A DNA stretch of 64,000 nucleotides from Actinomycetes bacterium (GTDB lineage Bacteria > Actinomycetota > Actinomycetes > Nanopelagicales > Nanopelagicaceae). The notes beneath the pieces are model-generated. The model was not told the origin of the DNA, made no database searches, and was given only the letters and a program-made list of their open reading frames with translations. Position 1 is the stretch's first letter, and every line of letters begins with the position of its first letter. Positions 1 through 64,000 of the stretch are shown here, one piece after another. The position numbers were made by a program, and so were the translations under genes. The stretch is from assembly GCA_014190015.1 (NCBI GenBank), contig BJFT01000004.1:1-64000 (forward strand), written 5' to 3'.

Positions 1-138
1 TTGATTCTCAAGTTGGCTCTTCACTGAATCTTGAGCAAACGTTGCTCCCCAGTTCAGTAATCCTGCGAGCACTAGTAGGAAAACTGAAAGTCCGAAACCT
101 ACAAAAGTTACAATCTTGTCAAATGTCTTACGTCTCAT
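1..138 (-). CDS. Small membrane-anchored protein, N-terminal part only (runs off the window start)
   Basis: Reverse-strand ATG at 138 opens MRRKTFDKIVTFVGFGLSVFLLVLAGLLNWGATFAQDSVKSQLENQ, open to base 1. A purine-rich RBS-like stretch lies upstream and there is one clear TM segment. Not in the supplied ORF track because it is truncated. Confidence 0.6.
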   Translation of the reverse strand, partial: MRRKTFDKIVTFVGFGLSVFLLVLAGLLNWGATFAQDSVKSQLENQ

Positions 139-271
139 TTTGTTCTCTCCTATGTGTAATTGTTATGTAGTTATGAACTTCTGACTACATGTAAATTAAA
201 CCGCGTAGAAGATTTTTTGAAACAAATAAAGCAAGTGCTAGCACTCGACTACTTGTGATGTGAATTACGAA

Positions 272-589
272 TTAATCATGACGATGGCAGATTGCTTTGC
301 CATCCGGGCCTAACTCGAAGTGCTGGCACTCAATTCCCAATTTTTCAAAAGCTTTGTCGCCGTAGTGTGCTCGAAATGCGAGTGCTAGTAGTACACGTGT
401 ATTTGTTTCGGCATCAGATTTAATATTAAAAGCTTTAGCTGCGCGCGAAACTGTATTTTCAATTACTTTTTCTGTATGCGATGTCTCGAGTGCAATAGCT
501 GCATTTGTTTTTCCTTCGCAGAGTAGACCAAGGACTAGCTGCTCAAATGGGCTGAGGTCGCGACTAATAATGGTGATATCTGTTGACAT
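272..589 (-). CDS. Small stand-alone LuxR-type HTH protein with Cys/His-rich C-terminus
   Basis: LSPFEQLVLGLLCEGKTNAAIALETSHTEKVIENTVSRAAKAFNI resembles a LuxR/GerE HTH. No receiver domain. Tail CQHFELGPDGKAICHRHD. Confidence 0.7.
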   Translation of the reverse strand: MSTDITIISRDLSPFEQLVLGLLCEGKTNAAIALETSHTEKVIENTVSRAAKAFNIKSDAETNTRVLLALAFRAHYGDKAFEKLGIECQHFELGPDGKAICHRHD

Positions 590-670
590 GCGAGCCCTCT
601 CTCCGATGGTTCATGTGTGTCTTTATTGTCCACCTTCGCAACTCATCTTGGCTACAAGTAGGATGCGCGG

Positions 671-1414
671 ATGAGTGAAATATTGACCACGACCGCTGAT
701 CAAATTCTGACAATTAGCTTTAACCGACCAGCGAAGATGAATGCTCTAACTCGAGATATGTATGCAGGCTTGGCGCACGCTCTCAATGAAGCTGCAGGCG
801 ATTTTGGAGTCCGCGCCGTCATTATTACCAGCGAAGGTGATCACTTCACTGCAGGAAATGACATCGGCGATTTTATGGCCAACCCGCCAACTGATAGTGA
901 CTCTGATGTCGCAAAGTTTTTAGGTTCACTACTAAATTTCCCAAAGCCACTACTTGCAGCCGTTAAAGGAAATGCAGTTGGTGTTGGAACAACGATGCTG
1001 CTGCACTGCGATGTTGTCATTGCATCTGATTCTGCAAAATTTTCAATGCCATTTACTTCCCTTGGTTTAGTGCCAGAAGCAGGGTCGAGTTATCTATTTC
1101 CGCGCCTTGTTGGATATCAAAGAGCAGCGCAGATATTTATGACCGGTGAATCATTTAGTGCAGACGTTGCAAAAGAAATGGGATTGGTTGCTCAGATTCA
1201 AAAAGATCCTCTAGCTGCGGCAATGCAAATTGCACGTCAGATTGCAGAACAACCTCCCCAAGCAATCATTAATACAAAAGCACTACTCAAAAGTGGATCA
1301 CATGACGCGGTTGCAGCCGTGATGCGTGCAGAGTTCGAATTATTTTCATTGGCGCTTCAATCAGAAGAAGCCATGGAAGCATTTATGAAGTTCATGTCAA
1401 AGAAGGGTAAATAA
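671..1414 (+). CDS. Enoyl-CoA hydratase/isomerase family protein
   Basis: Crotonase fold motifs (FTAGNDIGDF, GNAVGVGTTMLLHCDVVIAS). Confidence 0.9.
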   Translation: MSEILTTTADQILTISFNRPAKMNALTRDMYAGLAHALNEAAGDFGVRAVIITSEGDHFTAGNDIGDFMANPPTDSDSDVAKFLGSLLNFPKPLLAAVKGNAVGVGTTMLLHCDVVIASDSAKFSMPFTSLGLVPEAGSSYLFPRLVGYQRAAQIFMTGESFSADVAKEMGLVAQIQKDPLAAAMQIARQIAEQPPQAIINTKALLKSGSHDAVAAVMRAEFELFSLALQSEEAMEAFMKFMSKKGK

Positions 1415-2244
1415 TGTCACTTGCAGGTAAGCGTATCTTTATTACTGGCGGTTCACGCGGTATTGGTTTAGCGATTGCTCTGCGCGCTGCACAAGATGGT
1501 GCACATATCGCTATTGCAGCCAAGACTGCCGAAGCTAATCCAAAATTACCCGGAACGATTTTTTCTGCGGCTAAAGAAATTGAAGCGGCGGGTGGTACTG
1601 CTCTTCCTATTCAATGCGATATTCGTGATGAAGCACAGATCGAAGCCGCAATTGCAAAGACCGCCGAAACTTTTGGTGGAATTGATATTTTGGTTAACAA
1701 TGCAAGTGCCATTAATTTAACTCGCACAGATCAGACTCCAGCGAAACGCTTTGATTTAATGTTTGATGTAAATGTGCGCGGTACATTTTTAACTTCGCAA
1801 GCTGCGCTTCCTCATTTGCGTACATCTGCTGAAGAAGGACGAAATCCGCACATTCTTAATCTTTCTCCACCTCTTTCCATGAAGGCTATATGGTTTAAAA
1901 ATCACGTTGCTTACACAATGGCTAAATACGGGATGAGTATGTGCGTTTTGGGTATGGCTGAAGAATTCAAACGCGACGGAATTGCCGTTAATGCTTTATG
2001 GCCACGCACGGTAATTGATACCGCAGCACTACAGATGATTCCAGGAATAGATGCGCTAGCTGGCCGTAAGCCAGAAATCTTGGCCGATGCCGCACACATC
2101 ATCTTTAATCGTGACGCGAAAAAGTGCACTGGAAATTTCTTTGTGGATGACATGGTTCTAGCGAGTGAAGGAATCACCGATCTTGAAAAATATTCAGTCA
2201 CACCAGGAACAAAGGATTTCTTACTCGATTTCTTCCTCGATTAA
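1414..2244 (+). CDS. Short-chain dehydrogenase/reductase (HSDL2-like)
   Basis: TGGSRGIG cofactor motif, NNAS, YxxxK (YTMAKYG). Overlaps the upstream stop. Confidence 0.9.
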   Translation: MSLAGKRIFITGGSRGIGLAIALRAAQDGAHIAIAAKTAEANPKLPGTIFSAAKEIEAAGGTALPIQCDIRDEAQIEAAIAKTAETFGGIDILVNNASAINLTRTDQTPAKRFDLMFDVNVRGTFLTSQAALPHLRTSAEEGRNPHILNLSPPLSMKAIWFKNHVAYTMAKYGMSMCVLGMAEEFKRDGIAVNALWPRTVIDTAALQMIPGIDALAGRKPEILADAAHIIFNRDAKKCTGNFFVDDMVLASEGITDLEKYSVTPGTKDFLLDFFLD

Positions 2245-2262
2245 CCCGACTAAAGGATTTAA

Positions 2263-3675
2263 ATGCCTGTATATGAATTAAATTCTACAAACCTGATTGC
2301 AGAAAATGAACGACACGGAAGAGCCCGCGATTTATTTTGGCCTTGGTGTGGTGCAAATGTTTCATTGCTAGCACTGTCATACGGTGCTTTCTTTTTGGGA
2401 TTCGGAATCTCATTTTGGCAAGCAACACTTGCTGCAATAGTTGGAACCGTGCTCTCATTTTTACTCGTTGGCTTTAGTTCTTTAGCAGGCAAGAAATCAA
2501 ATGCAACGACAATGGTTCTCTCTCGTGCAGCATTCGGTGTTAAAGGAAATGCGTTACCTGGCTTTCTCTCATATCTTCTCTTTGTTGGTTGGGAAACAGT
2601 TTTGGTTTCCTTAGCAACGTTGGCTACTGGGACAGTTTTTGAAAGAGTCGGGGACATCGATCAAAATCTGGCGATGGTTATTGGATTCGTTATCTCAGTT
2701 TCACTGACATTAATTGGTGGAGTGCTCGGTTTTTCAGTAATTATGAAATTACAAAAGTATTTAACCTTGACCACAGTTTTACTTACTTTTGGATACGTTG
2801 CATTAACCATGGATTCCGTTAACTGGAGTGCAGTGATGGATAAACCGTCTGGTTCCATCCAAGGATTTATTGGCGCATTGATTTTTGGAGTCACTGGAAT
2901 TGGACTTGGTTGGGTTAACGCTGCCGCGGATTATTCACGGTATTTGCCGCGTTCAGTGAAGAGTACTTCGGTAGTTGGATGGACTGTTTTGGGCGCTTCC
3001 ATTGTGCCAATTGTTTTGGTTATTTATGGTGCAGCTCTATCAGCAAGTGATCAGAAATTATCTGAAGCGATTGCGATGGATCCGATTGGTGCGTTAACAA
3101 CTCTTTTACCTACGTGGTATCTAATTATTTTTTCACTTGTTGCGATTCTAGGTTTAGTTGGGGGAGCCATTCTGGATCTGTATTCCTCAGGGCTCACTCT
3201 TGTTAGCTTGGGAGTTCCCGTTAAACGACACATAGCTGCAATCTTTGACGGGGCATTAATGCTTCTTGGAACTCTTTATATTGTTTGGATTGCAGATAAT
3301 TTCTTCATTCCATTCCAAGGATTTCTCTTAACACTCGGCGTTCCTGTTGCTGCCTGGAGCGCAATTTTCGTAACTGATGTTCTGCTGCGCAAAAAGAGTT
3401 ATAACGAAAAAGATCTATTCAGCAATGAAGGAATTTATGGCTCAATTAATTGGAGTTCGATTGCCTGTGTCGGTGTGGCAACAATCGTTGGATGGGGATT
3501 TGTAACCAATACCTTTGCGTCTTGGCTGAGTTGGCAAGGATATTTCTTAGGCTTCATTGGAGGAAAAGATGGAGCGTGGGCATATTCTAATGTTGGTGTG
3601 ATCTTCGCACTAGCCATCGGCGCCAGTGGTCGTTTTATATTCGGAAAGCGAGATATTAGAAAACAAGAAATCTAA
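2263..3675 (+). CDS. NCS1-family purine/cytosine permease
   Basis: 12-TM-like hydrophobic protein with NCS1 features (GLGWVNAAADYSRYLPR). Confidence 0.85.
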   Translation: MPVYELNSTNLIAENERHGRARDLFWPWCGANVSLLALSYGAFFLGFGISFWQATLAAIVGTVLSFLLVGFSSLAGKKSNATTMVLSRAAFGVKGNALPGFLSYLLFVGWETVLVSLATLATGTVFERVGDIDQNLAMVIGFVISVSLTLIGGVLGFSVIMKLQKYLTLTTVLLTFGYVALTMDSVNWSAVMDKPSGSIQGFIGALIFGVTGIGLGWVNAAADYSRYLPRSVKSTSVVGWTVLGASIVPIVLVIYGAALSASDQKLSEAIAMDPIGALTTLLPTWYLIIFSLVAILGLVGGAILDLYSSGLTLVSLGVPVKRHIAAIFDGALMLLGTLYIVWIADNFFIPFQGFLLTLGVPVAAWSAIFVTDVLLRKKSYNEKDLFSNEGIYGSINWSSIACVGVATIVGWGFVTNTFASWLSWQGYFLGFIGGKDGAWAYSNVGVIFALAIGASGRFIFGKRDIRKQEI

Positions 3676-4670
3676 TCGTTTCGAATTGAGAATTTCCTAA
3701 GAATAGAAATGCCTAATATCGCGGATATTAGCGCTGCAAAGATCAACCCAACTTTTACTTGAGCTAAATCTATTGCAGAGGTTAAAGCGAGATCGGCAAT
3801 AAAGAGCGAAACTGTCAGGCCCATTCCAGCAAGAGCGCCTGCGCCCGCTATTTCTTTAAAGCTCAAACTATGTGGCTTAATCGCAATTTTTAATTGAATT
3901 GCTAACCATGCAAAAAGTGTTATGCCGAGAATTTTTCCAAGAACACGCCCAACAATCAACCCAGATGCAATTGGAGATGAAATTGTTTGACCAAGTGTTG
4001 AAAAATCGATGCGTACTCCAATATTGGCTAGGGCGAAGAGCGGAATAATCACAAATGCGCTGTAGGGATGAAGCCAATTAATTAATTGTGTGGTTGTAAC
4101 TTTCTTTCCACTGGGTATAGCAAATGCAAGCAAGACGGCGCCGATAGTTGAAGCAATTTTGATTGCACTAATTCCGGAAGAGTAGAAAATACCTAAAATT
4201 ATGATCGAAAAGAGATCATCAGCGATTGCCAGAGTTAACAAAAATATCTTTAATGAAGAATCAATACGTGATCCCAGTAGTGCAAGAGCCCCGAGAGCAA
4301 GAGCTATGTCGGTAGGCATAGCAATCGCCCACGCATTTGAGGCGCTTCCGTTGGAGTTGTAGACAGCAAAAATTAGTGCCGGAATTGCCATTCCTCCAAT
4401 AGCTGCTAGAACTGGCAGCGCTGCATTTTTTGGATTTTTAAACTCACCCTCGGCAAACTCTCTTTTAATTTCTAGACCAATCAAAAAGAAAAATACTGCC
4501 ATCAATCCTTCGTTAATGAATTTATGAAAGGGTTCGAAAATTGATTCGTAAGATTCGTGGAGAGGTGAATTGGCAAAAATTAATGCGACTGCACAGGCAC
4601 CCACTAGAGCGATTCCACTAGAACTTTCTGTTCTAATGAATCTCGTAAAGAAATTTGCCAAGCGATTCAT
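3672..4670 (-). CDS. nhaA: Na+/H+ antiporter NhaA
   Basis: NhaA motifs (FFLIGLEIKREFAEGE, AMPTDIALALG, LAIADDLFSI). Start corrected to internal Met MNRLANFF, because the longer ORF would begin inside the terminator hairpin. Confidence 0.92.
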   Translation of the reverse strand: MNRLANFFTRFIRTESSSGIALVGACAVALIFANSPLHESYESIFEPFHKFINEGLMAVFFFLIGLEIKREFAEGEFKNPKNAALPVLAAIGGMAIPALIFAVYNSNGSASNAWAIAMPTDIALALGALALLGSRIDSSLKIFLLTLAIADDLFSIIILGIFYSSGISAIKIASTIGAVLLAFAIPSGKKVTTTQLINWLHPYSAFVIIPLFALANIGVRIDFSTLGQTISSPIASGLIVGRVLGKILGITLFAWLAIQLKIAIKPHSLSFKEIAGAGALAGMGLTVSLFIADLALTSAIDLAQVKVGLIFAALISAILGISILRKFSIRND

Positions 4671-4685
4671 GTTGTGAACAATAGC

Positions 4686-4715
4686 AAAGCCCCGCCACAT
4701 AAGCGGCGGGGCTTT
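4686..4715 (-). terminator. Rho-independent-type hairpin downstream of glnA
   Basis: AAAGCCCCGCC-acataagc-GGCGGGGCTTT, perfect 11-bp stem, between the glnA stop (4731) and the nhaA start (4670). Confidence 0.85.
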
Positions 4716-4730
4716 ACGGAAGAGATTTTC

Positions 4731-6161
4731 TTAGAGATCGAAGTAAAGCTCGAACTCTGCTGGGTGTGGACGCAAGCGAACATAATCAACTTCTTGTGTG
4801 CGTTTGAACGCAATCCACGTATCGATGAGATCTTTCGTAAACACACCACCTTTAAGCAAGAACTCATGATCTTCTTCAAGATTGTTGAGTACTGCTTCAA
4901 GTGAACCAGGAACCTGAGGAATGGCTGCGGCTTCTGCGCCTTCTAGTTCGTAAAGATCCTTATCAACTGGCTTTGGTGGTTCGATTTTGTTTTGGATTCC
5001 ATCGAGTCCTGCCATCAACATTGCAGCGAATGCTAGGTATGGATTTGATGATGGATCTGGGCAACGGAATTCGATGCGCTTGGCTTTTGGATTTGAACCA
5101 GTAATAGGAATACGAATACACGCAGAACGGTTGCGTGCTGAGTAAACGAGATTTACTGGCGCTTCATAACCAGGGACTAAGCGGTGGTAAGAGTTAACGG
5201 TTGGGTTTGTGAATGCAAGCAATGATGGAGCGTGCTTGAGTAAACCACCGACATACCAGCGAGCCATATCTGAAAGATCTGCATAACCATCACCGAAGAA
5301 GAGTGGCTTTCCATCTTTCCAAAGTGATTGGTGAACGTGCATTCCTGAACCATTATCGCCATAGAGTGGTTTTGGCATAAATGTTGCAGTCTTGCCATTT
5401 TCCCAAGCGGTGTTCTTAATGATGTACTTAAACTTCATTACATCATCGCCTGCGTTAAGAATGTCGCTGAAGCGATAGTTAATTTCCATTTGACCCGCAG
5501 TACCAACTTCATGGTGTGCGCGTTCAACCAATAAACCAACTTTGCCAAGATTCATAACCATTTCATCGCGTAGGTCTGCAAACTGATCTGTTGGTGAAAC
5601 TGGGAAGTAACCACCTTTGATACGTGTGCGATAACCGCGGTTAGGGGTTCCATCCGCATCGTACTCAGCACCGGTGTTCCAGGCGCCTTCGTATGAATCA
5701 ATGTGATGGTACGACTCGTGCATGTCGGTCTTGAATCGAACTGCATCAAATACGTAGAACTCTGCTTCTGGTGCGAAGAATGCAGTATCTGCAATTCCTG
5801 TTGACTTTAAGTATTCGACAGCTTTGCCTACGACACCACGTGGATCGCGACTATATGGAGAGTTATCAACCGGATTGTGAACGCTAAACAAAATTACAAG
5901 TGTTTTTTCCTTGCGGAATGGATCAATGAATGCTGAACCAGGAATTGGCAGCAACTTCATATCTGATTCGTGAATCGCTTGGAAACCGCGAATAGATGAA
6001 CCATCAAACATCAGCCCATCTGTGAAGACAGCTTCGTCGAAAGATTCAACCGGAACATTGAAGTGGTGCTGGATTCCAGGAAGATCAATAAAACGTACGT
6101 CAATGAGTTTGACATCTTCCTTCTTGATGAAGGCAAAAATTTCTGCAGAGTTCTTAAACAT
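4731..6161 (-). CDS. glnA: Type I glutamine synthetase
   Basis: [33 protein letters not shown]..., [23 protein letters not shown]-terminal EFELYFDL. Start set at MFKNS. Confidence 0.97.
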
Positions 6162-6261
6162 TTTTCTCCCAGTTGAAGGCATTTCAATCGTTGCGCACCG
6201 CTTCATCGAGGGCGCATGTGCAAAGGTTACGAGTTATCCGTGAAAAAGGCATAACCCACGT

Positions 6262-6277
6262 GTTACATCTATGTTAA
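6262..6277. promoter_or_regulatory. Candidate GlnR-like site upstream of glnA
   Basis: GTTAC-n6-GTTAA in the glnA/RDD divergent intergenic region. Motif resemblance only. Confidence 0.25.
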
Positions 6278-6316
6278 GTAAATTGCGGGTTTTCAGGCTG
6301 CGACTAGGCTTATCGC

Positions 6317-6691
6317 ATGCACTCTGAAGTGAGTTTGGGCAGACGATCTTTGGCCATTAGCCTGGATTGGCTAGCGAGTTACCTCATTGCCATCGCCTTT
6401 TTTAGCGGTTCAGGTGCTTTCTTGGATCGAACCCCACAGGCAGGTGTCCCAGCCCTAATCATATTTTTCTCTCAATATTTTCTGCTGATTACCTTACAAG
6501 GAGCTTCAGCGGGCCACAGGATTTGTCGAATGAGAATCGTCAATTTCGAAGATGGGGGGCGACCAACTCTTCTTCAGGCGTTAATTCGAAGCGTGCTTAT
6601 GGTCATTGTTATCACGGCAATTACCTATGATGAAAATGGTCGAGGAATCCACGAGCGTTTAAGTAAAACTAAAATCGTTTTAACGAACTAG
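6317..6691 (+). CDS. RDD family membrane protein
   Basis: RDD-like pattern (RRSLAISLDWLASYLIA, GASAGHRICRMRIV) beside glnA/lipA as in other actinobacteria. Confidence 0.8.
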   Translation: MHSEVSLGRRSLAISLDWLASYLIAIAFFSGSGAFLDRTPQAGVPALIIFFSQYFLLITLQGASAGHRICRMRIVNFEDGGRPTLLQALIRSVLMVIVITAITYDENGRGIHERLSKTKIVLTN

Positions 6692-7371
6692 CGGATACGT
6701 ACGCCTTTTGGAAGTGGTCCCTTTGGGATTGGCATAGACATTCCGCCAACAGCTTTCAAACGCGCGCGAACTTCACGCATTTGATGGGCAGATAACTTCT
6801 TTGGAAGCTTTGCAAGATGTTTTTGTAATTTACGAATTGAAACTTGACCTTCTAAATCTCCGACAATCACTTCTGTAATTGGCACGCCAGGAGCAAAGCG
6901 CTCACTCTTTCGTCGCTCATCATTAAGCATTTGCTTAACGCCTTGTGATCCTTCTCCGACAAGAACTATTCCTGCTCTTCCAACACTTCTATGAACCATG
7001 TCTTGATTACGGGCAACGGCAACAGCAGGAGTTGTAGTCCAACCTTTGCGAATTGCCATCAATACTGAAGCACCAGCACCAACTTGTCCTTCAATTGATG
7101 AGTAAGCAGCGGTTGATGCTTGTCGCGTAAAGAAAAACATTGCAGCAAGGAGTGCAATCGGAAGCGAAACAAAAGCTACATAAATTGGGTGGCCTATTGC
7201 TACGCCGATTGCGATACCCACGACCCACACGGCAAGGAATACCCCGATGAGTGCAAAAGCAATCCAAGGTTTAACGCTCTTGGTTACAGAGTATGCATCT
7301 CTAAATGTTTGAAAACGACGAGGTTTAATGGCCGCTTCTTTGTTTTTCTTATTTCGCTTGAACATACTCAT
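6688..7371 (-). CDS. DUF4191 domain-containing protein
   Basis: Two-TM protein adjacent to the lip genes. Start set at MSMFKRNKK, which gives an ATGA overlap with the upstream acyltransferase. Confidence 0.8.
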   Translation of the reverse strand: MSMFKRNKKNKEAAIKPRRFQTFRDAYSVTKSVKPWIAFALIGVFLAVWVVGIAIGVAIGHPIYVAFVSLPIALLAAMFFFTRQASTAAYSSIEGQVGAGASVLMAIRKGWTTTPAVAVARNQDMVHRSVGRAGIVLVGEGSQGVKQMLNDERRKSERFAPGVPITEVIVGDLEGQVSIRKLQKHLAKLPKKLSAHQMREVRARLKAVGGMSMPIPKGPLPKGVRIR

Positions 7372-8069
7372 AAGTTTAGTGGGGCAGGGGCAGTACCACC
7401 AAGACGCACGGGCGCCCAACGCTGGCCCTTATGGTTATCGGGATACTCCTCTTGAACCTTATGCAGGGCAGAGATGAGCACATCTCGAAGTTGCTTTTCG
7501 CCCGCCTCAACATCACTATCTTTTGCAAAATACAGGGGTTCGCTAAATGCAACCGTGATGGGAACGCTTTGTCTTGTTAAGTTTTTCTTCACACCCTTTG
7601 TCCATACTCGTTGGCTTCCCCAAACTATTGTTGGGATAACTGGTACGCCCGCAGACATTGCTAATCGCACAGCACCTGATTTGAGAGCTTTGATTTCAAA
7701 ACTTGTTGAAATAGTTCCTTCTGGAAAAATTCCAACTATTTCTCCTTTACGCAATGCACGAAGGGCTGCAACGAATGATGCCGAACCATTTCCTCGGTCA
7801 ACGCTTATGTGGTGCATACCGCGCATCAATGGTCCCGCTATTTTGTTATCGAAAATTTCTTTTTTAGCCATAAATCGCACGTAACGCTTCTTTGGCAGAA
7901 CTCCAGTTCCAACGATTGCAAAGTCAAAGTAACCAATGTGATTCATAGCAAGAATTGCACCACCTTCTTGCGGAATATTTTCATCCCCCGAAAATGTGAA
8001 ACGCAGATCTAAATATTTCCAGAGAGATTTAATGAAAACGATAACTGGGGGATAAACAAGATCAGCCAC
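7368..8069 (-). CDS. 1-acyl-sn-glycerol-3-phosphate acyltransferase (PlsC-like)
   Basis: NHIGYFD (variant of NHxxxxD) and FPEGT motifs. GTG start proposed, overlapping the lipA stop; the longer ORF would overlap lipA by about 85 bp. Confidence 0.88.
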
Positions 8070-9000
8070 GCGGTGCACCGGTTTTTGCAGCCATTGCTTC
8101 TTTATACAAGCGCCCAGCTCTATAACTCGAACGAACAAGCGGACCACTCATCACGCCAAGAAAACCGACTTCCTTGGCTTCGGCCGCTAACTCAACAAAC
8201 TCATCTGGCTTGACCCAACGTTCTACTGGATGGTGTCGGTTAGTTGGTCGCAAATATTGGGTGATTGTGATGAGGTCGCAGCCAGCGCCACGAAGATCAA
8301 CGAGAGCCTGTGAAATTTCTTCACGTGTTTCGCCAAGACCTAATATTAAATTTGATTTAGTGATTAAACCGAAATCTCTAGCCATTGTGATTACCCGAAG
8401 AGATTTCTCGTAAGTAAATGCCGGTCTAATACTTTTAAAGATTCGAGGAACAGTTTCCAGGTTGTGCGCAAAAACTTCTGGCTGAGTTTCGAAAATCTGG
8501 TTAAGCAAATCAGAGTTAGCGTGGAAATCTGGCGCAAGCATTTCAACGCCACACCCTGGATTTAACTCATGAACTTTACGAATTGTTTCGGCATATAGCC
8601 AAGCACCTTCATCTTCTAAGTCATCACGGGTTACACCAGTAATCGTTGCGTATTTCAATCCCATTGCTTTTACAGATTCGGCTACTTTGCGCGGTTCTTC
8701 ACGATCTATCGGATCAGGTTTTCCGGTATCGATATTACAAAAATCGCAACGTCGGGTGCACTTTTCTCCACCAATTAAGAATGTTGCTTCTTTATCTTCC
8801 CAGCACTCAAAAATATTTGGGCAAGCCGCCTCTTGGCAAACAGTGTGAAGACCTTCAGATTTAACTAACGAACGTAAACGTGTGTACTCGGGACCCATAT
8901 TCGCACGCGTCTTTATCCACTCAGGTTTGCGTTCAATTGGGGTCAACGCATTACGAGCTTCAATTCGAATCATTTTGCGACCATCAGGTGCGATTGTCAT
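8062..9000 (-). CDS. lipA: Lipoyl synthase
   Basis: Radical-SAM [11 protein letters not shown] plus auxiliary cluster motif [12 protein letters not shown]. Confidence 0.97.
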
Positions 9001-9650
9001 GCGCTCACCTTAGCCAATGTAGAAACAATATTGCGCTCCAGAATTGGGAGTACTTCCTGCGAAGTTATTTCACGCTGTAGCTCCTGAGCCATTGAAGTCA
9101 CTTCTGCATCGGCGATACCACACGGAATTATTTGAGAAAATGCACCAAGATCTGGATTCACGTTGAGTGCGAATCCATGCATAGTTGTTCCTTTTGCAAC
9201 GCGGATACCAATAGCCGCGATTTTTTTGGGACTGTTCTCGTTGCACGTCCAGACACCTGAGCGACCTTTTATTCTCTGAACATTTAAACCAAATTCCTTG
9301 CATGTATCAATCAATGCGCCTTCAATTTCGCGGACAAATCCGACTAATTCAGTTGGCTTGGCTAATCGAAGAATCGGATAACCAACAATCTGACCAGGAC
9401 CATGCCACGTAATTTTTCCACCACGATCAACATCGATTACTGGCGTTCCATCCATAGGACGTTCTTCATCAAGAGTTCGCTTACCTGCTGTGAAAACTGA
9501 TGGGTGCTCGACAAAAAACAATGTGTTGGGCATAACACCAGCACTGACTTGTTCATGTGTGCTGCGTTGGATGAGCAACGCTTCGTTGTAGTCCAGAAGC
9601 GCTAAATTCTTCACCACCATTGTGGGGTCAAGTGTCGTCGTGGCTGCCAC
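8997..9650 (-). CDS. lipB: Lipoyl(octanoyl) transferase
   Basis: [17 protein letters not shown] and catalytic-region motif; 4-bp ATGA overlap with lipA. Confidence 0.95.
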
Positions 9651-9722
9651 ACTCTTAGCCTAAAGGTAGGCTTGCCCAGTCGCGAATCCTCGCCGAAATC
9701 CGTATGAAAGGTTCCAACATCC

Positions 9723-11873
9723 GTGTCATCTAGCACCTCAGTAAAGTCCCGCAAACCCTTTGCCATAGCAATGCTCGTAGTGTTGATCTGGTTTTTGCTC
9801 ACAGGTGTATTTGGACCCCTATTTGGAAAGCTTTCATCCGTACAAGAAAATAACAACTCTTCATTTCTTCCTAAGGGTGCTGAAGCAACACAAGCTTCAG
9901 AGTTAATTCAAACTTTCTCAGGAAAAGATTCCTTTAATTTTCCAGCGCTAGTTCTATTCGAAGGTGAAGCAACACCTAAAAGCATTCAGGCAATCAATTC
10001 TCATCTAGAGGCAATCGGTGAACTAACGCTGGCCGGAACAACAGCAAAAATCGCAGATTATTTAGCACCTGGTCAAAGAATTACTGCATTCCCATCAGAG
10101 GATGGCAAGGCGATTTTGGCAAATGTGCCACTTGATGGAAATTCACTTACAAAGTTACTTCCTAATGAAGAACCAGTACTTCCAGCAATTGTTGAAGCGC
10201 TACGTGAAGATCTCGGGCCATTAGCGAAAGAAAACAATCTCACTTCTTATGTAACAGGTCCGGGTGGTTTACTGGGAGATTTATTTGGTGCTTTCGGAGA
10301 TATTGACTCCACATTGCTATTAACAACGCTCGGAGTTGTTGCATTAATTTTGATCGTGGTTTACCGATCGCCGATTTTGTGGATTATTCCGCTCCTCTCT
10401 GCACTCTTTGCGCTATCTACTGCTGGAGGAATTGTTTATTTACTAGCTAAAAATGACATCATCGATGTTGATGGGCAGTCACAAGGAATTCTTTCTGTAT
10501 TGGTCATTGGAGCTGCAACTGATTACGCGCTATTACTGATCGCCAGATATCGAGAAGAACTTCATCTACATGAAAACAGATTCGATGCGATGCGGGCTGC
10601 GTATAAAGGTGTGTGGGAACCGATTCTTGCATCAGGCTCAACAGTTGCAATTTCACTCCTTGTACTTTTATTTAGTCAATTAACAAATACGGCCGGCCTT
10701 GGACCAATTGGTGCAATCGGCATTGCATGCTCCGTGATTACAATTTTGACACTATTGCCAGCGCTACTTTTACTCTTTGGCCGCTGGATTTTCTGGCCAC
10801 GACGTCCAGAATTCGATGGTGAAGACCAAGTTCTCTCTGGCGTATGGTCCAAGGTTGGAGGCACAATCGAACGCAGCCCTCGTAAGGCGTGGGTAATTAC
10901 AGGAGTAATTTTATTAGCGTTCGCATTTACTTCGACAACATTAAAGGCTGATGGAATTGGAACAGTTGATACCTTTACAACTAATCCAGAGTCTGTTGTT
11001 GGACAAAAGTTATTGCTCAAGCACTTTCCTGGTGGAGAAGGTGACCCAACACAAATTGTTGTTAATGTAGACAAATTAGATGCTGTTGCCGCAGCAGTAA
11101 AGAACGCTCCTGGAGTTACTTCCGTTGCACCATTACTCGATGGCTTTGCAATACCAGGGGGACCAGTACCTCAAATGAAGGTCGTCAACAACAAGGCTAT
11201 TTTGAACGTAGTTCTTGAAAAAGCTCCAGACAGCGTGGAAGCATCAAATGACATTCCTGAGATTCGCCGACTCGCTCATCAAGCCGATCCCACGTCTCTA
11301 GTTGGTGGAACAAGCGCAGTTTCTTATGACATCCGAAGTGCAAATGATCGAGATAACAAAACAATCATTCCAATTATTTTAATTGTTATCACAATCATTC
11401 TTGGTTTGCTTCTTCGAAGCATCCTGAGCGCAGCGCTGCTACTAGGTACCGTTGTTCTATCCTACTTTGCAACACTAGGAGTTTGTGCTCTGTTCTTTAA
11501 TCACGTATTTGGTTTCGAAGGGGGAGACACATCCTTCCCACTATTTGCCTTTATTTTCTTGGTGGCACTGGGTATTGATTACAACATCTTCTTAATGACT
11601 CGAGTACGTGAAGAGTCAATCAAACTCGGAACACGCAAGGGAGTTATAAAGGGATTGACCGTTACTGGTGCTGTGATTACATCGGCAGGAATCGTTCTAG
11701 CAGCAACATTTGCAGTGCTCGGACTTATTCCTTTGGTGCCATTAGCGCAGTTAGGTTTCGCTGTTGCATTCGGTGTGCTTCTTGACACCATCATTGTTCG
11801 TTCAATCTTGGTTCCAGCTTTGGTACATGAAATTGGACCAAAAATTTGGTGGCCTTCCAAGCTTAAAAAGTAG
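9723..11873 (+). CDS. MMPL/RND-superfamily exporter
   Basis: Two repeated 6-TM halves, GAATDYALLLIARYREEL and ALGIDYNIFLMTRVREE. GTG start. Confidence 0.92.
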   Translation: MSSSTSVKSRKPFAIAMLVVLIWFLLTGVFGPLFGKLSSVQENNNSSFLPKGAEATQASELIQTFSGKDSFNFPALVLFEGEATPKSIQAINSHLEAIGELTLAGTTAKIADYLAPGQRITAFPSEDGKAILANVPLDGNSLTKLLPNEEPVLPAIVEALREDLGPLAKENNLTSYVTGPGGLLGDLFGAFGDIDSTLLLTTLGVVALILIVVYRSPILWIIPLLSALFALSTAGGIVYLLAKNDIIDVDGQSQGILSVLVIGAATDYALLLIARYREELHLHENRFDAMRAAYKGVWEPILASGSTVAISLLVLLFSQLTNTAGLGPIGAIGIACSVITILTLLPALLLLFGRWIFWPRRPEFDGEDQVLSGVWSKVGGTIERSPRKAWVITGVILLAFAFTSTTLKADGIGTVDTFTTNPESVVGQKLLLKHFPGGEGDPTQIVVNVDKLDAVAAAVKNAPGVTSVAPLLDGFAIPGGPVPQMKVVNNKAILNVVLEKAPDSVEASNDIPEIRRLAHQADPTSLVGGTSAVSYDIRSANDRDNKTIIPIILIVITIILGLLLRSILSAALLLGTVVLSYFATLGVCALFFNHVFGFEGGDTSFPLFAFIFLVALGIDYNIFLMTRVREESIKLGTRKGVIKGLTVTGAVITSAGIVLAATFAVLGLIPLVPLAQLGFAVAFGVLLDTIIVRSILVPALVHEIGPKIWWPSKLKK

Positions 11874-11878
11874 GGCGC

Positions 11879-12895
11879 ATGAAACTTAAGGTCGGCATTG
11901 CAGGCTATGGATTAGCCGGTCGGAGTTTTCATGCCCCCATTTTGGCGGGTACGAATTTTGAAGTTACTGCCGTATTGACAACTAATGATGTGAGAAAGCG
12001 TCATGCGAAAGAGGATTTTCCGGCTGTAAAAATCGTTTCCACCATTGAAGAGTTGTGCGCCCAAGATCTTGATTTGATCGTGATTGCATCGGGAAACCAA
12101 GTTCATTTGTCGCAGGCTCTTACTGCCATCAATGCAGGCATACCCACGGTTGTTGATAAACCAATGGGTATCAACGTTGCACAAACACGAGAAATACTCG
12201 ATGCAGCCGATTCTGCTGGTGTTGCTGTAACAACTTATTTCAATCGCAAGTGGGACAGCGACATACTGACTTTAAAGCGAGTTATCAGGGATGGTCAGAT
12301 CGGAAAAGTAATTCGAATGGATTCGCGATTCGAAAGATTTCGTCCGCAGTTAAATCCGCAATCATGGCGAGAAAACAATTCTCCGGAAGATGGTGGGGGT
12401 TTATTACTGGACTTAATGCCGCACTTGATATCTACTGCAATCGAATGCTTCGGGCCAGCGAATTTGAAATCATCGTCAATTAGAAGTGTCCGCGGGGGAG
12501 CCGATGACGATTGCGTTTTGGTTCTTGCGCATGAGACCGGTGTTGAATCCATTCTTTCAGCAAGTGCTGTGGTTGGTGCCCCTGGTCCTCGTCTTCGTGT
12601 AATCGGAAGTGAAGGCGCATTTGTTGTTAATGAACTTGATCCGCAAGAAGCGCTTTTGAGAGCAGGTAAGGCACCAAAAGATGGGAAGTGGGAAGAGGAC
12701 ACATCCTCTCAGGCATTTATTCACAGAGGTGACTCTGTTGAAGAGTTTAAAACCGATCCAGGTAACTATGCATCTTTTTACTCTTTAGTACACGAAGCGA
12801 TTGTGAATAAAACAGCCATGCCAATCTCACCTGAAGAAATTCTTGCAGTAGCTCAAATCATTGATAAAGCTCGAGAAATCAATTCATATGGTTAA
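11879..12895 (+). CDS. Gfo/Idh/MocA family oxidoreductase
   Basis: N-terminal Rossmann GIAGYGLAGRSFHAP and VDKPMG motif. Confidence 0.9.
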   Translation: MKLKVGIAGYGLAGRSFHAPILAGTNFEVTAVLTTNDVRKRHAKEDFPAVKIVSTIEELCAQDLDLIVIASGNQVHLSQALTAINAGIPTVVDKPMGINVAQTREILDAADSAGVAVTTYFNRKWDSDILTLKRVIRDGQIGKVIRMDSRFERFRPQLNPQSWRENNSPEDGGGLLLDLMPHLISTAIECFGPANLKSSSIRSVRGGADDDCVLVLAHETGVESILSASAVVGAPGPRLRVIGSEGAFVVNELDPQEALLRAGKAPKDGKWEEDTSSQAFIHRGDSVEEFKTDPGNYASFYSLVHEAIVNKTAMPISPEEILAVAQIIDKAREINSYG

Positions 12896-14051
12896 GAAAG
12901 TTATAGTCGTAGGAGCAGGATTATCTGGACTCAGCGCCGCTATAACTTTAGAGAGTGAAGGCATATCAGTAACAGTTTTAGAGAGTTCTGATCGCCCAGG
13001 TGGTCGCGTCACAAGTGATGTAATCGACGGTTTTATTTGTGATCGTGGTTTCCAATTGATCAATGCAAATTATCCTGAAATTAAGCGGATTGGAATTATC
13101 AAGGAGATTAACTTTGTTTCAGCAACCTCAGTCATTGAAGTTGCTCGAAATGAAGACCGCATTCGAATTGGTGATCCACGTTCGGCGTTTCTTTCAGTGT
13201 TTAAATCAGAAACTGGCTCCATTATCGAAAAGCTTCGACTTGTAAAATACCTTCTCATCAGTAAACCTGCCGCAAGCGTTGGAGAAGAGCTTAAAAATAG
13301 TGGCTTGGGAAAGACGTATGAACGAGTCCTGCGCCCTTTCTTAACCGGAGTGTTTTTGGCTGATCCATTGCTAGTTAACTCCGAATACGGTCGCACAGCA
13401 ATCAAACATTTTGTTACTGGAAATTCAGGTTTGCCAATAGGTGGCGTTAAATCCTTTTCAGAAGCCCTTGCAAGTCGCGTGAGCGATATTCGCTACGGTG
13501 TTCAGGTGAATTCAATTAAGAAAAATACCGTGAGTACCTCTAAAGGAAAATTTGATGCGGATGCAATTATTGTTGCAACTGATGCAACAACTGCGGCTCA
13601 GTTACTGGATTTAACAGAAGTTCCACAACTAGTTGGCTGCACAACGTGGTATCACTCAACAAAAGAGAGCCCATCGCAGAGCAAATCACTTGTAATTGAT
13701 AGCCAGAATCGTGGTCCAGTGGTGAATACGATGGTTATTTCCAACATGATGCCCGATTATGCGCCTGCAGGAAAGAATTTGATATCAAGTACAAGCATTC
13801 TTCCGGCTACTGAATCTGAAATACGCCGACATTTAGCAATTTTGTACGGCGTTGATACACGCAATTGGAAGCTTGTTGCAAAATATGAAATACCTAGTGC
13901 TTTGCCGCTTGCAGGTTTAGAGAAAACTCTCGTATCTGGTGCACATGTTAAAGATTCGATTTATCTTGCTGGTGACTACAAGAGTGCGCCGTCGCAAAAT
14001 GGTGCATTGCTTTCAGGGCGTTTAGCTGCCCTTTCAGTATTAGTCGACTAG
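12888..14051 (+). CDS. FAD-dependent amine-oxidase/protoporphyrinogen-oxidase-like oxidoreductase
   Basis: VIVVGAGLSGLSAAITLESEGISVTVLESSDRPGGRV dinucleotide-binding motif. Start set at MVKKV. Confidence 0.85.
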   Translation: MVKKVIVVGAGLSGLSAAITLESEGISVTVLESSDRPGGRVTSDVIDGFICDRGFQLINANYPEIKRIGIIKEINFVSATSVIEVARNEDRIRIGDPRSAFLSVFKSETGSIIEKLRLVKYLLISKPAASVGEELKNSGLGKTYERVLRPFLTGVFLADPLLVNSEYGRTAIKHFVTGNSGLPIGGVKSFSEALASRVSDIRYGVQVNSIKKNTVSTSKGKFDADAIIVATDATTAAQLLDLTEVPQLVGCTTWYHSTKESPSQSKSLVIDSQNRGPVVNTMVISNMMPDYAPAGKNLISSTSILPATESEIRRHLAILYGVDTRNWKLVAKYEIPSALPLAGLEKTLVSGAHVKDSIYLAGDYKSAPSQNGALLSGRLAALSVLVD

Positions 14052-14927
14052 AGCTGCAAGTGCTGGCGCAATATGTGGGTAATCAAAAACAAACCCTGCA
14101 TCCATAAGCGCTTGAGGTAGAACTTTCTTTGAACCTAAAATCTCAGTTGAAAAACCTCCGAGTGCGATTTTGAGCGCAAGTGCGGGAGCAGGAAATAACG
14201 CTGGACGGTGAAGCGCACGAGCTAACCCAGCCGTAAATTCCTGATTAGTGACTGGATTAGGTGAAGTTAAATTAATTGGTCCTTCAATTTTGCTCTCCAG
14301 AGCAAAAACTATTGCACGAATTTGATCATGCAAAGTGATCCAAGACCACCATTGTTTGCCGCTACCTAATTTTCCGCCTAATCCGAATCGAAATAACGGA
14401 AGCATGCGACCTAACGCACCACCAGTTGGATCAAGTACTAAACCTGTACGTATTTTTACAGTTCGTACATCTTTTACTAAATCCGCTGCGCCTTCCCATT
14501 CGCGACACACAGCAGCAAGGAAATCTTCGCCAGCGCGATCTGATTCAACAACGGCTCGATTACCCGTTTCGCCATACCAGCCAATTGCACTTGCACTGAT
14601 AAACACAGATGGTTTAACTGCATTAACAGCATTGGCAATTGTTGTAGTTCCAAGAAGTCGTGAGTTAAGAATTTCGCTCTTGTATTTCTTTGTCCAACGC
14701 TTATCGCCAACTCCAGCACCAGCCAAATGAATTATTGCGTCAACGCCTGTAAGTGCCTCAAGATCTACTGTTCCTGCTTGTGGATCCCAAGTGATTTCTT
14801 CAGCGGAGCGACTCGGTCTGCGAACTAATCTTTGTACTGTGTAACCTTCAGATTTCAGGTGCCCAACTAATGCGTTACCGATGAGACCGGTAGAACCGGT
14901 AATCGCAACTCGTTGCATTGTTGGCAT
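14040..14927 (-). CDS. TIGR01777-type NAD(P)-dependent epimerase
   Basis: ITGSTGLIGNALVGHL, SASAIGWYG, C-terminal DUF1731-like LGSKKVLPQALMDAGF. Confidence 0.9.
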   Translation of the reverse strand: MPTMQRVAITGSTGLIGNALVGHLKSEGYTVQRLVRRPSRSAEEITWDPQAGTVDLEALTGVDAIIHLAGAGVGDKRWTKKYKSEILNSRLLGTTTIANAVNAVKPSVFISASAIGWYGETGNRAVVESDRAGEDFLAAVCREWEGAADLVKDVRTVKIRTGLVLDPTGGALGRMLPLFRFGLGGKLGSGKQWWSWITLHDQIRAIVFALESKIEGPINLTSPNPVTNQEFTAGLARALHRPALFPAPALALKIALGGFSTEILGSKKVLPQALMDAGFVFDYPHIAPALAALVD

Positions 14928-16579
14928 TAGAGACCAAGATCCGATTCAAAACCACCTAGTTCTAAACGTTCCTTGAGAGTTACCAAGAATCGCGCGGCAT
15001 CCGCGCCATCTACAACTCGGTGATCGTATGAAAGACCTAGATAAACCATTGAACGAATTGCAATTGTTTCGCCACCATCTTCACCACGAACAACCATTGG
15101 TCGCTTAACAATTGCGCCTAAACCAAGAATTGCAACCTGCGGTTGATTGATGATTGGTGTATCAAATAGCGCTCCGCGACTACCTGTATTTGTAATTGTA
15201 AATGTTCCACCGCCAAGTTCATCAGGTGAAACCTTATTATCGCGAGTACGTGCTGCTAAATCTGAAATCTTGCGTGCAATGCCACCCATGTTCAGATCGC
15301 CAGCGTTGTGAATAACTGGAACGAGTAACCCGCGTTCGGTATCTACAGCGATTCCTAGATGTTCTGCGCCGTGATAGGTAATTTGATCACCTTCGACAGA
15401 TGAGTTAAGAACTGGATGCACCTTAAGTGCTTCGCATACTGCAACAGCGAAGAATGGGAGGAATGAGAGTTTTACGCCCTCGCGAGCTTCAAAAGTTGCT
15501 TTAGCGCGATCGCGTAAACGAGAAATCTTTGTGACATCTACTTCAATAACCGTTGTTAACTGCGCGCTTACTTGAAGTGATTCAACCATGCGGGTTGCAA
15601 TTACTTTGCGCAAACGTGACATCGTTACTGTTGTTCCGCGAAGAGGTGATGCTGCAACAGGAGATGATTTTGCCGCTGCTGGAGTTACAGTCGCTGCCGA
15701 AGGAGCACTCTGAAGTGCAGCAGGTTTAGCAGCTGCTTGAACATCTTCTTTTCTGATGCGTCCGCCAATGCCGCTACCCTGAATCATTGAAAGATTGACT
15801 CCTAGTTCTGCAGCCAATTTTCTAACGATTGGAGTTACATATGCATCGGCTTGTGCTGCAACTGGTGCAGATACTGGTGCAGTAGCAGGGGGTGCAGTAA
15901 CAGGGGGAGCAGACATAACGGGTGCGGCAACAACGGGTGCCGCAACAACGGGTGCAACTGGTGCAGCTGGAACTGCGCCATTAGCTGAACCGATTAGTCC
16001 TAAACGCGCACCAACTGGCACTGTTGAATCAACCGGTACATCAATGGCCAGAAGAGTTCCTGCAACGGGTGATGGAATTTCTGTATCAACTTTGTCTGTA
16101 GAAACTTCAAGAAGTGCTTCATCCATAGCAACTGAATCGCCAACATTTTTCAACCAACGAGTAACAGTTCCCTCGCTAACGCTTTCACCAAGTGCTGGCA
16201 TCGTAATTACAGTTCCCGCAGAATTTGATGCAGGTGGAGCAACAGGTGCCGCAGGAGCTACAGGAGTTGGTACTACTGGCGCAGGTGCTGGTGTTGCAGC
16301 AACTGGTGCAGGTGTTGCTACTGGCGCTGCAGGTGCTGCTGCACCATCTTCGATTATGGCGAGGTCTGCTCCAACTGCAACAGTTTGGTCTACGCCTACA
16401 ACTATTTTTTGAAGTGTTCCTGCAACAGGAGATGGAATTTCTGTATCAACTTTGTCTGTTGAAACTTCAAGGAGTGGCTCGTCAACAGCGATGTGATCGC
16501 CTTCGGACTTTAACCAACGTGTAACAGTTCCTTCTGTCACGCTCTCGCCAAGTGCCGGCATCGTTATTCTGAATGTCAT
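14927..16579 (-). CDS. sucB: 2-oxoacid dehydrogenase E2 (dihydrolipoamide succinyltransferase), two lipoyl domains
   Basis: Two lipoyl domains ([14 protein letters not shown] twice), Ala/Pro linkers, peripheral subunit-binding domain, catalytic [12 protein letters not shown]. Confidence 0.93.
16056..16116. repeat. Direct repeat copy within sucB (partner 16416-16476)
   Basis: About 61 bp with about 4 mismatches to 16416-16476; it encodes the lipoyl-lysine region of each lipoyl domain. Confidence 0.85.
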
Positions 16580-16594
16580 TGTGATCTCCCTAGA

Positions 16595-17962
16595 TTATCC
16601 GTGAGCATGAAGCGGTTTACCGGCGAGTGCCATGTGTGCTTCTCCCATGGCTTCAGAAAGTGTTGGATGTGCATGAATCAGCGGAGCAACATCATTGGCG
16701 CTTGCTTCCCAATTAAATATTAATTGAGCTTCGGCAAGTAATTCACCGACGCGAGAGCCAACCATGTGAATTCCAAGTACTGGACCATTTTTCTGCGCTA
16801 CTAATTTTACGGAACCAGCGGTACGAAGAATTTGAGCCTTACCATTTCCAGCAAGGTCATAAATTAATTCAACGACATCAAAGCCGCGCTCTTTCGCAAC
16901 GGCCGTTGTTAAACCAACAGATGCAACTTCTGGTTCGGAATATGTCACGCGGGGAACCCCGTCGTAATTGATTGGGCGTGGGTTAAGTCCGGCAATTTCT
17001 TCGGCTACCAAGATTCCCTCACCGAAACCAACGTGCGCTAATTGCAGAGTAGGGATGAGATCGCCTACTGCCCAAACACCAGGCACATTTGTTCGACACT
17101 TATCGTCAACCAAAACGTAGCCGCGATCCATAGATATTCCTTGTTCTTCATAACCAAGGTTTGCAGATACTGGTCCGCGACCGACACTGACCAAGAGAAC
17201 ATCAGCGCTAAATGTTTTTCCATCTTCCAGCGTCACTGTAACCGAATCGCCATTAATTGACGCCGATTGAAAACGCACGCCAAGTTCGAAATTAATTCCA
17301 CGTTTTCTAAAGGCACGTTCTAGTTGCTTGCTCGATGATTCGTCTTCGAGTGCAACCAGGTGAGAAAGTCCTTCAATGATTGTTACTTCAGCACCAAAAG
17401 ATTTCCAAACGGAAGCAAACTCGCATCCAATAACTCCGCCGCCTAGAACGATGACACTCTTTGGAACGTATTCCAACTTTGTTGCGTGATCAGAAGTAAT
17501 GATTTTTTTTCCGTCAATCTCAAGACCCGGAAGAGTTTTTGCGTAAGACCCAGTAGCCAGGACAACATTTTTGCCAGTGTATTTCTCGCCATTCACTTCA
17601 ACGGTGTCTTTGGAAATCAATTTTCCGTGACCTTCGATGAAAGTAATGTTTCGAGACTTAACAAGACCTTGCAAACCTTTATGAAGACGCGAAATGACGC
17701 CATCCTTATAGGAATTCACTGCAGGCATATCCATTGATAAGAATTGCGCGTTCACACCAAAATGATTGGCATCACGTGCGCCATCTGCAATTTCACCTGA
17801 GTGCAAAAGAGCTTTAGTTGGGATACATCCACGGTGAAGACATGTGCCACCGAGTTTGTCCGCTTCGATAAGTGCTACTGATAGACCTAGTTGCGCGCTT
17901 CGAAGAGCGCATGCATACCCGCCACTTCCACCGCCGAGAATTACTAGATCGAATTGAGCCAC
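16595..17962 (-). CDS. lpdA: Dihydrolipoyl dehydrogenase
   Basis: GGTCLHRGCIPTKALLHSG redox disulfide, GGGVIGCEFAS, C-terminal HAHPTLSEAMGEA. GTG start. Confidence 0.96.
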   Translation of the reverse strand: MAQFDLVILGGGSGGYACALRSAQLGLSVALIEADKLGGTCLHRGCIPTKALLHSGEIADGARDANHFGVNAQFLSMDMPAVNSYKDGVISRLHKGLQGLVKSRNITFIEGHGKLISKDTVEVNGEKYTGKNVVLATGSYAKTLPGLEIDGKKIITSDHATKLEYVPKSVIVLGGGVIGCEFASVWKSFGAEVTIIEGLSHLVALEDESSSKQLERAFRKRGINFELGVRFQSASINGDSVTVTLEDGKTFSADVLLVSVGRGPVSANLGYEEQGISMDRGYVLVDDKCRTNVPGVWAVGDLIPTLQLAHVGFGEGILVAEEIAGLNPRPINYDGVPRVTYSEPEVASVGLTTAVAKERGFDVVELIYDLAGNGKAQILRTAGSVKLVAQKNGPVLGIHMVGSRVGELLAEAQLIFNWEASANDVAPLIHAHPTLSEAMGEAHMALAGKPLHAHG

Positions 17963-17975
17963 TCGCGTAAACCTC

Positions 17976-17999
17976 CCACAGTCATAACCACAGTCATAA
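17976..17999. repeat. Perfect tandem 12-bp repeat upstream of lpdA
   Basis: ccacagtcataa x2 (read as TTATGACTGTGG x2 on the lpdA strand), abutting the lpdA Shine-Dalgarno. Confidence 0.9.
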
Positions 18000-18056
18000 T
18001 GTCCACCATCTAGGGCTACTTACGCCCTGGCCCTATCTTGCCAGCCTTCGGGCTAG

Positions 18057-19553
18057 TTACCGAATTATCGAATTTTCAACCAAGCGCAGAAGTGTGCGCA
18101 GTGCCACACCGGTACCACCAACGGGGGTATATCCATGTGGTGCGGATTCGTTATACGCCGGACCTGCAATGTCTAGATGGAGCCAAGGAACTTCAGGTTT
18201 GATGAAATCTTTTAAGAACAAACCAGCAACTAACATTCCACCCATACGTTCTCCGATGTTTGCTAAATCTGCAACTGGAGAATCTAGAGAGGCTCGTAAC
18301 TCTTGAGGTAGAGGCATTGGCCAAAATGCTTCGCCACTTTCGTTGGCAGCCGAAATAAATCGAGCGCTGAAATCTTCGTTGTTTGTCATTACTGCACTGG
18401 TGCGAGTGCCGAGTGCAACAACTTGTGCACCAGTCAGTGTGGCAACGTCAATTAGACCATCAAGTGATTTTGTTTCTTGGGCTTTCACAATCGCATCTGC
18501 GAGTACAAGCCGACCTTCTGCATCTGGGTTCAAAACTTCCACAGTCTTGCCACCATAGATGGTGATGACATCGCTCGGACGTGTTGCATTATCACTGACC
18601 ATATTTTCAGCAAGTGGCGCCCATGCATGAATTGTTACTGGCAATTTCAAAGACGCTATGGCAAGTATTGCGCCACAGACAGCGGCTGCTCCACTCATGT
18701 CTGACTTCATTGCTTCCATACCTGCGGCCGGTTTAAGTGCAAGACCACCTGTATCAAAGGTGATTCCCTTGCCCACAAAGGCAAAAGTGCGAAGTGATTT
18801 TTTTGGGGAGTAAGTAATGTGAAGAAGTCGGGGAGGGTTTGCTGAACCTTGACCAACTCCAATAATTCCGCCGTAGCCACCGCTCTTGAGTTGCTTCTCG
18901 TTCAAAATGCTTACCTTTAGTGAAGATGAAGATCCGCCCACTGCTTTCACGGCTGCAGAAATCTTTTTTGTAAATGAATCTGGTGTGAGATGTGATGGGG
19001 GAGTATTAATTAAATCTCGAACTAAGTGGGTGTACTGAGCAATTATCTGAGCTCGTTTTAAGGCGTTCTTTGCTTCAACTTTTTTAGAGAACTTAGAATG
19101 GATAGCAATTGATGCCAGAGGCAATTTTCGTTCTAATTTTGTGGATCCACGAAATTCGTCAAATGCGTATGCCCCTAAAGTGGCGCCTTCGGCGATAGCG
19201 GCAACGGATGCAATATCAGTTGCGGGTAAGGCAAATGTTGCTTCACTGCTTCCAGCAAGTGCCCGTGCAGCTGCGCCCGCTGCGCGACGAAGAGTTTCAT
19301 GAGAATAATTGTTGCTTGCGATGCCTAAACCTGTAAAAAGAATCAGTTTTGTTCGAGTTCCAGGAATCTTTATTACTTCATCACTCTTACCTGTTGCGCC
19401 AAGCTCCTTGAGTTGAGCGAGAAGAGTTCTAGTGTCAATAGTTACGGTTCCAGATTCGATAGTTAAAGCAGAAGCTTTGTTCGGGTTAAAAGCGAGCCCA
19501 AGAACTAGAACTCCATTTGTTACCGCACCATCGGTAAGTTTTAGCGAGGACAT
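18057..19553 (-). CDS. pepA: Leucyl aminopeptidase (M17)
   Basis: VGKGITFDTGG, NPDAEGRLVLADA, KSDMSGAAAV metal/active-site motifs. Start set at MSSLKLTDG. Confidence 0.95.
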   Translation of the reverse strand: MSSLKLTDGAVTNGVLVLGLAFNPNKASALTIESGTVTIDTRTLLAQLKELGATGKSDEVIKIPGTRTKLILFTGLGIASNNYSHETLRRAAGAAARALAGSSEATFALPATDIASVAAIAEGATLGAYAFDEFRGSTKLERKLPLASIAIHSKFSKKVEAKNALKRAQIIAQYTHLVRDLINTPPSHLTPDSFTKKISAAVKAVGGSSSSLKVSILNEKQLKSGGYGGIIGVGQGSANPPRLLHITYSPKKSLRTFAFVGKGITFDTGGLALKPAAGMEAMKSDMSGAAAVCGAILAIASLKLPVTIHAWAPLAENMVSDNATRPSDVITIYGGKTVEVLNPDAEGRLVLADAIVKAQETKSLDGLIDVATLTGAQVVALGTRTSAVMTNNEDFSARFISAANESGEAFWPMPLPQELRASLDSPVADLANIGERMGGMLVAGLFLKDFIKPEVPWLHLDIAGPAYNESAPHGYTPVGGTGVALRTLLRLVENSIIR

Positions 19554-19647
19554 GCTTCTCCTTTTTCTCGCGTGTGCCACTTGTCGGAACTCTCTAAGGC
19601 GCACAGGTTATCGGTTGTAGCAACTTTTGTTGTCCTGGGAGTAGGTT

Positions 19648-20742
19648 GTGATTGTGAAAAATTCGCCTCTCCATCAAAAGCACCTAGACCTTCAAGCCAA
19701 GATGGCAGATTTTGGTGGCTGGCTAATGCCAATTGAGTACCCCGCGGCAGGCGTTCTTGCCGAGCACTCTGCTGTACGAGAAAGAGTTGGACTATTCGAT
19801 GTTTCGCATTTAGGTAAAGCCAGTGTCAAAGGCCCAGGCGCTTTAGATTTTCTTAATGGAATTCTCACTAATGATTTAAACAGAATTTCCGATGGAATGG
19901 CGCAGTACACAATGTTGTGCAATGACAAAGGTGGGGTAATTGATGATCTCATTGCTTACCGAAATTCACCAGATGATATTTTCTTGGTACCAAATGCTTC
20001 AAACACATCTGATGTAGTTGCCGCTCTTAGTGCTCAAGTTATACCTGGTATTGAAATTAAGAATTTACATAATGAGTATGCAGTTCTCGCATTACAAGGT
20101 CCAGCAACTTCAAAAGTTCTAGAATCGCTAGGCATCTCTCCAACTATTGATTACATGAGCTTTACTCACGTACAAATTGCTCAGTGTGATGTAATTTTAT
20201 GTCGCACCGGATATACAGGTGAATTTGGATTTGAGTTATTACCTCGATGGAATGACGCAGAAAAAGTATGGGATGCACTTGTTAGCGCAATTCAACCTTT
20301 AGATGGTTTGGTCTGTGGATTGGGATCTAGAGATACGTTGCGCACGGAAATGGGATACCCATTGCATGGTCACGAACTCTCATTGGAAATTACTCCAGTT
20401 CAAGCGAGTGCTTCTTGGGCAGTGGGTTGGAAGAAAGAAAAATTTGCAGGAGATAGCGTTCTTCGTGGAGAAAGAACAAATGGTCCACGACGTTTCCTGC
20501 ACGGTTTGAAATCTCTCGATCGCGGAATCCCTCGTGCGGGAATGACTGTCAAAGATTCTGATGGAATTGATGTCGGCGTCGTAACTTCAGGAACATTTTC
20601 GCCAACGTTAAAAAACGGAATCGCATTAGCGCTCTTAGATTCCTCAGTGAATCTTGGAACCGTCGTTGTTATTGATGTACGTGGACGAGAGTCTCAAGCC
20701 GAAGTTGTCACTCTTCCCTTTGTTCAATCACACGTGCGATAG
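19648..20742 (+). CDS. gcvT: Glycine cleavage system aminomethyltransferase T
   Basis: GVFDVSHLG-like LFDVSHLGKASVKG, CRTGYTGEFGFELL. GTG start (19648 or 19654). Confidence 0.95.
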   Translation: MIVKNSPLHQKHLDLQAKMADFGGWLMPIEYPAAGVLAEHSAVRERVGLFDVSHLGKASVKGPGALDFLNGILTNDLNRISDGMAQYTMLCNDKGGVIDDLIAYRNSPDDIFLVPNASNTSDVVAALSAQVIPGIEIKNLHNEYAVLALQGPATSKVLESLGISPTIDYMSFTHVQIAQCDVILCRTGYTGEFGFELLPRWNDAEKVWDALVSAIQPLDGLVCGLGSRDTLRTEMGYPLHGHELSLEITPVQASASWAVGWKKEKFAGDSVLRGERTNGPRRFLHGLKSLDRGIPRAGMTVKDSDGIDVGVVTSGTFSPTLKNGIALALLDSSVNLGTVVVIDVRGRESQAEVVTLPFVQSHVR

Positions 20743-20755
20743 CGACGCCTTCGAA

Positions 20756-21292
20756 CTAAATGGTGTCTCCAGGTTTCACCTGTGGGTGTGGAGTACGAAG
20801 TCGACGCATTTGCGTTGAACGTAACCAGCCGTAAAGCCCTAGTCCCTTTGTAGCGGTGTCAGGGAAACGATTTCGAACTTCGCGCTTAATTTTGCGAGAA
20901 AGGAAGATTCCATCAACAACAGCCGCAAGAAGTACCGCGTACATCAATGCAATTCCACCAAATTGGAGTGCTTTAACCGGAAAAATTGAAAGTAGTAAAA
21001 CTACAAAAATAATCGGTAGGAAATATTCACCAATTGATTTACGTGAATCAACTAAGTTTCTTACATAACGTCTGGCTGGACCTCTATCGCGAGCTGGTAA
21101 TGCATTTTCATCCCCGCGTAAGTAAGCAATACGAGAAGCATTTCTAGCAGCACGAGATTGTTCACGTGCGCGCTTTTTTTCTTCCTTTGAAGAAGCTGGT
21201 GCTAGGGAAGAAACAATTCTTTTTGATTGCGCTTCTCTGCGCTTAGGCGTTGGTCGCCCTTTTTTTGAGGATGAATCATTTGAGGTAGGCAT
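20756..21292 (-). CDS. DUF3043 domain-containing protein
   Basis: Basic N-terminus, RDRGPARRYVRNLVDSRKSIGEYFLP. Start set at MPTSNDSS. Confidence 0.85.
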   Translation of the reverse strand: MPTSNDSSSKKGRPTPKRREAQSKRIVSSLAPASSKEEKKRAREQSRAARNASRIAYLRGDENALPARDRGPARRYVRNLVDSRKSIGEYFLPIIFVVLLLSIFPVKALQFGGIALMYAVLLAAVVDGIFLSRKIKREVRNRFPDTATKGLGLYGWLRSTQMRRLRTPHPQVKPGDTI

Positions 21293-21300
21293 GGGTGTAA

Positions 21301-22458
21301 CTATAGAGCGAGCATTCTTTCGAGTGCGAGTTTTGAGTAGCGAGCTACATCCGGTGCCACGCGGATTTGATTGACAACGGTCCCCGAAACCAGTGATTCC
21401 ATCGCCCATACCAAGTGAGGTAGATCAATTCGGTTCATGGTGGAGCAGTAGCAGATGTCTTTATCGAGAAAATAGATTTCCTTATCAGGATTAGTTTGTG
21501 AAATGCGTTGGACCAAGTTCAGCTCGGTACCGATGGCCCATTTAGAACCAGCCGGAGAAGATTTTACAATTTGAATGATCTTTTCTGTCGAACCAATTTG
21601 GTCGGCTGCACTCACAACTTCATGAGTACATTCTGGGTGTACCAAAACCTTTACTCCGGCAACTCGTTTACGAATCTCATCGACACTCTCTATTGAGAAT
21701 CTTCCATGAACTGAGCAATGACCACGCCAGAGAATTACCTTGGCTTTTTTGATTTGTTCTTCAGTTAAACCGCCCATTGGTTTCCATGGATTCCAGAGCA
21801 CGCAGTCATCAAGAGTTAAACCCAAAGATAGAACAGCGGTGTTTCTACCCAGATGCTGGTCAGGTAAGAAAAGAATTTTTTCGCCTTGAGTAAACGCCCA
21901 CTTCATTGCTGCTTCTGCATTTGATGACGTACAAATTGTTCCGCCATGTTCGCCTGTAAATGACTTAATTGCAGCAGAAGAATTCATGTACGTAACTGGA
22001 ATGACTTTTTCTGCAACTCCGATACTTTGAAGTTCCGACCAACACTTTGCTACTTGATTAGCTGTTGCCATGTCAGCCATTGAGCAACCTGCTGCAAGAT
22101 CAGGAAGAATTACTCTTTGTTTATCGGATGTAAGGATGTCGGCGCTTTCTGCCATGAAGTGCACCCCACAGAAAATAATGTTTTCTACAGAACTTTGATT
22201 AGCTGCTTCTTGAGCCAACTTGAATGAATCACCAGTGATATCTGCGAATTCGATAACTTCGTTACGTTGATAGTGATGACCAAGGATTAGAACATCTGAG
22301 CCAAGTGCTTTGCGGGCTGCTCTGGCGCGAGCGACCAAGTCAGGATCACTGGCTGCAGGAAGTTGCCCATCGCAGGAGACGCCACGTTCGCTGGCAAGGT
22401 CACTGCCTTGTCCAAGTAGTAATAGATCACTCAGATTCACGATGACATTCTCTCTCAT
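21301..22458 (-). CDS. nadA: Quinolinate synthase
   Basis: LGHHYQRNEVIEFADITGDS, FCGVHFMAESADIL, HPECTHEVV motifs. Confidence 0.95.
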   Translation of the reverse strand: MRENVIVNLSDLLLLGQGSDLASERGVSCDGQLPAASDPDLVARARAARKALGSDVLILGHHYQRNEVIEFADITGDSFKLAQEAANQSSVENIIFCGVHFMAESADILTSDKQRVILPDLAAGCSMADMATANQVAKCWSELQSIGVAEKVIPVTYMNSSAAIKSFTGEHGGTICTSSNAEAAMKWAFTQGEKILFLPDQHLGRNTAVLSLGLTLDDCVLWNPWKPMGGLTEEQIKKAKVILWRGHCSVHGRFSIESVDEIRKRVAGVKVLVHPECTHEVVSAADQIGSTEKIIQIVKSSPAGSKWAIGTELNLVQRISQTNPDKEIYFLDKDICYCSTMNRIDLPHLVWAMESLVSGTVVNQIRVAPDVARYSKLALERMLAL

Positions 22459-22527
22459 AATCAGTGTCCATGTCGCGCGGACTCCAACAGGTCGCTAGGC
22501 TTAGCACGTACTCGAAAGGGAGAGAAC

Positions 22528-22875
22528 ATGAGCACAGAGACAAGCACTACAGCAGGAATCCTTCTTACCGATAACGCGGCGTCAAAGGTTGCCGCACTAT
22601 TGGCGCAAGAAGGGCGCGATGATTTAAATCTTCGCGTTGCCGTACAACCTGGTGGATGCTCTGGCTTGAAATACCAACTCTATTTCGATGATCGTAATCT
22701 CGACGGAGATATTGTCCGCGAATTCGGTAACGTTAAAGTCATAACCGATAAAATGAGCGATCCTTATTTGTCTGGCGCAACAATTGACTTTGTGGACACA
22801 ATTGAGAAGCAAGGCTTCACAATTGATAATCCAAATGCTCAGGGCTCATGCGCCTGTGGCGATTCTTTTAACTAA
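22528..22875 (+). CDS. erpA: Iron-sulfur cluster insertion protein (A-type carrier)
   Basis: GGCSGLKYQL and GSCACGDSF conserved cysteines. Confidence 0.93.
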   Translation: MSTETSTTAGILLTDNAASKVAALLAQEGRDDLNLRVAVQPGGCSGLKYQLYFDDRNLDGDIVREFGNVKVITDKMSDPYLSGATIDFVDTIEKQGFTIDNPNAQGSCACGDSFN

Positions 22876-22900
22876 GCCATTCCCTAACTAGTATCACGCC

Positions 22901-23875
22901 ATGCGAATTGGTGTAGCTGGCTCTGTGGGTCTTGATCATTTAATGACCTTCTCTGGAAAATTCACAGATTCATTAGTGGCTGGTTCTCTAGAAAAAGTCT
23001 CACTTTCATTTTTAGTAGATGATCTAGAAGTGCGCCGCGGTGGATGTGCTGCAAATATCTGCTTCGGAATGGCAATGCTTGGAATCAACCCAATTTTGAT
23101 TGCAGCTGTTGGAAAAGATTGGGCAGATTACGAAGCATGGCTTTCACGTCACGGCGTGGATACATCTCATGTGTTAATTTCAAAAGAGCTATTTACCGCT
23201 CACTTCATGGTCACAACAGATACTGAACTCAATCAGATTGCTTCATTTTTTCCTGGCGCGATGAGCGAGGCAAGAAATATCGAATTAGATCCAATTATGG
23301 ACAAGACAGGAGTACTTGATCTGATTGTTATTTCACCTGATGATCCCGAAGCAATGATGCGACATAGCGAAGTTGCACGGGCACGTGGGATTGCTTTTGC
23401 CGCTGATCCTTCACAGCAGATGGCTCGCATGGAAGGAGAAGAAATCAAAACACTCATTGACGGAGCTGCATATTTATTCATGAATGAATATGAACTGGCA
23501 CTTGCTATTCAAAAAACTGGCTGGAGTGATGCCGAAATTCTCTCACGCGTTAAATATCGAGTTGTTACACAAGGTTCAAAAGGTGCTCGGATTGAATCAA
23601 AAGGTGGCGAACTAATAAAGATCCTCTGCCCGAAAGAGAAAGCCAAAATCGACCCAACGGGTGTTGGTGATTCGTTTCGATCTGGCTTCATAGCAGGTCT
23701 GGCTTGGGGACTATCTCACGAAAGATGTTTACAACTCGGAGCAATGATTGCCACCTACGTGATTGAAACTAAAGGCACCCAGGAGTATAGATTTACATCA
23801 GAACAATTCATCGAACGTTTCAAGAGCGCCTATGGAGATGTGGCATCCTCAGAAATTAGCGCGCATTTAAATTAG
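22901..23875 (+). CDS. PfkB-family carbohydrate kinase
   Basis: GGCAANICFGMAMLG and C-terminal DPTGVGDSFRSGFIAGL. Confidence 0.92.
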   Translation: MRIGVAGSVGLDHLMTFSGKFTDSLVAGSLEKVSLSFLVDDLEVRRGGCAANICFGMAMLGINPILIAAVGKDWADYEAWLSRHGVDTSHVLISKELFTAHFMVTTDTELNQIASFFPGAMSEARNIELDPIMDKTGVLDLIVISPDDPEAMMRHSEVARARGIAFAADPSQQMARMEGEEIKTLIDGAAYLFMNEYELALAIQKTGWSDAEILSRVKYRVVTQGSKGARIESKGGELIKILCPKEKAKIDPTGVGDSFRSGFIAGLAWGLSHERCLQLGAMIATYVIETKGTQEYRFTSEQFIERFKSAYGDVASSEISAHLN

Positions 23876-24078
23876 TTTTTCGTAATGAGAAACTTCTCAT
23901 CTTCAATTTTAGAAAATTTATTTCCTGTCATTCGAGACCAGGCGCTTAAATCAGGTTCCGTGGCTGGATCATCGGAATAGAGAGTTATTTGATCCCCACT
24001 ATTTAAAGTTGAAATTTGTTTTCCAAGTTCAATTATTGGCTGCGGGCAACGCAAGCCACGAGCATCAATGTTAATCAT
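23872..24078 (-). CDS. TusA-family sulfurtransferase
   Basis: Compact 68-aa protein with DARGLRCPQPIIELGK (CPxP motif). Confidence 0.9.
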   Translation of the reverse strand: MINIDARGLRCPQPIIELGKQISTLNSGDQITLYSDDPATEPDLSAWSRMTGNKFSKIEDEKFLITKN

Positions 24079-25142
24079 GCTCGCAAACGCTCCACATTGT
24101 TTTTAACTGATGAAATTAAGCCATCGATTTCAGATTGTGTTGCATCAGGATGAATTGCTATTCGGATGTTTCCATGAGTTAAAACTCCCATTGCCGCCAA
24201 GACGTGGCTGGGTTCCAAGTTATCGGACGTGCACGCAGAACCGGAATCAACACTAAATCCATCACCTTGAATTCCACGTAAGAGTTCTTCGCCATTGCAA
24301 TTCAAAAAAGATGCGCTGAGTAAATGGGGCAGACTGGAATCTAATGAACCCGCAATGTCCACATCTGGGATCTGAGCAAAGGAATCTCGTAGTTGTGAGT
24401 TGAACTTGCGTGCACGCAAATTTGCTTCTTCGACTTCAGATGAAAAATTCTCAATCGCTACAGCACTTGCCAGCAAGAGAGGAAGAGATGCTTCAAAATT
24501 TGGATGGGCTGCATTGAGATGGGGAAGTGGATTGCTCCACTGTGATTTGTCTTTGATGACTAACAATCCAAGTTCACTCGGTCCGTACCAAGAGCGACTA
24601 TCAAAAATTGCCGTTGAATAATTGTTGATGCCTTGGACACGGATACCGCTTGCGGTTGCATCTAGGAAAATTCGGTCTGGATTAACACTACGGATGATTT
24701 CCTCGCACTCTTGGATTACTCCAGTCTCGGCATTAGCCACCGACAGAGCGAGAACTGAGTTGCGTGATTGTTGGTCGGGTGAAATAAGTTTTCCATCTAG
24801 AGCACTTGGTAGAACGTGATGAGAGCTTCGTGAAGCTATTGCAAAAATGTCTTTTCGATCCGTTGCTCCATGAACCAGGGTTAATGATTCTGTAAGTAAT
24901 CCTTGAAGACCCAAGTAGTACCCCAGGGTCATTGAAGAAAATGCAAAGATCGAGTCCACGGGAACTTTAAGTGAGGCTGCTATTGATTCGATAGCTTGGT
25001 TTTTCACCTGGTTGGCTTTAGATCCCGATTGTGAAAGCTTTCTGGGATCTGCCCACCCATTTTCGAAGGCGGCATGGAGAACCTCGAAAGCCTTTGGATG
25101 AAGAGGGCTTTCACTCTGGAAATTTCCTGTGACCCGTACCAC
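24075..25142 (-). CDS. Cysteine desulfurase-family (class V aminotransferase fold) protein lacking the PLP lysine
   Basis: Cys loop SVDSGSACTSDNLEPSHVLAAMGV is conserved, but the SxHK region reads FDSRSWYGPSELG. 4-bp overlap with tusA. Confidence 0.85.
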   Translation of the reverse strand: MVRVTGNFQSESPLHPKAFEVLHAAFENGWADPRKLSQSGSKANQVKNQAIESIAASLKVPVDSIFAFSSMTLGYYLGLQGLLTESLTLVHGATDRKDIFAIASRSSHHVLPSALDGKLISPDQQSRNSVLALSVANAETGVIQECEEIIRSVNPDRIFLDATASGIRVQGINNYSTAIFDSRSWYGPSELGLLVIKDKSQWSNPLPHLNAAHPNFEASLPLLLASAVAIENFSSEVEEANLRARKFNSQLRDSFAQIPDVDIAGSLDSSLPHLLSASFLNCNGEELLRGIQGDGFSVDSGSACTSDNLEPSHVLAAMGVLTHGNIRIAIHPDATQSEIDGLISSVKNNVERLRA

Positions 25143-25201
25143 CAGATGAACGCTACTGGCTGGTGAGTGTGTTTTGGAAATGCCCCACTATTCTTAAGCC
25201 T

Positions 25202-25954
25202 ATGTCCGCACGTATAAAGAGAGTTCTATCCCTAGCGGGGGTGCTGGTCCCGTCAACACTGTTTTTAACTAGTTGTTCAGAAGTCTCTGGACTTGGTTTT
25301 GATAAAGGCGTTAGCAGCGTTAACGATCAATCTCTTTCATTGTGGCAAGGTGCCTGGATTGCAGCAGGCGTTGTTGGCGTAATTACATTGATTCTTATTT
25401 TGTGGCCGGCATTTTTTCACCGCCTTAAGAAAGATTCACCGGAGTTTCCAAAACAAACGCAGTACAACGTTCCAGTAGAAATTCTTTACACAGTAATTCC
25501 ATTCCTTATCGTGGCCGTTCTTTTCGTCTATACCTTGAGAGCCCAAACAGAGATCACTGCCAAAACAACTGGCCCAGCGCATGAAATTTCTGTTGAAGGA
25601 ATTCAATGGTCATGGCAATTCGGATATGCAGAAGCCGGCCCTGATGCAGTAGTTACAGGAACTCCTGCGCAACCACCAACTTTGTATTTGCCACAAGGCG
25701 AAAAGGTTCGATTCACAATCACATCCAACGACGTTGTTCATGGTTTCTGGATTCCAGCTTTTATGATTCAAATGCAAAATCTTCCGGGAGTCACCAACAA
25801 ATTAGAGTTCACAGCTAACAAATTAGGAACATATCCGGGTCGCTGCAATATTTTGTGCGGGCGAAACCACACTCAAATGATTTTTACGGTCAAAGTTGTA
25901 ACTCCATCTGAATACCAGAACTACTTAGAAACCCTGAAGGTGAGCGCAGCATGA
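25202..25954 (+). CDS. ctaC: Cytochrome c oxidase subunit II
   Basis: Signal/lipobox LTSC, two TMs, CuA-type [12 protein letters not shown]. Start set at MSARIKR. Confidence 0.95.
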
Positions 25955-27609
25955 CAACTTTTGCAGAGCGTCCAGCACTGACTCTTCCAACGCAGGATTT
26001 GCAACCAACGCGAAAAGGAAATGCTTTCGTTAAGTGGGTAACTACTACAGACCATAAGCGCATCGGTTACTTGTATCTCTTTACTACTTTTGCATGGTTT
26101 CTAATCGCTGGACTTCTTGCACTTATATTGCGTTCAGAGTTAGCACGACCTGGTCTGCAGTTCTTGAGTAACGAGCAGTACAACCAAATTTTCACAATGC
26201 ACGGAACAATCATGTTGCTGATGTTCGCAACTCCGTTATTCGTTGGTTTTGCCAACGTCATCATGCCTCTTCAAATTGGCGCAGCTGACGTAGCATTTCC
26301 GCGCTTAAACATGCTTTCTTACTGGCTATATCTATTTTCAGGAATCATGGTTTTCGCAGGATTCATAACTCCTGGAGGCGCCGCCTCCTTTGGTTGGACT
26401 GCGTATGCGCCACTATCAAACTCTGTGTATTCACCAGGCATTGGAGCAGACCTCTGGATTGTTGGTCTTGCTGTCGGTGGTATCGGAACAATTCTGGGCG
26501 CCGTTAACTTCATTACAACTATTTTTACAATGCGTGCACCTGGTATGACAATGTTTAGAATGTCGATCTTCTCTTGGAACGTATTGCTCACTTCGATCTT
26601 GGTTCTTCTAGCGTTCCCACCATTAGCAGTTGCTTTCCTAGGTTTAGAAGCGGATCGTTTATACGGCACTCACTTATTTGATCCAGCTAACGGCGGTGCG
26701 ATGTTGTGGCAGCACCTCTTCTGGTTCTTCGGCCACCCCGAGGTCTATATCTTGGCTCTTCCTTTCTTCGGAATTGCAACAGAGATTTTGCCAGTCTTTA
26801 GTCGCAAACCAATCTTTGGTTATAAGGGCTTAATTGCAGCAACAATTGCAATTGCAGCGCTATCGGTTTCCGTATGGGCGCACCATATGTTCGCAAGCGG
26901 GCAAGTGCTCTTACCGTTCTTCTCGTTCATGACATTTTTAATTGGTGTACCCACCGGTGTTAAATTCTTTAACTGGATCGGCACCATGTGGCGTGGTCAC
27001 GTCACATTTGAAACACCAATGCTCTGGGTTATGGGCTTTCTCGTAACATTCTTATTCGGTGGATTAACTGGAATTATTCTGGCTTCACCTCCACTTGATT
27101 TTGCAGTTTCGGCTTCATACTTCGTAGTTGCGCACTTCCACTATGTTCTATTTGGCACCGTGGTCTTTGCGATGTTTGCCGGATTCTATTTCTGGTGGCC
27201 AAAGATGACAGGTCGCATGCTCAATGAGCGACTAGGAAAAATTCACTTCTGGACTCTCTTCTTCGGTTTCCACCTAACATTCTTAATCCAGCACTGGTTA
27301 GGTATAAAAGGCTTCCCACGCCGTTATGCGGATTACCTGCCTACAGATGGCTTCACCTTCATGAATACCGTTTCAACAATCGGTTCATTCTTATTGGCGC
27401 TTTCAATGATTCCATTCTTCGTAAACGTTTGGATTACTCGCAAGAGCCCACTCGTTAATGTCGATGATCCATGGGGCTACGGCTCATCTTTGGAGTGGGC
27501 AACTTCATGTCCACCTCCACGCCACAACTTCACATCTATGCCACGCATTTCAAGTGAGCGACCAGCATTTGATTTACACCATCCACATATCAAAACTGAA
27601 GGGCACTAA
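25951..27609 (+). CDS. ctaD: Cytochrome c oxidase subunit I
   Basis: [38 protein letters not shown] motifs. Confidence 0.98.
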
Positions 27610-27614
27610 GTTCA

Positions 27615-28019
27615 ATGAAAACTAATTGGATGCTCTTTGTTGGGCTAGCGATTTTCTACGTCATCATGACAATTGTTTATTGGTACGTAGATGGCGAACC
27701 GTTGGGCATCACAGGGCTAATGCTCTCTGCCGGTCTTGCAGGCATGGTTGGTTTTTATGTTTGGTTTACACAAAAAAGAATTGGAAAAATTCTTCCAGAA
27801 GATAACATCACTGCTGAGATCTCAGATGGTGCCGGCGAACTTGGTTTCTTCAGCCCTCATTCATGGTGGCCGCTACCAACTGGCATGTCTGCAGTAGCAG
27901 TTGGTCTAGGTTTGATTATCGGTTGGTGGTTCACACTTATTGCAGTAACTGGATTGATTATCAGCGTTATTGGCTGGGTTACTGAGTATGAAAAGCCACT
28001 TCCAACCGCTTCTCACTAA
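27615..28019 (+). CDS. ctaF: Cytochrome c oxidase subunit IV (actinobacterial)
   Basis: 4-TM 134-aa protein immediately after ctaD, FFSPHSWWPL motif. Confidence 0.9.
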   Translation: MKTNWMLFVGLAIFYVIMTIVYWYVDGEPLGITGLMLSAGLAGMVGFYVWFTQKRIGKILPEDNITAEISDGAGELGFFSPHSWWPLPTGMSAVAVGLGLIIGWWFTLIAVTGLIISVIGWVTEYEKPLPTASH

Positions 28020-28043
28020 TTGCGCTTCAAAAGCTAGCATCGG

Positions 28044-28691
28044 ATGAGAAAAGTTCGTGGCCTACTAAAGGCGTCGCATTTCATCCCTTCACTGATTGTC
28101 TCATCGATTGCTTTTGCATTTGGGGTTCATTACTGGTGGGAAGGCCCGGCTTACGTCATAGCCTTCACAGTATTTACCGGCCAGCTCGTAGTTGGCTGGA
28201 GTAATGACCTCTATGACTTTGCTGATGATCAAAAACATCAACGGTTGACTAAACCCCTTGTGTCGGGTGTTATCACAGAGAAATATTTACGGTCATGGTT
28301 GATTTTCATGGTGCCATTTTCACTTGTTGTAAACATTCTTGGGCCTTTAGGTTTTGAAGGCGGCTTGCTCTATTGGCTAGGTATCGGTTGTGGTGTGGCG
28401 TATAACTTCTATTTCAAATTTACTTTTCTCTCTCCGTTGCCATTTGCAGTCGCATTTGCAATTTTGCCGTCATGCATTGCCATCTCTAAAGATGTTACGC
28501 CTCCACTATGGATGTGGCTTGGGGGAGCGCTCCTGGGAAGCGCCGCGCATTTTGTTAACGTGCTAAAGGATTTAGACCAAGACAGAGCGAGCGAAATTAA
28601 AGGTCTGCCTCAGATTGTTGGCAAGAAGGCATCTATTGCGATCGCAGCAGTACTGAGCGTTATTGCCCTTGTCGTACTTGTAATTTCTTAG
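28044..28691 (+). CDS. UbiA-family prenyltransferase
   Basis: NDLYDFADDQKHQRLTKPLVSG and KDLDQDRASEIKGLPQIVG Asp-rich motifs, multiple TMs. Confidence 0.88.
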   Translation: MRKVRGLLKASHFIPSLIVSSIAFAFGVHYWWEGPAYVIAFTVFTGQLVVGWSNDLYDFADDQKHQRLTKPLVSGVITEKYLRSWLIFMVPFSLVVNILGPLGFEGGLLYWLGIGCGVAYNFYFKFTFLSPLPFAVAFAILPSCIAISKDVTPPLWMWLGGALLGSAAHFVNVLKDLDQDRASEIKGLPQIVGKKASIAIAAVLSVIALVVLVIS

Positions 28692-30274
28692 TGATGTTCG
28701 ATCTCGTTGAGATCTTTACCAGTTACCTTCGGAGCCACCTCGGCATTTGCTTGACTCATTCGAGAACGCAATTTATTGCGAATTGCAGATGGACGGCGCA
28801 CACCCGATTTATCAATTTCTGGCAATTCCAATGGGCCGTTCTGTTCATGTGAGGTAAGTAGCCACTTCTTCTCTGGTGATAGCTCTTCATGAATTTCAAC
28901 GAATTCGCCGTGAGGTAGTCGAACAAGGCGACCTGTTTCTTTTCCGTGCAGCACAAGTTCGCGATCAGATCTTTGTAGTGAAATACAGATGCGCTTGGTG
29001 ATCACAAATGCAATCGGAGGAAGCACGATGATGCCAATACGACTAAACCACATAATCTGATTAATACTTAAATCAAATTGCTGAGCAATGATGTCGTTGC
29101 CGCCGTTGATGAGTGCTACGAGAGTGAAAGTTAGTGCCATCGCACCGATTGCTGTGCGATTTGGGGCATTACGTGGTCGATCAAGAAGATGGTGCTCGCG
29201 CTTATCGCCTGTAATCCAACTTTCGATAAATGGATACAGAGCCAAGCCAGTGAACATCAGGCCAGGAATAATCAAGCCCGGAATAAGAATGTTCCAGGAG
29301 ATTGTGTAACCAAAGAGATATGACTCAAGTGGTGGCGCCATACGCACTAATCCATCAAGCCAACCCATATACCAATCGGGCTGTGAACCAGCAGAAATTT
29401 GACCAGGTGTATATGGCCCGTATAACCAAATCGGGTTAATGGATGCAACAGCTGCAATAAATGTTGTTACACCAAATACAACAAAGAAGAATCCGCCAGC
29501 CTTAGCCATGTAAACCGGCATGAGGGGATAGCCAACTACATTTTTCTCAGTACGCCCTGGACCTGGGTATTGAGTGTGCTTCTGGTACCAAACCAACATT
29601 AAGTGCACGGTGATCAGGGCTAGGAAAATAGCTGGCAAAATCAAAACGTGAACGATAAAGATTCTTGGAATAAATGCTTCACCAGGAAATGCTCCACCGA
29701 AGGCGAAGAATGCAAGATAAGTACCCACTACTGGAATGGCCTGAATAATTGCTTCAGCAATTCGAATACCGGTACCTGATAACAAGTCATCTGGCAGTGA
29801 GTAACCAAGGAAGCCTTCAACAATTCCGAGAGTAAGTAATCCAACGCCAATGATCCAGTTAAATTCACGTGGCTTGCGGAAAGCGCCTGTGAAGTAAACG
29901 CGCATTAAGTGAACAACAATTGCAACCATGAAAAAGAGCGCAGCCCAGTGGTGGATCTGGCGCATCAATAAACCACCACGAATTTCAAATGAAATATCTA
30001 GCGTAGATGCATACGCTGCTGACATCTCTAAACCTGCAAGTGGTTGGTATTCACCATCGTAAATAACTTCACGTTGTGATGGATCAAACCAGAATGTTAA
30101 GAATGTGCCTGAGAGCAGCAAAATAATAAATGAGTACAAAGCAATTTCACCAAGTAAGAATGACCAGTGGTCGGGAAATACTTTGTTGAGATTCTTCTTC
30201 ATCCAGGCTGCGGCGCCAGTTCGCTCGTCTACATAATTTGCGACGTTGCCAGCGATACGTTCACGTGCGGTCAT
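28688..30274 (-). CDS. qcrB: Cytochrome bcc complex cytochrome b subunit
   Basis: Heme-ligating His region (IHHWAALFFMVAIVVHLMRV), PDWYMGWLDG. Start set at MTARERIAG (ATGA overlap with qcrA). Confidence 0.96.
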   Translation of the reverse strand: MTARERIAGNVANYVDERTGAAAWMKKNLNKVFPDHWSFLLGEIALYSFIILLLSGTFLTFWFDPSQREVIYDGEYQPLAGLEMSAAYASTLDISFEIRGGLLMRQIHHWAALFFMVAIVVHLMRVYFTGAFRKPREFNWIIGVGLLTLGIVEGFLGYSLPDDLLSGTGIRIAEAIIQAIPVVGTYLAFFAFGGAFPGEAFIPRIFIVHVLILPAIFLALITVHLMLVWYQKHTQYPGPGRTEKNVVGYPLMPVYMAKAGGFFFVVFGVTTFIAAVASINPIWLYGPYTPGQISAGSQPDWYMGWLDGLVRMAPPLESYLFGYTISWNILIPGLIIPGLMFTGLALYPFIESWITGDKREHHLLDRPRNAPNRTAIGAMALTFTLVALINGGNDIIAQQFDLSINQIMWFSRIGIIVLPPIAFVITKRICISLQRSDRELVLHGKETGRLVRLPHGEFVEIHEELSPEKKWLLTSHEQNGPLELPEIDKSGVRRPSAIRNKLRSRMSQANAEVAPKVTGKDLNEIEHH

Positions 30275-31266
30275 GATGAGCGCTCCCAAAAACTAGGTCC
30301 AACTGGTTCGTTGAATGGTTCTTTTGCAATTAGATACCCTTCGGAATCTAAGGCCAATGCTAATTGAGGTAGTGGTCTGGCCGCAGGTCCAAATAAGACC
30401 TTTGCAGCGCGGGTCACATCAAATGTTGATTGGTGACATGGACAGAGCAGGTGCTTTGTCTGTTGTTCATACAGCGCCACTGCGCAACCCATATGAGAAC
30501 AAATCTTTGAAAACGCAATGATGCCTTCGTGAGTCCAGGACAAACGCTCAGCGTCTAAGTTGAACTCTTCGGGACGCAGACGAATCAGTAAAACCGCATC
30601 TTTAGCAATGTCACTGAGTTTGTGGTGATCTTCACCAGGGGGAAGTTCAGGTAGAACTTGGGCTACTGCTCCAACTTCTAAATCTTCTGGCTTAATCGGA
30701 CGATCACCTGGATCTGTTACGAGTCGAGTACCAGCTTTCCAACTTGTTTTCGTAAGTGAATCTTCTGGAAGCGGACCTAGATCGCGTAGCAATAACAATG
30801 GAGATAGGCCAACTAAGCCGAGGGATAAACCGAGGGATCGCTTAATCAATGAACGACGACCTAATCCAGCAGCGGCTGCACCTTCCTTAGCTGTCTTAAC
30901 AAACTCTTTGCGATCTTCTTCAGTCGAACGAAATTCGTGGCGTTGCACGGTAACTTCGTTATCTGGCATGAGTGTTTTAGCCCAATGAATTGCGCCAATT
31001 CCAATGAAGAAAAGCGAGAAGGCAAGACCTAAACCTAAGAAAAGTTGATGAGCATTTGTGTTACCCATAACTGGTAAAAAGATGAAAATATCGTCTGGGA
31101 TCGCAACGTAGGAGAAGATAAAGAGAAGCGTTCCGAGGGATGAAAGAGAGAAAAGAATTGCGACTTGGCGCTCGGCTCTTTTGGCAGCGATCGGATCTTC
31201 ATCGGCTTTGCGATGAACATGTGGCGGAATTCCAGGATCTGAAATAGCTTCTAGTTCGTGTGCCAT
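30271..31266 (-). CDS. qcrA: Rieske iron-sulfur subunit of the bcc complex
   Basis: CSHMGC ... CPCHQSTFD Rieske motifs, three TM helices. Confidence 0.96.
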   Translation of the reverse strand: MAHELEAISDPGIPPHVHRKADEDPIAAKRAERQVAILFSLSSLGTLLFIFSYVAIPDDIFIFLPVMGNTNAHQLFLGLGLAFSLFFIGIGAIHWAKTLMPDNEVTVQRHEFRSTEEDRKEFVKTAKEGAAAAGLGRRSLIKRSLGLSLGLVGLSPLLLLRDLGPLPEDSLTKTSWKAGTRLVTDPGDRPIKPEDLEVGAVAQVLPELPPGEDHHKLSDIAKDAVLLIRLRPEEFNLDAERLSWTHEGIIAFSKICSHMGCAVALYEQQTKHLLCPCHQSTFDVTRAAKVLFGPAARPLPQLALALDSEGYLIAKEPFNEPVGPSFWERSS

Positions 31267-31273
31267 GTTTTCC

Positions 31274-32065
31274 TTATCTCGCCTTCATTGCAAGCCAGAC
31301 TGCAACGCCAATTAACATTCCAATTCCAAGTGTCCAAACAAGTAAGCCTTCAGTTACGGGACCAACTCTTCCAAGTGATGCACCGCCTAGTGCTGGTTCC
31401 GCTTCTGCAGCTTTAATCCATTTAATAATCGAGAGTTTTTCTTCTGGAGTAATAGTTTTATCGGAGAAAACCGGCATAGATTGTGGACCAGTGATCATCG
31501 CTTCATAAATATGAACAGGCTCTACGCCCATTACGGTAGGTGCGTATTTACCTTGCGTTAGTGCTCCACCTTGACCAGCAAAGTTATGGCACATAGCGCA
31601 GTTATTTCTAAAGAGTTCGCCACCTTCAGCAAGACTTCCATCTCGTTCATAATTGAGTAATTCATCGCCTGGAATTTCAGGTCCTGGTGCGAGGGATGCA
31701 ACATAAGCAGCGAGGGCTGCTACTTGTTCAGGTGTGTACACAGGTTCTTTGCGCATTGCTTGTGTGCTCATATCAGCCATTGGCATACGACCAGTTGCAA
31801 CTTGGAAATCAACAGATGCAGCACCTACGCCAATTAACGATGGTGCAATTGCACCACCTTCAGCATTTAGGCCGTGACATGAGGAGCAACCCTTCAAGAA
31901 GAGTTGCTTTCCTTCTTCAATAACAGCCGAACGAGCTAATGCGAGCGCTGACTTATTCGGTGTTGCACTTGCAACAGAAAAAGTCGTACCGATTGCCAAA
32001 AGCGCGAACACCAACAAAGTAGGTGCTGCAGCGCGATGTCTGCGGTATCGGGATAGTCGCTTCAC
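31274..32065 (-). CDS. qcrC: Diheme cytochrome c subunit of the bcc complex
   Basis: Two CXXCH motifs (CSSCH, CAMCH), N- and C-terminal TM helices. Confidence 0.96.
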   Translation of the reverse strand: MKRLSRYRRHRAAAPTLLVFALLAIGTTFSVASATPNKSALALARSAVIEEGKQLFLKGCSSCHGLNAEGGAIAPSLIGVGAASVDFQVATGRMPMADMSTQAMRKEPVYTPEQVAALAAYVASLAPGPEIPGDELLNYERDGSLAEGGELFRNNCAMCHNFAGQGGALTQGKYAPTVMGVEPVHIYEAMITGPQSMPVFSDKTITPEEKLSIIKWIKAAEAEPALGGASLGRVGPVTEGLLVWTLGIGMLIGVAVWLAMKAR

Positions 32066-32090
32066 ATTGTGCCTTTCGTTATCTTCATAA

Positions 32091-32714
32091 TTACTTGATC
32101 AAGTAAATTGCTGAAAAGAGTGCGATCCAAACAACATCGACGAAGTGCCAGTAGTAGGAAACCACAATCGCTGTTGTTGCTTGAGAATGAGTGAAGCGGC
32201 GAGCCTTAGCGACTCGCAACATCACGATAAGAAATGCAATAAGACCACCGGTTACGTGCAGACCATGGAAGCCAGTTGCGATGTAAAAAATAGAACCGTA
32301 AGCAGTTGATGACAGCGTCATGCCTTCTGAGACCAAGAGTGCGTATTCATATACCTGACCGGCGATGAAGAATGCACCCATAAGGAATGTGAGTGCGAAC
32401 CACTCGCGCATTCCCCATTTACTCATCTGCAAAAAACTACCTGTTCGCTTATTTTGAAAACGTTCTGCAGCGAAGACACCAAACTGACATGTAACTGATG
32501 AGAGAACCAGGATCGTTGTATTAAAAGCTGCAAATGGAATATTCAAGAGTTCAGATGATTCAAGCCAAATTGCTGGACCTTGAACAGCGCGAGTTGTGAA
32601 ATAAATTGCAAACAAACCTGCGAAAAACATTAACTCACTAGAGAGCCAAACAATGGTTCCAACTGCGACCAAGTTCGGGCGCGTGATTTTATGGGCTGTG
32701 GCTTCAGTGGACAT
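32091..32714 (-). CDS. ctaE: Cytochrome c oxidase subunit III
   Basis: [27 protein letters not shown]. Start set at MSTEATAHK. Confidence 0.95.
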
Positions 32715-32848
32715 AGGGATGATTATTCCCGCAAAGGCGTCTGACTTCCACCGCCACCGACCTAGTTGCCCTCGGCATTTTCGCCTCAACTGGGTGAAAC
32801 GGGTCACTTCGAATTCTTGCTCTCAGAATGGAAACGAACTATTAGGAT

Positions 32849-33295
32849 ATGACCATGGTTTCAGAAGCATCTACGGCTCAAAAGAAGAAGCAGATCGCTA
32901 TTTATTCCGACGATAGTTCGGTCAGAGCTGCTGTAATTCTTGCCCTTGGAAATCGCATTGCCGAGGATTTACCTGAACATGAAATTCATGAATTTGCGAC
33001 GGGTGCGGCCCTTCGACAGTACATCGACCGCAAATCTCAAGATGGAACCTTCAAGATTGATTTATTTATTTTAGATGGCGAAGCGACCCCTGAAGGCGGA
33101 CTTGGAGTTGCACGTCAGTTAAAGGATGAAGTTTTTAACTGCCCACCCGTATTGGCGATTACAGGGCGCAAAGAGGATGCATGGCTTGCAGCATGGTCAA
33201 AAGTTGAAGCATCTGTAATTCACCCAATAGATCCATTCACTCTTGCTCGCACTGTCGCAGAATTGTTGCGCACCGGTTCACTCACTTCGGCGTAA
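32849..33295 (+). CDS. Response-regulator receiver-like protein (stand-alone, partly degenerate)
   Basis: IAIYSDDSSVR ... DLFILDGEATPEGG ... VLAITGR ... SVIHPIDPFTLARTV: REC-like layout with His where the conserved Lys is expected. Confidence 0.65.
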   Translation: MTMVSEASTAQKKKQIAIYSDDSSVRAAVILALGNRIAEDLPEHEIHEFATGAALRQYIDRKSQDGTFKIDLFILDGEATPEGGLGVARQLKDEVFNCPPVLAITGRKEDAWLAAWSKVEASVIHPIDPFTLARTVAELLRTGSLTSA

Positions 33296-33313
33296 TACTT
33301 AAAAAGCCCAATC

Positions 33314-34357
33314 ATGAGCGAAAGATGGAAAGACTCTGTCGCTGCTCTTGAATCTGGATTGAATTTAACGAGTGCTGATGCACAGTGGTTTATGCGCGAA
33401 ATTCTCGAGGGACGAGCAGAAGGCTCTGATCTTTCAGAGTTTTTGATAGCGCTAAAGAACAAGGGCGAGACATCAGATGAAGTTGGTGCCTTTGTTACAG
33501 AAATGTTTAATCACAGTGCGCCGATAAATATCACTCAAAGAGCTGTAGACACCGTTGGTACAGGTGGCGATGGCGCACACACAATTAACATCTCAACAAC
33601 TGCTGCCATCATTGCTGCAGCAGCTGGAGCACGTGTGGTCAAGCACGGAAATCGAGCATCATCTTCTAAATCTGGCGCCGCTGATTTACTCGAAGCCCTA
33701 GGTGTGAACATCTCCTTGGATGGCGCTGGTGTTGAGAAAACTGTTTCGGAATTGGGTATCGGTTTTTGTTTCGCGCAGAAATTTCATCCAGCTATGAAAA
33801 ATGCTGCAGCGGTGCGAAAAGAGTTAGGCGTGCCTACGGTTTTCAATATTTTGGGACCGTTGGCAAATCCAGCAAAGCCACAGGCTGCAGCCATTGGTGT
33901 TGCAAATGAACGGATGCACTTAGTTATGGCCCAAGTTTTAGGAGATCGTGGCGTAGATGGTTTTGTCTTTCGCGGAGATGATGGGTTGGATGAAATAACT
34001 TTGGCAACCACCACATCTGTTTTATCTATCGGTGATGGCACCATTGAAAGTGATCGCATTGAACCAGCTGATTTTGGTATCTCGACAGCTCCGATATCCG
34101 CACTTGTTGGGGGAGATGCGAATGAGAATGCGCGAATCACTCGAGCAATTTTTGGTGGCGAACGCGGGGCACCACGGGATGCAGTTCTCCTTAATGCCGC
34201 CGCTGCAATCGCGGCATATGAAGGAGACTTAAAGTTAGATATTCATGAACGTTTGCAAACGGCGTTAAAGCGCGCGACTGACGTGGTGGATACAGGTAAA
34301 GCAAGTGCATTGTTAAACCAGTGGGCAACGCTGACTCAAAACCTAGCGTCGAATTAA
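33314..34357 (+). CDS. trpD: Anthranilate phosphoribosyltransferase
   Basis: DTVGTGGDGAHTINIST, KHGNRASSSKSGAADLLEALG. Confidence 0.97.
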   Translation: MSERWKDSVAALESGLNLTSADAQWFMREILEGRAEGSDLSEFLIALKNKGETSDEVGAFVTEMFNHSAPINITQRAVDTVGTGGDGAHTINISTTAAIIAAAAGARVVKHGNRASSSKSGAADLLEALGVNISLDGAGVEKTVSELGIGFCFAQKFHPAMKNAAAVRKELGVPTVFNILGPLANPAKPQAAAIGVANERMHLVMAQVLGDRGVDGFVFRGDDGLDEITLATTTSVLSIGDGTIESDRIEPADFGISTAPISALVGGDANENARITRAIFGGERGAPRDAVLLNAAAAIAAYEGDLKLDIHERLQTALKRATDVVDTGKASALLNQWATLTQNLASN

Positions 34358-34379
34358 TTCGCGGCGTACTCTTTCTCGC

Positions 34380-35147
34380 ATGGGAGTTATAGGCGCACCA
34401 GTTGGTTACTTAGATGATTTTGCTGCAACCGGAACAGGTGCAACAAAAGAAGTAGGAATTCTCTTGGTCCACGGTTTTACTGGCTCCCCATCATCGATGC
34501 GCCCTTGGGCAGAGTTCATGCATCAACAGGGATACACAGTTCGTGTGCCGCGATTGCCGGGCCACGGAACCAAACCTGAGGATCTCAACAATGTTAAATG
34601 GCAAGAGTGGCCCCGAAAAATTGAGAGTGAACTGCGAGAACTTCAAAAGAGCTGTTCAAAGATATTTGTATTCGGTCTGTCAATGGGCGGCGGTTTAACT
34701 CTTTATACGACTCAGAATCATCAGGAGAAAATAAGCGGAATTGTCTTGGTTAATCCCATGATTCACATCCCTCACGTCACCCCAACTATGGCGAAAATTT
34801 TGTCAAAGTTCCAGAAAATGCGCTCTGCAGTTGGCAACGACATTAAACGCAAGAACGTGACGGAATATGCCTACGACGCTAATCCAATAGTTGGAATTTA
34901 TGAGCTCACAAAAATGCTCAAAGTAACTCGAGCGAACCTCGCAAAAGTGAGCATCCCTACACTGCTATTTCACAGCACCGAAGATCATGTGCTTCCGGTG
35001 TCGAACACAGAGATTATTCTCGAAGGGATTTCTTCAAAGGACAAAGAGCGCGTAGAGCTTACAAATAGTTACCACGTTGCCACATTGGATCATGACATGG
35101 AGATCATTTTTGAAAAATCGCTCATTTTTGTGAAAGAGCGGTCTTAA
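34380..35147 (+). CDS. Alpha/beta-hydrolase (carboxylesterase/monoacylglycerol-lipase-like)
   Basis: LLVHGFTGSPSSM, GLSMGGGL nucleophile elbow, SYHVATLDHD. Confidence 0.9.
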   Translation: MGVIGAPVGYLDDFAATGTGATKEVGILLVHGFTGSPSSMRPWAEFMHQQGYTVRVPRLPGHGTKPEDLNNVKWQEWPRKIESELRELQKSCSKIFVFGLSMGGGLTLYTTQNHQEKISGIVLVNPMIHIPHVTPTMAKILSKFQKMRSAVGNDIKRKNVTEYAYDANPIVGIYELTKMLKVTRANLAKVSIPTLLFHSTEDHVLPVSNTEIILEGISSKDKERVELTNSYHVATLDHDMEIIFEKSLIFVKERS

Positions 35148-35673
35148 CCATCTTAATCAGGATTTTTTCGTCGACTTCCCAATCATTCGGCACGGCAACT
35201 GTCTTCTTATTGACCTTGTAACCCTTAAGTTGCGGCGCCATTTTCTTAATTACTTCAGAATCAAAGGGCGCAATCAAAATATGGTTTGTTGCAACGGATG
35301 CACCGAAAACATAATGAGTGCCTTTTCGTAGCATTGGCTGATTCCATGCCGTAACGAGTTCTAATTCAGGGTACTTCGCCTTAAGAATTCTAAATACTTT
35401 CCTAAGAGTTTTGGCTTGGACAGGATCTATTGATTTGAAGTAATCACTAGGTGTTTCAAACTTACGTGTCGTAGTTGATCCTCGAGAGAACATAACTAGG
35501 GCATTGGCATGCGCTTGTGAGAATCCATAGTTTTCTCGTAGGTGAGCTATCTGTTCTGGATACTTCTTATCTTTGATTGAGGCCATGACCTTAAACCAGT
35601 ACTTCATAGGTTCGCCGTACTTCTTCTCGATAAGCGGAAAATGCGCTTCTCGGCTCGGGTCTTTAGTAGGCAT
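35122..35673 (-). CDS. DUF4287 / DUF1801-like domain protein
   Basis: N-terminal DUF4287-like PEQIAHLRENYGFSQAHANALVM and C-terminal DUF1801-like region. Start set at MPTKDPSRE. Confidence 0.65.
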   Translation of the reverse strand: MPTKDPSREAHFPLIEKKYGEPMKYWFKVMASIKDKKYPEQIAHLRENYGFSQAHANALVMFSRGSTTTRKFETPSDYFKSIDPVQAKTLRKVFRILKAKYPELELVTAWNQPMLRKGTHYVFGASVATNHILIAPFDSEVIKKMAPQLKGYKVNKKTVAVPNDWEVDEKILIKMVKTALSQK

Positions 35674-35704
35674 GGTTAAATAATAATACGGATACCATTG
35701 CGTT

Positions 35705-36028
35705 ATGACATGGATCCTTTTGGCAATTGCTATCGGGGCCGAAATCGTCGGGACTTTGTTACTCAAACTCAGTGATGGTTTTACAAAGTTGTGGCCATCA
35801 ATTGGCGTTCTCTTGGGCTACTTCACTGCCTTTGCGCTCTTGTCTCAATCCCTTAAGAAAATTGATGTCGGGATTACATATGCAATTTGGTCAGGCTTTG
35901 GAATCATCGGTGCTGCAATTGGCGGAATGATTTTTTTCAATCAGGAATTAACCAAGTTAAACATTATTGGCATGACAATCATCATTGCTGGCGTTGTGAT
36001 CATGAATCTTGGGGGAGTAAGCCATTAA
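35705..36028 (+). CDS. SMR-family small multidrug transporter
   Basis: 4-TM, IGAEIVGTLLLKLSDGFT with conserved Glu, GITYAIWSG. Confidence 0.92.
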   Translation: MTWILLAIAIGAEIVGTLLLKLSDGFTKLWPSIGVLLGYFTAFALLSQSLKKIDVGITYAIWSGFGIIGAAIGGMIFFNQELTKLNIIGMTIIIAGVVIMNLGGVSH

Positions 36029-36652
36029 ATGTATATACCTAGACATTTTGCTGTTGAAGATGAAGTTGCACAAAGTTTCTTAAGCAATTTAAAGAGTGGT
36101 CACTTAGTCACCAATACCAGTCTTGGAATTTTATCCACACTCATACCCGTTACTTTTGATGCAAAGCGTAATTCGATAATTGCACATTTAGCTCGCAGCA
36201 ATTCGCAGTGGTCAGAAAAAACCAATCAAGAAGCACTCTTTATCAGCGCACCAGTGGACGCATACATTTCACCGAGCTGGTACGCCTCAAAGCAAGAGCA
36301 CGGAAAAGTTGTTCCAACTTGGGATTACATGTTGGCCCATGTTTATGGTGCCTTAGTAATTCACGATGATTTGGAGTGGCTCCGCACAGCAGTATCTGAT
36401 TTGACTGATGCCTTTGAATCCGGACGAGAAAAGCCCTGGAAGTTAGAAGAGGCACCAGACGATTATGTGGCGGGACAATTGCGAGCAATCGTTGGCGTCG
36501 AACTCAAAGTTTCTCGCTTGGAGGTTTCATTTAAAATGAGTCAGAATAAAACAAAAGCTGACCTCGATGGTGTTATCGCAGGTTTACGTGTAGATAAACG
36601 CGAAGATGCCGCGAATGAAGTTAAAGGTTTGCGTCCGGAAAAAAAGAATTGA
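36029..36652 (+). CDS. FMN-binding negative transcriptional regulator (PaiB-like)
   Basis: MYIPRHFAVEDE, YISPSWYASKQEHGKVVPTWDY motif. Confidence 0.9.
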   Translation: MYIPRHFAVEDEVAQSFLSNLKSGHLVTNTSLGILSTLIPVTFDAKRNSIIAHLARSNSQWSEKTNQEALFISAPVDAYISPSWYASKQEHGKVVPTWDYMLAHVYGALVIHDDLEWLRTAVSDLTDAFESGREKPWKLEEAPDDYVAGQLRAIVGVELKVSRLEVSFKMSQNKTKADLDGVIAGLRVDKREDAANEVKGLRPEKKN

Positions 36653-37221
36653 AGATGAAGTTATTTGGATTGCGCAAGACGGTAGCAATTGTCGCAACTT
36701 TAAACTTGCTTTATTTTTTGGTTGAGTTTTCCTTCGCACAAATCTTTGGATCGCTCTCATTGCTCTCAGATAGCTTGGATTTCTTAGAGGATGCGTCGAT
36801 TAATATTCTGATATTTATTGCTTTTGCTTGGTCGGTAATGGCTCGAAAAGTTCTCAGTTATGTTCTGGCTTTTTTACTCCTAATTCCTGGAGTCCTATTT
36901 ATCTACTCGGCAATTTCAAGACTAAATGATCCAGTAGTGCCAAATGGTCGCGGCATGTCGATCATCGGAATTGGTGCATTAATTATTAATTTATATTGCG
37001 CATATATTTTAGTTAAACATAAGACAGAAGAGGGTGGGTTAGCCAAAGCTGCCTATTTATCTGCGCGAAATGATGCCCTTGCCAATGTTTTGATTATTTG
37101 CGCCGGCGTTATTACTCTTTTTTGGCGCAGTCAGATTCCAGATCTGTTAATTGGATTAGTCATTTTTACGATGAACTTTGATGCGGCTGTTCAGGTAGTT
37201 AAATCACAGCGGCGAAAGTAG
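36649..37221 (+). CDS. Cation-efflux (CDF) family transporter, membrane domain only
   Basis: LLSDSLDFLEDA and SARNDALANVL resemble CDF metal-site helices. No cytosolic C-terminal domain. Start TTG 36649 or ATG 36655. Confidence 0.7.
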   Translation: MKMKLFGLRKTVAIVATLNLLYFLVEFSFAQIFGSLSLLSDSLDFLEDASINILIFIAFAWSVMARKVLSYVLAFLLLIPGVLFIYSAISRLNDPVVPNGRGMSIIGIGALIINLYCAYILVKHKTEEGGLAKAAYLSARNDALANVLIICAGVITLFWRSQIPDLLIGLVIFTMNFDAAVQVVKSQRRK

Positions 37222-37224
37222 TAG

Positions 37225-37296
37225 TGGACGATACTGGGATCGAACCAGTGACCCCCACAATGTCAATGTGGTGCTCTACCGCTGAGCCAATCGTCC
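37225..37296 (-). tRNA. tRNA-Val (GAC)
   Basis: Acceptor GGACGAT/ATCGTCC, GGTTCGATCCC T-arm, anticodon stem-loop CACATTGACATTGTG. Confidence 0.95.
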
Positions 37297-37325
37297 TTAG
37301 GTGGAAGAACTATACAACAGCCAAA

Positions 37326-37673
37326 TTAGCGACCGAAATCGTCCTCGATACGCTCAATATCATCTTCGCCAAAGTACGTTCCAGTTTGAACTTCAATGAA
37401 AACAACTTCATTGCTTCCGATGTTTGCAATTCGGTGTAGTTGACCCTTAGCAATCGAAATCGTGTCACCGGAGGAAAGCTTTGAAACTTTTCCTTCTAAC
37501 GTAACTTCAGCATCGCCTTGAACAATGAACCAGTGTTCGGCTCGTTTTTGGTGGCGTTGGTAAGAAAGTCGTTTTCCTGGCAAAACATAAATGCACTTTG
37601 TTTTATGAATTGCACTCTCTTGTAAGATTTCAAAACGACCCCACGGACGTTGTGACTCATCTTCGGAATTCAT
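37326..37673 (-). CDS. Cupin-domain mannose-6-phosphate isomerase-like protein
   Basis: RPWGRFEIL ... LPGKRLSYQRHQKRAEHWFIVQGDAEVTL ... typical type II PMI cupin. Confidence 0.88.
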   Translation of the reverse strand: MNSEDESQRPWGRFEILQESAIHKTKCIYVLPGKRLSYQRHQKRAEHWFIVQGDAEVTLEGKVSKLSSGDTISIAKGQLHRIANIGSNEVVFIEVQTGTYFGEDDIERIEDDFGR

Positions 37674-37731
37674 AGAGAGATTCTTTCATTCTTATTGGTC
37701 AATGGTCATGCTTATTCATATTGATTAGTAA

Positions 37732-37805
37732 TGGAGGTGGAAACGGGATTTGAACCCGTGTAGAGGGATTTGCAGTCCCTTGCCTCGCCTCTCGGCCATT
37801 CCACC
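37732..37805 (-). tRNA. tRNA-Cys (GCA), CCA encoded
   Basis: Acceptor GGTGGAA/TTCCACC, discriminator U, anticodon loop CTGCAAA, 3' CCA present in DNA. Confidence 0.95.
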
Positions 37806-37867
37806 ATAGAAAGACCGCCACTTTTATCTTTTACATTTGTAAAGATCTGTAAGTGGCGGTGAATCAG

Positions 37868-37940
37868 AGCGGACGACCGGGTTCGAACCGGCGACCTGAA
37901 CCTTGGCAAGGTTCCGCGCTACCAACTGCGCTACGTCCGC
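37868..37940 (-). tRNA. tRNA-Gly (GCC)
   Basis: Acceptor GCGGACG/CGTCCGC, T-arm GGTTCGAACC, anticodon loop TTGCCAA. Confidence 0.95.
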
Positions 37941-38012
37941 GTATTGCAGGGCAAAATCTATCGCATGAGTGCGTAAGAGCCAAAGCGAGTGGCTAACGAC
38001 TAAGTTGTCCGC

Positions 38013-39008
38013 ATGAACGCAGGGGTTGAGCCGATCTTTTGGATGGGCAATCGGTTTGCAACTGGTTTGCAGCTGGTGACGCACGACCCCCGAGAAATTA
38101 CTGCAGATGGTTTCTGGGCTGTATCCATTTCATTTGAAGGCCAATGGACATGTGCAAAATTCTCTGAAGTAAAGCAATCCGAATTTATTTCTGAGGGTTC
38201 TGCATTTGTTACGGACGAGTTTGTGTCTTCAATGAATCAACAGGATTACGTTTCGTATGTATCTGGCATTCAAGAAGACATATCTGCTGGTGAGGTTTAT
38301 CAGGTAAACGCATGTCGGATTCTGAGCGCAACTATTGCCCCTGATTTTTCTCTGTCGCCGCTCTTTTCTTCAATTCTCAATAACAATCCGGCGCCATACG
38401 CCTCCTATCTTCGAATACCTGGACTTGAAATTGCATCAGCTTCACCTGAGCTCTTTCTAAAACGGAGTGGTTCAAAGGTAACTTCATCTCCAATTAAGGG
38501 CACAAGACCTTCTGGGGGATCTGATTTCGGAAGCAAGGATCAAGCCGAAAATATAATGATTGTTGATTTGATTCGAAATGATCTTGGTCAAATTTGCAAA
38601 GATGGTTCTATCGATGTCCCACGTTTATTAGCAGTGGAAGTGCACCCCGGACTAGATCATTTGGTTTCAGATGTCACTGGTGAGTTGAAGGATGATTTGA
38701 ATTGGCAACAAGTTATTACTCCGCTGCTGCCACCAGGATCTGTCAGTGGTGCACCTAAATCATCTGCTATTCGGATAATTGCAGAGCATGAAAATAATCG
38801 TGGACCTTATTGCGGAGCATTAGGTTGGATCCAAGGTGATTCATGTGAATTAGCCGTTGCAATCAGAACTTTTTGGAAAGATGGCAATGTTTTGAAATTT
38901 GGAACAGGCGCAGGAATAACATGGGCCAGTGACCCCCAATCTGAATGGGAAGAAACAGAGCTAAAGGCCCAGCGGCTGGTCAAGATTGCATCAGGAGAGA
39001 TTTTATGA
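38013..39008 (+). CDS. pabB: Aminodeoxychorismate synthase component I / anthranilate synthase component I family
   Basis: SSPIKGTRPSGG, ENIMIVDLIRNDLGQIC, PPGSVSGAPK. Followed by a pabC-like gene. Confidence 0.88.
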   Translation: MNAGVEPIFWMGNRFATGLQLVTHDPREITADGFWAVSISFEGQWTCAKFSEVKQSEFISEGSAFVTDEFVSSMNQQDYVSYVSGIQEDISAGEVYQVNACRILSATIAPDFSLSPLFSSILNNNPAPYASYLRIPGLEIASASPELFLKRSGSKVTSSPIKGTRPSGGSDFGSKDQAENIMIVDLIRNDLGQICKDGSIDVPRLLAVEVHPGLDHLVSDVTGELKDDLNWQQVITPLLPPGSVSGAPKSSAIRIIAEHENNRGPYCGALGWIQGDSCELAVAIRTFWKDGNVLKFGTGAGITWASDPQSEWEETELKAQRLVKIASGEIL

Positions 39009-39772
39009 AGATTTGGTTCAATGATGCATTAGTTGATGCGCAATCAGATCTCCTCGCAGCAGATAACTGGCCAGAAGGTTTTGGCGTCTTCGAAACCATT
39101 AAAACTGTTGATGGAATTCCGTATGCATTAAATAGGCATATGCGAAGAGCACTTGATGCAGGGGCACGGGTTGGCGTTTCTATTCCTAATGAAGAACGCG
39201 TACGTACAGCAATAGATGTTTTACTTGCCGAAGTTAGCCATCCGATCGGCAGATTGCGTTTACTTTTTAAAAATGATGGCACATTTATTGCAACTCACGA
39301 CGCATATACCGAAATTAACCACAACTTAAAGTTGTGTACACATTCGGTACGCATTGATATTCAAGGAGTACCGAGTAAAACGTTTCCATATACCTCTCGT
39401 TTAGAAATTTTAGAATCTGCAAAATCTCGTGGATGCGACGAAGCGATAGTCATCAACAGCAATCACGAAGTTTGCGAAGCTGCTGTTTCGAACCTGATTT
39501 TTTACACGAACGGCATGTGGGTTACTCCACCAATTGTTCAGGGGGTTCTGCCGGGAGTTATGCGCGCTTTAGTTGTCGAAAATTTGCCAGTGAAGGTCAG
39601 AAAAATAGACACGAATGACCTCTCGCATGTGCAGGCAGCATTAGTGATTTCAAGTTTGAAAATAGCGATACCTGTTCAGAGCATTGATGGGCGAGTGATG
39701 CCGGATCTGCCAATTAGTGAATTGTTTGCGCAACAAATCCGAGAAATGGCAGTACGGACTTCGGTAGGCTAG
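39005..39772 (+). CDS. pabC: Class IV aminotransferase (4-amino-4-deoxychorismate lyase-like)
   Basis: [14 protein letters not shown]-terminal [17 protein letters not shown]. Start set at MKIWFNDA (ATGA overlap). Confidence 0.82.
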
Positions 39773-39776
39773 GGGC

Positions 39777-41765
39777 ATGTCCGAGATTTCAATCACCGTT
39801 GATGGTGTTGCCGTCAACGTTGCGGCAGATCAAAAACCAACACAGATTTTCGCAGATAAAAAAGATGTAGTTGTCTGCAAAATTAATGGCGAATTAAAAG
39901 ATTTGTGGAGTGATTTAGTATCTGGTGACTCCATTGAATCAGTGACGATTTCTTCTCCCGAAGGACTCGCAGTTCTGCGTCATTCAACTGCTCACGTAAT
40001 GGCACAAGCAGTGCAGAGTATTTTCTCAGGTACGAGACTAGGTATTGGTCCGCCAATTACTGATGGTTTTTATTACGACTTCGATCCAGAGCGTCCTTTT
40101 AATCCAGATGATTTTGAAAAAATAGAGTCTGCAATGCGAAAAATCATCAAAGATGGTCAGAGATTCAAACGCCGCATTACTTCCGAATCGGATGCTCTGA
40201 AAGAACTTGCTCACGAACCGTATAAGTGCGAATTAATCGGTTTGAAATCTGGCGCAGGTGAAGAAGCAAGTGTTGAAGTTGGTGGAGCTGAATTAACGAT
40301 TTATGACAACCTAGGTAGAGATGGCCAACCAGTGTGGAGCGATTTGTGTCGAGGTCCTCACTTGCCCTCAACAAAACATATTCCTGCATTTAAATTAATG
40401 AGAAGTGCTGCGGCATATTGGCGAGGTTCAGAAAAGAATCCAATGCTGCAGAGAATTTATGGAACCGCATGGCCAACTCAAGAAGAACTGACTGCTCATC
40501 TTGAGTTACTGGCAGAGGCAGAAAAACGCGATCACCGCAGATTAGGTAATGAATTAGATTTGTTTTCTTTTCCAGAAGAAATCGGTTCTGGTTTGGCAGT
40601 TTTTCATCCTAAGGGCGGCATTATTCGCCGCGCGATGGAAGATTACTCCCGCATCCGTCATGAAGAAGAAGGTTACGAATTCGTTTACTCACCACACTTA
40701 ACTAAGGCCGCTCTCTTTGAAACATCAGGTCACTTGGATTGGTACTCAGAGGGCATGTATCCACCAATGATTTTGGATGAAGAACATCATCCAAATGGAA
40801 CCATTAAAAAAGCTGGGCAGCAGTATTACATGAAGCCGATGAACTGCCCATTTCATAATTTAATTTTCCGCGCACGAGGACGTTCATATCGCGAGTTGCC
40901 ACTGAGATTATTCGAATTTGGAACTGTTTATCGATACGAAAAATCAGGCGTAATGCACGGGCTTACTCGTGCTCGTGGCTTTACACAGGATGATGCGCAT
41001 ATTTATTGCACCAAAGAGCAAATGCCAAATGAATTGGATTCGCTATTAACTTTCGTTTTGAATTTACTGCGTGATTACGGACTCAACGATTTCTATCTAG
41101 AACTTTCAACTCGAAATCCTGAAAAATCTGTTGGCGATGATAAGGATTGGACTGAAGCGACAGAGGCTCTTCGAAAAGCTGCAGAAGCACAGAAATTAGA
41201 GTTAGTTCTTGACGAAGGTGGAGCGGCGTTCTACGGTCCAAAGATTTCGGTTCAGGCAAAAGATGCCATTGGCAGAACATGGCAGATGTCCACGATCCAA
41301 GTTGATTTCCAATTACCTCAACGTTTTGAACTTGAGTACTCAGCTGCAGATGGAACACGTCAACGTCCGGTAATGATTCACCGCGCACTATTTGGTTCTA
41401 TTGAACGATTCTTTGGTGTTCTGACCGAGCATTACTCAGGTGCTTTCCCACCATGGTTAGCTCCATTGCAAGCAGTTGGTATTCCAGTTGCTGATGCATT
41501 TGCAGATTATTTAGCAGATGTCATTTCTCAAATGAAGAAAGCCGGTATTCGCGCTGAATTAGATGCCTCCGATGATCGCATGCAGAAGAAAGTTCGTAAT
41601 GCTCAAATGCAGAAAGTTCCATTCATGGTTATTGCAGGAGAAGAAGATCAAAAGGCTGGCGCTGTTTCATTTAGATATCGAAATGGCGAACAGAAGAATG
41701 GAATTCCAATTGCGCAAGCGATTGCAGAGATTAAAGATTCTGTGAACAAACGAATTCAGGTATAA
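39777..41765 (+). CDS. thrS: Threonyl-tRNA synthetase
   Basis: TGS domain, [25 protein letters not shown], class II motifs. Confidence 0.98.
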
Positions 41766-41768
41766 AGG

Positions 41769-42302
41769 ATGCATCTAGAAGGTGGCGCAGGTATTCCTGA
41801 TGCCTGGGGGCGTTTATGGGCTCCACATCGCATGGAGTACCTCAAAGGCGAAAATAGACCTTTAGAAGGCAACAGTGTTGCTTGCCCTTTTTGCACAATT
41901 CCATCATTAAGTGATGAAGACGGACTCATTGTTCACCGTGGCAAAGAAGCCTATGTAGTTATGAATCTATATCCATACAACGCTGGACATCTTTTAGTGT
42001 GCGCATACCGACACGTTGCAGATTTAACTGATCTCACAGAAACAGAGCGAAATGAAATTTCATTTCTGAGTTCTCAAGCCATGAAAACCATTCGTAGAGT
42101 TTCTGGTGCTGCAGGATTTAATCTAGGAATGAATCAAGGGGCAATCTCTGGCGCAGGAGTTGCCGAACATATTCATCAGCACGTAGTTCCACGATGGGGC
42201 GGCGATGCCAATTTCATGCCGATAATCGGTCAAACTAAAGTATTACCGCAACTACTTGCTCAGACTCGAAGTGATCTTGCAGCTGGTTGGATTAACGACT
42301 AA
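41769..42302 (+). CDS. HIT-domain (AP4A phosphorylase-like) protein
   Basis: CPFCTIP zinc motif and HIHQHVVPRW. Confidence 0.92.
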   Translation: MHLEGGAGIPDAWGRLWAPHRMEYLKGENRPLEGNSVACPFCTIPSLSDEDGLIVHRGKEAYVVMNLYPYNAGHLLVCAYRHVADLTDLTETERNEISFLSSQAMKTIRRVSGAAGFNLGMNQGAISGAGVAEHIHQHVVPRWGGDANFMPIIGQTKVLPQLLAQTRSDLAAGWIND

Positions 42303-42876
42303 TTTCGGAGAGATATTTTCTAACAATATCTACGCCAATTCTTTTTTCAATCAATAACGGTATCGCAGGAAAGAGCAAACCTGCAGCGAATGCACCATCG
42401 CCCATTACTGCTAAATGAGATGCATACTCTTCGACAAACTCACTGACCAAGGTTTTATGTTCTGGATCACTTGCGATTGTCTTCTCTGGTGTTTCTGAAT
42501 AATCAATAATCTCTTGCGTTTCTAAACTAATCAGAGCACATGGCGCACCTAGGTCATCATGTAGCACAAGATATGGCGTCACTACTTGATCAAAGAGCCT
42601 ATTTGCCAGCAAGACCGCATCATCAAAATCTGCTTCACCCGAATCCAACTCCGTTACAAGAATTATGCGAGGTGTTTGAAAATCATCGAGTGCGCCCCAG
42701 TTGGCGACGGTTTGTTCATCAACTCCTGTGTTTGGATTAATGACGAAGATTGCAACATCTTCTGATCCATCGGACTGCGCAACATATTTGCCGCCAAAGA
42801 GGCTGGCTACTGATTCGGGGTTGGCACTTGAGTGTCCGTACACGCTGATGGTGAGGTCGTGACTATGAGATGCCAT
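42292..42876 (-). CDS. Degenerate EF-G-like (FusA2-type) G-domain protein
   Basis: VAIFVINPNTGVDEQTVANWGALDDFQTPRIILVTELDSGEADFDDAV resembles the G3-G4 region of EF-G-like GTPases. No GxxxxGK[ST], no DxxG, TELD in place of NKxD/TKLD. Confidence 0.55.
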   Translation of the reverse strand: MASHSHDLTISVYGHSSANPESVASLFGGKYVAQSDGSEDVAIFVINPNTGVDEQTVANWGALDDFQTPRIILVTELDSGEADFDDAVLLANRLFDQVVTPYLVLHDDLGAPCALISLETQEIIDYSETPEKTIASDPEHKTLVSEFVEEYASHLAVMGDGAFAAGLLFPAIPLLIEKRIGVDIVRKYLSEISR

Positions 42877-42890
42877 GGGCTCAGCCTACG

Positions 42891-43493
42891 ATGTGCCTAA
42901 TGATTAGTGATGTTTTAAAGCCAGCGGTCACGCGAATTATTTCGCCGGTGGCCAGATTCTTCCTACGAATCGGATTAACTCCTAACGCAGTTACTGCCAT
43001 CGGTGCCTTTTGTGTTTTATGCAGTGCTTTATATTTTTTTCCACGCGGTGATTTCTTTGTTGGAACGCTCGTAATCAGTTTCTTTATGTTGAGTGATCTT
43101 TTCGATGGGGCAATGGCTCGAATTAGTTCACGAGGAGCCAGCAAATGGGGAGGATTCCTCGATTCAACTGTCGACAGAGTTGCCGATTCTTCGATTCTAT
43201 TTGCTGTTTCAATTAACCTAATTAATCAAAACGATTCACTTTCGATTGTGTATTTGGTTGCAATTGTTACAGGAATGTTGATTCCCTACATAAGAGCCAA
43301 AGCTGAGAGTATGTCGATTGAATGCAGCGGTGGTATTGCTGAACGAACTGAGCGGGCAATCATCCTCTTAGTCGGCACTGGACTGCATGGACTCGGTTTG
43401 AATTACTCGTTAGCAGTTAGCGCTTGGGTCTTAGCAATTCTCGGTTTAATAACTACATGTCAACGATTGTTAATAGTAAAACGCGCGATTTAA
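42891..43493 (+). CDS. pgsA: CDP-alcohol phosphatidyltransferase (phosphatidylinositol phosphate synthase-like)
   Basis: DLFDGAMARISSRGASKWGGFLDSTVDRVAD (CDP-OH-P motif) in the PIM locus. Start 42891 or 42900. Confidence 0.9.
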   Translation: MCLMISDVLKPAVTRIISPVARFFLRIGLTPNAVTAIGAFCVLCSALYFFPRGDFFVGTLVISFFMLSDLFDGAMARISSRGASKWGGFLDSTVDRVADSSILFAVSINLINQNDSLSIVYLVAIVTGMLIPYIRAKAESMSIECSGGIAERTERAIILLVGTGLHGLGLNYSLAVSAWVLAILGLITTCQRLLIVKRAI

Positions 43494-43494
43494 G

Positions 43495-44379
43495 ATGAAA
43501 GATAGTTTCGTAGCCTGGGCTTACATTGTTGCTTGGAAATTGTTACGGGCACTTCCTGAAAAATCTGCATATTCCTTGTTTAATCGTGGAGCCCATCTGC
43601 TTGTTTCACGTAACGGCAAAAGTGTTCAAAGATTGCGCAACAACCTGATCCGCGTTAATCCTGGTTTATCAGAGTCGCAGATGAGTAATCTCCTAGAAGA
43701 TGCTATGGCTTCGTACATGCGATATTGGTGTGACACGTTTAGATTCCCAAATTGGGATAAAGAACGGATTAATTCAACAGTCACCGTAACTCGAGAAGAG
43801 TTATTGGTCGATGGAATTAAGAGCGGTCGCGGCGTTATCGTTGCACTTCCACACGCAGGAAATTGGGATCACGCCGGAGCGTATTTCTGTTTAAAGGGAA
43901 TTCATCTAGTTACCGTTGCTGAGAGATTAAAACCTGAGCGTTTGTTTAATGAGTTCCTTCGGTATCGCCAAGCTATGGGGATGGAAGTTTTAGCGTTGGA
44001 TTCCAGATCAATAGCAACGTTGGCACAACGTCTGCGCGAGGGACATCTGATCGCATTAGTTGCAGATAGAGATCTTTCTAAATCAGGTATCGACGTAGAT
44101 TTTTTTGGAAAACCTGCACGGATGCCAGCAGGCCCTGCTGTTCTGGCTTTGAAGACCGGAGCGATATTTCTAACTGCGTTTGTGAATTACACGAAAGATG
44201 GAATTCACATAACCTTTGATGAAATTTCAATTCCCGAATCTGGATCTCAAGAAGAAAAAGTTTCTGTGCTGGTTCAAAAATCAGCTGATAATTTCGAGCA
44301 AGGAATTCGCAAACATCCACAAGATTGGCACATGCTTCAAAGGATTTGGATTGATGAAGATTTCAAGGAGCGCGTCTAA
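43495..44379 (+). CDS. Phosphatidylinositol mannoside acyltransferase
   Basis: LpxL/HtrB-like lysophospholipid acyltransferase fold (LPHAGNWDHAGAY), between pgsA and pimA. Confidence 0.9.
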   Translation: MKDSFVAWAYIVAWKLLRALPEKSAYSLFNRGAHLLVSRNGKSVQRLRNNLIRVNPGLSESQMSNLLEDAMASYMRYWCDTFRFPNWDKERINSTVTVTREELLVDGIKSGRGVIVALPHAGNWDHAGAYFCLKGIHLVTVAERLKPERLFNEFLRYRQAMGMEVLALDSRSIATLAQRLREGHLIALVADRDLSKSGIDVDFFGKPARMPAGPAVLALKTGAIFLTAFVNYTKDGIHITFDEISIPESGSQEEKVSVLVQKSADNFEQGIRKHPQDWHMLQRIWIDEDFKERV

Positions 44380-45566
44380 TGCTCACTCGATCACTGACTA
44401 TTGGAATTGTCTGTCCTTATGGGTGGGATACACCCGGGGGCGTACAGAATCATGTTCGAGATTTAGCGGAATACTTAATTGCAGCGGGACACAAAGTTTC
44501 GGTACTGGCTCCCGTTATTGATGAAACGAAGATTCCTGCATATGTAACAAGTGCTGGAAAACCAATTGCGATTCCATACAATGGAGCAGTAGCGAGAGTT
44601 TTATTTGGTCCGATTGCTTTCGCTCGCGTACGCCAATGGATTGCACAAGGCGATTTCGACATCTTGCATTTGCACGAACCAGCTATTCCTTCTATTTCAC
44701 TCCTAGCTTGTTGGGCAGCAGAAGGACCTATGGTCGGAACTTTTCATGCGGCGGCTAAGAGACAGAAAGCAATCTTTGCAATTGGTCCGATTCTTGAACC
44801 AGTAATCGAGAAACTATCTGCACGCATCGCCGTGAGTGAAGCCGCGCGTGCAACGCTTACAGAACACCTCGAGACAGATGCAGTGGTTATTCCTAATGGA
44901 ATTTATGCAGACAGATATAGAGATGGCACTCCACAAGAAAAATGGCAAGGAAATACTCTTGGCTTCATTGGTCGTTTCGAAGAACCGCGTAAAGGTTTAT
45001 CTGTTTTAGTAGATGCGTTACCAATAATTTCTCGTTTTGCTCCAGATGTGCGTGTATTCATCGCCGGTCCTGGAGATCCTGATGAAGTTATTAAAACTAT
45101 CGATCCTCAATTGCGATCTCGATTTACATTTCTTGGAAAAATTTCCGAGCAAGATAAAGCCAATTTCTTGGCCTCTATCTCTTTGTATATCGCGCCAAAT
45201 ACTGGGGGAGAATCCTTCGGAATTATTTTGGCTGAAGCGCTGGCCGGTGGCGCCACAGTTGTAGCCAGTGACATTCCCGCTTTTGTTTCATTGCTAAATC
45301 ATGGTCAATACGGAGAAATATTTGAATCTGAAAGTTCTACCGATCTCGCAAAACGTGTCATCGACTTACTGCGGGACGAAAATAGAAGAGTTGAATTGGG
45401 GAAGGCTGGAAAAGCTCACGCTCAACAATTTGATTGGAAAGTAGTTGCAGATCAGATCTTCTCTATCTATGAGATGTCCCTCGTAAGCGGAGAGAAAGTT
45501 CGCCTCGCATCTGAGAACCGTTCGTGGAGTAAGTTCCTAGGACGAGAGTCGAAGGGAGATGAATAA
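44379..45566 (+). CDS. pimA: Phosphatidylinositol mannosyltransferase (GT4)
   Basis: CPYGWDTPGGVQNHVRDLAEYL, GRFEEPRKGL, GESFGIILAEALAGG. Confidence 0.92.
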   Translation: MLTRSLTIGIVCPYGWDTPGGVQNHVRDLAEYLIAAGHKVSVLAPVIDETKIPAYVTSAGKPIAIPYNGAVARVLFGPIAFARVRQWIAQGDFDILHLHEPAIPSISLLACWAAEGPMVGTFHAAAKRQKAIFAIGPILEPVIEKLSARIAVSEAARATLTEHLETDAVVIPNGIYADRYRDGTPQEKWQGNTLGFIGRFEEPRKGLSVLVDALPIISRFAPDVRVFIAGPGDPDEVIKTIDPQLRSRFTFLGKISEQDKANFLASISLYIAPNTGGESFGIILAEALAGGATVVASDIPAFVSLLNHGQYGEIFESESSTDLAKRVIDLLRDENRRVELGKAGKAHAQQFDWKVVADQIFSIYEMSLVSGEKVRLASENRSWSKFLGRESKGDE

Positions 45567-46070
45567 ATGAAGACCTTTATTTTCGTCTTTGTTATTTTGC
45601 TAGTTTTCATCTGGTATTTATCTTTCTCTGCCACGCGTTTGGATCGCTTGCATCATCGAGTTGAAACCAGTTGGGCAAATTTAGATAGCTTGTTACAAAG
45701 GCGCGCAGCAGTTGCTTTAGAAATAGCTCGAAGTGAAATTGCAGATCCAGCTTCGGCCATGTTGCTCACAGCAGCGGCTTATCAGGCACGCGAGGCGAAA
45801 ATTGAGAATCGATCAGCAGCAGAGAGTGGATTATCCGGGGCTCTTGGTTTGCTCTTAGCGGATGGACAAAGCAGTGCCAGGCCAGCTGAAGTTGTACTTC
45901 TCCGGGAACTCTCTGAATTAACGGACAAGGTTAGAATTGCTATCGCACTTCATGTCGATGCGGTCACGCGTACTCAATTAGTGCGCAAGAAGTTTATTTT
46001 CCGTACTTTCCGACTAGCCGGTACTGCCCCTCTACCAGTTACGTATGAGTTTGAATCTGATGTTCTCTAA
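45567..46070 (+). CDS. LemA-like membrane-anchored protein
   Basis: N-terminal TM then RLDRLHHRVETSWANLDSLLQRRAAVALEIARS, resembling LemA. Confidence 0.6.
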   Translation: MKTFIFVFVILLVFIWYLSFSATRLDRLHHRVETSWANLDSLLQRRAAVALEIARSEIADPASAMLLTAAAYQAREAKIENRSAAESGLSGALGLLLADGQSSARPAEVVLLRELSELTDKVRIAIALHVDAVTRTQLVRKKFIFRTFRLAGTAPLPVTYEFESDVL

Positions 46071-47091
46071 ATCTCGTGGCGCTCTCGTACTTGTAACCTA
46101 TCTTGCTGTTTTGAGCACGGCAGGGTGCGCATCCATTTCACAAACCGTTACACAATTAATCTCTGATCCCGTTCAAACCAATGTACTCAGCGGTCGGGAA
46201 GGAGAAAACGGTCCGGTACTGGTTGTGAAGATAGATGACACTCGATATGCACGACCACAAATTGGTTTGGAGTTTGCCGATGTTGTTTACATCGAACAAG
46301 TTGAAGGGGGCTTAACGAGATTGGCGGCGGTTTTTTCTTCAACTATTCCACCCCGAATCGGACCAGTGAGAAGTGCTCGCATTAGTGATATTGAATTGTT
46401 TGCACAATATGGTCGAGTGGCATTTGCCTATAGCGGAGCTCAGAAGAAACTACTGCCAGTCATTGCAGATGCTAATTGGTCAGATGTTGGGGCAATGCGA
46501 AGAGGCCCGATATTTTACGAAACGGATCCAAATCGAAATCAACCATTTGCGATGATTCTAAATGCCCAGACACTCATGGCTAATGAAGTGAGTAAAGGCA
46601 CCGTTATTGACTCCGCAAAAAATATTGGTTGGACTTTCTCAAAAGAATTAGAGAATGAAGGTTTTCAAATCTCTGATGTAACAGTGAATTGGCCAGCGCA
46701 GAACTATTCGGCAGTGTGGGATCCAACAAGTATGCGTTGGTTGTTAAGTGTTAATTCGGTGCCAAATCTTTCAGATACTGGTCAAAATCTTGGACCGACG
46801 ACACTAGTTATACAAATGGTTTCGATAACACCATCTGAATACGGCGATAAGTTCGGAGGAAATACTCCTTTTTCACAAACTGTTGGAAGTGGTAAAGGTT
46901 ATGTATTACGAGATTCCACTGTGATAGCCGCAACATGGAATAGAGCTGATTCTTTATCTCCGACTACGTGGACGGATGCAACGGGGGCCGAAGTTAAGTT
47001 CGCGCCAGGACAAGTGTGGGTCGCCTTAACGGATCAAGAGCCAGATTTCACGCGCAAAGTAGCGAGCGCGCCAACTTCAACTTCAAAGTAG
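46045..47091 (+). CDS. DUF3048-domain lipoprotein (YerB-like)
   Basis: Lipobox LSTAGC, RPQIGLEFADVVYIEQVEGGLTRLAAVF, GPVRSAR. Confidence 0.88.
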   Translation: MSLNLMFSKSRGALVLVTYLAVLSTAGCASISQTVTQLISDPVQTNVLSGREGENGPVLVVKIDDTRYARPQIGLEFADVVYIEQVEGGLTRLAAVFSSTIPPRIGPVRSARISDIELFAQYGRVAFAYSGAQKKLLPVIADANWSDVGAMRRGPIFYETDPNRNQPFAMILNAQTLMANEVSKGTVIDSAKNIGWTFSKELENEGFQISDVTVNWPAQNYSAVWDPTSMRWLLSVNSVPNLSDTGQNLGPTTLVIQMVSITPSEYGDKFGGNTPFSQTVGSGKGYVLRDSTVIAATWNRADSLSPTTWTDATGAEVKFAPGQVWVALTDQEPDFTRKVASAPTSTSK

Positions 47092-47122
47092 TATTAGCCA
47101 CCTATTCACATAGGGAGTTGTA

Positions 47123-48010
47123 ATGGCACAGGAAAGCGGAACATCTCGCGTAAAGCGCGGCATGGCAGAAATGCTTAAAGGCGGCGTCATCATGGACGTA
47201 GTCAATGTTGAGCAAGCAAAAATTGCCGAAGATGCTGGCGCTGTTGCTGTTATGGCACTTGAAAGAGTTCCAGCAGATATTCGCGCACAAGGTGGCGTAG
47301 CTCGTATGTCAGATCCTGACATGATCGCAGCGATTCAAGCCGCTGTTTCTATTCCAGTCATGGCAAAAGCGCGCATTGGTCACTTTGTCGAAGCACAAAT
47401 TCTTCAGAGCTTAGGTGTGGATTACATCGACGAATCAGAAGTTTTAACACCAACTGATTACACAAATCACATCAACAAATGGGATTTCACTGTTCCTTTT
47501 GTTTGCGGTGCAACGAATTTAGGAGAAGCTCTTCGTCGTATTAATGAAGGTGCGGCAATGATTCGCTCAAAGGGTGAAGCTGGCACAGGAGATGTTTCAA
47601 ATGCGATGACACATATGCGCCAAATTGGTGGAGAGATTCGTCGCCTAACTTCCATGCGCGAAGATGAGCTCTATGTTGCAGCTAAAGAAATGCAAGCTCC
47701 ATACGATTTGGTTAAAGAAGTTGCAGCAAATGGAAAATTACCGGTAGTTCTATTTACTGCCGGAGGAATTGCAACTCCAGCCGATGCGGCCCTAATGATG
47801 CAGATGGGTGCAGATGGTGTGTTTATCGGTTCTGGAATCTTCAAATCTGGAGACCCAAAGCGACGTGCTTCTGCATGTGTGAAAGCTACGACTTTTTTCA
47901 ATGATCCTAAGGTTGTTGGAGATGCTTCACGCGGACTTGGTGAGGCGATGGTTGGCATTAACGTTGCAGATCTTCCAGCACCACATCGACTCTCTGAACG
48001 CGGTTGGTAG
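47123..48010 (+). CDS. pdxS: Pyridoxal 5'-phosphate synthase lyase subunit
   Basis: [48 protein letters not shown]. Confidence 0.98.
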
Positions 48011-48609
48011 CAAAAAACTTGCGTGTTGGCGTTCTTGCGTTACAAGGGGATTTTCGCGAGCACATTGAAGCTCTCGCTAACTGCCAAGTAGATGCCATAG
48101 AAGTACGCAGAGTTAAGGAACTAGATAGCGTTGATGCTCTAATAATTCCTGGGGGAGAATCAACCACGATTGTCTCTTTAGCGAAAACATTCGAAATCTT
48201 TACACCAATTAAGAAACGTATTGCAGCAGGTATGCCGACCTACGGTTCGTGCGCTGGAATGATTATGTTGGCAGACCACATCGTTGCAGCCAAGGAAGGC
48301 CAAGAAACTTTTGGCGGACTAGACATCACTGTTCGTCGTAATGCTTTTGGCCGACAGGTTGACTCATTTGAAACTGATATTTCGGCCCCTGCAATTTCTA
48401 ACGCCCCAATACGTGCAGTATTTATTCGAGCTCCATGGGTTGAAAATGTTGGAAAAAACGTTGAAGTTTTGGCCAGTTATGAAGCTTCCGATGGCATTTC
48501 CCATGCCGTTGCCGTGCGTCAAGATCACTTATTAGCCACAGCATTTCATCCTGAAATTACCGATGACTACAGCGTGCATCGCTATTTCTTAGACAAAGTC
48601 TGTAAGTAG
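48004..48609 (+). CDS. pdxT: Pyridoxal 5'-phosphate synthase glutaminase subunit
   Basis: [39 protein letters not shown] start overlapping the pdxS stop. Confidence 0.95.
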
Positions 48610-48672
48610 GAGATTGAGTAAATTACGATAAAGTAAGGCAATCGTTACATGAACTTTCAGGTGAGGTGTTAA

Positions 48673-49425
48673 ATGTCCGGCCATTCCAAGTGGGCGACAA
48701 CAAAGCATAAAAAGGCTGTTATTGATAGTCGTCGTGCCAAGAACTTCGCAAAACTCATCAAAGCAATTGAAGTAGCTTCGCGCAATGGTGGTCCAGACAT
48801 GGACGGAAACCCAACTCTTTTTGATGCAGTAGCAAAAGCAAAAAAGAATTCAATGCCGGCTGACAATATTGAACGCGCGATTAAACGCGGAGCAGGACTT
48901 GAATCTGGCGGAGCTAATTGGGAAACAATTATGTACGAAGGTTACGGCCCGGCAGGCGTCGCAATCATGATTGAGTGTTTATCAGATAACAGAAATCGTG
49001 CGGCATCAGAAGTTCGAGTTGCCGTAACCCGTAACGGTGGCTCAATGGCAGATCCGGGATCTGTTTCATATCTATTTCACCGAAAAGGATTGATTACCGT
49101 CAACAAAGCATCCGGTGCTACAGAAGAATCGATTCTAGAAGCAGTACTAGAAGCTGGTGCAGAAGAAGTTAAAGACAATGGTGAATCATTTGAAATTATC
49201 TGCGAAGCTAGCGATTTAGTTGGGGCGCGTACTGCACTTCAAAGTGCAGGAATTGATTATGAATCCGCTGACTCTTCTTTCATTCCTTCGATGACTATCG
49301 ATTTAGATGCTGAATCGGCTACCAAAGTTTTCGAACTAATCGATGCGATTGAAGAGCTAGATGATGTGCAAAATGTCTTCAGTAACGCTGACGTTTCAGA
49401 TGATGTAATGGCGAGTCTGGCTTAA
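48673..49425 (+). CDS. yebC: YebC/PmpR-family protein
   Basis: [30 protein letters not shown]. Confidence 0.97.
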
Positions 49426-49455
49426 TTTTTACACTCAACCTCTTAGGCTAGCGGC

Positions 49456-49989
49456 ATGCGAGTTTTAGGTATTGATCCAGGATTGACCAGATGCGGTGTT
49501 GGCATCGTTTCTGGAACACCTGGCTCGACCTTGTCACTGGAGGGCGTTGGCGCGATTATGACGCCAGCAGATAACGATTTAGATCATCGTTTACTTTCTC
49601 TGCACTCCGAAATCACGCAGTGGGTGCAGAAATATTCTCCCGATGTTATTGCGGTTGAAAGAGTCTTTTCTCAACACAATGTTCGTACAGTTATGGGAAC
49701 AGCACAGGCAGCCGGTATTGCACTTTTGGTTGCGGCGCAAAATAACATACCAGTTTTTATGCACACTCCAAGTGAAGTAAAAGCTGCAGTCACGGGATCA
49801 GGGCGCGCAAATAAAGCACAAGTTTCTGAAATGGTTAAAAGATTATTGAATTTGCAAGAAATACCTAAACCAGCAGATAGTGCAGATGCTCTAGCTCTGG
49901 CTATTTGTCATATTTGGCGCGGTGGAGCAAATTCTAAGATTAAAAGTGCGGTGGCCGCAGAGAAGAAGAGATTGGCTGCACTTCGATGA
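49456..49989 (+). CDS. ruvC: Holliday junction resolvase RuvC
   Basis: [41 protein letters not shown]. Confidence 0.97.
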
Positions 49990-50585
49990 TCGCAACTCTC
50001 AGTGGAATTGTTAAATCTCTCTCTCCCGATAGAGCCATTATTGAAGTTGGGGGAGTAGGAATGAATGTTTTGATTAATGCTCACACAAGTTCTTCACTCG
50101 CCATGGGCGCACCTGCACATCTTTTTACTTCACTAGTGGTTCGAGAAGATTCGCTGACGTTGTATGGATTTAGCGATGAAGCATCTCGTGTTCTATTCGA
50201 ATTAGTTCAAACTGTTTCTGGTATCGGTCCTAAAGTGGCGCTCTCTATTTTGGGAGCGCTCACACCATCAGAATTAGCTCAGGCCGTGAACACGGAGAAT
50301 ATTTCCGTAATCGAAAAAGTCCCGGGTATCGGTAAGAAGGGTGCACAAAGATTGGTTCTCGAACTTAAATCCAAATTATCGGATTTTGGTCACGGCGGTC
50401 AGAGAATTTCTCACCAACCTGTATGGCGTGAACAGTTAGCAAGTGCACTTATGTCTTTAGGTTTTTCTGCAAAAGATTCTGATGAAGCAATCAATTCGGT
50501 TTTATCAAGTGTTTCTCAGGAAGACATCGCGTCAATGGAGTTAGGCGATCTACTCAAATTGGCACTTCAAAGTGGTAAAAAATGA
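49986..50585 (+). CDS. ruvA: Holliday junction DNA helicase RuvA
   Basis: [12 protein letters not shown] and [18 protein letters not shown] HhH motifs. Confidence 0.97.
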
Positions 50586-51634
50586 CGCCAGATGATCGTT
50601 TAGTTACTCCTGCTCTTCGAAGCGATGACGGCGCAGCAGAACACGCGCTCCGTCCGAAAACGTTGAGTGATTTCATTGGTCAGGATCGAGTGCGCCAACA
50701 GATAGATGTTCTATTAAGTGCGGCGAGAAAGCGTGAAAGCGCAGCAGATCATATTTTGCTTTCAGGTCCACCAGGTTTGGGCAAGACAACTCTGGCTCTT
50801 ATTTTGGCTAGCGAAATGAATACACCGATACGGGTTACCAGTGGACCGGCAATTACTCATGCAGGTGATCTAGCTGCGATTCTTTCTTCTTTGGTTGAAG
50901 GCGAGATTTTGTTTCTAGATGAGATACATAGATTGCCTCGCCCAGCAGAAGAACTTTTGTACCTTGCGATGGAAGATTTCAGAGTTGATGTTGTAGTCGG
51001 TAAAGGCCCTGGCGCTACAGCAATTCCTTTACAACTGCCTCGTTTCACATTAGTCGGTGCGACTACTCGAGCAGGGTTGCTGCCAAGTCCACTGCGTGAC
51101 CGATTTGGATTTACTGCGCACCTAGATTTTTATGATGAAAAAGATTTAGCGACAGTGATTAAGAGAAGTGCGCAATTACTCGGATTGAGTATTGATTCAA
51201 AGGCAGTAGATGAAGTTGCAGGACGTTCTCGCGGTACTCCAAGAATTGCAAATAGATTGCTGAGACGAGTTCGAGATTTTGCACAAGTACAGGGCAGTAA
51301 CTCTCTCTCGCATGAGCACGCCATGGCGGCTTTGCAGATGTATGAAGTTGATGAAAAAGGGTTAGATCGTTTAGATCGCGCAGTACTAACCGCACTCATC
51401 GAAAGATTTAATGGCGGACCGGTTGGGCTTTCAACTTTAGCTATAGCAGTTGGAGAAGAAACTGAAACCGTTGAATCTGTAGCTGAACCGTTCTTGGTGC
51501 GAAATGGGTTTATGGCGCGTACATCTCGAGGTCGAATTGCCACGGCGTTGGGTTGGACCCATATTGGGCGCACTCCGCCACCAGAATTGGCCGCTACTCC
51601 CGGTCTTTTCGACACACCAGATAATCACGCCTAG
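50582..51634 (+). CDS. ruvB: Holliday junction branch migration helicase RuvB
   Basis: [47 protein letters not shown]. Confidence 0.98.
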
Positions 51635-51645
51635 ACTCTGCACTT

Positions 51646-53169
51646 ATGTCTACAACGAATAAGCCAATTAAAAATGCCACTCGTCCAGGACGAACCCTGC
51701 TCATCCTCGGCCTGGTCATGCTCGCTCTGCTTGCAACAGTCTTCATTACTGGTGCAACCGCGGTTCGATTAGGACTAGATCTTCGCGGTGGAACAAGCGT
51801 TACCTTGCAACCACGAATTGCTCCCGGTGACGATGGCAAAGTAACGACAGAAGCTATTGATCAAGCAGTTTCAATTATTCGCCAACGCGTTAACTCATTG
51901 GGTGTAGCCGAAAGTGAAGTAGCTGCACAAGGCAGTGGAACAAATCGTCAAATTATCATTTCAATTCCAGGCGACACTGGTCGTCGCGTGGTTGAACTTG
52001 TTGGGCAAACTGCTGAACTTCGATTTAGACAAGTTCTTGCTACTGCTGCAGGTACACCATCGGCTGCACCAATAGACCCAGCTGCAACTCCTGCAGCTGC
52101 TGTCACACCGGAAATTAATGCACAATTCGCGGCGCTAGATTGCACAAATCCTGCGAATCTACAGGGCAGCGGTTCTGATAATGCTGATGCTCCAATCGTT
52201 GCGTGCGATCGAAACGGTGGAGCAAAGTACATTTTGGATAAAGCAGAAGTTCTTGGACGCCAAGTATCTGAAGCAACTGCAGGCATCGATCAGCAAGGCG
52301 GCAACGCATGGTTTGTCTCTTTAGTATTCGATGGTGAAGGAACAAAAGCATTTAGCAACATCACAGCTCGCGTTACTTCATTGCCAAGTCCACAAAATCA
52401 GGTTGCAATCGTTCTAGATGGTTTAGTTGTTTCTGCTCCACGAATCAACGAAGCGATTCCTTCAGGTAATGCACAAATTACCGGTTCATTTACTCAGCTA
52501 GAGGCTCAAGATTTGGCGAACGTGCTCAAATACGGTGCGTTGCCACTTGCTTTTGATCGCGGAGAAGTTCAACAGGTGTCTCCAACACTTGGCGCCGATC
52601 AGTTAGATGCAGGATTGCTCGCAGGTCTTCTAGGTTTGATACTTATTTTTCTTTACTCAGTGTTGTACTACCGCGGTTTGGGACTCGTATCTATCGGTTC
52701 CTTAATTGTCGCAGGCGCACTTGTGTACATGGCTTTCCTTCTACTTGGTAAGTGGATTGGATTTACTCTCACTTTGGCCGGTATCGCCGGAGCAATCGTT
52801 GCAATTGGTATTACCGCTGACTCATTCATCGTTTACTTCGAACGTATTCGAGACGAAGTTCGAGATGGTCGATCATTGCGATCAGCAGTTGAAACTGGTT
52901 GGACCAAAGCAAGACGTACAATCGTTGTAGCCGACTTTGTTTCTATTATCTCTGCAATTCTTTTGTATCTCTTTGCAGTAGGTGGTGTGCGTGGATTCGC
53001 ATTCACACTTGGTTTAACAACTCTTGTGGATCTAATTGTTGTGTTCTTCTTCACCAAGCCACTCACCGTATTTTTGGCGAAACTGAAATTCTTCAACTCT
53101 GGTCACGCCCTCTCGGGTGTATCGGCCAAGAGTTTTGGTAACTCATCTCAATTAACAAAGGAGGCATAA
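51646..53169 (+). CDS. secD: Protein translocase subunit SecD
   Basis: LGLDLRGGTSVTLQ, GITADSFIVYFERIRDEVRDG. Confidence 0.96.
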   Translation: MSTTNKPIKNATRPGRTLLILGLVMLALLATVFITGATAVRLGLDLRGGTSVTLQPRIAPGDDGKVTTEAIDQAVSIIRQRVNSLGVAESEVAAQGSGTNRQIIISIPGDTGRRVVELVGQTAELRFRQVLATAAGTPSAAPIDPAATPAAAVTPEINAQFAALDCTNPANLQGSGSDNADAPIVACDRNGGAKYILDKAEVLGRQVSEATAGIDQQGGNAWFVSLVFDGEGTKAFSNITARVTSLPSPQNQVAIVLDGLVVSAPRINEAIPSGNAQITGSFTQLEAQDLANVLKYGALPLAFDRGEVQQVSPTLGADQLDAGLLAGLLGLILIFLYSVLYYRGLGLVSIGSLIVAGALVYMAFLLLGKWIGFTLTLAGIAGAIVAIGITADSFIVYFERIRDEVRDGRSLRSAVETGWTKARRTIVVADFVSIISAILLYLFAVGGVRGFAFTLGLTTLVDLIVVFFFTKPLTVFLAKLKFFNSGHALSGVSAKSFGNSSQLTKEA

Positions 53170-53172
53170 GCC

Positions 53173-54231
53173 ATGTCTAAGTTCTCAGGATTAGGCGCTC
53201 GTTTGCATTCAGGTGAAACCTCAATTGATTACATTGGTAAGCGCCGTCGCTGGTATGCGGTTTCAGGACTTCTCGTAATTGCTTCTATCGCTGCACTTTC
53301 TTTGCAAGGTTTGCACCTTGGAATTGAATTCAAGGGTGGTTCCTCTTATACGATTACTAAATCTGGAGGAACTATTGCCCAAGCAGAAAGCGCTTTAACT
53401 TCTGCCGGTATTTCGGGTGAAAAAATTATTCAGCAAGTCGGCAATGACAAGATTCGCGTGCAAACAGGATCTTTAAGTGCAGAACAATCCAACGCAGTAG
53501 AAGATGCTCTTGCTTCAACTTTTGGAGTAAGTGTTGAAGCAATCGATACTCAGATTATTGGACCTTCATGGGGTAAGGAAATTACTCGTAAAGCTCTTTA
53601 TGGTTTGGTCGGATTCTTAATCGTTGTAATCCTCTATCTCGCGATGGCTTTCGAGCCAAAAATGGCGCTGGCAGCAATTGTTGCCGTTGTTCACGATGTT
53701 TTCATTACAGTTGGAATTTATGCACTGGTTGGCTTTGACGTTACGCCCGCCACGGTTATTGGATTCTTAACAATTTTGGGTTATTCGCTCTATGACACGG
53801 TCGTTGTTTTCGATCGCGTTCGAGAAAACACTCGATCAATTACTTCAACATCGAAAATGACATATTCACAGGCTGCTAACCTGGCAATTAACCAGACTGT
53901 CATTCGATCAATTAACACAACCATCGTTGCCTTGCTACCAGTTGGTTCGATTCTTTTTGTTGGTGCAGGGCTTCTAGGCGCGGGAACATTGAAGGACTTG
54001 TCTCTCGCCCTCTTTATTGGTCTGGCAACAGGTGCGTATTCATCAATCTTTATTGCAACACCATTGCTAGCAGCAATGCGCGAACGTGAACCAGCAATGA
54101 AAGCACTTGCTAAGCGCATTAATGCACGCGGAGGATCGACAGTTGTAGCAACAGTTGGTTCATCAGTTGCTGAAGCGAGCAATGAAAAACGTGGGCCTCG
54201 CAATCAACCAAAACGGAAAGGTCGCAAGTAA
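53173..54231 (+). CDS. secF: Protein translocase subunit SecF
   Basis: GIEFKGGSSY, GYSLYDTVVVFDRVREN. Confidence 0.96.
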   Translation: MSKFSGLGARLHSGETSIDYIGKRRRWYAVSGLLVIASIAALSLQGLHLGIEFKGGSSYTITKSGGTIAQAESALTSAGISGEKIIQQVGNDKIRVQTGSLSAEQSNAVEDALASTFGVSVEAIDTQIIGPSWGKEITRKALYGLVGFLIVVILYLAMAFEPKMALAAIVAVVHDVFITVGIYALVGFDVTPATVIGFLTILGYSLYDTVVVFDRVRENTRSITSTSKMTYSQAANLAINQTVIRSINTTIVALLPVGSILFVGAGLLGAGTLKDLSLALFIGLATGAYSSIFIATPLLAAMREREPAMKALAKRINARGGSTVVATVGSSVAEASNEKRGPRNQPKRKGRK

Positions 54232-54248
54232 CTTTATTTGCGTCCCAG

Positions 54249-56411
54249 ATGGACACACTCTTACAACCTCTGATCAGCTCCTTACAGGAGCATGATCCGA
54301 AGGCTGATGTTGTAAAGGTTGAGCGAGCTTACGAAGTTGCAAAGACAGCCCATAGTGGTCAACTCCGTAAATCAGGAGATGCGTACATAACTCATCCAGT
54401 TGCCGTTGCACACATACTTGCAGAGCTCGGATTAAATGATTCAACAATCATCGCGGCCTTATTGCATGACACTGTGGAAGATACGCCATATTCACTTGCG
54501 CAGCTTAAAAGTGATTTCGGAGATGAAATTTCATCCCTTGTAGATGGTGTAACCAAGTTAGATAAGTTGAGTTACGGACCAACGGCAGAAGCAGAAACTG
54601 TTCGCAAGATGGTTGTTGCGATGTCTCGGGATATTCGAGTTTTGGTTATTAAATTAGCGGATCGCTTACACAATGCTCGAACATGGAAGTATGTAGATCC
54701 CCAGAGCGCTGAACGCAAAGCGCGTGAAACCTTGGATATTTATGCACCACTTGCTCATCGTTTGGGAATGAATGCGATCAAGTGGGAGTTAGAGGATCTT
54801 TCATTTGCTGTACTGGAACCAAAAAAGTTTGAAGAAATATCCCGATTAGTTGCTGAGCGCAGTCCTTCAAGAGATGCGTTAACTGCTGAAGTGATCAAAA
54901 CAGTTGAAGAAGATCTGGCCAAAGATAGCGTTGAGGCGACAGTTACTGGTCGCAAGAAGCATTTCTTCAGCGTCTATCAAAAGATGGTTGTTCGCGGCCG
55001 AGATTTCAATGATATTTATGACCTCGTTGGTATCCGTGTTTTAGTAAATGATGTGAAAGATTGTTATGCAGTTCTAGGTTCAATCCACGCAAGATGGTCA
55101 CCGGTTCCGGGACGTTTTAAAGATTACATAGCTATGCCAAAGTTCAACTTGTATCAATCTCTGCACACAACTGTAATAGGTCCTGATGGCAAGGCAATTG
55201 AAATTCAAATCCGCACTTTTGAAATGCATTCTCGCGCTGAGTTCGGTATTGCCGCTCACTGGAAATACAAGCACGGCACAGATACAAACTCTTCTTCACC
55301 GCAGATGTTGTGGTTACGCCAACTCCATGAATGGCAGAAAGAGACAGAAGATCCATCTGAATTCTTAGAAGCACTCCGTTTTGATTTAGGTACACCTGAA
55401 GTTTTCGTCTTTACTCCCAAGGGCAGTGTTGTCGCACTACCGGGTGGATCAACTCCTGTTGATTTTGCTTATTCAGTGCATACAGATGTTGGCAATAGAT
55501 GCGCGGGTGCAAAAATCAATGGTCGTTTAGTTCCACTTGATACACGATTGAACAATGGTGATGTAGTCGAAGTTGTAACGAACAAGAGTGATTCTGCAGC
55601 ACCTTCTCGCGACTGGCTGAATTTTGTAAAGAGTCCACGGGCTAGGTCAAAGATCAAAGCTTGGTTTAGCAAGGAACGTCGCGAAGAAGCAATTGAAGCG
55701 GGTCGCGAATCAATTGCACGGCAAATGCGTAAAGCAGGTTTGCCGCTACAAAAGATCTTTGCAGGGCATGCATTGTTAGAACTCGCGCACGAATTGAGAT
55801 ATCCAGATATTTCAGCGTTGTATTCAGCAGTTGGTGACGGACACGTTTCTGCCGCTGCGATCATCGACAAGTTAGTTCTCTTTATGGGTGTGGAAGATTC
55901 ACACCCAGAACCAACCATGGACTTAATCCCCGGGGGAGCACCTGTTGCTAAGCGTTCAAGCAGCGCAATAAAAGTTGAAGGCATTGATGATGTTCTTGTG
56001 AAGCTTGCACGTTGTTGCACGCCAGTTCCGGGAGATCCAATTATGGGTTTTATAACTCGAGGAAGTGGCATTTCGGTGCACCGAACTGATTGCGTAAACG
56101 CAGATGACCTACGTCTACATCAGAGCGATCGCATCGTTGGCGTTAAATGGCTTGATGGAGCATCAAGTTTATTCTTGGTTAATATTCAAGTGGAAGCACT
56201 TGATCGAGCACGTTTGCTTGCTGATGTAACCAGAACGCTATCTGAGCAGCAGGTAAATATTTTGAGTGCAGCGGTAAGCACGACAAAAGACAGAGTCGCT
56301 ATATCCAGATTCACATTTGAAATGGCTGATGCAACGCACTTAGATGCTGTACTAACTGCCGTGCGTTCAATTGAAGGCGTGTACGACGTTTATCGCACTA
56401 CAAACAATTAA
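54249..56411 (+). CDS. rel: Bifunctional (p)ppGpp synthetase/hydrolase
   Basis: HD domain (ALLHDTVEDT), synthetase domain, TGS (VFVFTPKGSVVALPGGSTPVDFAY), C-terminal ACT. Confidence 0.97.
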   Translation: MDTLLQPLISSLQEHDPKADVVKVERAYEVAKTAHSGQLRKSGDAYITHPVAVAHILAELGLNDSTIIAALLHDTVEDTPYSLAQLKSDFGDEISSLVDGVTKLDKLSYGPTAEAETVRKMVVAMSRDIRVLVIKLADRLHNARTWKYVDPQSAERKARETLDIYAPLAHRLGMNAIKWELEDLSFAVLEPKKFEEISRLVAERSPSRDALTAEVIKTVEEDLAKDSVEATVTGRKKHFFSVYQKMVVRGRDFNDIYDLVGIRVLVNDVKDCYAVLGSIHARWSPVPGRFKDYIAMPKFNLYQSLHTTVIGPDGKAIEIQIRTFEMHSRAEFGIAAHWKYKHGTDTNSSSPQMLWLRQLHEWQKETEDPSEFLEALRFDLGTPEVFVFTPKGSVVALPGGSTPVDFAYSVHTDVGNRCAGAKINGRLVPLDTRLNNGDVVEVVTNKSDSAAPSRDWLNFVKSPRARSKIKAWFSKERREEAIEAGRESIARQMRKAGLPLQKIFAGHALLELAHELRYPDISALYSAVGDGHVSAAAIIDKLVLFMGVEDSHPEPTMDLIPGGAPVAKRSSSAIKVEGIDDVLVKLARCCTPVPGDPIMGFITRGSGISVHRTDCVNADDLRLHQSDRIVGVKWLDGASSLFLVNIQVEALDRARLLADVTRTLSEQQVNILSAAVSTTKDRVAISRFTFEMADATHLDAVLTAVRSIEGVYDVYRTTNN

Positions 56412-57715
56412 TTAAATTCAGCGAGTGATTTCTGTGCTTCTTCTAGCCAGGAACGTCTAGCAGCTGCAGATTCCAAGGCTTCGGCGGCTTTCTTCGCATT
56501 ACCAGCACTCGTTGCTTTCGCTGCGATCTTCTCGTAATTATCGATTGCACCTTGAAGCTGAGCAACAACTTCTGCAGCGCGTGCTTTAGCTGCAGGATCT
56601 GTTTTACGCCAAATCTCTGCTTCCGCTGATTTGATCGCTTCTTCCACTTTGCTTACACGGGCATCAAGGGCCGCGCGCTTATCGCGATTAGTCATTCCTA
56701 TTTTTTCCCATGAGCGAGCAAGATCTCTGAATTTATTCTTTGCATCTTTAACATCTGTAAATGGCACTAGGGCTTCAATTTGAATAATGAGTTCTTCGCG
56801 CTTGGCTAAGTTGGCAGTCATTGTTACTTCGCGCTTTTCTAGATCAGCACCTTTTGCTTGGAAGAATTGATCTTGTGCTTTTTTAAATCTTGCCCATAGT
56901 TTTGCGTCATCAGATGGCTTACCGCGACCTGCTGCTTTCCATTGATCCATGAGTGATTTGTAAGCCTTAGCTGTTGCTACCCAATCCGTTGAAGTCGCGA
57001 GCTTCTCAGCTTCGGCAACCAAATTCTTCTTGGCATCTGTTACGACTGATGTTTTAGCTTCGAGATTGGCGAAGTGCGTGCGACGACGCTTATCAAATTT
57101 GTTTCGAGATGCCGAAAAGCGCTTCCATAAATCTGTGTCGGTTTTCTTATCTAGACGAGGTGCAGACTTCCACTCAGTTAGTAATTCCTTAAGGCGATCA
57201 CCTGTGGTTTTCCAACTCTCTGAAAGAGCTAGAGATTCAGCTTCTGCAACAATTTTTTCTTTTTCAACAAGAACTTGTGCGCGCTTTGCACTTTTCTCAG
57301 CTTCGGCAGCAGCCTTCTTCGCTTCATAGGCACCGCGATGACCTTCGATGAGTGGTTCTAGTTGCTCTACGGAGTTAGCAAGAGCTTCAAGGTCGCCCAC
57401 TGCGTTTATCTCTTTAACTTGGTCACGTAATTTTTTAACGGATGCAAGGGCATCAGATGGAACCATGGCACCACTTGTAATACGTGCGGCAAGGAGAGCA
57501 ATTTCAGAAGCAACTGCTTCGAACTTTCGCACAAAATACGCAAGAGCTTCTTCAGCACTCTTGCCTGGATATGAACCCACAGCTTTATCGCCAGTTGAAG
57601 TTTTTACAAAGACCGTTCCATCAGGAGCCACGTATCCAAATTTGGCTGGATCACCAATTAATGCAGATGCTGCAGAAGTTGGAATTGAAATAGATGTTGG
57701 ATTGATGTCGGACAC
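56408..57715 (-). CDS. DUF349 domain-containing protein
   Basis: Repeated charged helical DUF349 units (W..sGr..k..d..LW.rF..a.d.f). Confidence 0.9.
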   Translation of the reverse strand: MSDINPTSISIPTSAASALIGDPAKFGYVAPDGTVFVKTSTGDKAVGSYPGKSAEEALAYFVRKFEAVASEIALLAARITSGAMVPSDALASVKKLRDQVKEINAVGDLEALANSVEQLEPLIEGHRGAYEAKKAAAEAEKSAKRAQVLVEKEKIVAEAESLALSESWKTTGDRLKELLTEWKSAPRLDKKTDTDLWKRFSASRNKFDKRRRTHFANLEAKTSVVTDAKKNLVAEAEKLATSTDWVATAKAYKSLMDQWKAAGRGKPSDDAKLWARFKKAQDQFFQAKGADLEKREVTMTANLAKREELIIQIEALVPFTDVKDAKNKFRDLARSWEKIGMTNRDKRAALDARVSKVEEAIKSAEAEIWRKTDPAAKARAAEVVAQLQGAIDNYEKIAAKATSAGNAKKAAEALESAAARRSWLEEAQKSLAEFN

Positions 57716-57917
57716 GGTCTTCCCTTCAGCGCGTTAATCGATTTCGATCTTCGCTATTGGACCAGTTCTTAAATCTCTTCAATTCTTTGATTAAAGAGCT
57801 TCAAATCGAGTTGGTCAGGCGGCTTGGTGAAGGTAAAAGGTACCCTGTACCCATGAGCGCGGCGAAATTTCCCGCGTAGCAAGCTCCGTAAATAGGCGTA
57901 GCTGAAGGGAAATCACC

Positions 57918-58589
57918 GTGTTCATCACCTCCTTTGCTGCTCCGATGTTTGCAACCAATTGCTGGATTATCGCCGACAAACCTGGTGGTGAATGCGTGAT
58001 CGTTGACCCTGGAATGCCAGATGTGTCCGACACGGTTGCAATGGTTTTAAGTGAGCACAAATTAAAACCCGTTGCTTCAATCATCACTCATGGACATTTG
58101 GATCATACTTTTTCAATTGTTCCGATAGCCAAAGGGTATGAGATTCCCGCCTACATTCATAGCGAAGATCGAGCCTTGTTATTGCACCCAGAACGGGCTC
58201 ACGGTCCTGAATTTTTAGCGACATTAAGCGCAATGGAGTTTTCCGAACCCAGCGATGTACGAGAATTGCGGCATGGAGCTGAAGTTGAAATGTTAGGCAT
58301 GAAATTTCAAGCAATTCATGCCCCGGGTCATACTCGAGGCTCTCTCATGTTTAAGGTAGATGAAGAAGTTCTCATCAGTGGTGACGTTTTATTTGCAGGA
58401 GCAATTGGAAGAACTGATTTACCTTCGGGCTCTGCTCAATCAATGCAAGAAACTTTAGTTAATAAGGTTTTAACACTCTCTGATGATCTTCGCGTATTGC
58501 CTGGACATGGCCCTGATACAAATATTGGACATGAAAGAAAAACAAATCCTTATCTCATTGATGCGGCCAAGAAATCAGGGAAACGATGA
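57918..58589 (+). CDS. MBL-fold metallohydrolase (glyoxalase II-like)
   Basis: THGHLDH metal motif, [20 protein letters not shown] start. Confidence 0.93.
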
Positions 58590-59857
58590 GTAAGAGAGAT
58601 CAAATCCAAGCTCCTAAAGGTGTGAGTGAATATGTGCCGCCACAATCTAGAAAATTTGAATCTGTTCGCGAAGCACTTCTTAAGCCAGCACGTAACGCCG
58701 GTTACGAATTAATTGAATTGCCAGTTTTTGAAGATACAGAGTTATTTACACGCGGTGTTGGAGAATCGACTGACGTTGTTTCTAAGGAGATGTACACATT
58801 TGAAGATCGTGGCGGTCGTTCAATAACACTTCGACCTGAAGGAACAGCCGGTGTTATGCGCGCAGTTATCGAACATGGCTTAGATCGCGGCCAATTGCCA
58901 GCGAAACTTTATTACAGCGGGGCTTTCTTTCGTGCTGAAAGACCACAAGCTGGCAGATATCGTCAATTTTATCAGGTAGGAATTGAAGCAATTGGTGTTC
59001 AAGATAGTGCGTTAGATGCAGAAGTTATCGCTATTGCAGATGCAGGATTCAAGGCAATTGGATTGAAGAAATATAGACTTGAAATAACATCGCTGGGTGA
59101 TGCGCAATCACGTGCCAAACATCGCGTTGATTTGGTTACATACATCGATAAATTGGATTTGGACGAAGTTACTAAAGCCCGAGCCGCCATTAATCCGCTT
59201 CGGTTATTTGATGACAAACGTGATGAAGTGAAAAAACAGATGAGTAAAGCTCCTTTACTCCTTGATTACCTGTCAGAGGAATCACGAAAAGATTTTGAAT
59301 CTGTGCAAAAACACTTGAAGGCACTTGGCGTCGAGTTCACAGTTAATCCAAGGATGGTTCGAGGTTTGGATTATTACACCGGCACAACTTTTGAATTTGT
59401 TCACGAATTATTGGGTGCTCAATCAGGTATCGGTGGAGGTGGCCGGTATGACGGTCTTATGTCTGAACTTGGTGGACAAGAACTTTCAGGTATCGGCTTT
59501 GGCCTCGGTATCGATCGTTGTGTATTAGCAGCTGATGCTGAAGGTATTTCCTTTGATCAAGAGTTCACATCAGATCTCTTTATTATCCCGCTTGGAGATG
59601 AGAGCAAAACTGCCGCATTAACTATTGCCCAGGAGTTAAGAAGTTCAGGTTTGCGCGTTGAAATATCTTTTGGTGATCGGGCCTTGAAAGGTTCGATGAA
59701 GGCCGCCGATAAGAGTGGCGCTGCTTATGTAATAGTTCTTGGTGATAGCGAGATTGCTAGCGGAGCCGTAGAACTCAAGGAGATGAGCACGGGTAAGACA
59801 TCTTCGGTTACTCTTACCTCCTTGCAGAAACATCTTCAGAGCGTTTCTTCGAAGTAA
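58586..59857 (+). CDS. hisS: Histidyl-tRNA synthetase
   Basis: Class II motif 2 ([30 protein letters not shown]), HisA-like [13 protein letters not shown]. Confidence 0.97.
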
Positions 59858-59883
59858 TTAATATTAGAAAAAGAGGCTGTTAA

Positions 59884-61629
59884 ATGTTGCGCACTCACGG
59901 AGCTGGAACGCTTCGCGCTTCCCATGTGGGACAGAGCGTCACTCTTGCCGGATGGGTTGCTCGTCGCCGCGATCACGGTGGCGTTGCATTTATTGATTTT
60001 CGTGATTCAACAGGGTGGGTACAAGTAGTTGTTCGAGATGAAAAAATCGCTGGAGCACTCCGCGCTGAATGGTGTTTAAAAATCACTGGTCAAGTTGTCG
60101 CAAGACCAGCTGGTAATGAAAATTCTGCAGTCCCAACTGGCGCCATTGAAGTTATGGGTGATGACGTTGTTATTTTGAGCGAAGCATCGGCACTTCCATT
60201 TCCAGTAGACAGTGGCGATGACGTAGAAATTTCGGAAGAAGTTCGATTGAAGTATCGCTATCTTGATCTTCGTCGTGAAGAACCGGCAGCGAATTTACGT
60301 TTACGTTCAAAAGTTACTTCAACTATTCGCCGAGTCATGGAAGATGAAGCTTTTCTAGAAATCGAAACTCCGTATCTGACTCGTTCAACTCCTGAAGGCG
60401 CACGAGATTTCTTAGTACCTGTGCGCCTTCAGCCAGGCAGTTGGTACGCCCTTCCTCAATCTCCACAGCTGTTCAAGCAATTGTTAATGGTGGCTGGAAT
60501 GGAGAAGTACTACCAAATTGCTCGTTGTTTCAGAGATGAAGATTTCAGAGCCGATCGCCAACCAGAATTTACTCAACTAGATATTGAGATGTCTTTTGTT
60601 GATCAAGAAGATATTTTGGCCGTCGCAGAAAAAATCTTAGTAAAGGTTTGGAAAGAAGTTCTTGATTATCAAATCTCACTACCAATTCCTCGTATGACCT
60701 ATCTCGATGCAATGGCTCGATACGGTTCAGACAAACCAGATTTACGTTTTGAGTTAGAACTTGTTGATTGCACAGAATTTTTCAAAGAAACAACCTTCAG
60801 AGTTTTCCAAGCTCCATATGTAGGAGCAGTTGTTATGCCAGGTGGTGCTGATTCGCCAAGACGAGAACTCGATGCTTGGCAAGATTGGGCGAAGGCTCGA
60901 GGTGCTAAAGGCCTCGCTTATATTCTTGTGGCAGCAGATGGGACACTCGGGGGACCAGTAGCAAAGAATTTAACTGAGAGTGAAGCCGCAAATGTCGCTG
61001 CGCACGTTGGTGCAAAGCCAGGAGATGCAATCTTTTTCGCAGCAGGGGAGCGCACCGCTTCATTGAATTTGCTTGGCGCTGTTCGCCTAGAAATCGGAAA
61101 GCGCTGCAACCTAATCGATAGCAATCGTTGGGAATTTGTGTGGATTGTTGACGCTCCGATGTTTGAACCAACTGATAACAACGGTTGGACCGCTGTGCAT
61201 CACCCATTTACTGGTCCAAAGCCAGAGTATGCAAAAACATTTGCAAAAGATCCCGCAAGTGCGCTTGCTTACGCATACGACATCGTTCTTAATGGGACAG
61301 AACTAGGTGGCGGTTCTATCCGTATTCACGATCGTTCTATGCAAAAAGATGTATTCACAGTTATTGGCTTAAGTGATGAAGAAGCTGCAAATAAATTTGG
61401 ATTCTTACTTGAAGCCTTTAACTATGGCCCACCGCCACACGGTGGAATTGCACTTGGATTAGATAGATTATGCGCGCTACTTTCACATTCAGATTCAATT
61501 CGAGAAGTTATTGCGTTTCCTAAAACTGCCAGTGGTGGAGATCCGTTGACTGGCGCGCCAACTCCAATTACTCCCGCACAACGCAAAGAGAGCGGAATAG
61601 ATGGGGCTCCAAAAGAGGGAGCCAAGTAA
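59884..61629 (+). CDS. aspS: Aspartyl-tRNA synthetase
   Basis: [64 protein letters not shown]. Confidence 0.98.
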
Positions 61630-61688
61630 GGCAATCGGGTAGGCTCTGCCTGTAGGAGTTTCTTACTGCGCAAACAGAGGAGGACGTT

Positions 61689-62057
61689 ATGGGCCCAGGC
61701 GGAATTGCAACAATTATTGCCGCGTCATCCCTTCTAGTAATTGCGATAGCAATCAGTTATGCCGTTATACGTGTTGGACGTTTTATTGATGAAGCGAAAG
61801 CTTCTCTCAAAGCTGTCACCGAAGAAACGACTCCTCTTATTGAAGAAGTTCACACCACAGTTACTTTGGTCAATGGCCCACTACAAAGTTTTAATCGCAT
61901 CACTAAAAATGTTGAAGACATTTCCGAGAAAATTACAAGTGCAACAACCGGACTAATCGATAAGAGTGGTCCGGCGTTAAAAGTTGCTGGAGCGCTAGTT
62001 ACAGCAGCGCAAATGGGCAAGAGTCGCACGAAGAAAAAGAAGAAGAAGGCTGAGTGA
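61689..62057 (+). CDS. DUF948 domain-containing membrane protein
   Basis: N-terminal TM and coiled-coil-like segment, located between aspS and alaS. Poly-Lys tail. Confidence 0.85.
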   Translation: MGPGGIATIIAASSLLVIAIAISYAVIRVGRFIDEAKASLKAVTEETTPLIEEVHTTVTLVNGPLQSFNRITKNVEDISEKITSATTGLIDKSGPALKVAGALVTAAQMGKSRTKKKKKKAE

Positions 62058-62066
62058 TCCCCACAA

Positions 62067-64000
62067 GTGGAATCCGCCGAGATCCGTTCGCGCTGGCTGC
62101 GCTTCTTTGAATCTGATAACCGTGAAGGTTTACTGCACACAGTAGTTCCGTCAGCGTCACTGATTGCTGATGACCCCAATTTGTTGCTCGTAAATGCTGG
62201 AATGGTTCCATTTAAACCTTATTTCCTTGGTGAAGTAACGCCACCATTTAAGCGTGCGACTTCGGTACAAAAATGCGTTCGAACATTAGATATTGATGAG
62301 GTTGGAAAAACCACTCGTCACGCTTCTTTTTTTCAGATGTGCGGAAACTTTTCTTTTGGGGATTATTTCAAAGAAGGTGCAATCGCATTGGCATGGGACC
62401 TATTAACTCGCCCCATTGCAGATGGTGGTTATGGTTTTCCGGAATCGAAATTATGGGTAACTGTTTTTCACAGCGATGACGAAGCAGTTCAAATTTGGAA
62501 TAAGAAAATTGGTATTCCATTAGAAAGAATTCAACGACGCGGTATGGAAGATAACTTCTGGTCGATGGGGGTTCCAGGTCCATGCGGACCATGCTCCGAA
62601 ATTTATTTCGACCGTGGGCCTGATTACGGTATCGAAGGCGGACCAATCGCCGATGAGAATCGTTACATGGAAGTTTGGAATTTGGTCTTCATGCAAAATG
62701 AACGTGGCGCTGGTTCCGGAAAAGATGATTTCCCAATTCTTGGAGAGTTGCCAGCGAAGAGCATTGATACTGGGCTTGGTCTAGAAAGAATGGCTGCACT
62801 ATTGCAGGGCGTGGAAAATATCTATGAAATTGATACAACTGCACAAATCCTCAAGCGTGCCTCAGAGTTAACCGGCGTTAAGTATGGCAAGGACGAAAAA
62901 TCAGATATTGCTTTGCGCGTTGTTGCCGATCACGCTCGCACGTCAGCGATGTTAATTGGTGATGGCGTAACGCCAGGCAATGAGGGCCGCGGGTATGTTC
63001 TGCGCCGAATGATGCGTAGAACAATTCGTAATATGCGTTTACTTGGATCTGAAGATTCAATTATGAATGAGTTAACCAAGGCTGCAATCGGTGCGATGTC
63101 CCCTCAGTACCCTGAGCTCAAAATCGAAAGTGACCGTATCTTGGCCGTAACTAAAGCCGAAGAAGATACTTTCTTGCAAACATTAAAGAGCGGTACATCA
63201 ATTTTTGAGGTTGAAAGTGCTGCAATCAAAAAAACAAAGGGAAGCAAGATTTCTGGGGATGCAGCCTTTAAATTGCACGATACATATGGTTTCCCATTTG
63301 ATCTAACTTTAGAAATGGCACGCGAAGAAGGTTTAGAAGTTGATGAAGATGGCTTCCGACGCTTGATGAAAGAGCAACGTGATCGAGCTAAGGCTGATTC
63401 AAAAGCCAAGAAGAGCGGCCATACCGACGTAAGCGTTTATCGATCAATTGCTGATGCGAATGGGCTTACTGCATTCATTGGCTATACGCAGCAAGAGAGT
63501 GAGTCAATTATTAAAGCTCTGGTTAGTGATGGCACATCAGTGCAATCAGCAAAATCAGGCGATGACATTGAAGTGATATTGGACAGAACACCTTTTTATG
63601 CCGAAGGTGGTGGCCAGTTAGCAGATGGCGGTTTGATCACTCTTGCTAATGGTGCGGTTATTGAAATTGATGATGTACAAACACCAGTACCAGGAATCAG
63701 CGTGCACCGCGGACGAGTTCGCAGTGGAAGTATTGAAGTTGGTAGTGCTGTATTGGCGCAGATAAATAATGAACGACGTGAAGCTATTTCGCGCGCCCAC
63801 ACCGCAACGCACATGGTTCACAAAGCTTTTCGCGAAATTCTTGGTGAAACAGCAACACAGGCAGGATCAGAGAATTCACCTGGTCGCTTTAGATTTGATT
63901 TTCCTGCAACAGGGGCTGTGCCAGATTCAGTATTAAACGAAGTTGAATCTCGAGTAAATACTTTGCTGCTAGATAATCTTGAAGTGAGCGCCGAAGTTAT
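62067..64000 (+). CDS. alaS: Alanyl-tRNA synthetase (3' end outside window)
   Basis: GTG start: [55 protein letters not shown]...; [11 protein letters not shown] editing motif near the window end. Not in the ORF track because it is truncated. Confidence 0.97.

Follow-up and report, generated by a model that had tools for sequence, protein, structure and literature searches.

A TusA-linked IscS/NifS-type protein of Nanopelagicaceae with the persulfide cysteine and without the PLP lysine

Cysteine desulfurases are PLP enzymes that feed sulfur carriers. The window analyzed here, a stretch of 64,000 nucleotides at the start of contig BJFT01000004.1 (assembly GCA_014190015.1), comes from a member of the Nanopelagicaceae, an abundant freshwater family of tiny actinobacteria, and encodes a desulfurase homologue with the persulfide Cys loop and a serine in place of the PLP lysine. 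What can such a protein do? An earlier note on the sequence proposed that desulfurase activity may have been lost and the Cys kept for sulfur relay or scaffolding to the adjacent TusA. The locus comprises the following features.

22528..22875 (+): ErpA-like A-type Fe-S carrier; conserved neighborhood
22901..23875 (+): pfkB-family kinase; conserved neighborhood
23872..24078 (-): TusA-type sulfur carrier, 68 aa; Pfam TusA (PF01206) 62 bits, cut-off 28.6
24046..24048 (-): TusA active Cys11 in RGLRCPQP (CPxP Cys); read from the sequence
24075..25142 (-): Lys-less IscS/NifS-type cysteine desulfurase homologue, 355 aa, GTG start
25163..27609 (+): ctaC and ctaD (terminal oxidase subunits II and I); divergently transcribed neighbors, conserved adjacency

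The TusA start overlaps the stop codon of the desulfurase-like gene by 4 bp. This overlap, the reading frame, the TusA gene and the flanking pfkB, erpA and terminal oxidase genes all lie where the earlier note had placed them. The TusA gene is the sole TusA match in the window's genome, and no IscU/NifU gene was found among the neighbors of the desulfurase-like gene, either in the window's open reading frames or in the class-wide loci. The Pfam Aminotran_5 match of the desulfurase-like protein scored 33.3 bits (cut-off 21.5), and fold-type I homology was established by a full-length profile alignment (residues 4-355) to the IscS structures 4r5f and 4eb5 with an E-value of about 1e-58. None of the NCBIfam equivalog cut-offs was reached, the best being NifS with 92.4 of 530.75 bits. 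The active-site features of the protein are as follows.

24855..24857 (-): Arg96, at the IscS His104 (PLP ring) column; alignment
24732..24734 (-): Asn137, equivalent of IscS Asn154, kept; 86/86 in Nanopelagicaceae, 1p3w alignment
24660..24662 (-): Asp161, equivalent of IscS Asp180, kept; 86/86 in Nanopelagicaceae
24579..24602 (-): remodelled PLP-lysine motif D181-S-R-S184-W-Y-G-P188, against S203-G-H-K206-x-x-G-P; alignment with IscS and Lys-bearing SAHKWGGP orthologues
24591..24593 (-): Ser184 codon TCT, at the IscS K206 column; sequence and alignment
24201..24242 (-): persulfide Cys loop GSACTSDNLEPSHV (residues 301-314); conservation
24231..24233 (-): Cys304 codon TGC, equivalent of IscS Cys328; alignment
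24162..24164 (-): Arg327, equivalent of IscS Arg354, kept; 82/86 in Nanopelagicaceae, 19/19 other Lys-less copies

In a residue-by-residue alignment, D181-S182-R183-S184 stands on S203-G204-H205-K206 of E. coli IscS (1p3w), and alignment to 1p3w and to Archaeoglobus fulgidus 4eb5 places R96 on H104 and A164 on Q183. The Schiff-base lysine of IscS/NifS desulfurases is thus absent, with Ser184 in its place, and the PLP contacts H104, Q183, S203 and H205 are replaced by R96, A164, D181 and R183; the IscS N155 column holds Ala138. The persulfide Cys of the mobile loop is present as Cys304, on IscS C328. The alignment bears out the codon-level reading of the SxHK motif in the earlier note (Lys to Ser, His to Arg), its loss of Gln from DxxQ and its intact Cys loop. 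One detail needs correction: in the upstream GATE segment, described as altered, the phosphate-site residue T76 of IscS is a threonine (Thr72) in the window copy, though it is not conserved in relatives.

The E. coli IscS variants H104Q, D180G, Q183E, K206A and C328S are inactive (PMC9978102), and three of these five positions (H104, Q183, K206) are substituted in the window protein. From these residues we infer that desulfurase activity on cysteine has been lost. PLP-type absorbance persists in the K206A variant (PMC9978102); a missing lysine by itself is therefore no proof of PLP loss. An AlphaFold2 model of the window protein from a seven-row alignment reached a mean pLDDT of 47, and for this reason no structural claim made here rests on it.

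Relatives were gathered by a protein search (60 relatives) and a profile search of 201 Nanopelagicaceae genomes. Many are full-length, and the copies listed have no internal stops. The residue counts depend on MAFFT and HMMER alignments and refer to 86 Nanopelagicaceae copies, 35 Lys-bearing copies of the class and 19 Lys-less copies of other families. When the K, H, Q and C positions were scored across the clade, as the earlier note had proposed, the PLP lysine was absent from all 86 Nanopelagicaceae copies, with Ser in 66, Ala in 12, Thr in a few and single other residues at the K206 column. His at the H104 column was found in 0/86 of them versus 35/35 Lys-bearing copies. The S203 column holds Ser in four and Asp in 74 of the 86, and H205 and T76 are usually lost in Lys-less copies. 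Cys304 was present in all 85 readable Nanopelagicaceae copies (one has a run of N at this column), in 19/19 other Lys-less copies and likewise in 35/35 Lys-bearing copies; no other Cys is conserved. Residues 301-320, within which the Cys loop lies, form the most conserved 20-residue stretch among the Lys-less family copies, with a mean majority-residue fraction of 0.80 (0.36-0.68 elsewhere). Lysine and most phosphate and ring contacts of PLP are gone, while the Cys loop and the equivalents of Asp180, Asn154 and Arg354 are kept under selection.

Pairwise dN/dS values of 0.07-0.15 (Nei-Gojobori, own script) place the gene under purifying selection. A sequencing or assembly error was rejected because the lysine is missing in 86/86 family copies from many separate assemblies. 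A pseudogene was rejected on the dN/dS values, the invariant Cys and the uninterrupted reading frames. That the gene is merely decaying, kept by chance in streamlined genomes, is scarcely credible: one genus clade has indeed lost it (see below), but for the Nanopelagicaceae as a whole decay is refuted by the same selection and the same Cys, the copies listed are free of internal stops, and the gene persists in many genomes of 1-2 Mb.

Could the protein still be a PLP enzyme, using another lysine or base? No replacement lysine conserved over the whole Lys-less set was found in the aligned copies; a conserved lysine of this kind was what the earlier note had named as overturning its reading. The sole candidate is residue 35 (window 25038-25040), which is Lys in 79/86 Nanopelagicaceae copies and Arg in 35/35 Lys-bearing copies; this change within the family, together with the kept Asp180 and Arg354 equivalents, is what can be said for retained PLP chemistry. 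Lys35 is missing, however, from several Lys-less Nanopelagicaceae genera (g29, g32, g33, g36, g38), and none of the 19 other Lys-less copies has it; it is therefore unlikely to be a substitute. A Lys at position 183, beside the old site, occurs in only 11/86 Nanopelagicaceae copies. Replacement lysines at 183 and 35 were both rejected on these distributions, and with H104 and S203 lost, and usually H205 and T76 as well, retained PLP catalysis is very improbable. The Arg-to-Lys switch at residue 35 falls in the N-terminal GWADP segment.

Two records in the set deserve mention on their own account. Locus L039 (JAIYBJ010000029.1) is titled as a Streptomycetaceae MAG; its protein is 87% identical to that of the window and falls inside the Nanopelagicaceae clade, and the title looks wrong. 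Genome G071 has two copies of the locus (L106 and L107, on contigs C47 and C11) with different Lys-less motifs; the L107 protein is very close to a copy of another genus (L104) and may reflect contamination or transfer.

The gene order is class-wide: erpA and pfkB are followed by TusA and the desulfurase-like gene, both transcribed towards pfkB, and these by the divergent ctaC, ctaD and ctaF. Many other actinobacterial families have the canonical SAHKWGGP at the same locus, and the lysine is kept, mostly in this motif, in the 35 aligned Lys-bearing copies. The 19 Lys-less copies of other families have Asp, Ser, Gly, Met or Ala at the column. Lysine also stands at this column in 8/8 relatives read from outside the class, whose orthology is less sure as the stretches fetched held no cta neighbors. 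Its presence in these relatives, in IscS and in SufS makes the Lys state ancestral and its absence derived. No relative of the desulfurase-like protein was found in the viral contigs searched, and a search of open-licence papers yielded no account of the locus for Nanopelagicales or Actinobacteria. It is an uncharacterized desulfurase-TusA locus beside oxidase genes in many Actinomycetota.

The same Lys loss recurred at this one locus in several actinobacterial families. On a tree built from CtaD, CtaC, PfkB and ErpA of the same loci, the state changed between Lys and no Lys at least six times, and the Lys-less lineages were six: f1 (Nanopelagicaceae); f22; f23; f44 with f39 and f32; one genus of f37 with f31; and f29 with f33. 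A single Lys-less clade was rejected on this neighbor-gene tree (log-likelihood 394 lower, p-AU 1.3e-4), as was holding the Lys-less rows outside f1 together, a grouping named after the tree was seen (p-AU 7e-86). The protein's own tree gave seven changes in a quick analysis and a minimum of four in a careful one, recovered f1 as one clade (support 100/98) and is compatible with a single Lys-less clade (p 0.205), so the claim of several losses derives from the neighbor-gene tree. The conserved position at one locus favors loss in place over gene conversion or transfer between lineages. Of the six Lys-less lineages, five (f1; f23; f44/f39/f32; f37/f31; f29) show Asp at the S203 column, as does none of the 35 Lys-bearing copies, and this Ser203-to-Asp change looks like a convergent rebuilding of the old phosphate site; with at least 12 changes at this column, Asp also reverts or varies. 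Recurrent loss of the lysine in related bacteria suggests that the protein has an undescribed second job.

TusA is one candidate partner. Its adjacency or fusion to the gene is class-wide and ancestral and extends to Lys-bearing copies; the two proteins are fused in one open reading frame at L177 (with Lys) and L158 (without Lys). The Cys of TusA is intact wherever an adjacent copy was found, whether or not the partner has the lysine. In a PF01206 search of 44 Nanopelagicaceae genomes, ten had the gene and TusA, 24 had the gene and no TusA above the cut-off, and ten had neither; these counts show existence and not frequency, since the genomes were partly selected for TusA-less loci, and one 17-bit TusA match below the cut-off was left uncounted. 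TusA without the desulfurase-like gene was seen in none of the ten gene-less genomes tested. TusA thus goes with the gene, and the gene does not need TusA.

These data bear on the narrow reading of the earlier note, that the protein exists only to load or hold TusA. The 4-bp overlap, the class-wide adjacency, the two single-frame fusions and the restriction of TusA, among the Nanopelagicaceae genomes tested, to those with the gene are all as this would have it. It is nevertheless quite unlikely: TusA cannot be the only or an essential partner, since 24 tested genomes have the Lys-less gene and no detectable TusA, and dN/dS is 0.08-0.09 for the pairs L018/L020, L026/L027 and L021/L024, from lineages whose loci, as read, have no TusA next to the gene. 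Of what the earlier note proposed, loss of the lysine with retention of the Cys holds across the whole clade and under purifying selection; relay or scaffolding to TusA draws support from the overlap, the ancestral adjacency and the kept TusA Cys, and is contradicted as the sole role by the 24 genomes without TusA.

Ten genomes from the same genus as the window, all nearly complete, are without the desulfurase-like gene (L208-L217). In all ten pfkB joins ctaC directly, erpA is in place and TusA is also cleanly absent, and the nine that were placed on the neighbor-gene tree form one clade. This clean loss makes the gene dispensable in that lineage. A role needed by the oxidase or by erpA was rejected, as the gene-less genomes retain ctaC, ctaD and erpA. 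A two-domain rhodanese (277-345 aa, two PF00581 matches) was found in 11/11 genomes of the genus with the gene and in 0/10 without it. An example lies at G000:C43:3561-4337 and is a possible sulfur donor. Several genomes of other genera have the desulfurase-like gene and no two-domain rhodanese, and because the gene-less genomes are one clade the co-loss counts as one event; the co-occurrence fits a donor role, but as a single evolutionary event.

The window's genome also encodes two desulfurases that keep the lysine. One, a SufS, has a NifU_N (SufU-type) gene and an ABC ATPase gene as neighbors; the other, an IscS, adjoins MnmA. From this gene context, Fe-S assembly and tRNA 2-thiolation appear to have their own desulfurases. 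The IscS/NifS-family fold is dimeric, and with Lys-bearing paralogues in the same genome the protein might pair with SufS or IscS as a pseudo-subunit or tune them as a regulator. Such a role would not call for a conserved Cys, whereas no part of the protein is better conserved than the Cys loop, and there is no genomic link to sufS or iscS; we regard it as improbable.

The explanation towards which we lean, with modest confidence, is that the protein belongs to the IscS/NifS fold as an ancient member, kept by selection, that is not a desulfurase, lacks PLP and works as a sulfur relay through its single conserved Cys. Cys304 would be loaded with sulfane sulfur by another donor, which may be SufS, IscS or a rhodanese (from thiosulfate or mercaptopyruvate), and would hand it to TusA where present and to some other acceptor where TusA is absent. 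The ancestral Lys-bearing enzyme and TusA would have formed a source-and-carrier pair, of which the derived form would keep only the docking-and-carrying half. Counting against this view are the kept Asp180 and Arg354 equivalents, for which a pure sulfur shuttle has no obvious need, the 24 of 34 tested genomes that have the Lys-less gene and show no TusA, the PLP-type absorbance of K206A, and the dispensability of the gene in one genus clade.

The main rival is a metal or Fe-S ligand role, in which Cys304 carries no sulfur and serves as a scaffold, ligating an Fe-S cluster or other metal shared with a partner, for instance ErpA. By profile, the solved structures nearest to the protein are those of A. 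fulgidus IscS2 (4r5f, 4eb5), although 4r5f reads Lys at the column in question. According to PMC7585200, native A. fulgidus IscS has Asp for the lysine and is without desulfurase activity, and it provides a Cys ligand to the [2Fe-2S] cluster on IscU (there citing Marinoni 2012, Yamanaka 2013 and Pagnier 2014, references 46-48). In favor of this role, erpA is also a conserved neighbor, but the locus has no IscU-like gene, erpA and ctaC remain in the genomes that lost the desulfurase-like gene, and the association with TusA is left unexplained, so that a ligand role is on balance unlikely. More broadly, we propose tentatively, and with slightly less than even confidence, an undescribed PLP-independent class of proteins, acting in sulfur relay or as Cys ligands, that arose from a desulfurase on at least six occasions at one syntenic locus, with convergence of Ser203 to Asp and an invariant Cys loop.

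Evolution would thus have stripped out the desulfurase chemistry again and again while leaving the sulfur-carrying loop in place, among others in the whole of the Nanopelagicaceae. The separation of the two halves of the protein offers a natural experiment on a Cys loop acting by itself. For annotation, a near-perfect Cys loop is insufficient to call a cysteine desulfurase.

Among known systems, E. coli IscS (1p3w) shares with the window protein full-length homology, the persulfide loop and the Asp180 and Arg354 equivalents, and differs in K206, H104, Q183, S203 and H205, all lost in the window protein. The Lys-bearing actinobacterial orthologue (as in L177, fused to TusA) has the same synteny and a GSGSSC-type Cys loop, and is set apart by SAHKWGGP, by equivalents of T76 and H104 and, in most cases, by Q183; it too is below the curated NCBIfam cut-offs, and no characterized member was found among the Lys-bearing orthologues of the locus. 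The window TusA is a plain TusA with the CPxP Cys, yet scores 40.6 bits against 78 for the E. coli-type TusA equivalog cut-off. Closest in kind are A. fulgidus IscS2 (4eb5, 4eb7, 4hvk) and Methanosarcina acetivorans IscS1, which like the window protein have the IscS fold, a naturally absent lysine and the Cys loop. Those systems are archaeal and paired with IscU, and A. fulgidus has Asp for the lysine, whereas the window family belongs to an erpA/pfkB/TusA/cta locus and has mostly Ser or Ala; no IscU partner of the A. fulgidus type was found at this locus, the SufU-type gene adjoining SufS instead. In the Nanopelagicaceae H104 and S203 are lost as well, and several families show a recurrence of the lysine loss. 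Archaeal Lys-less IscS, with A. fulgidus as the precedent, is already known; new are the genomic setting and the several inferred origins.
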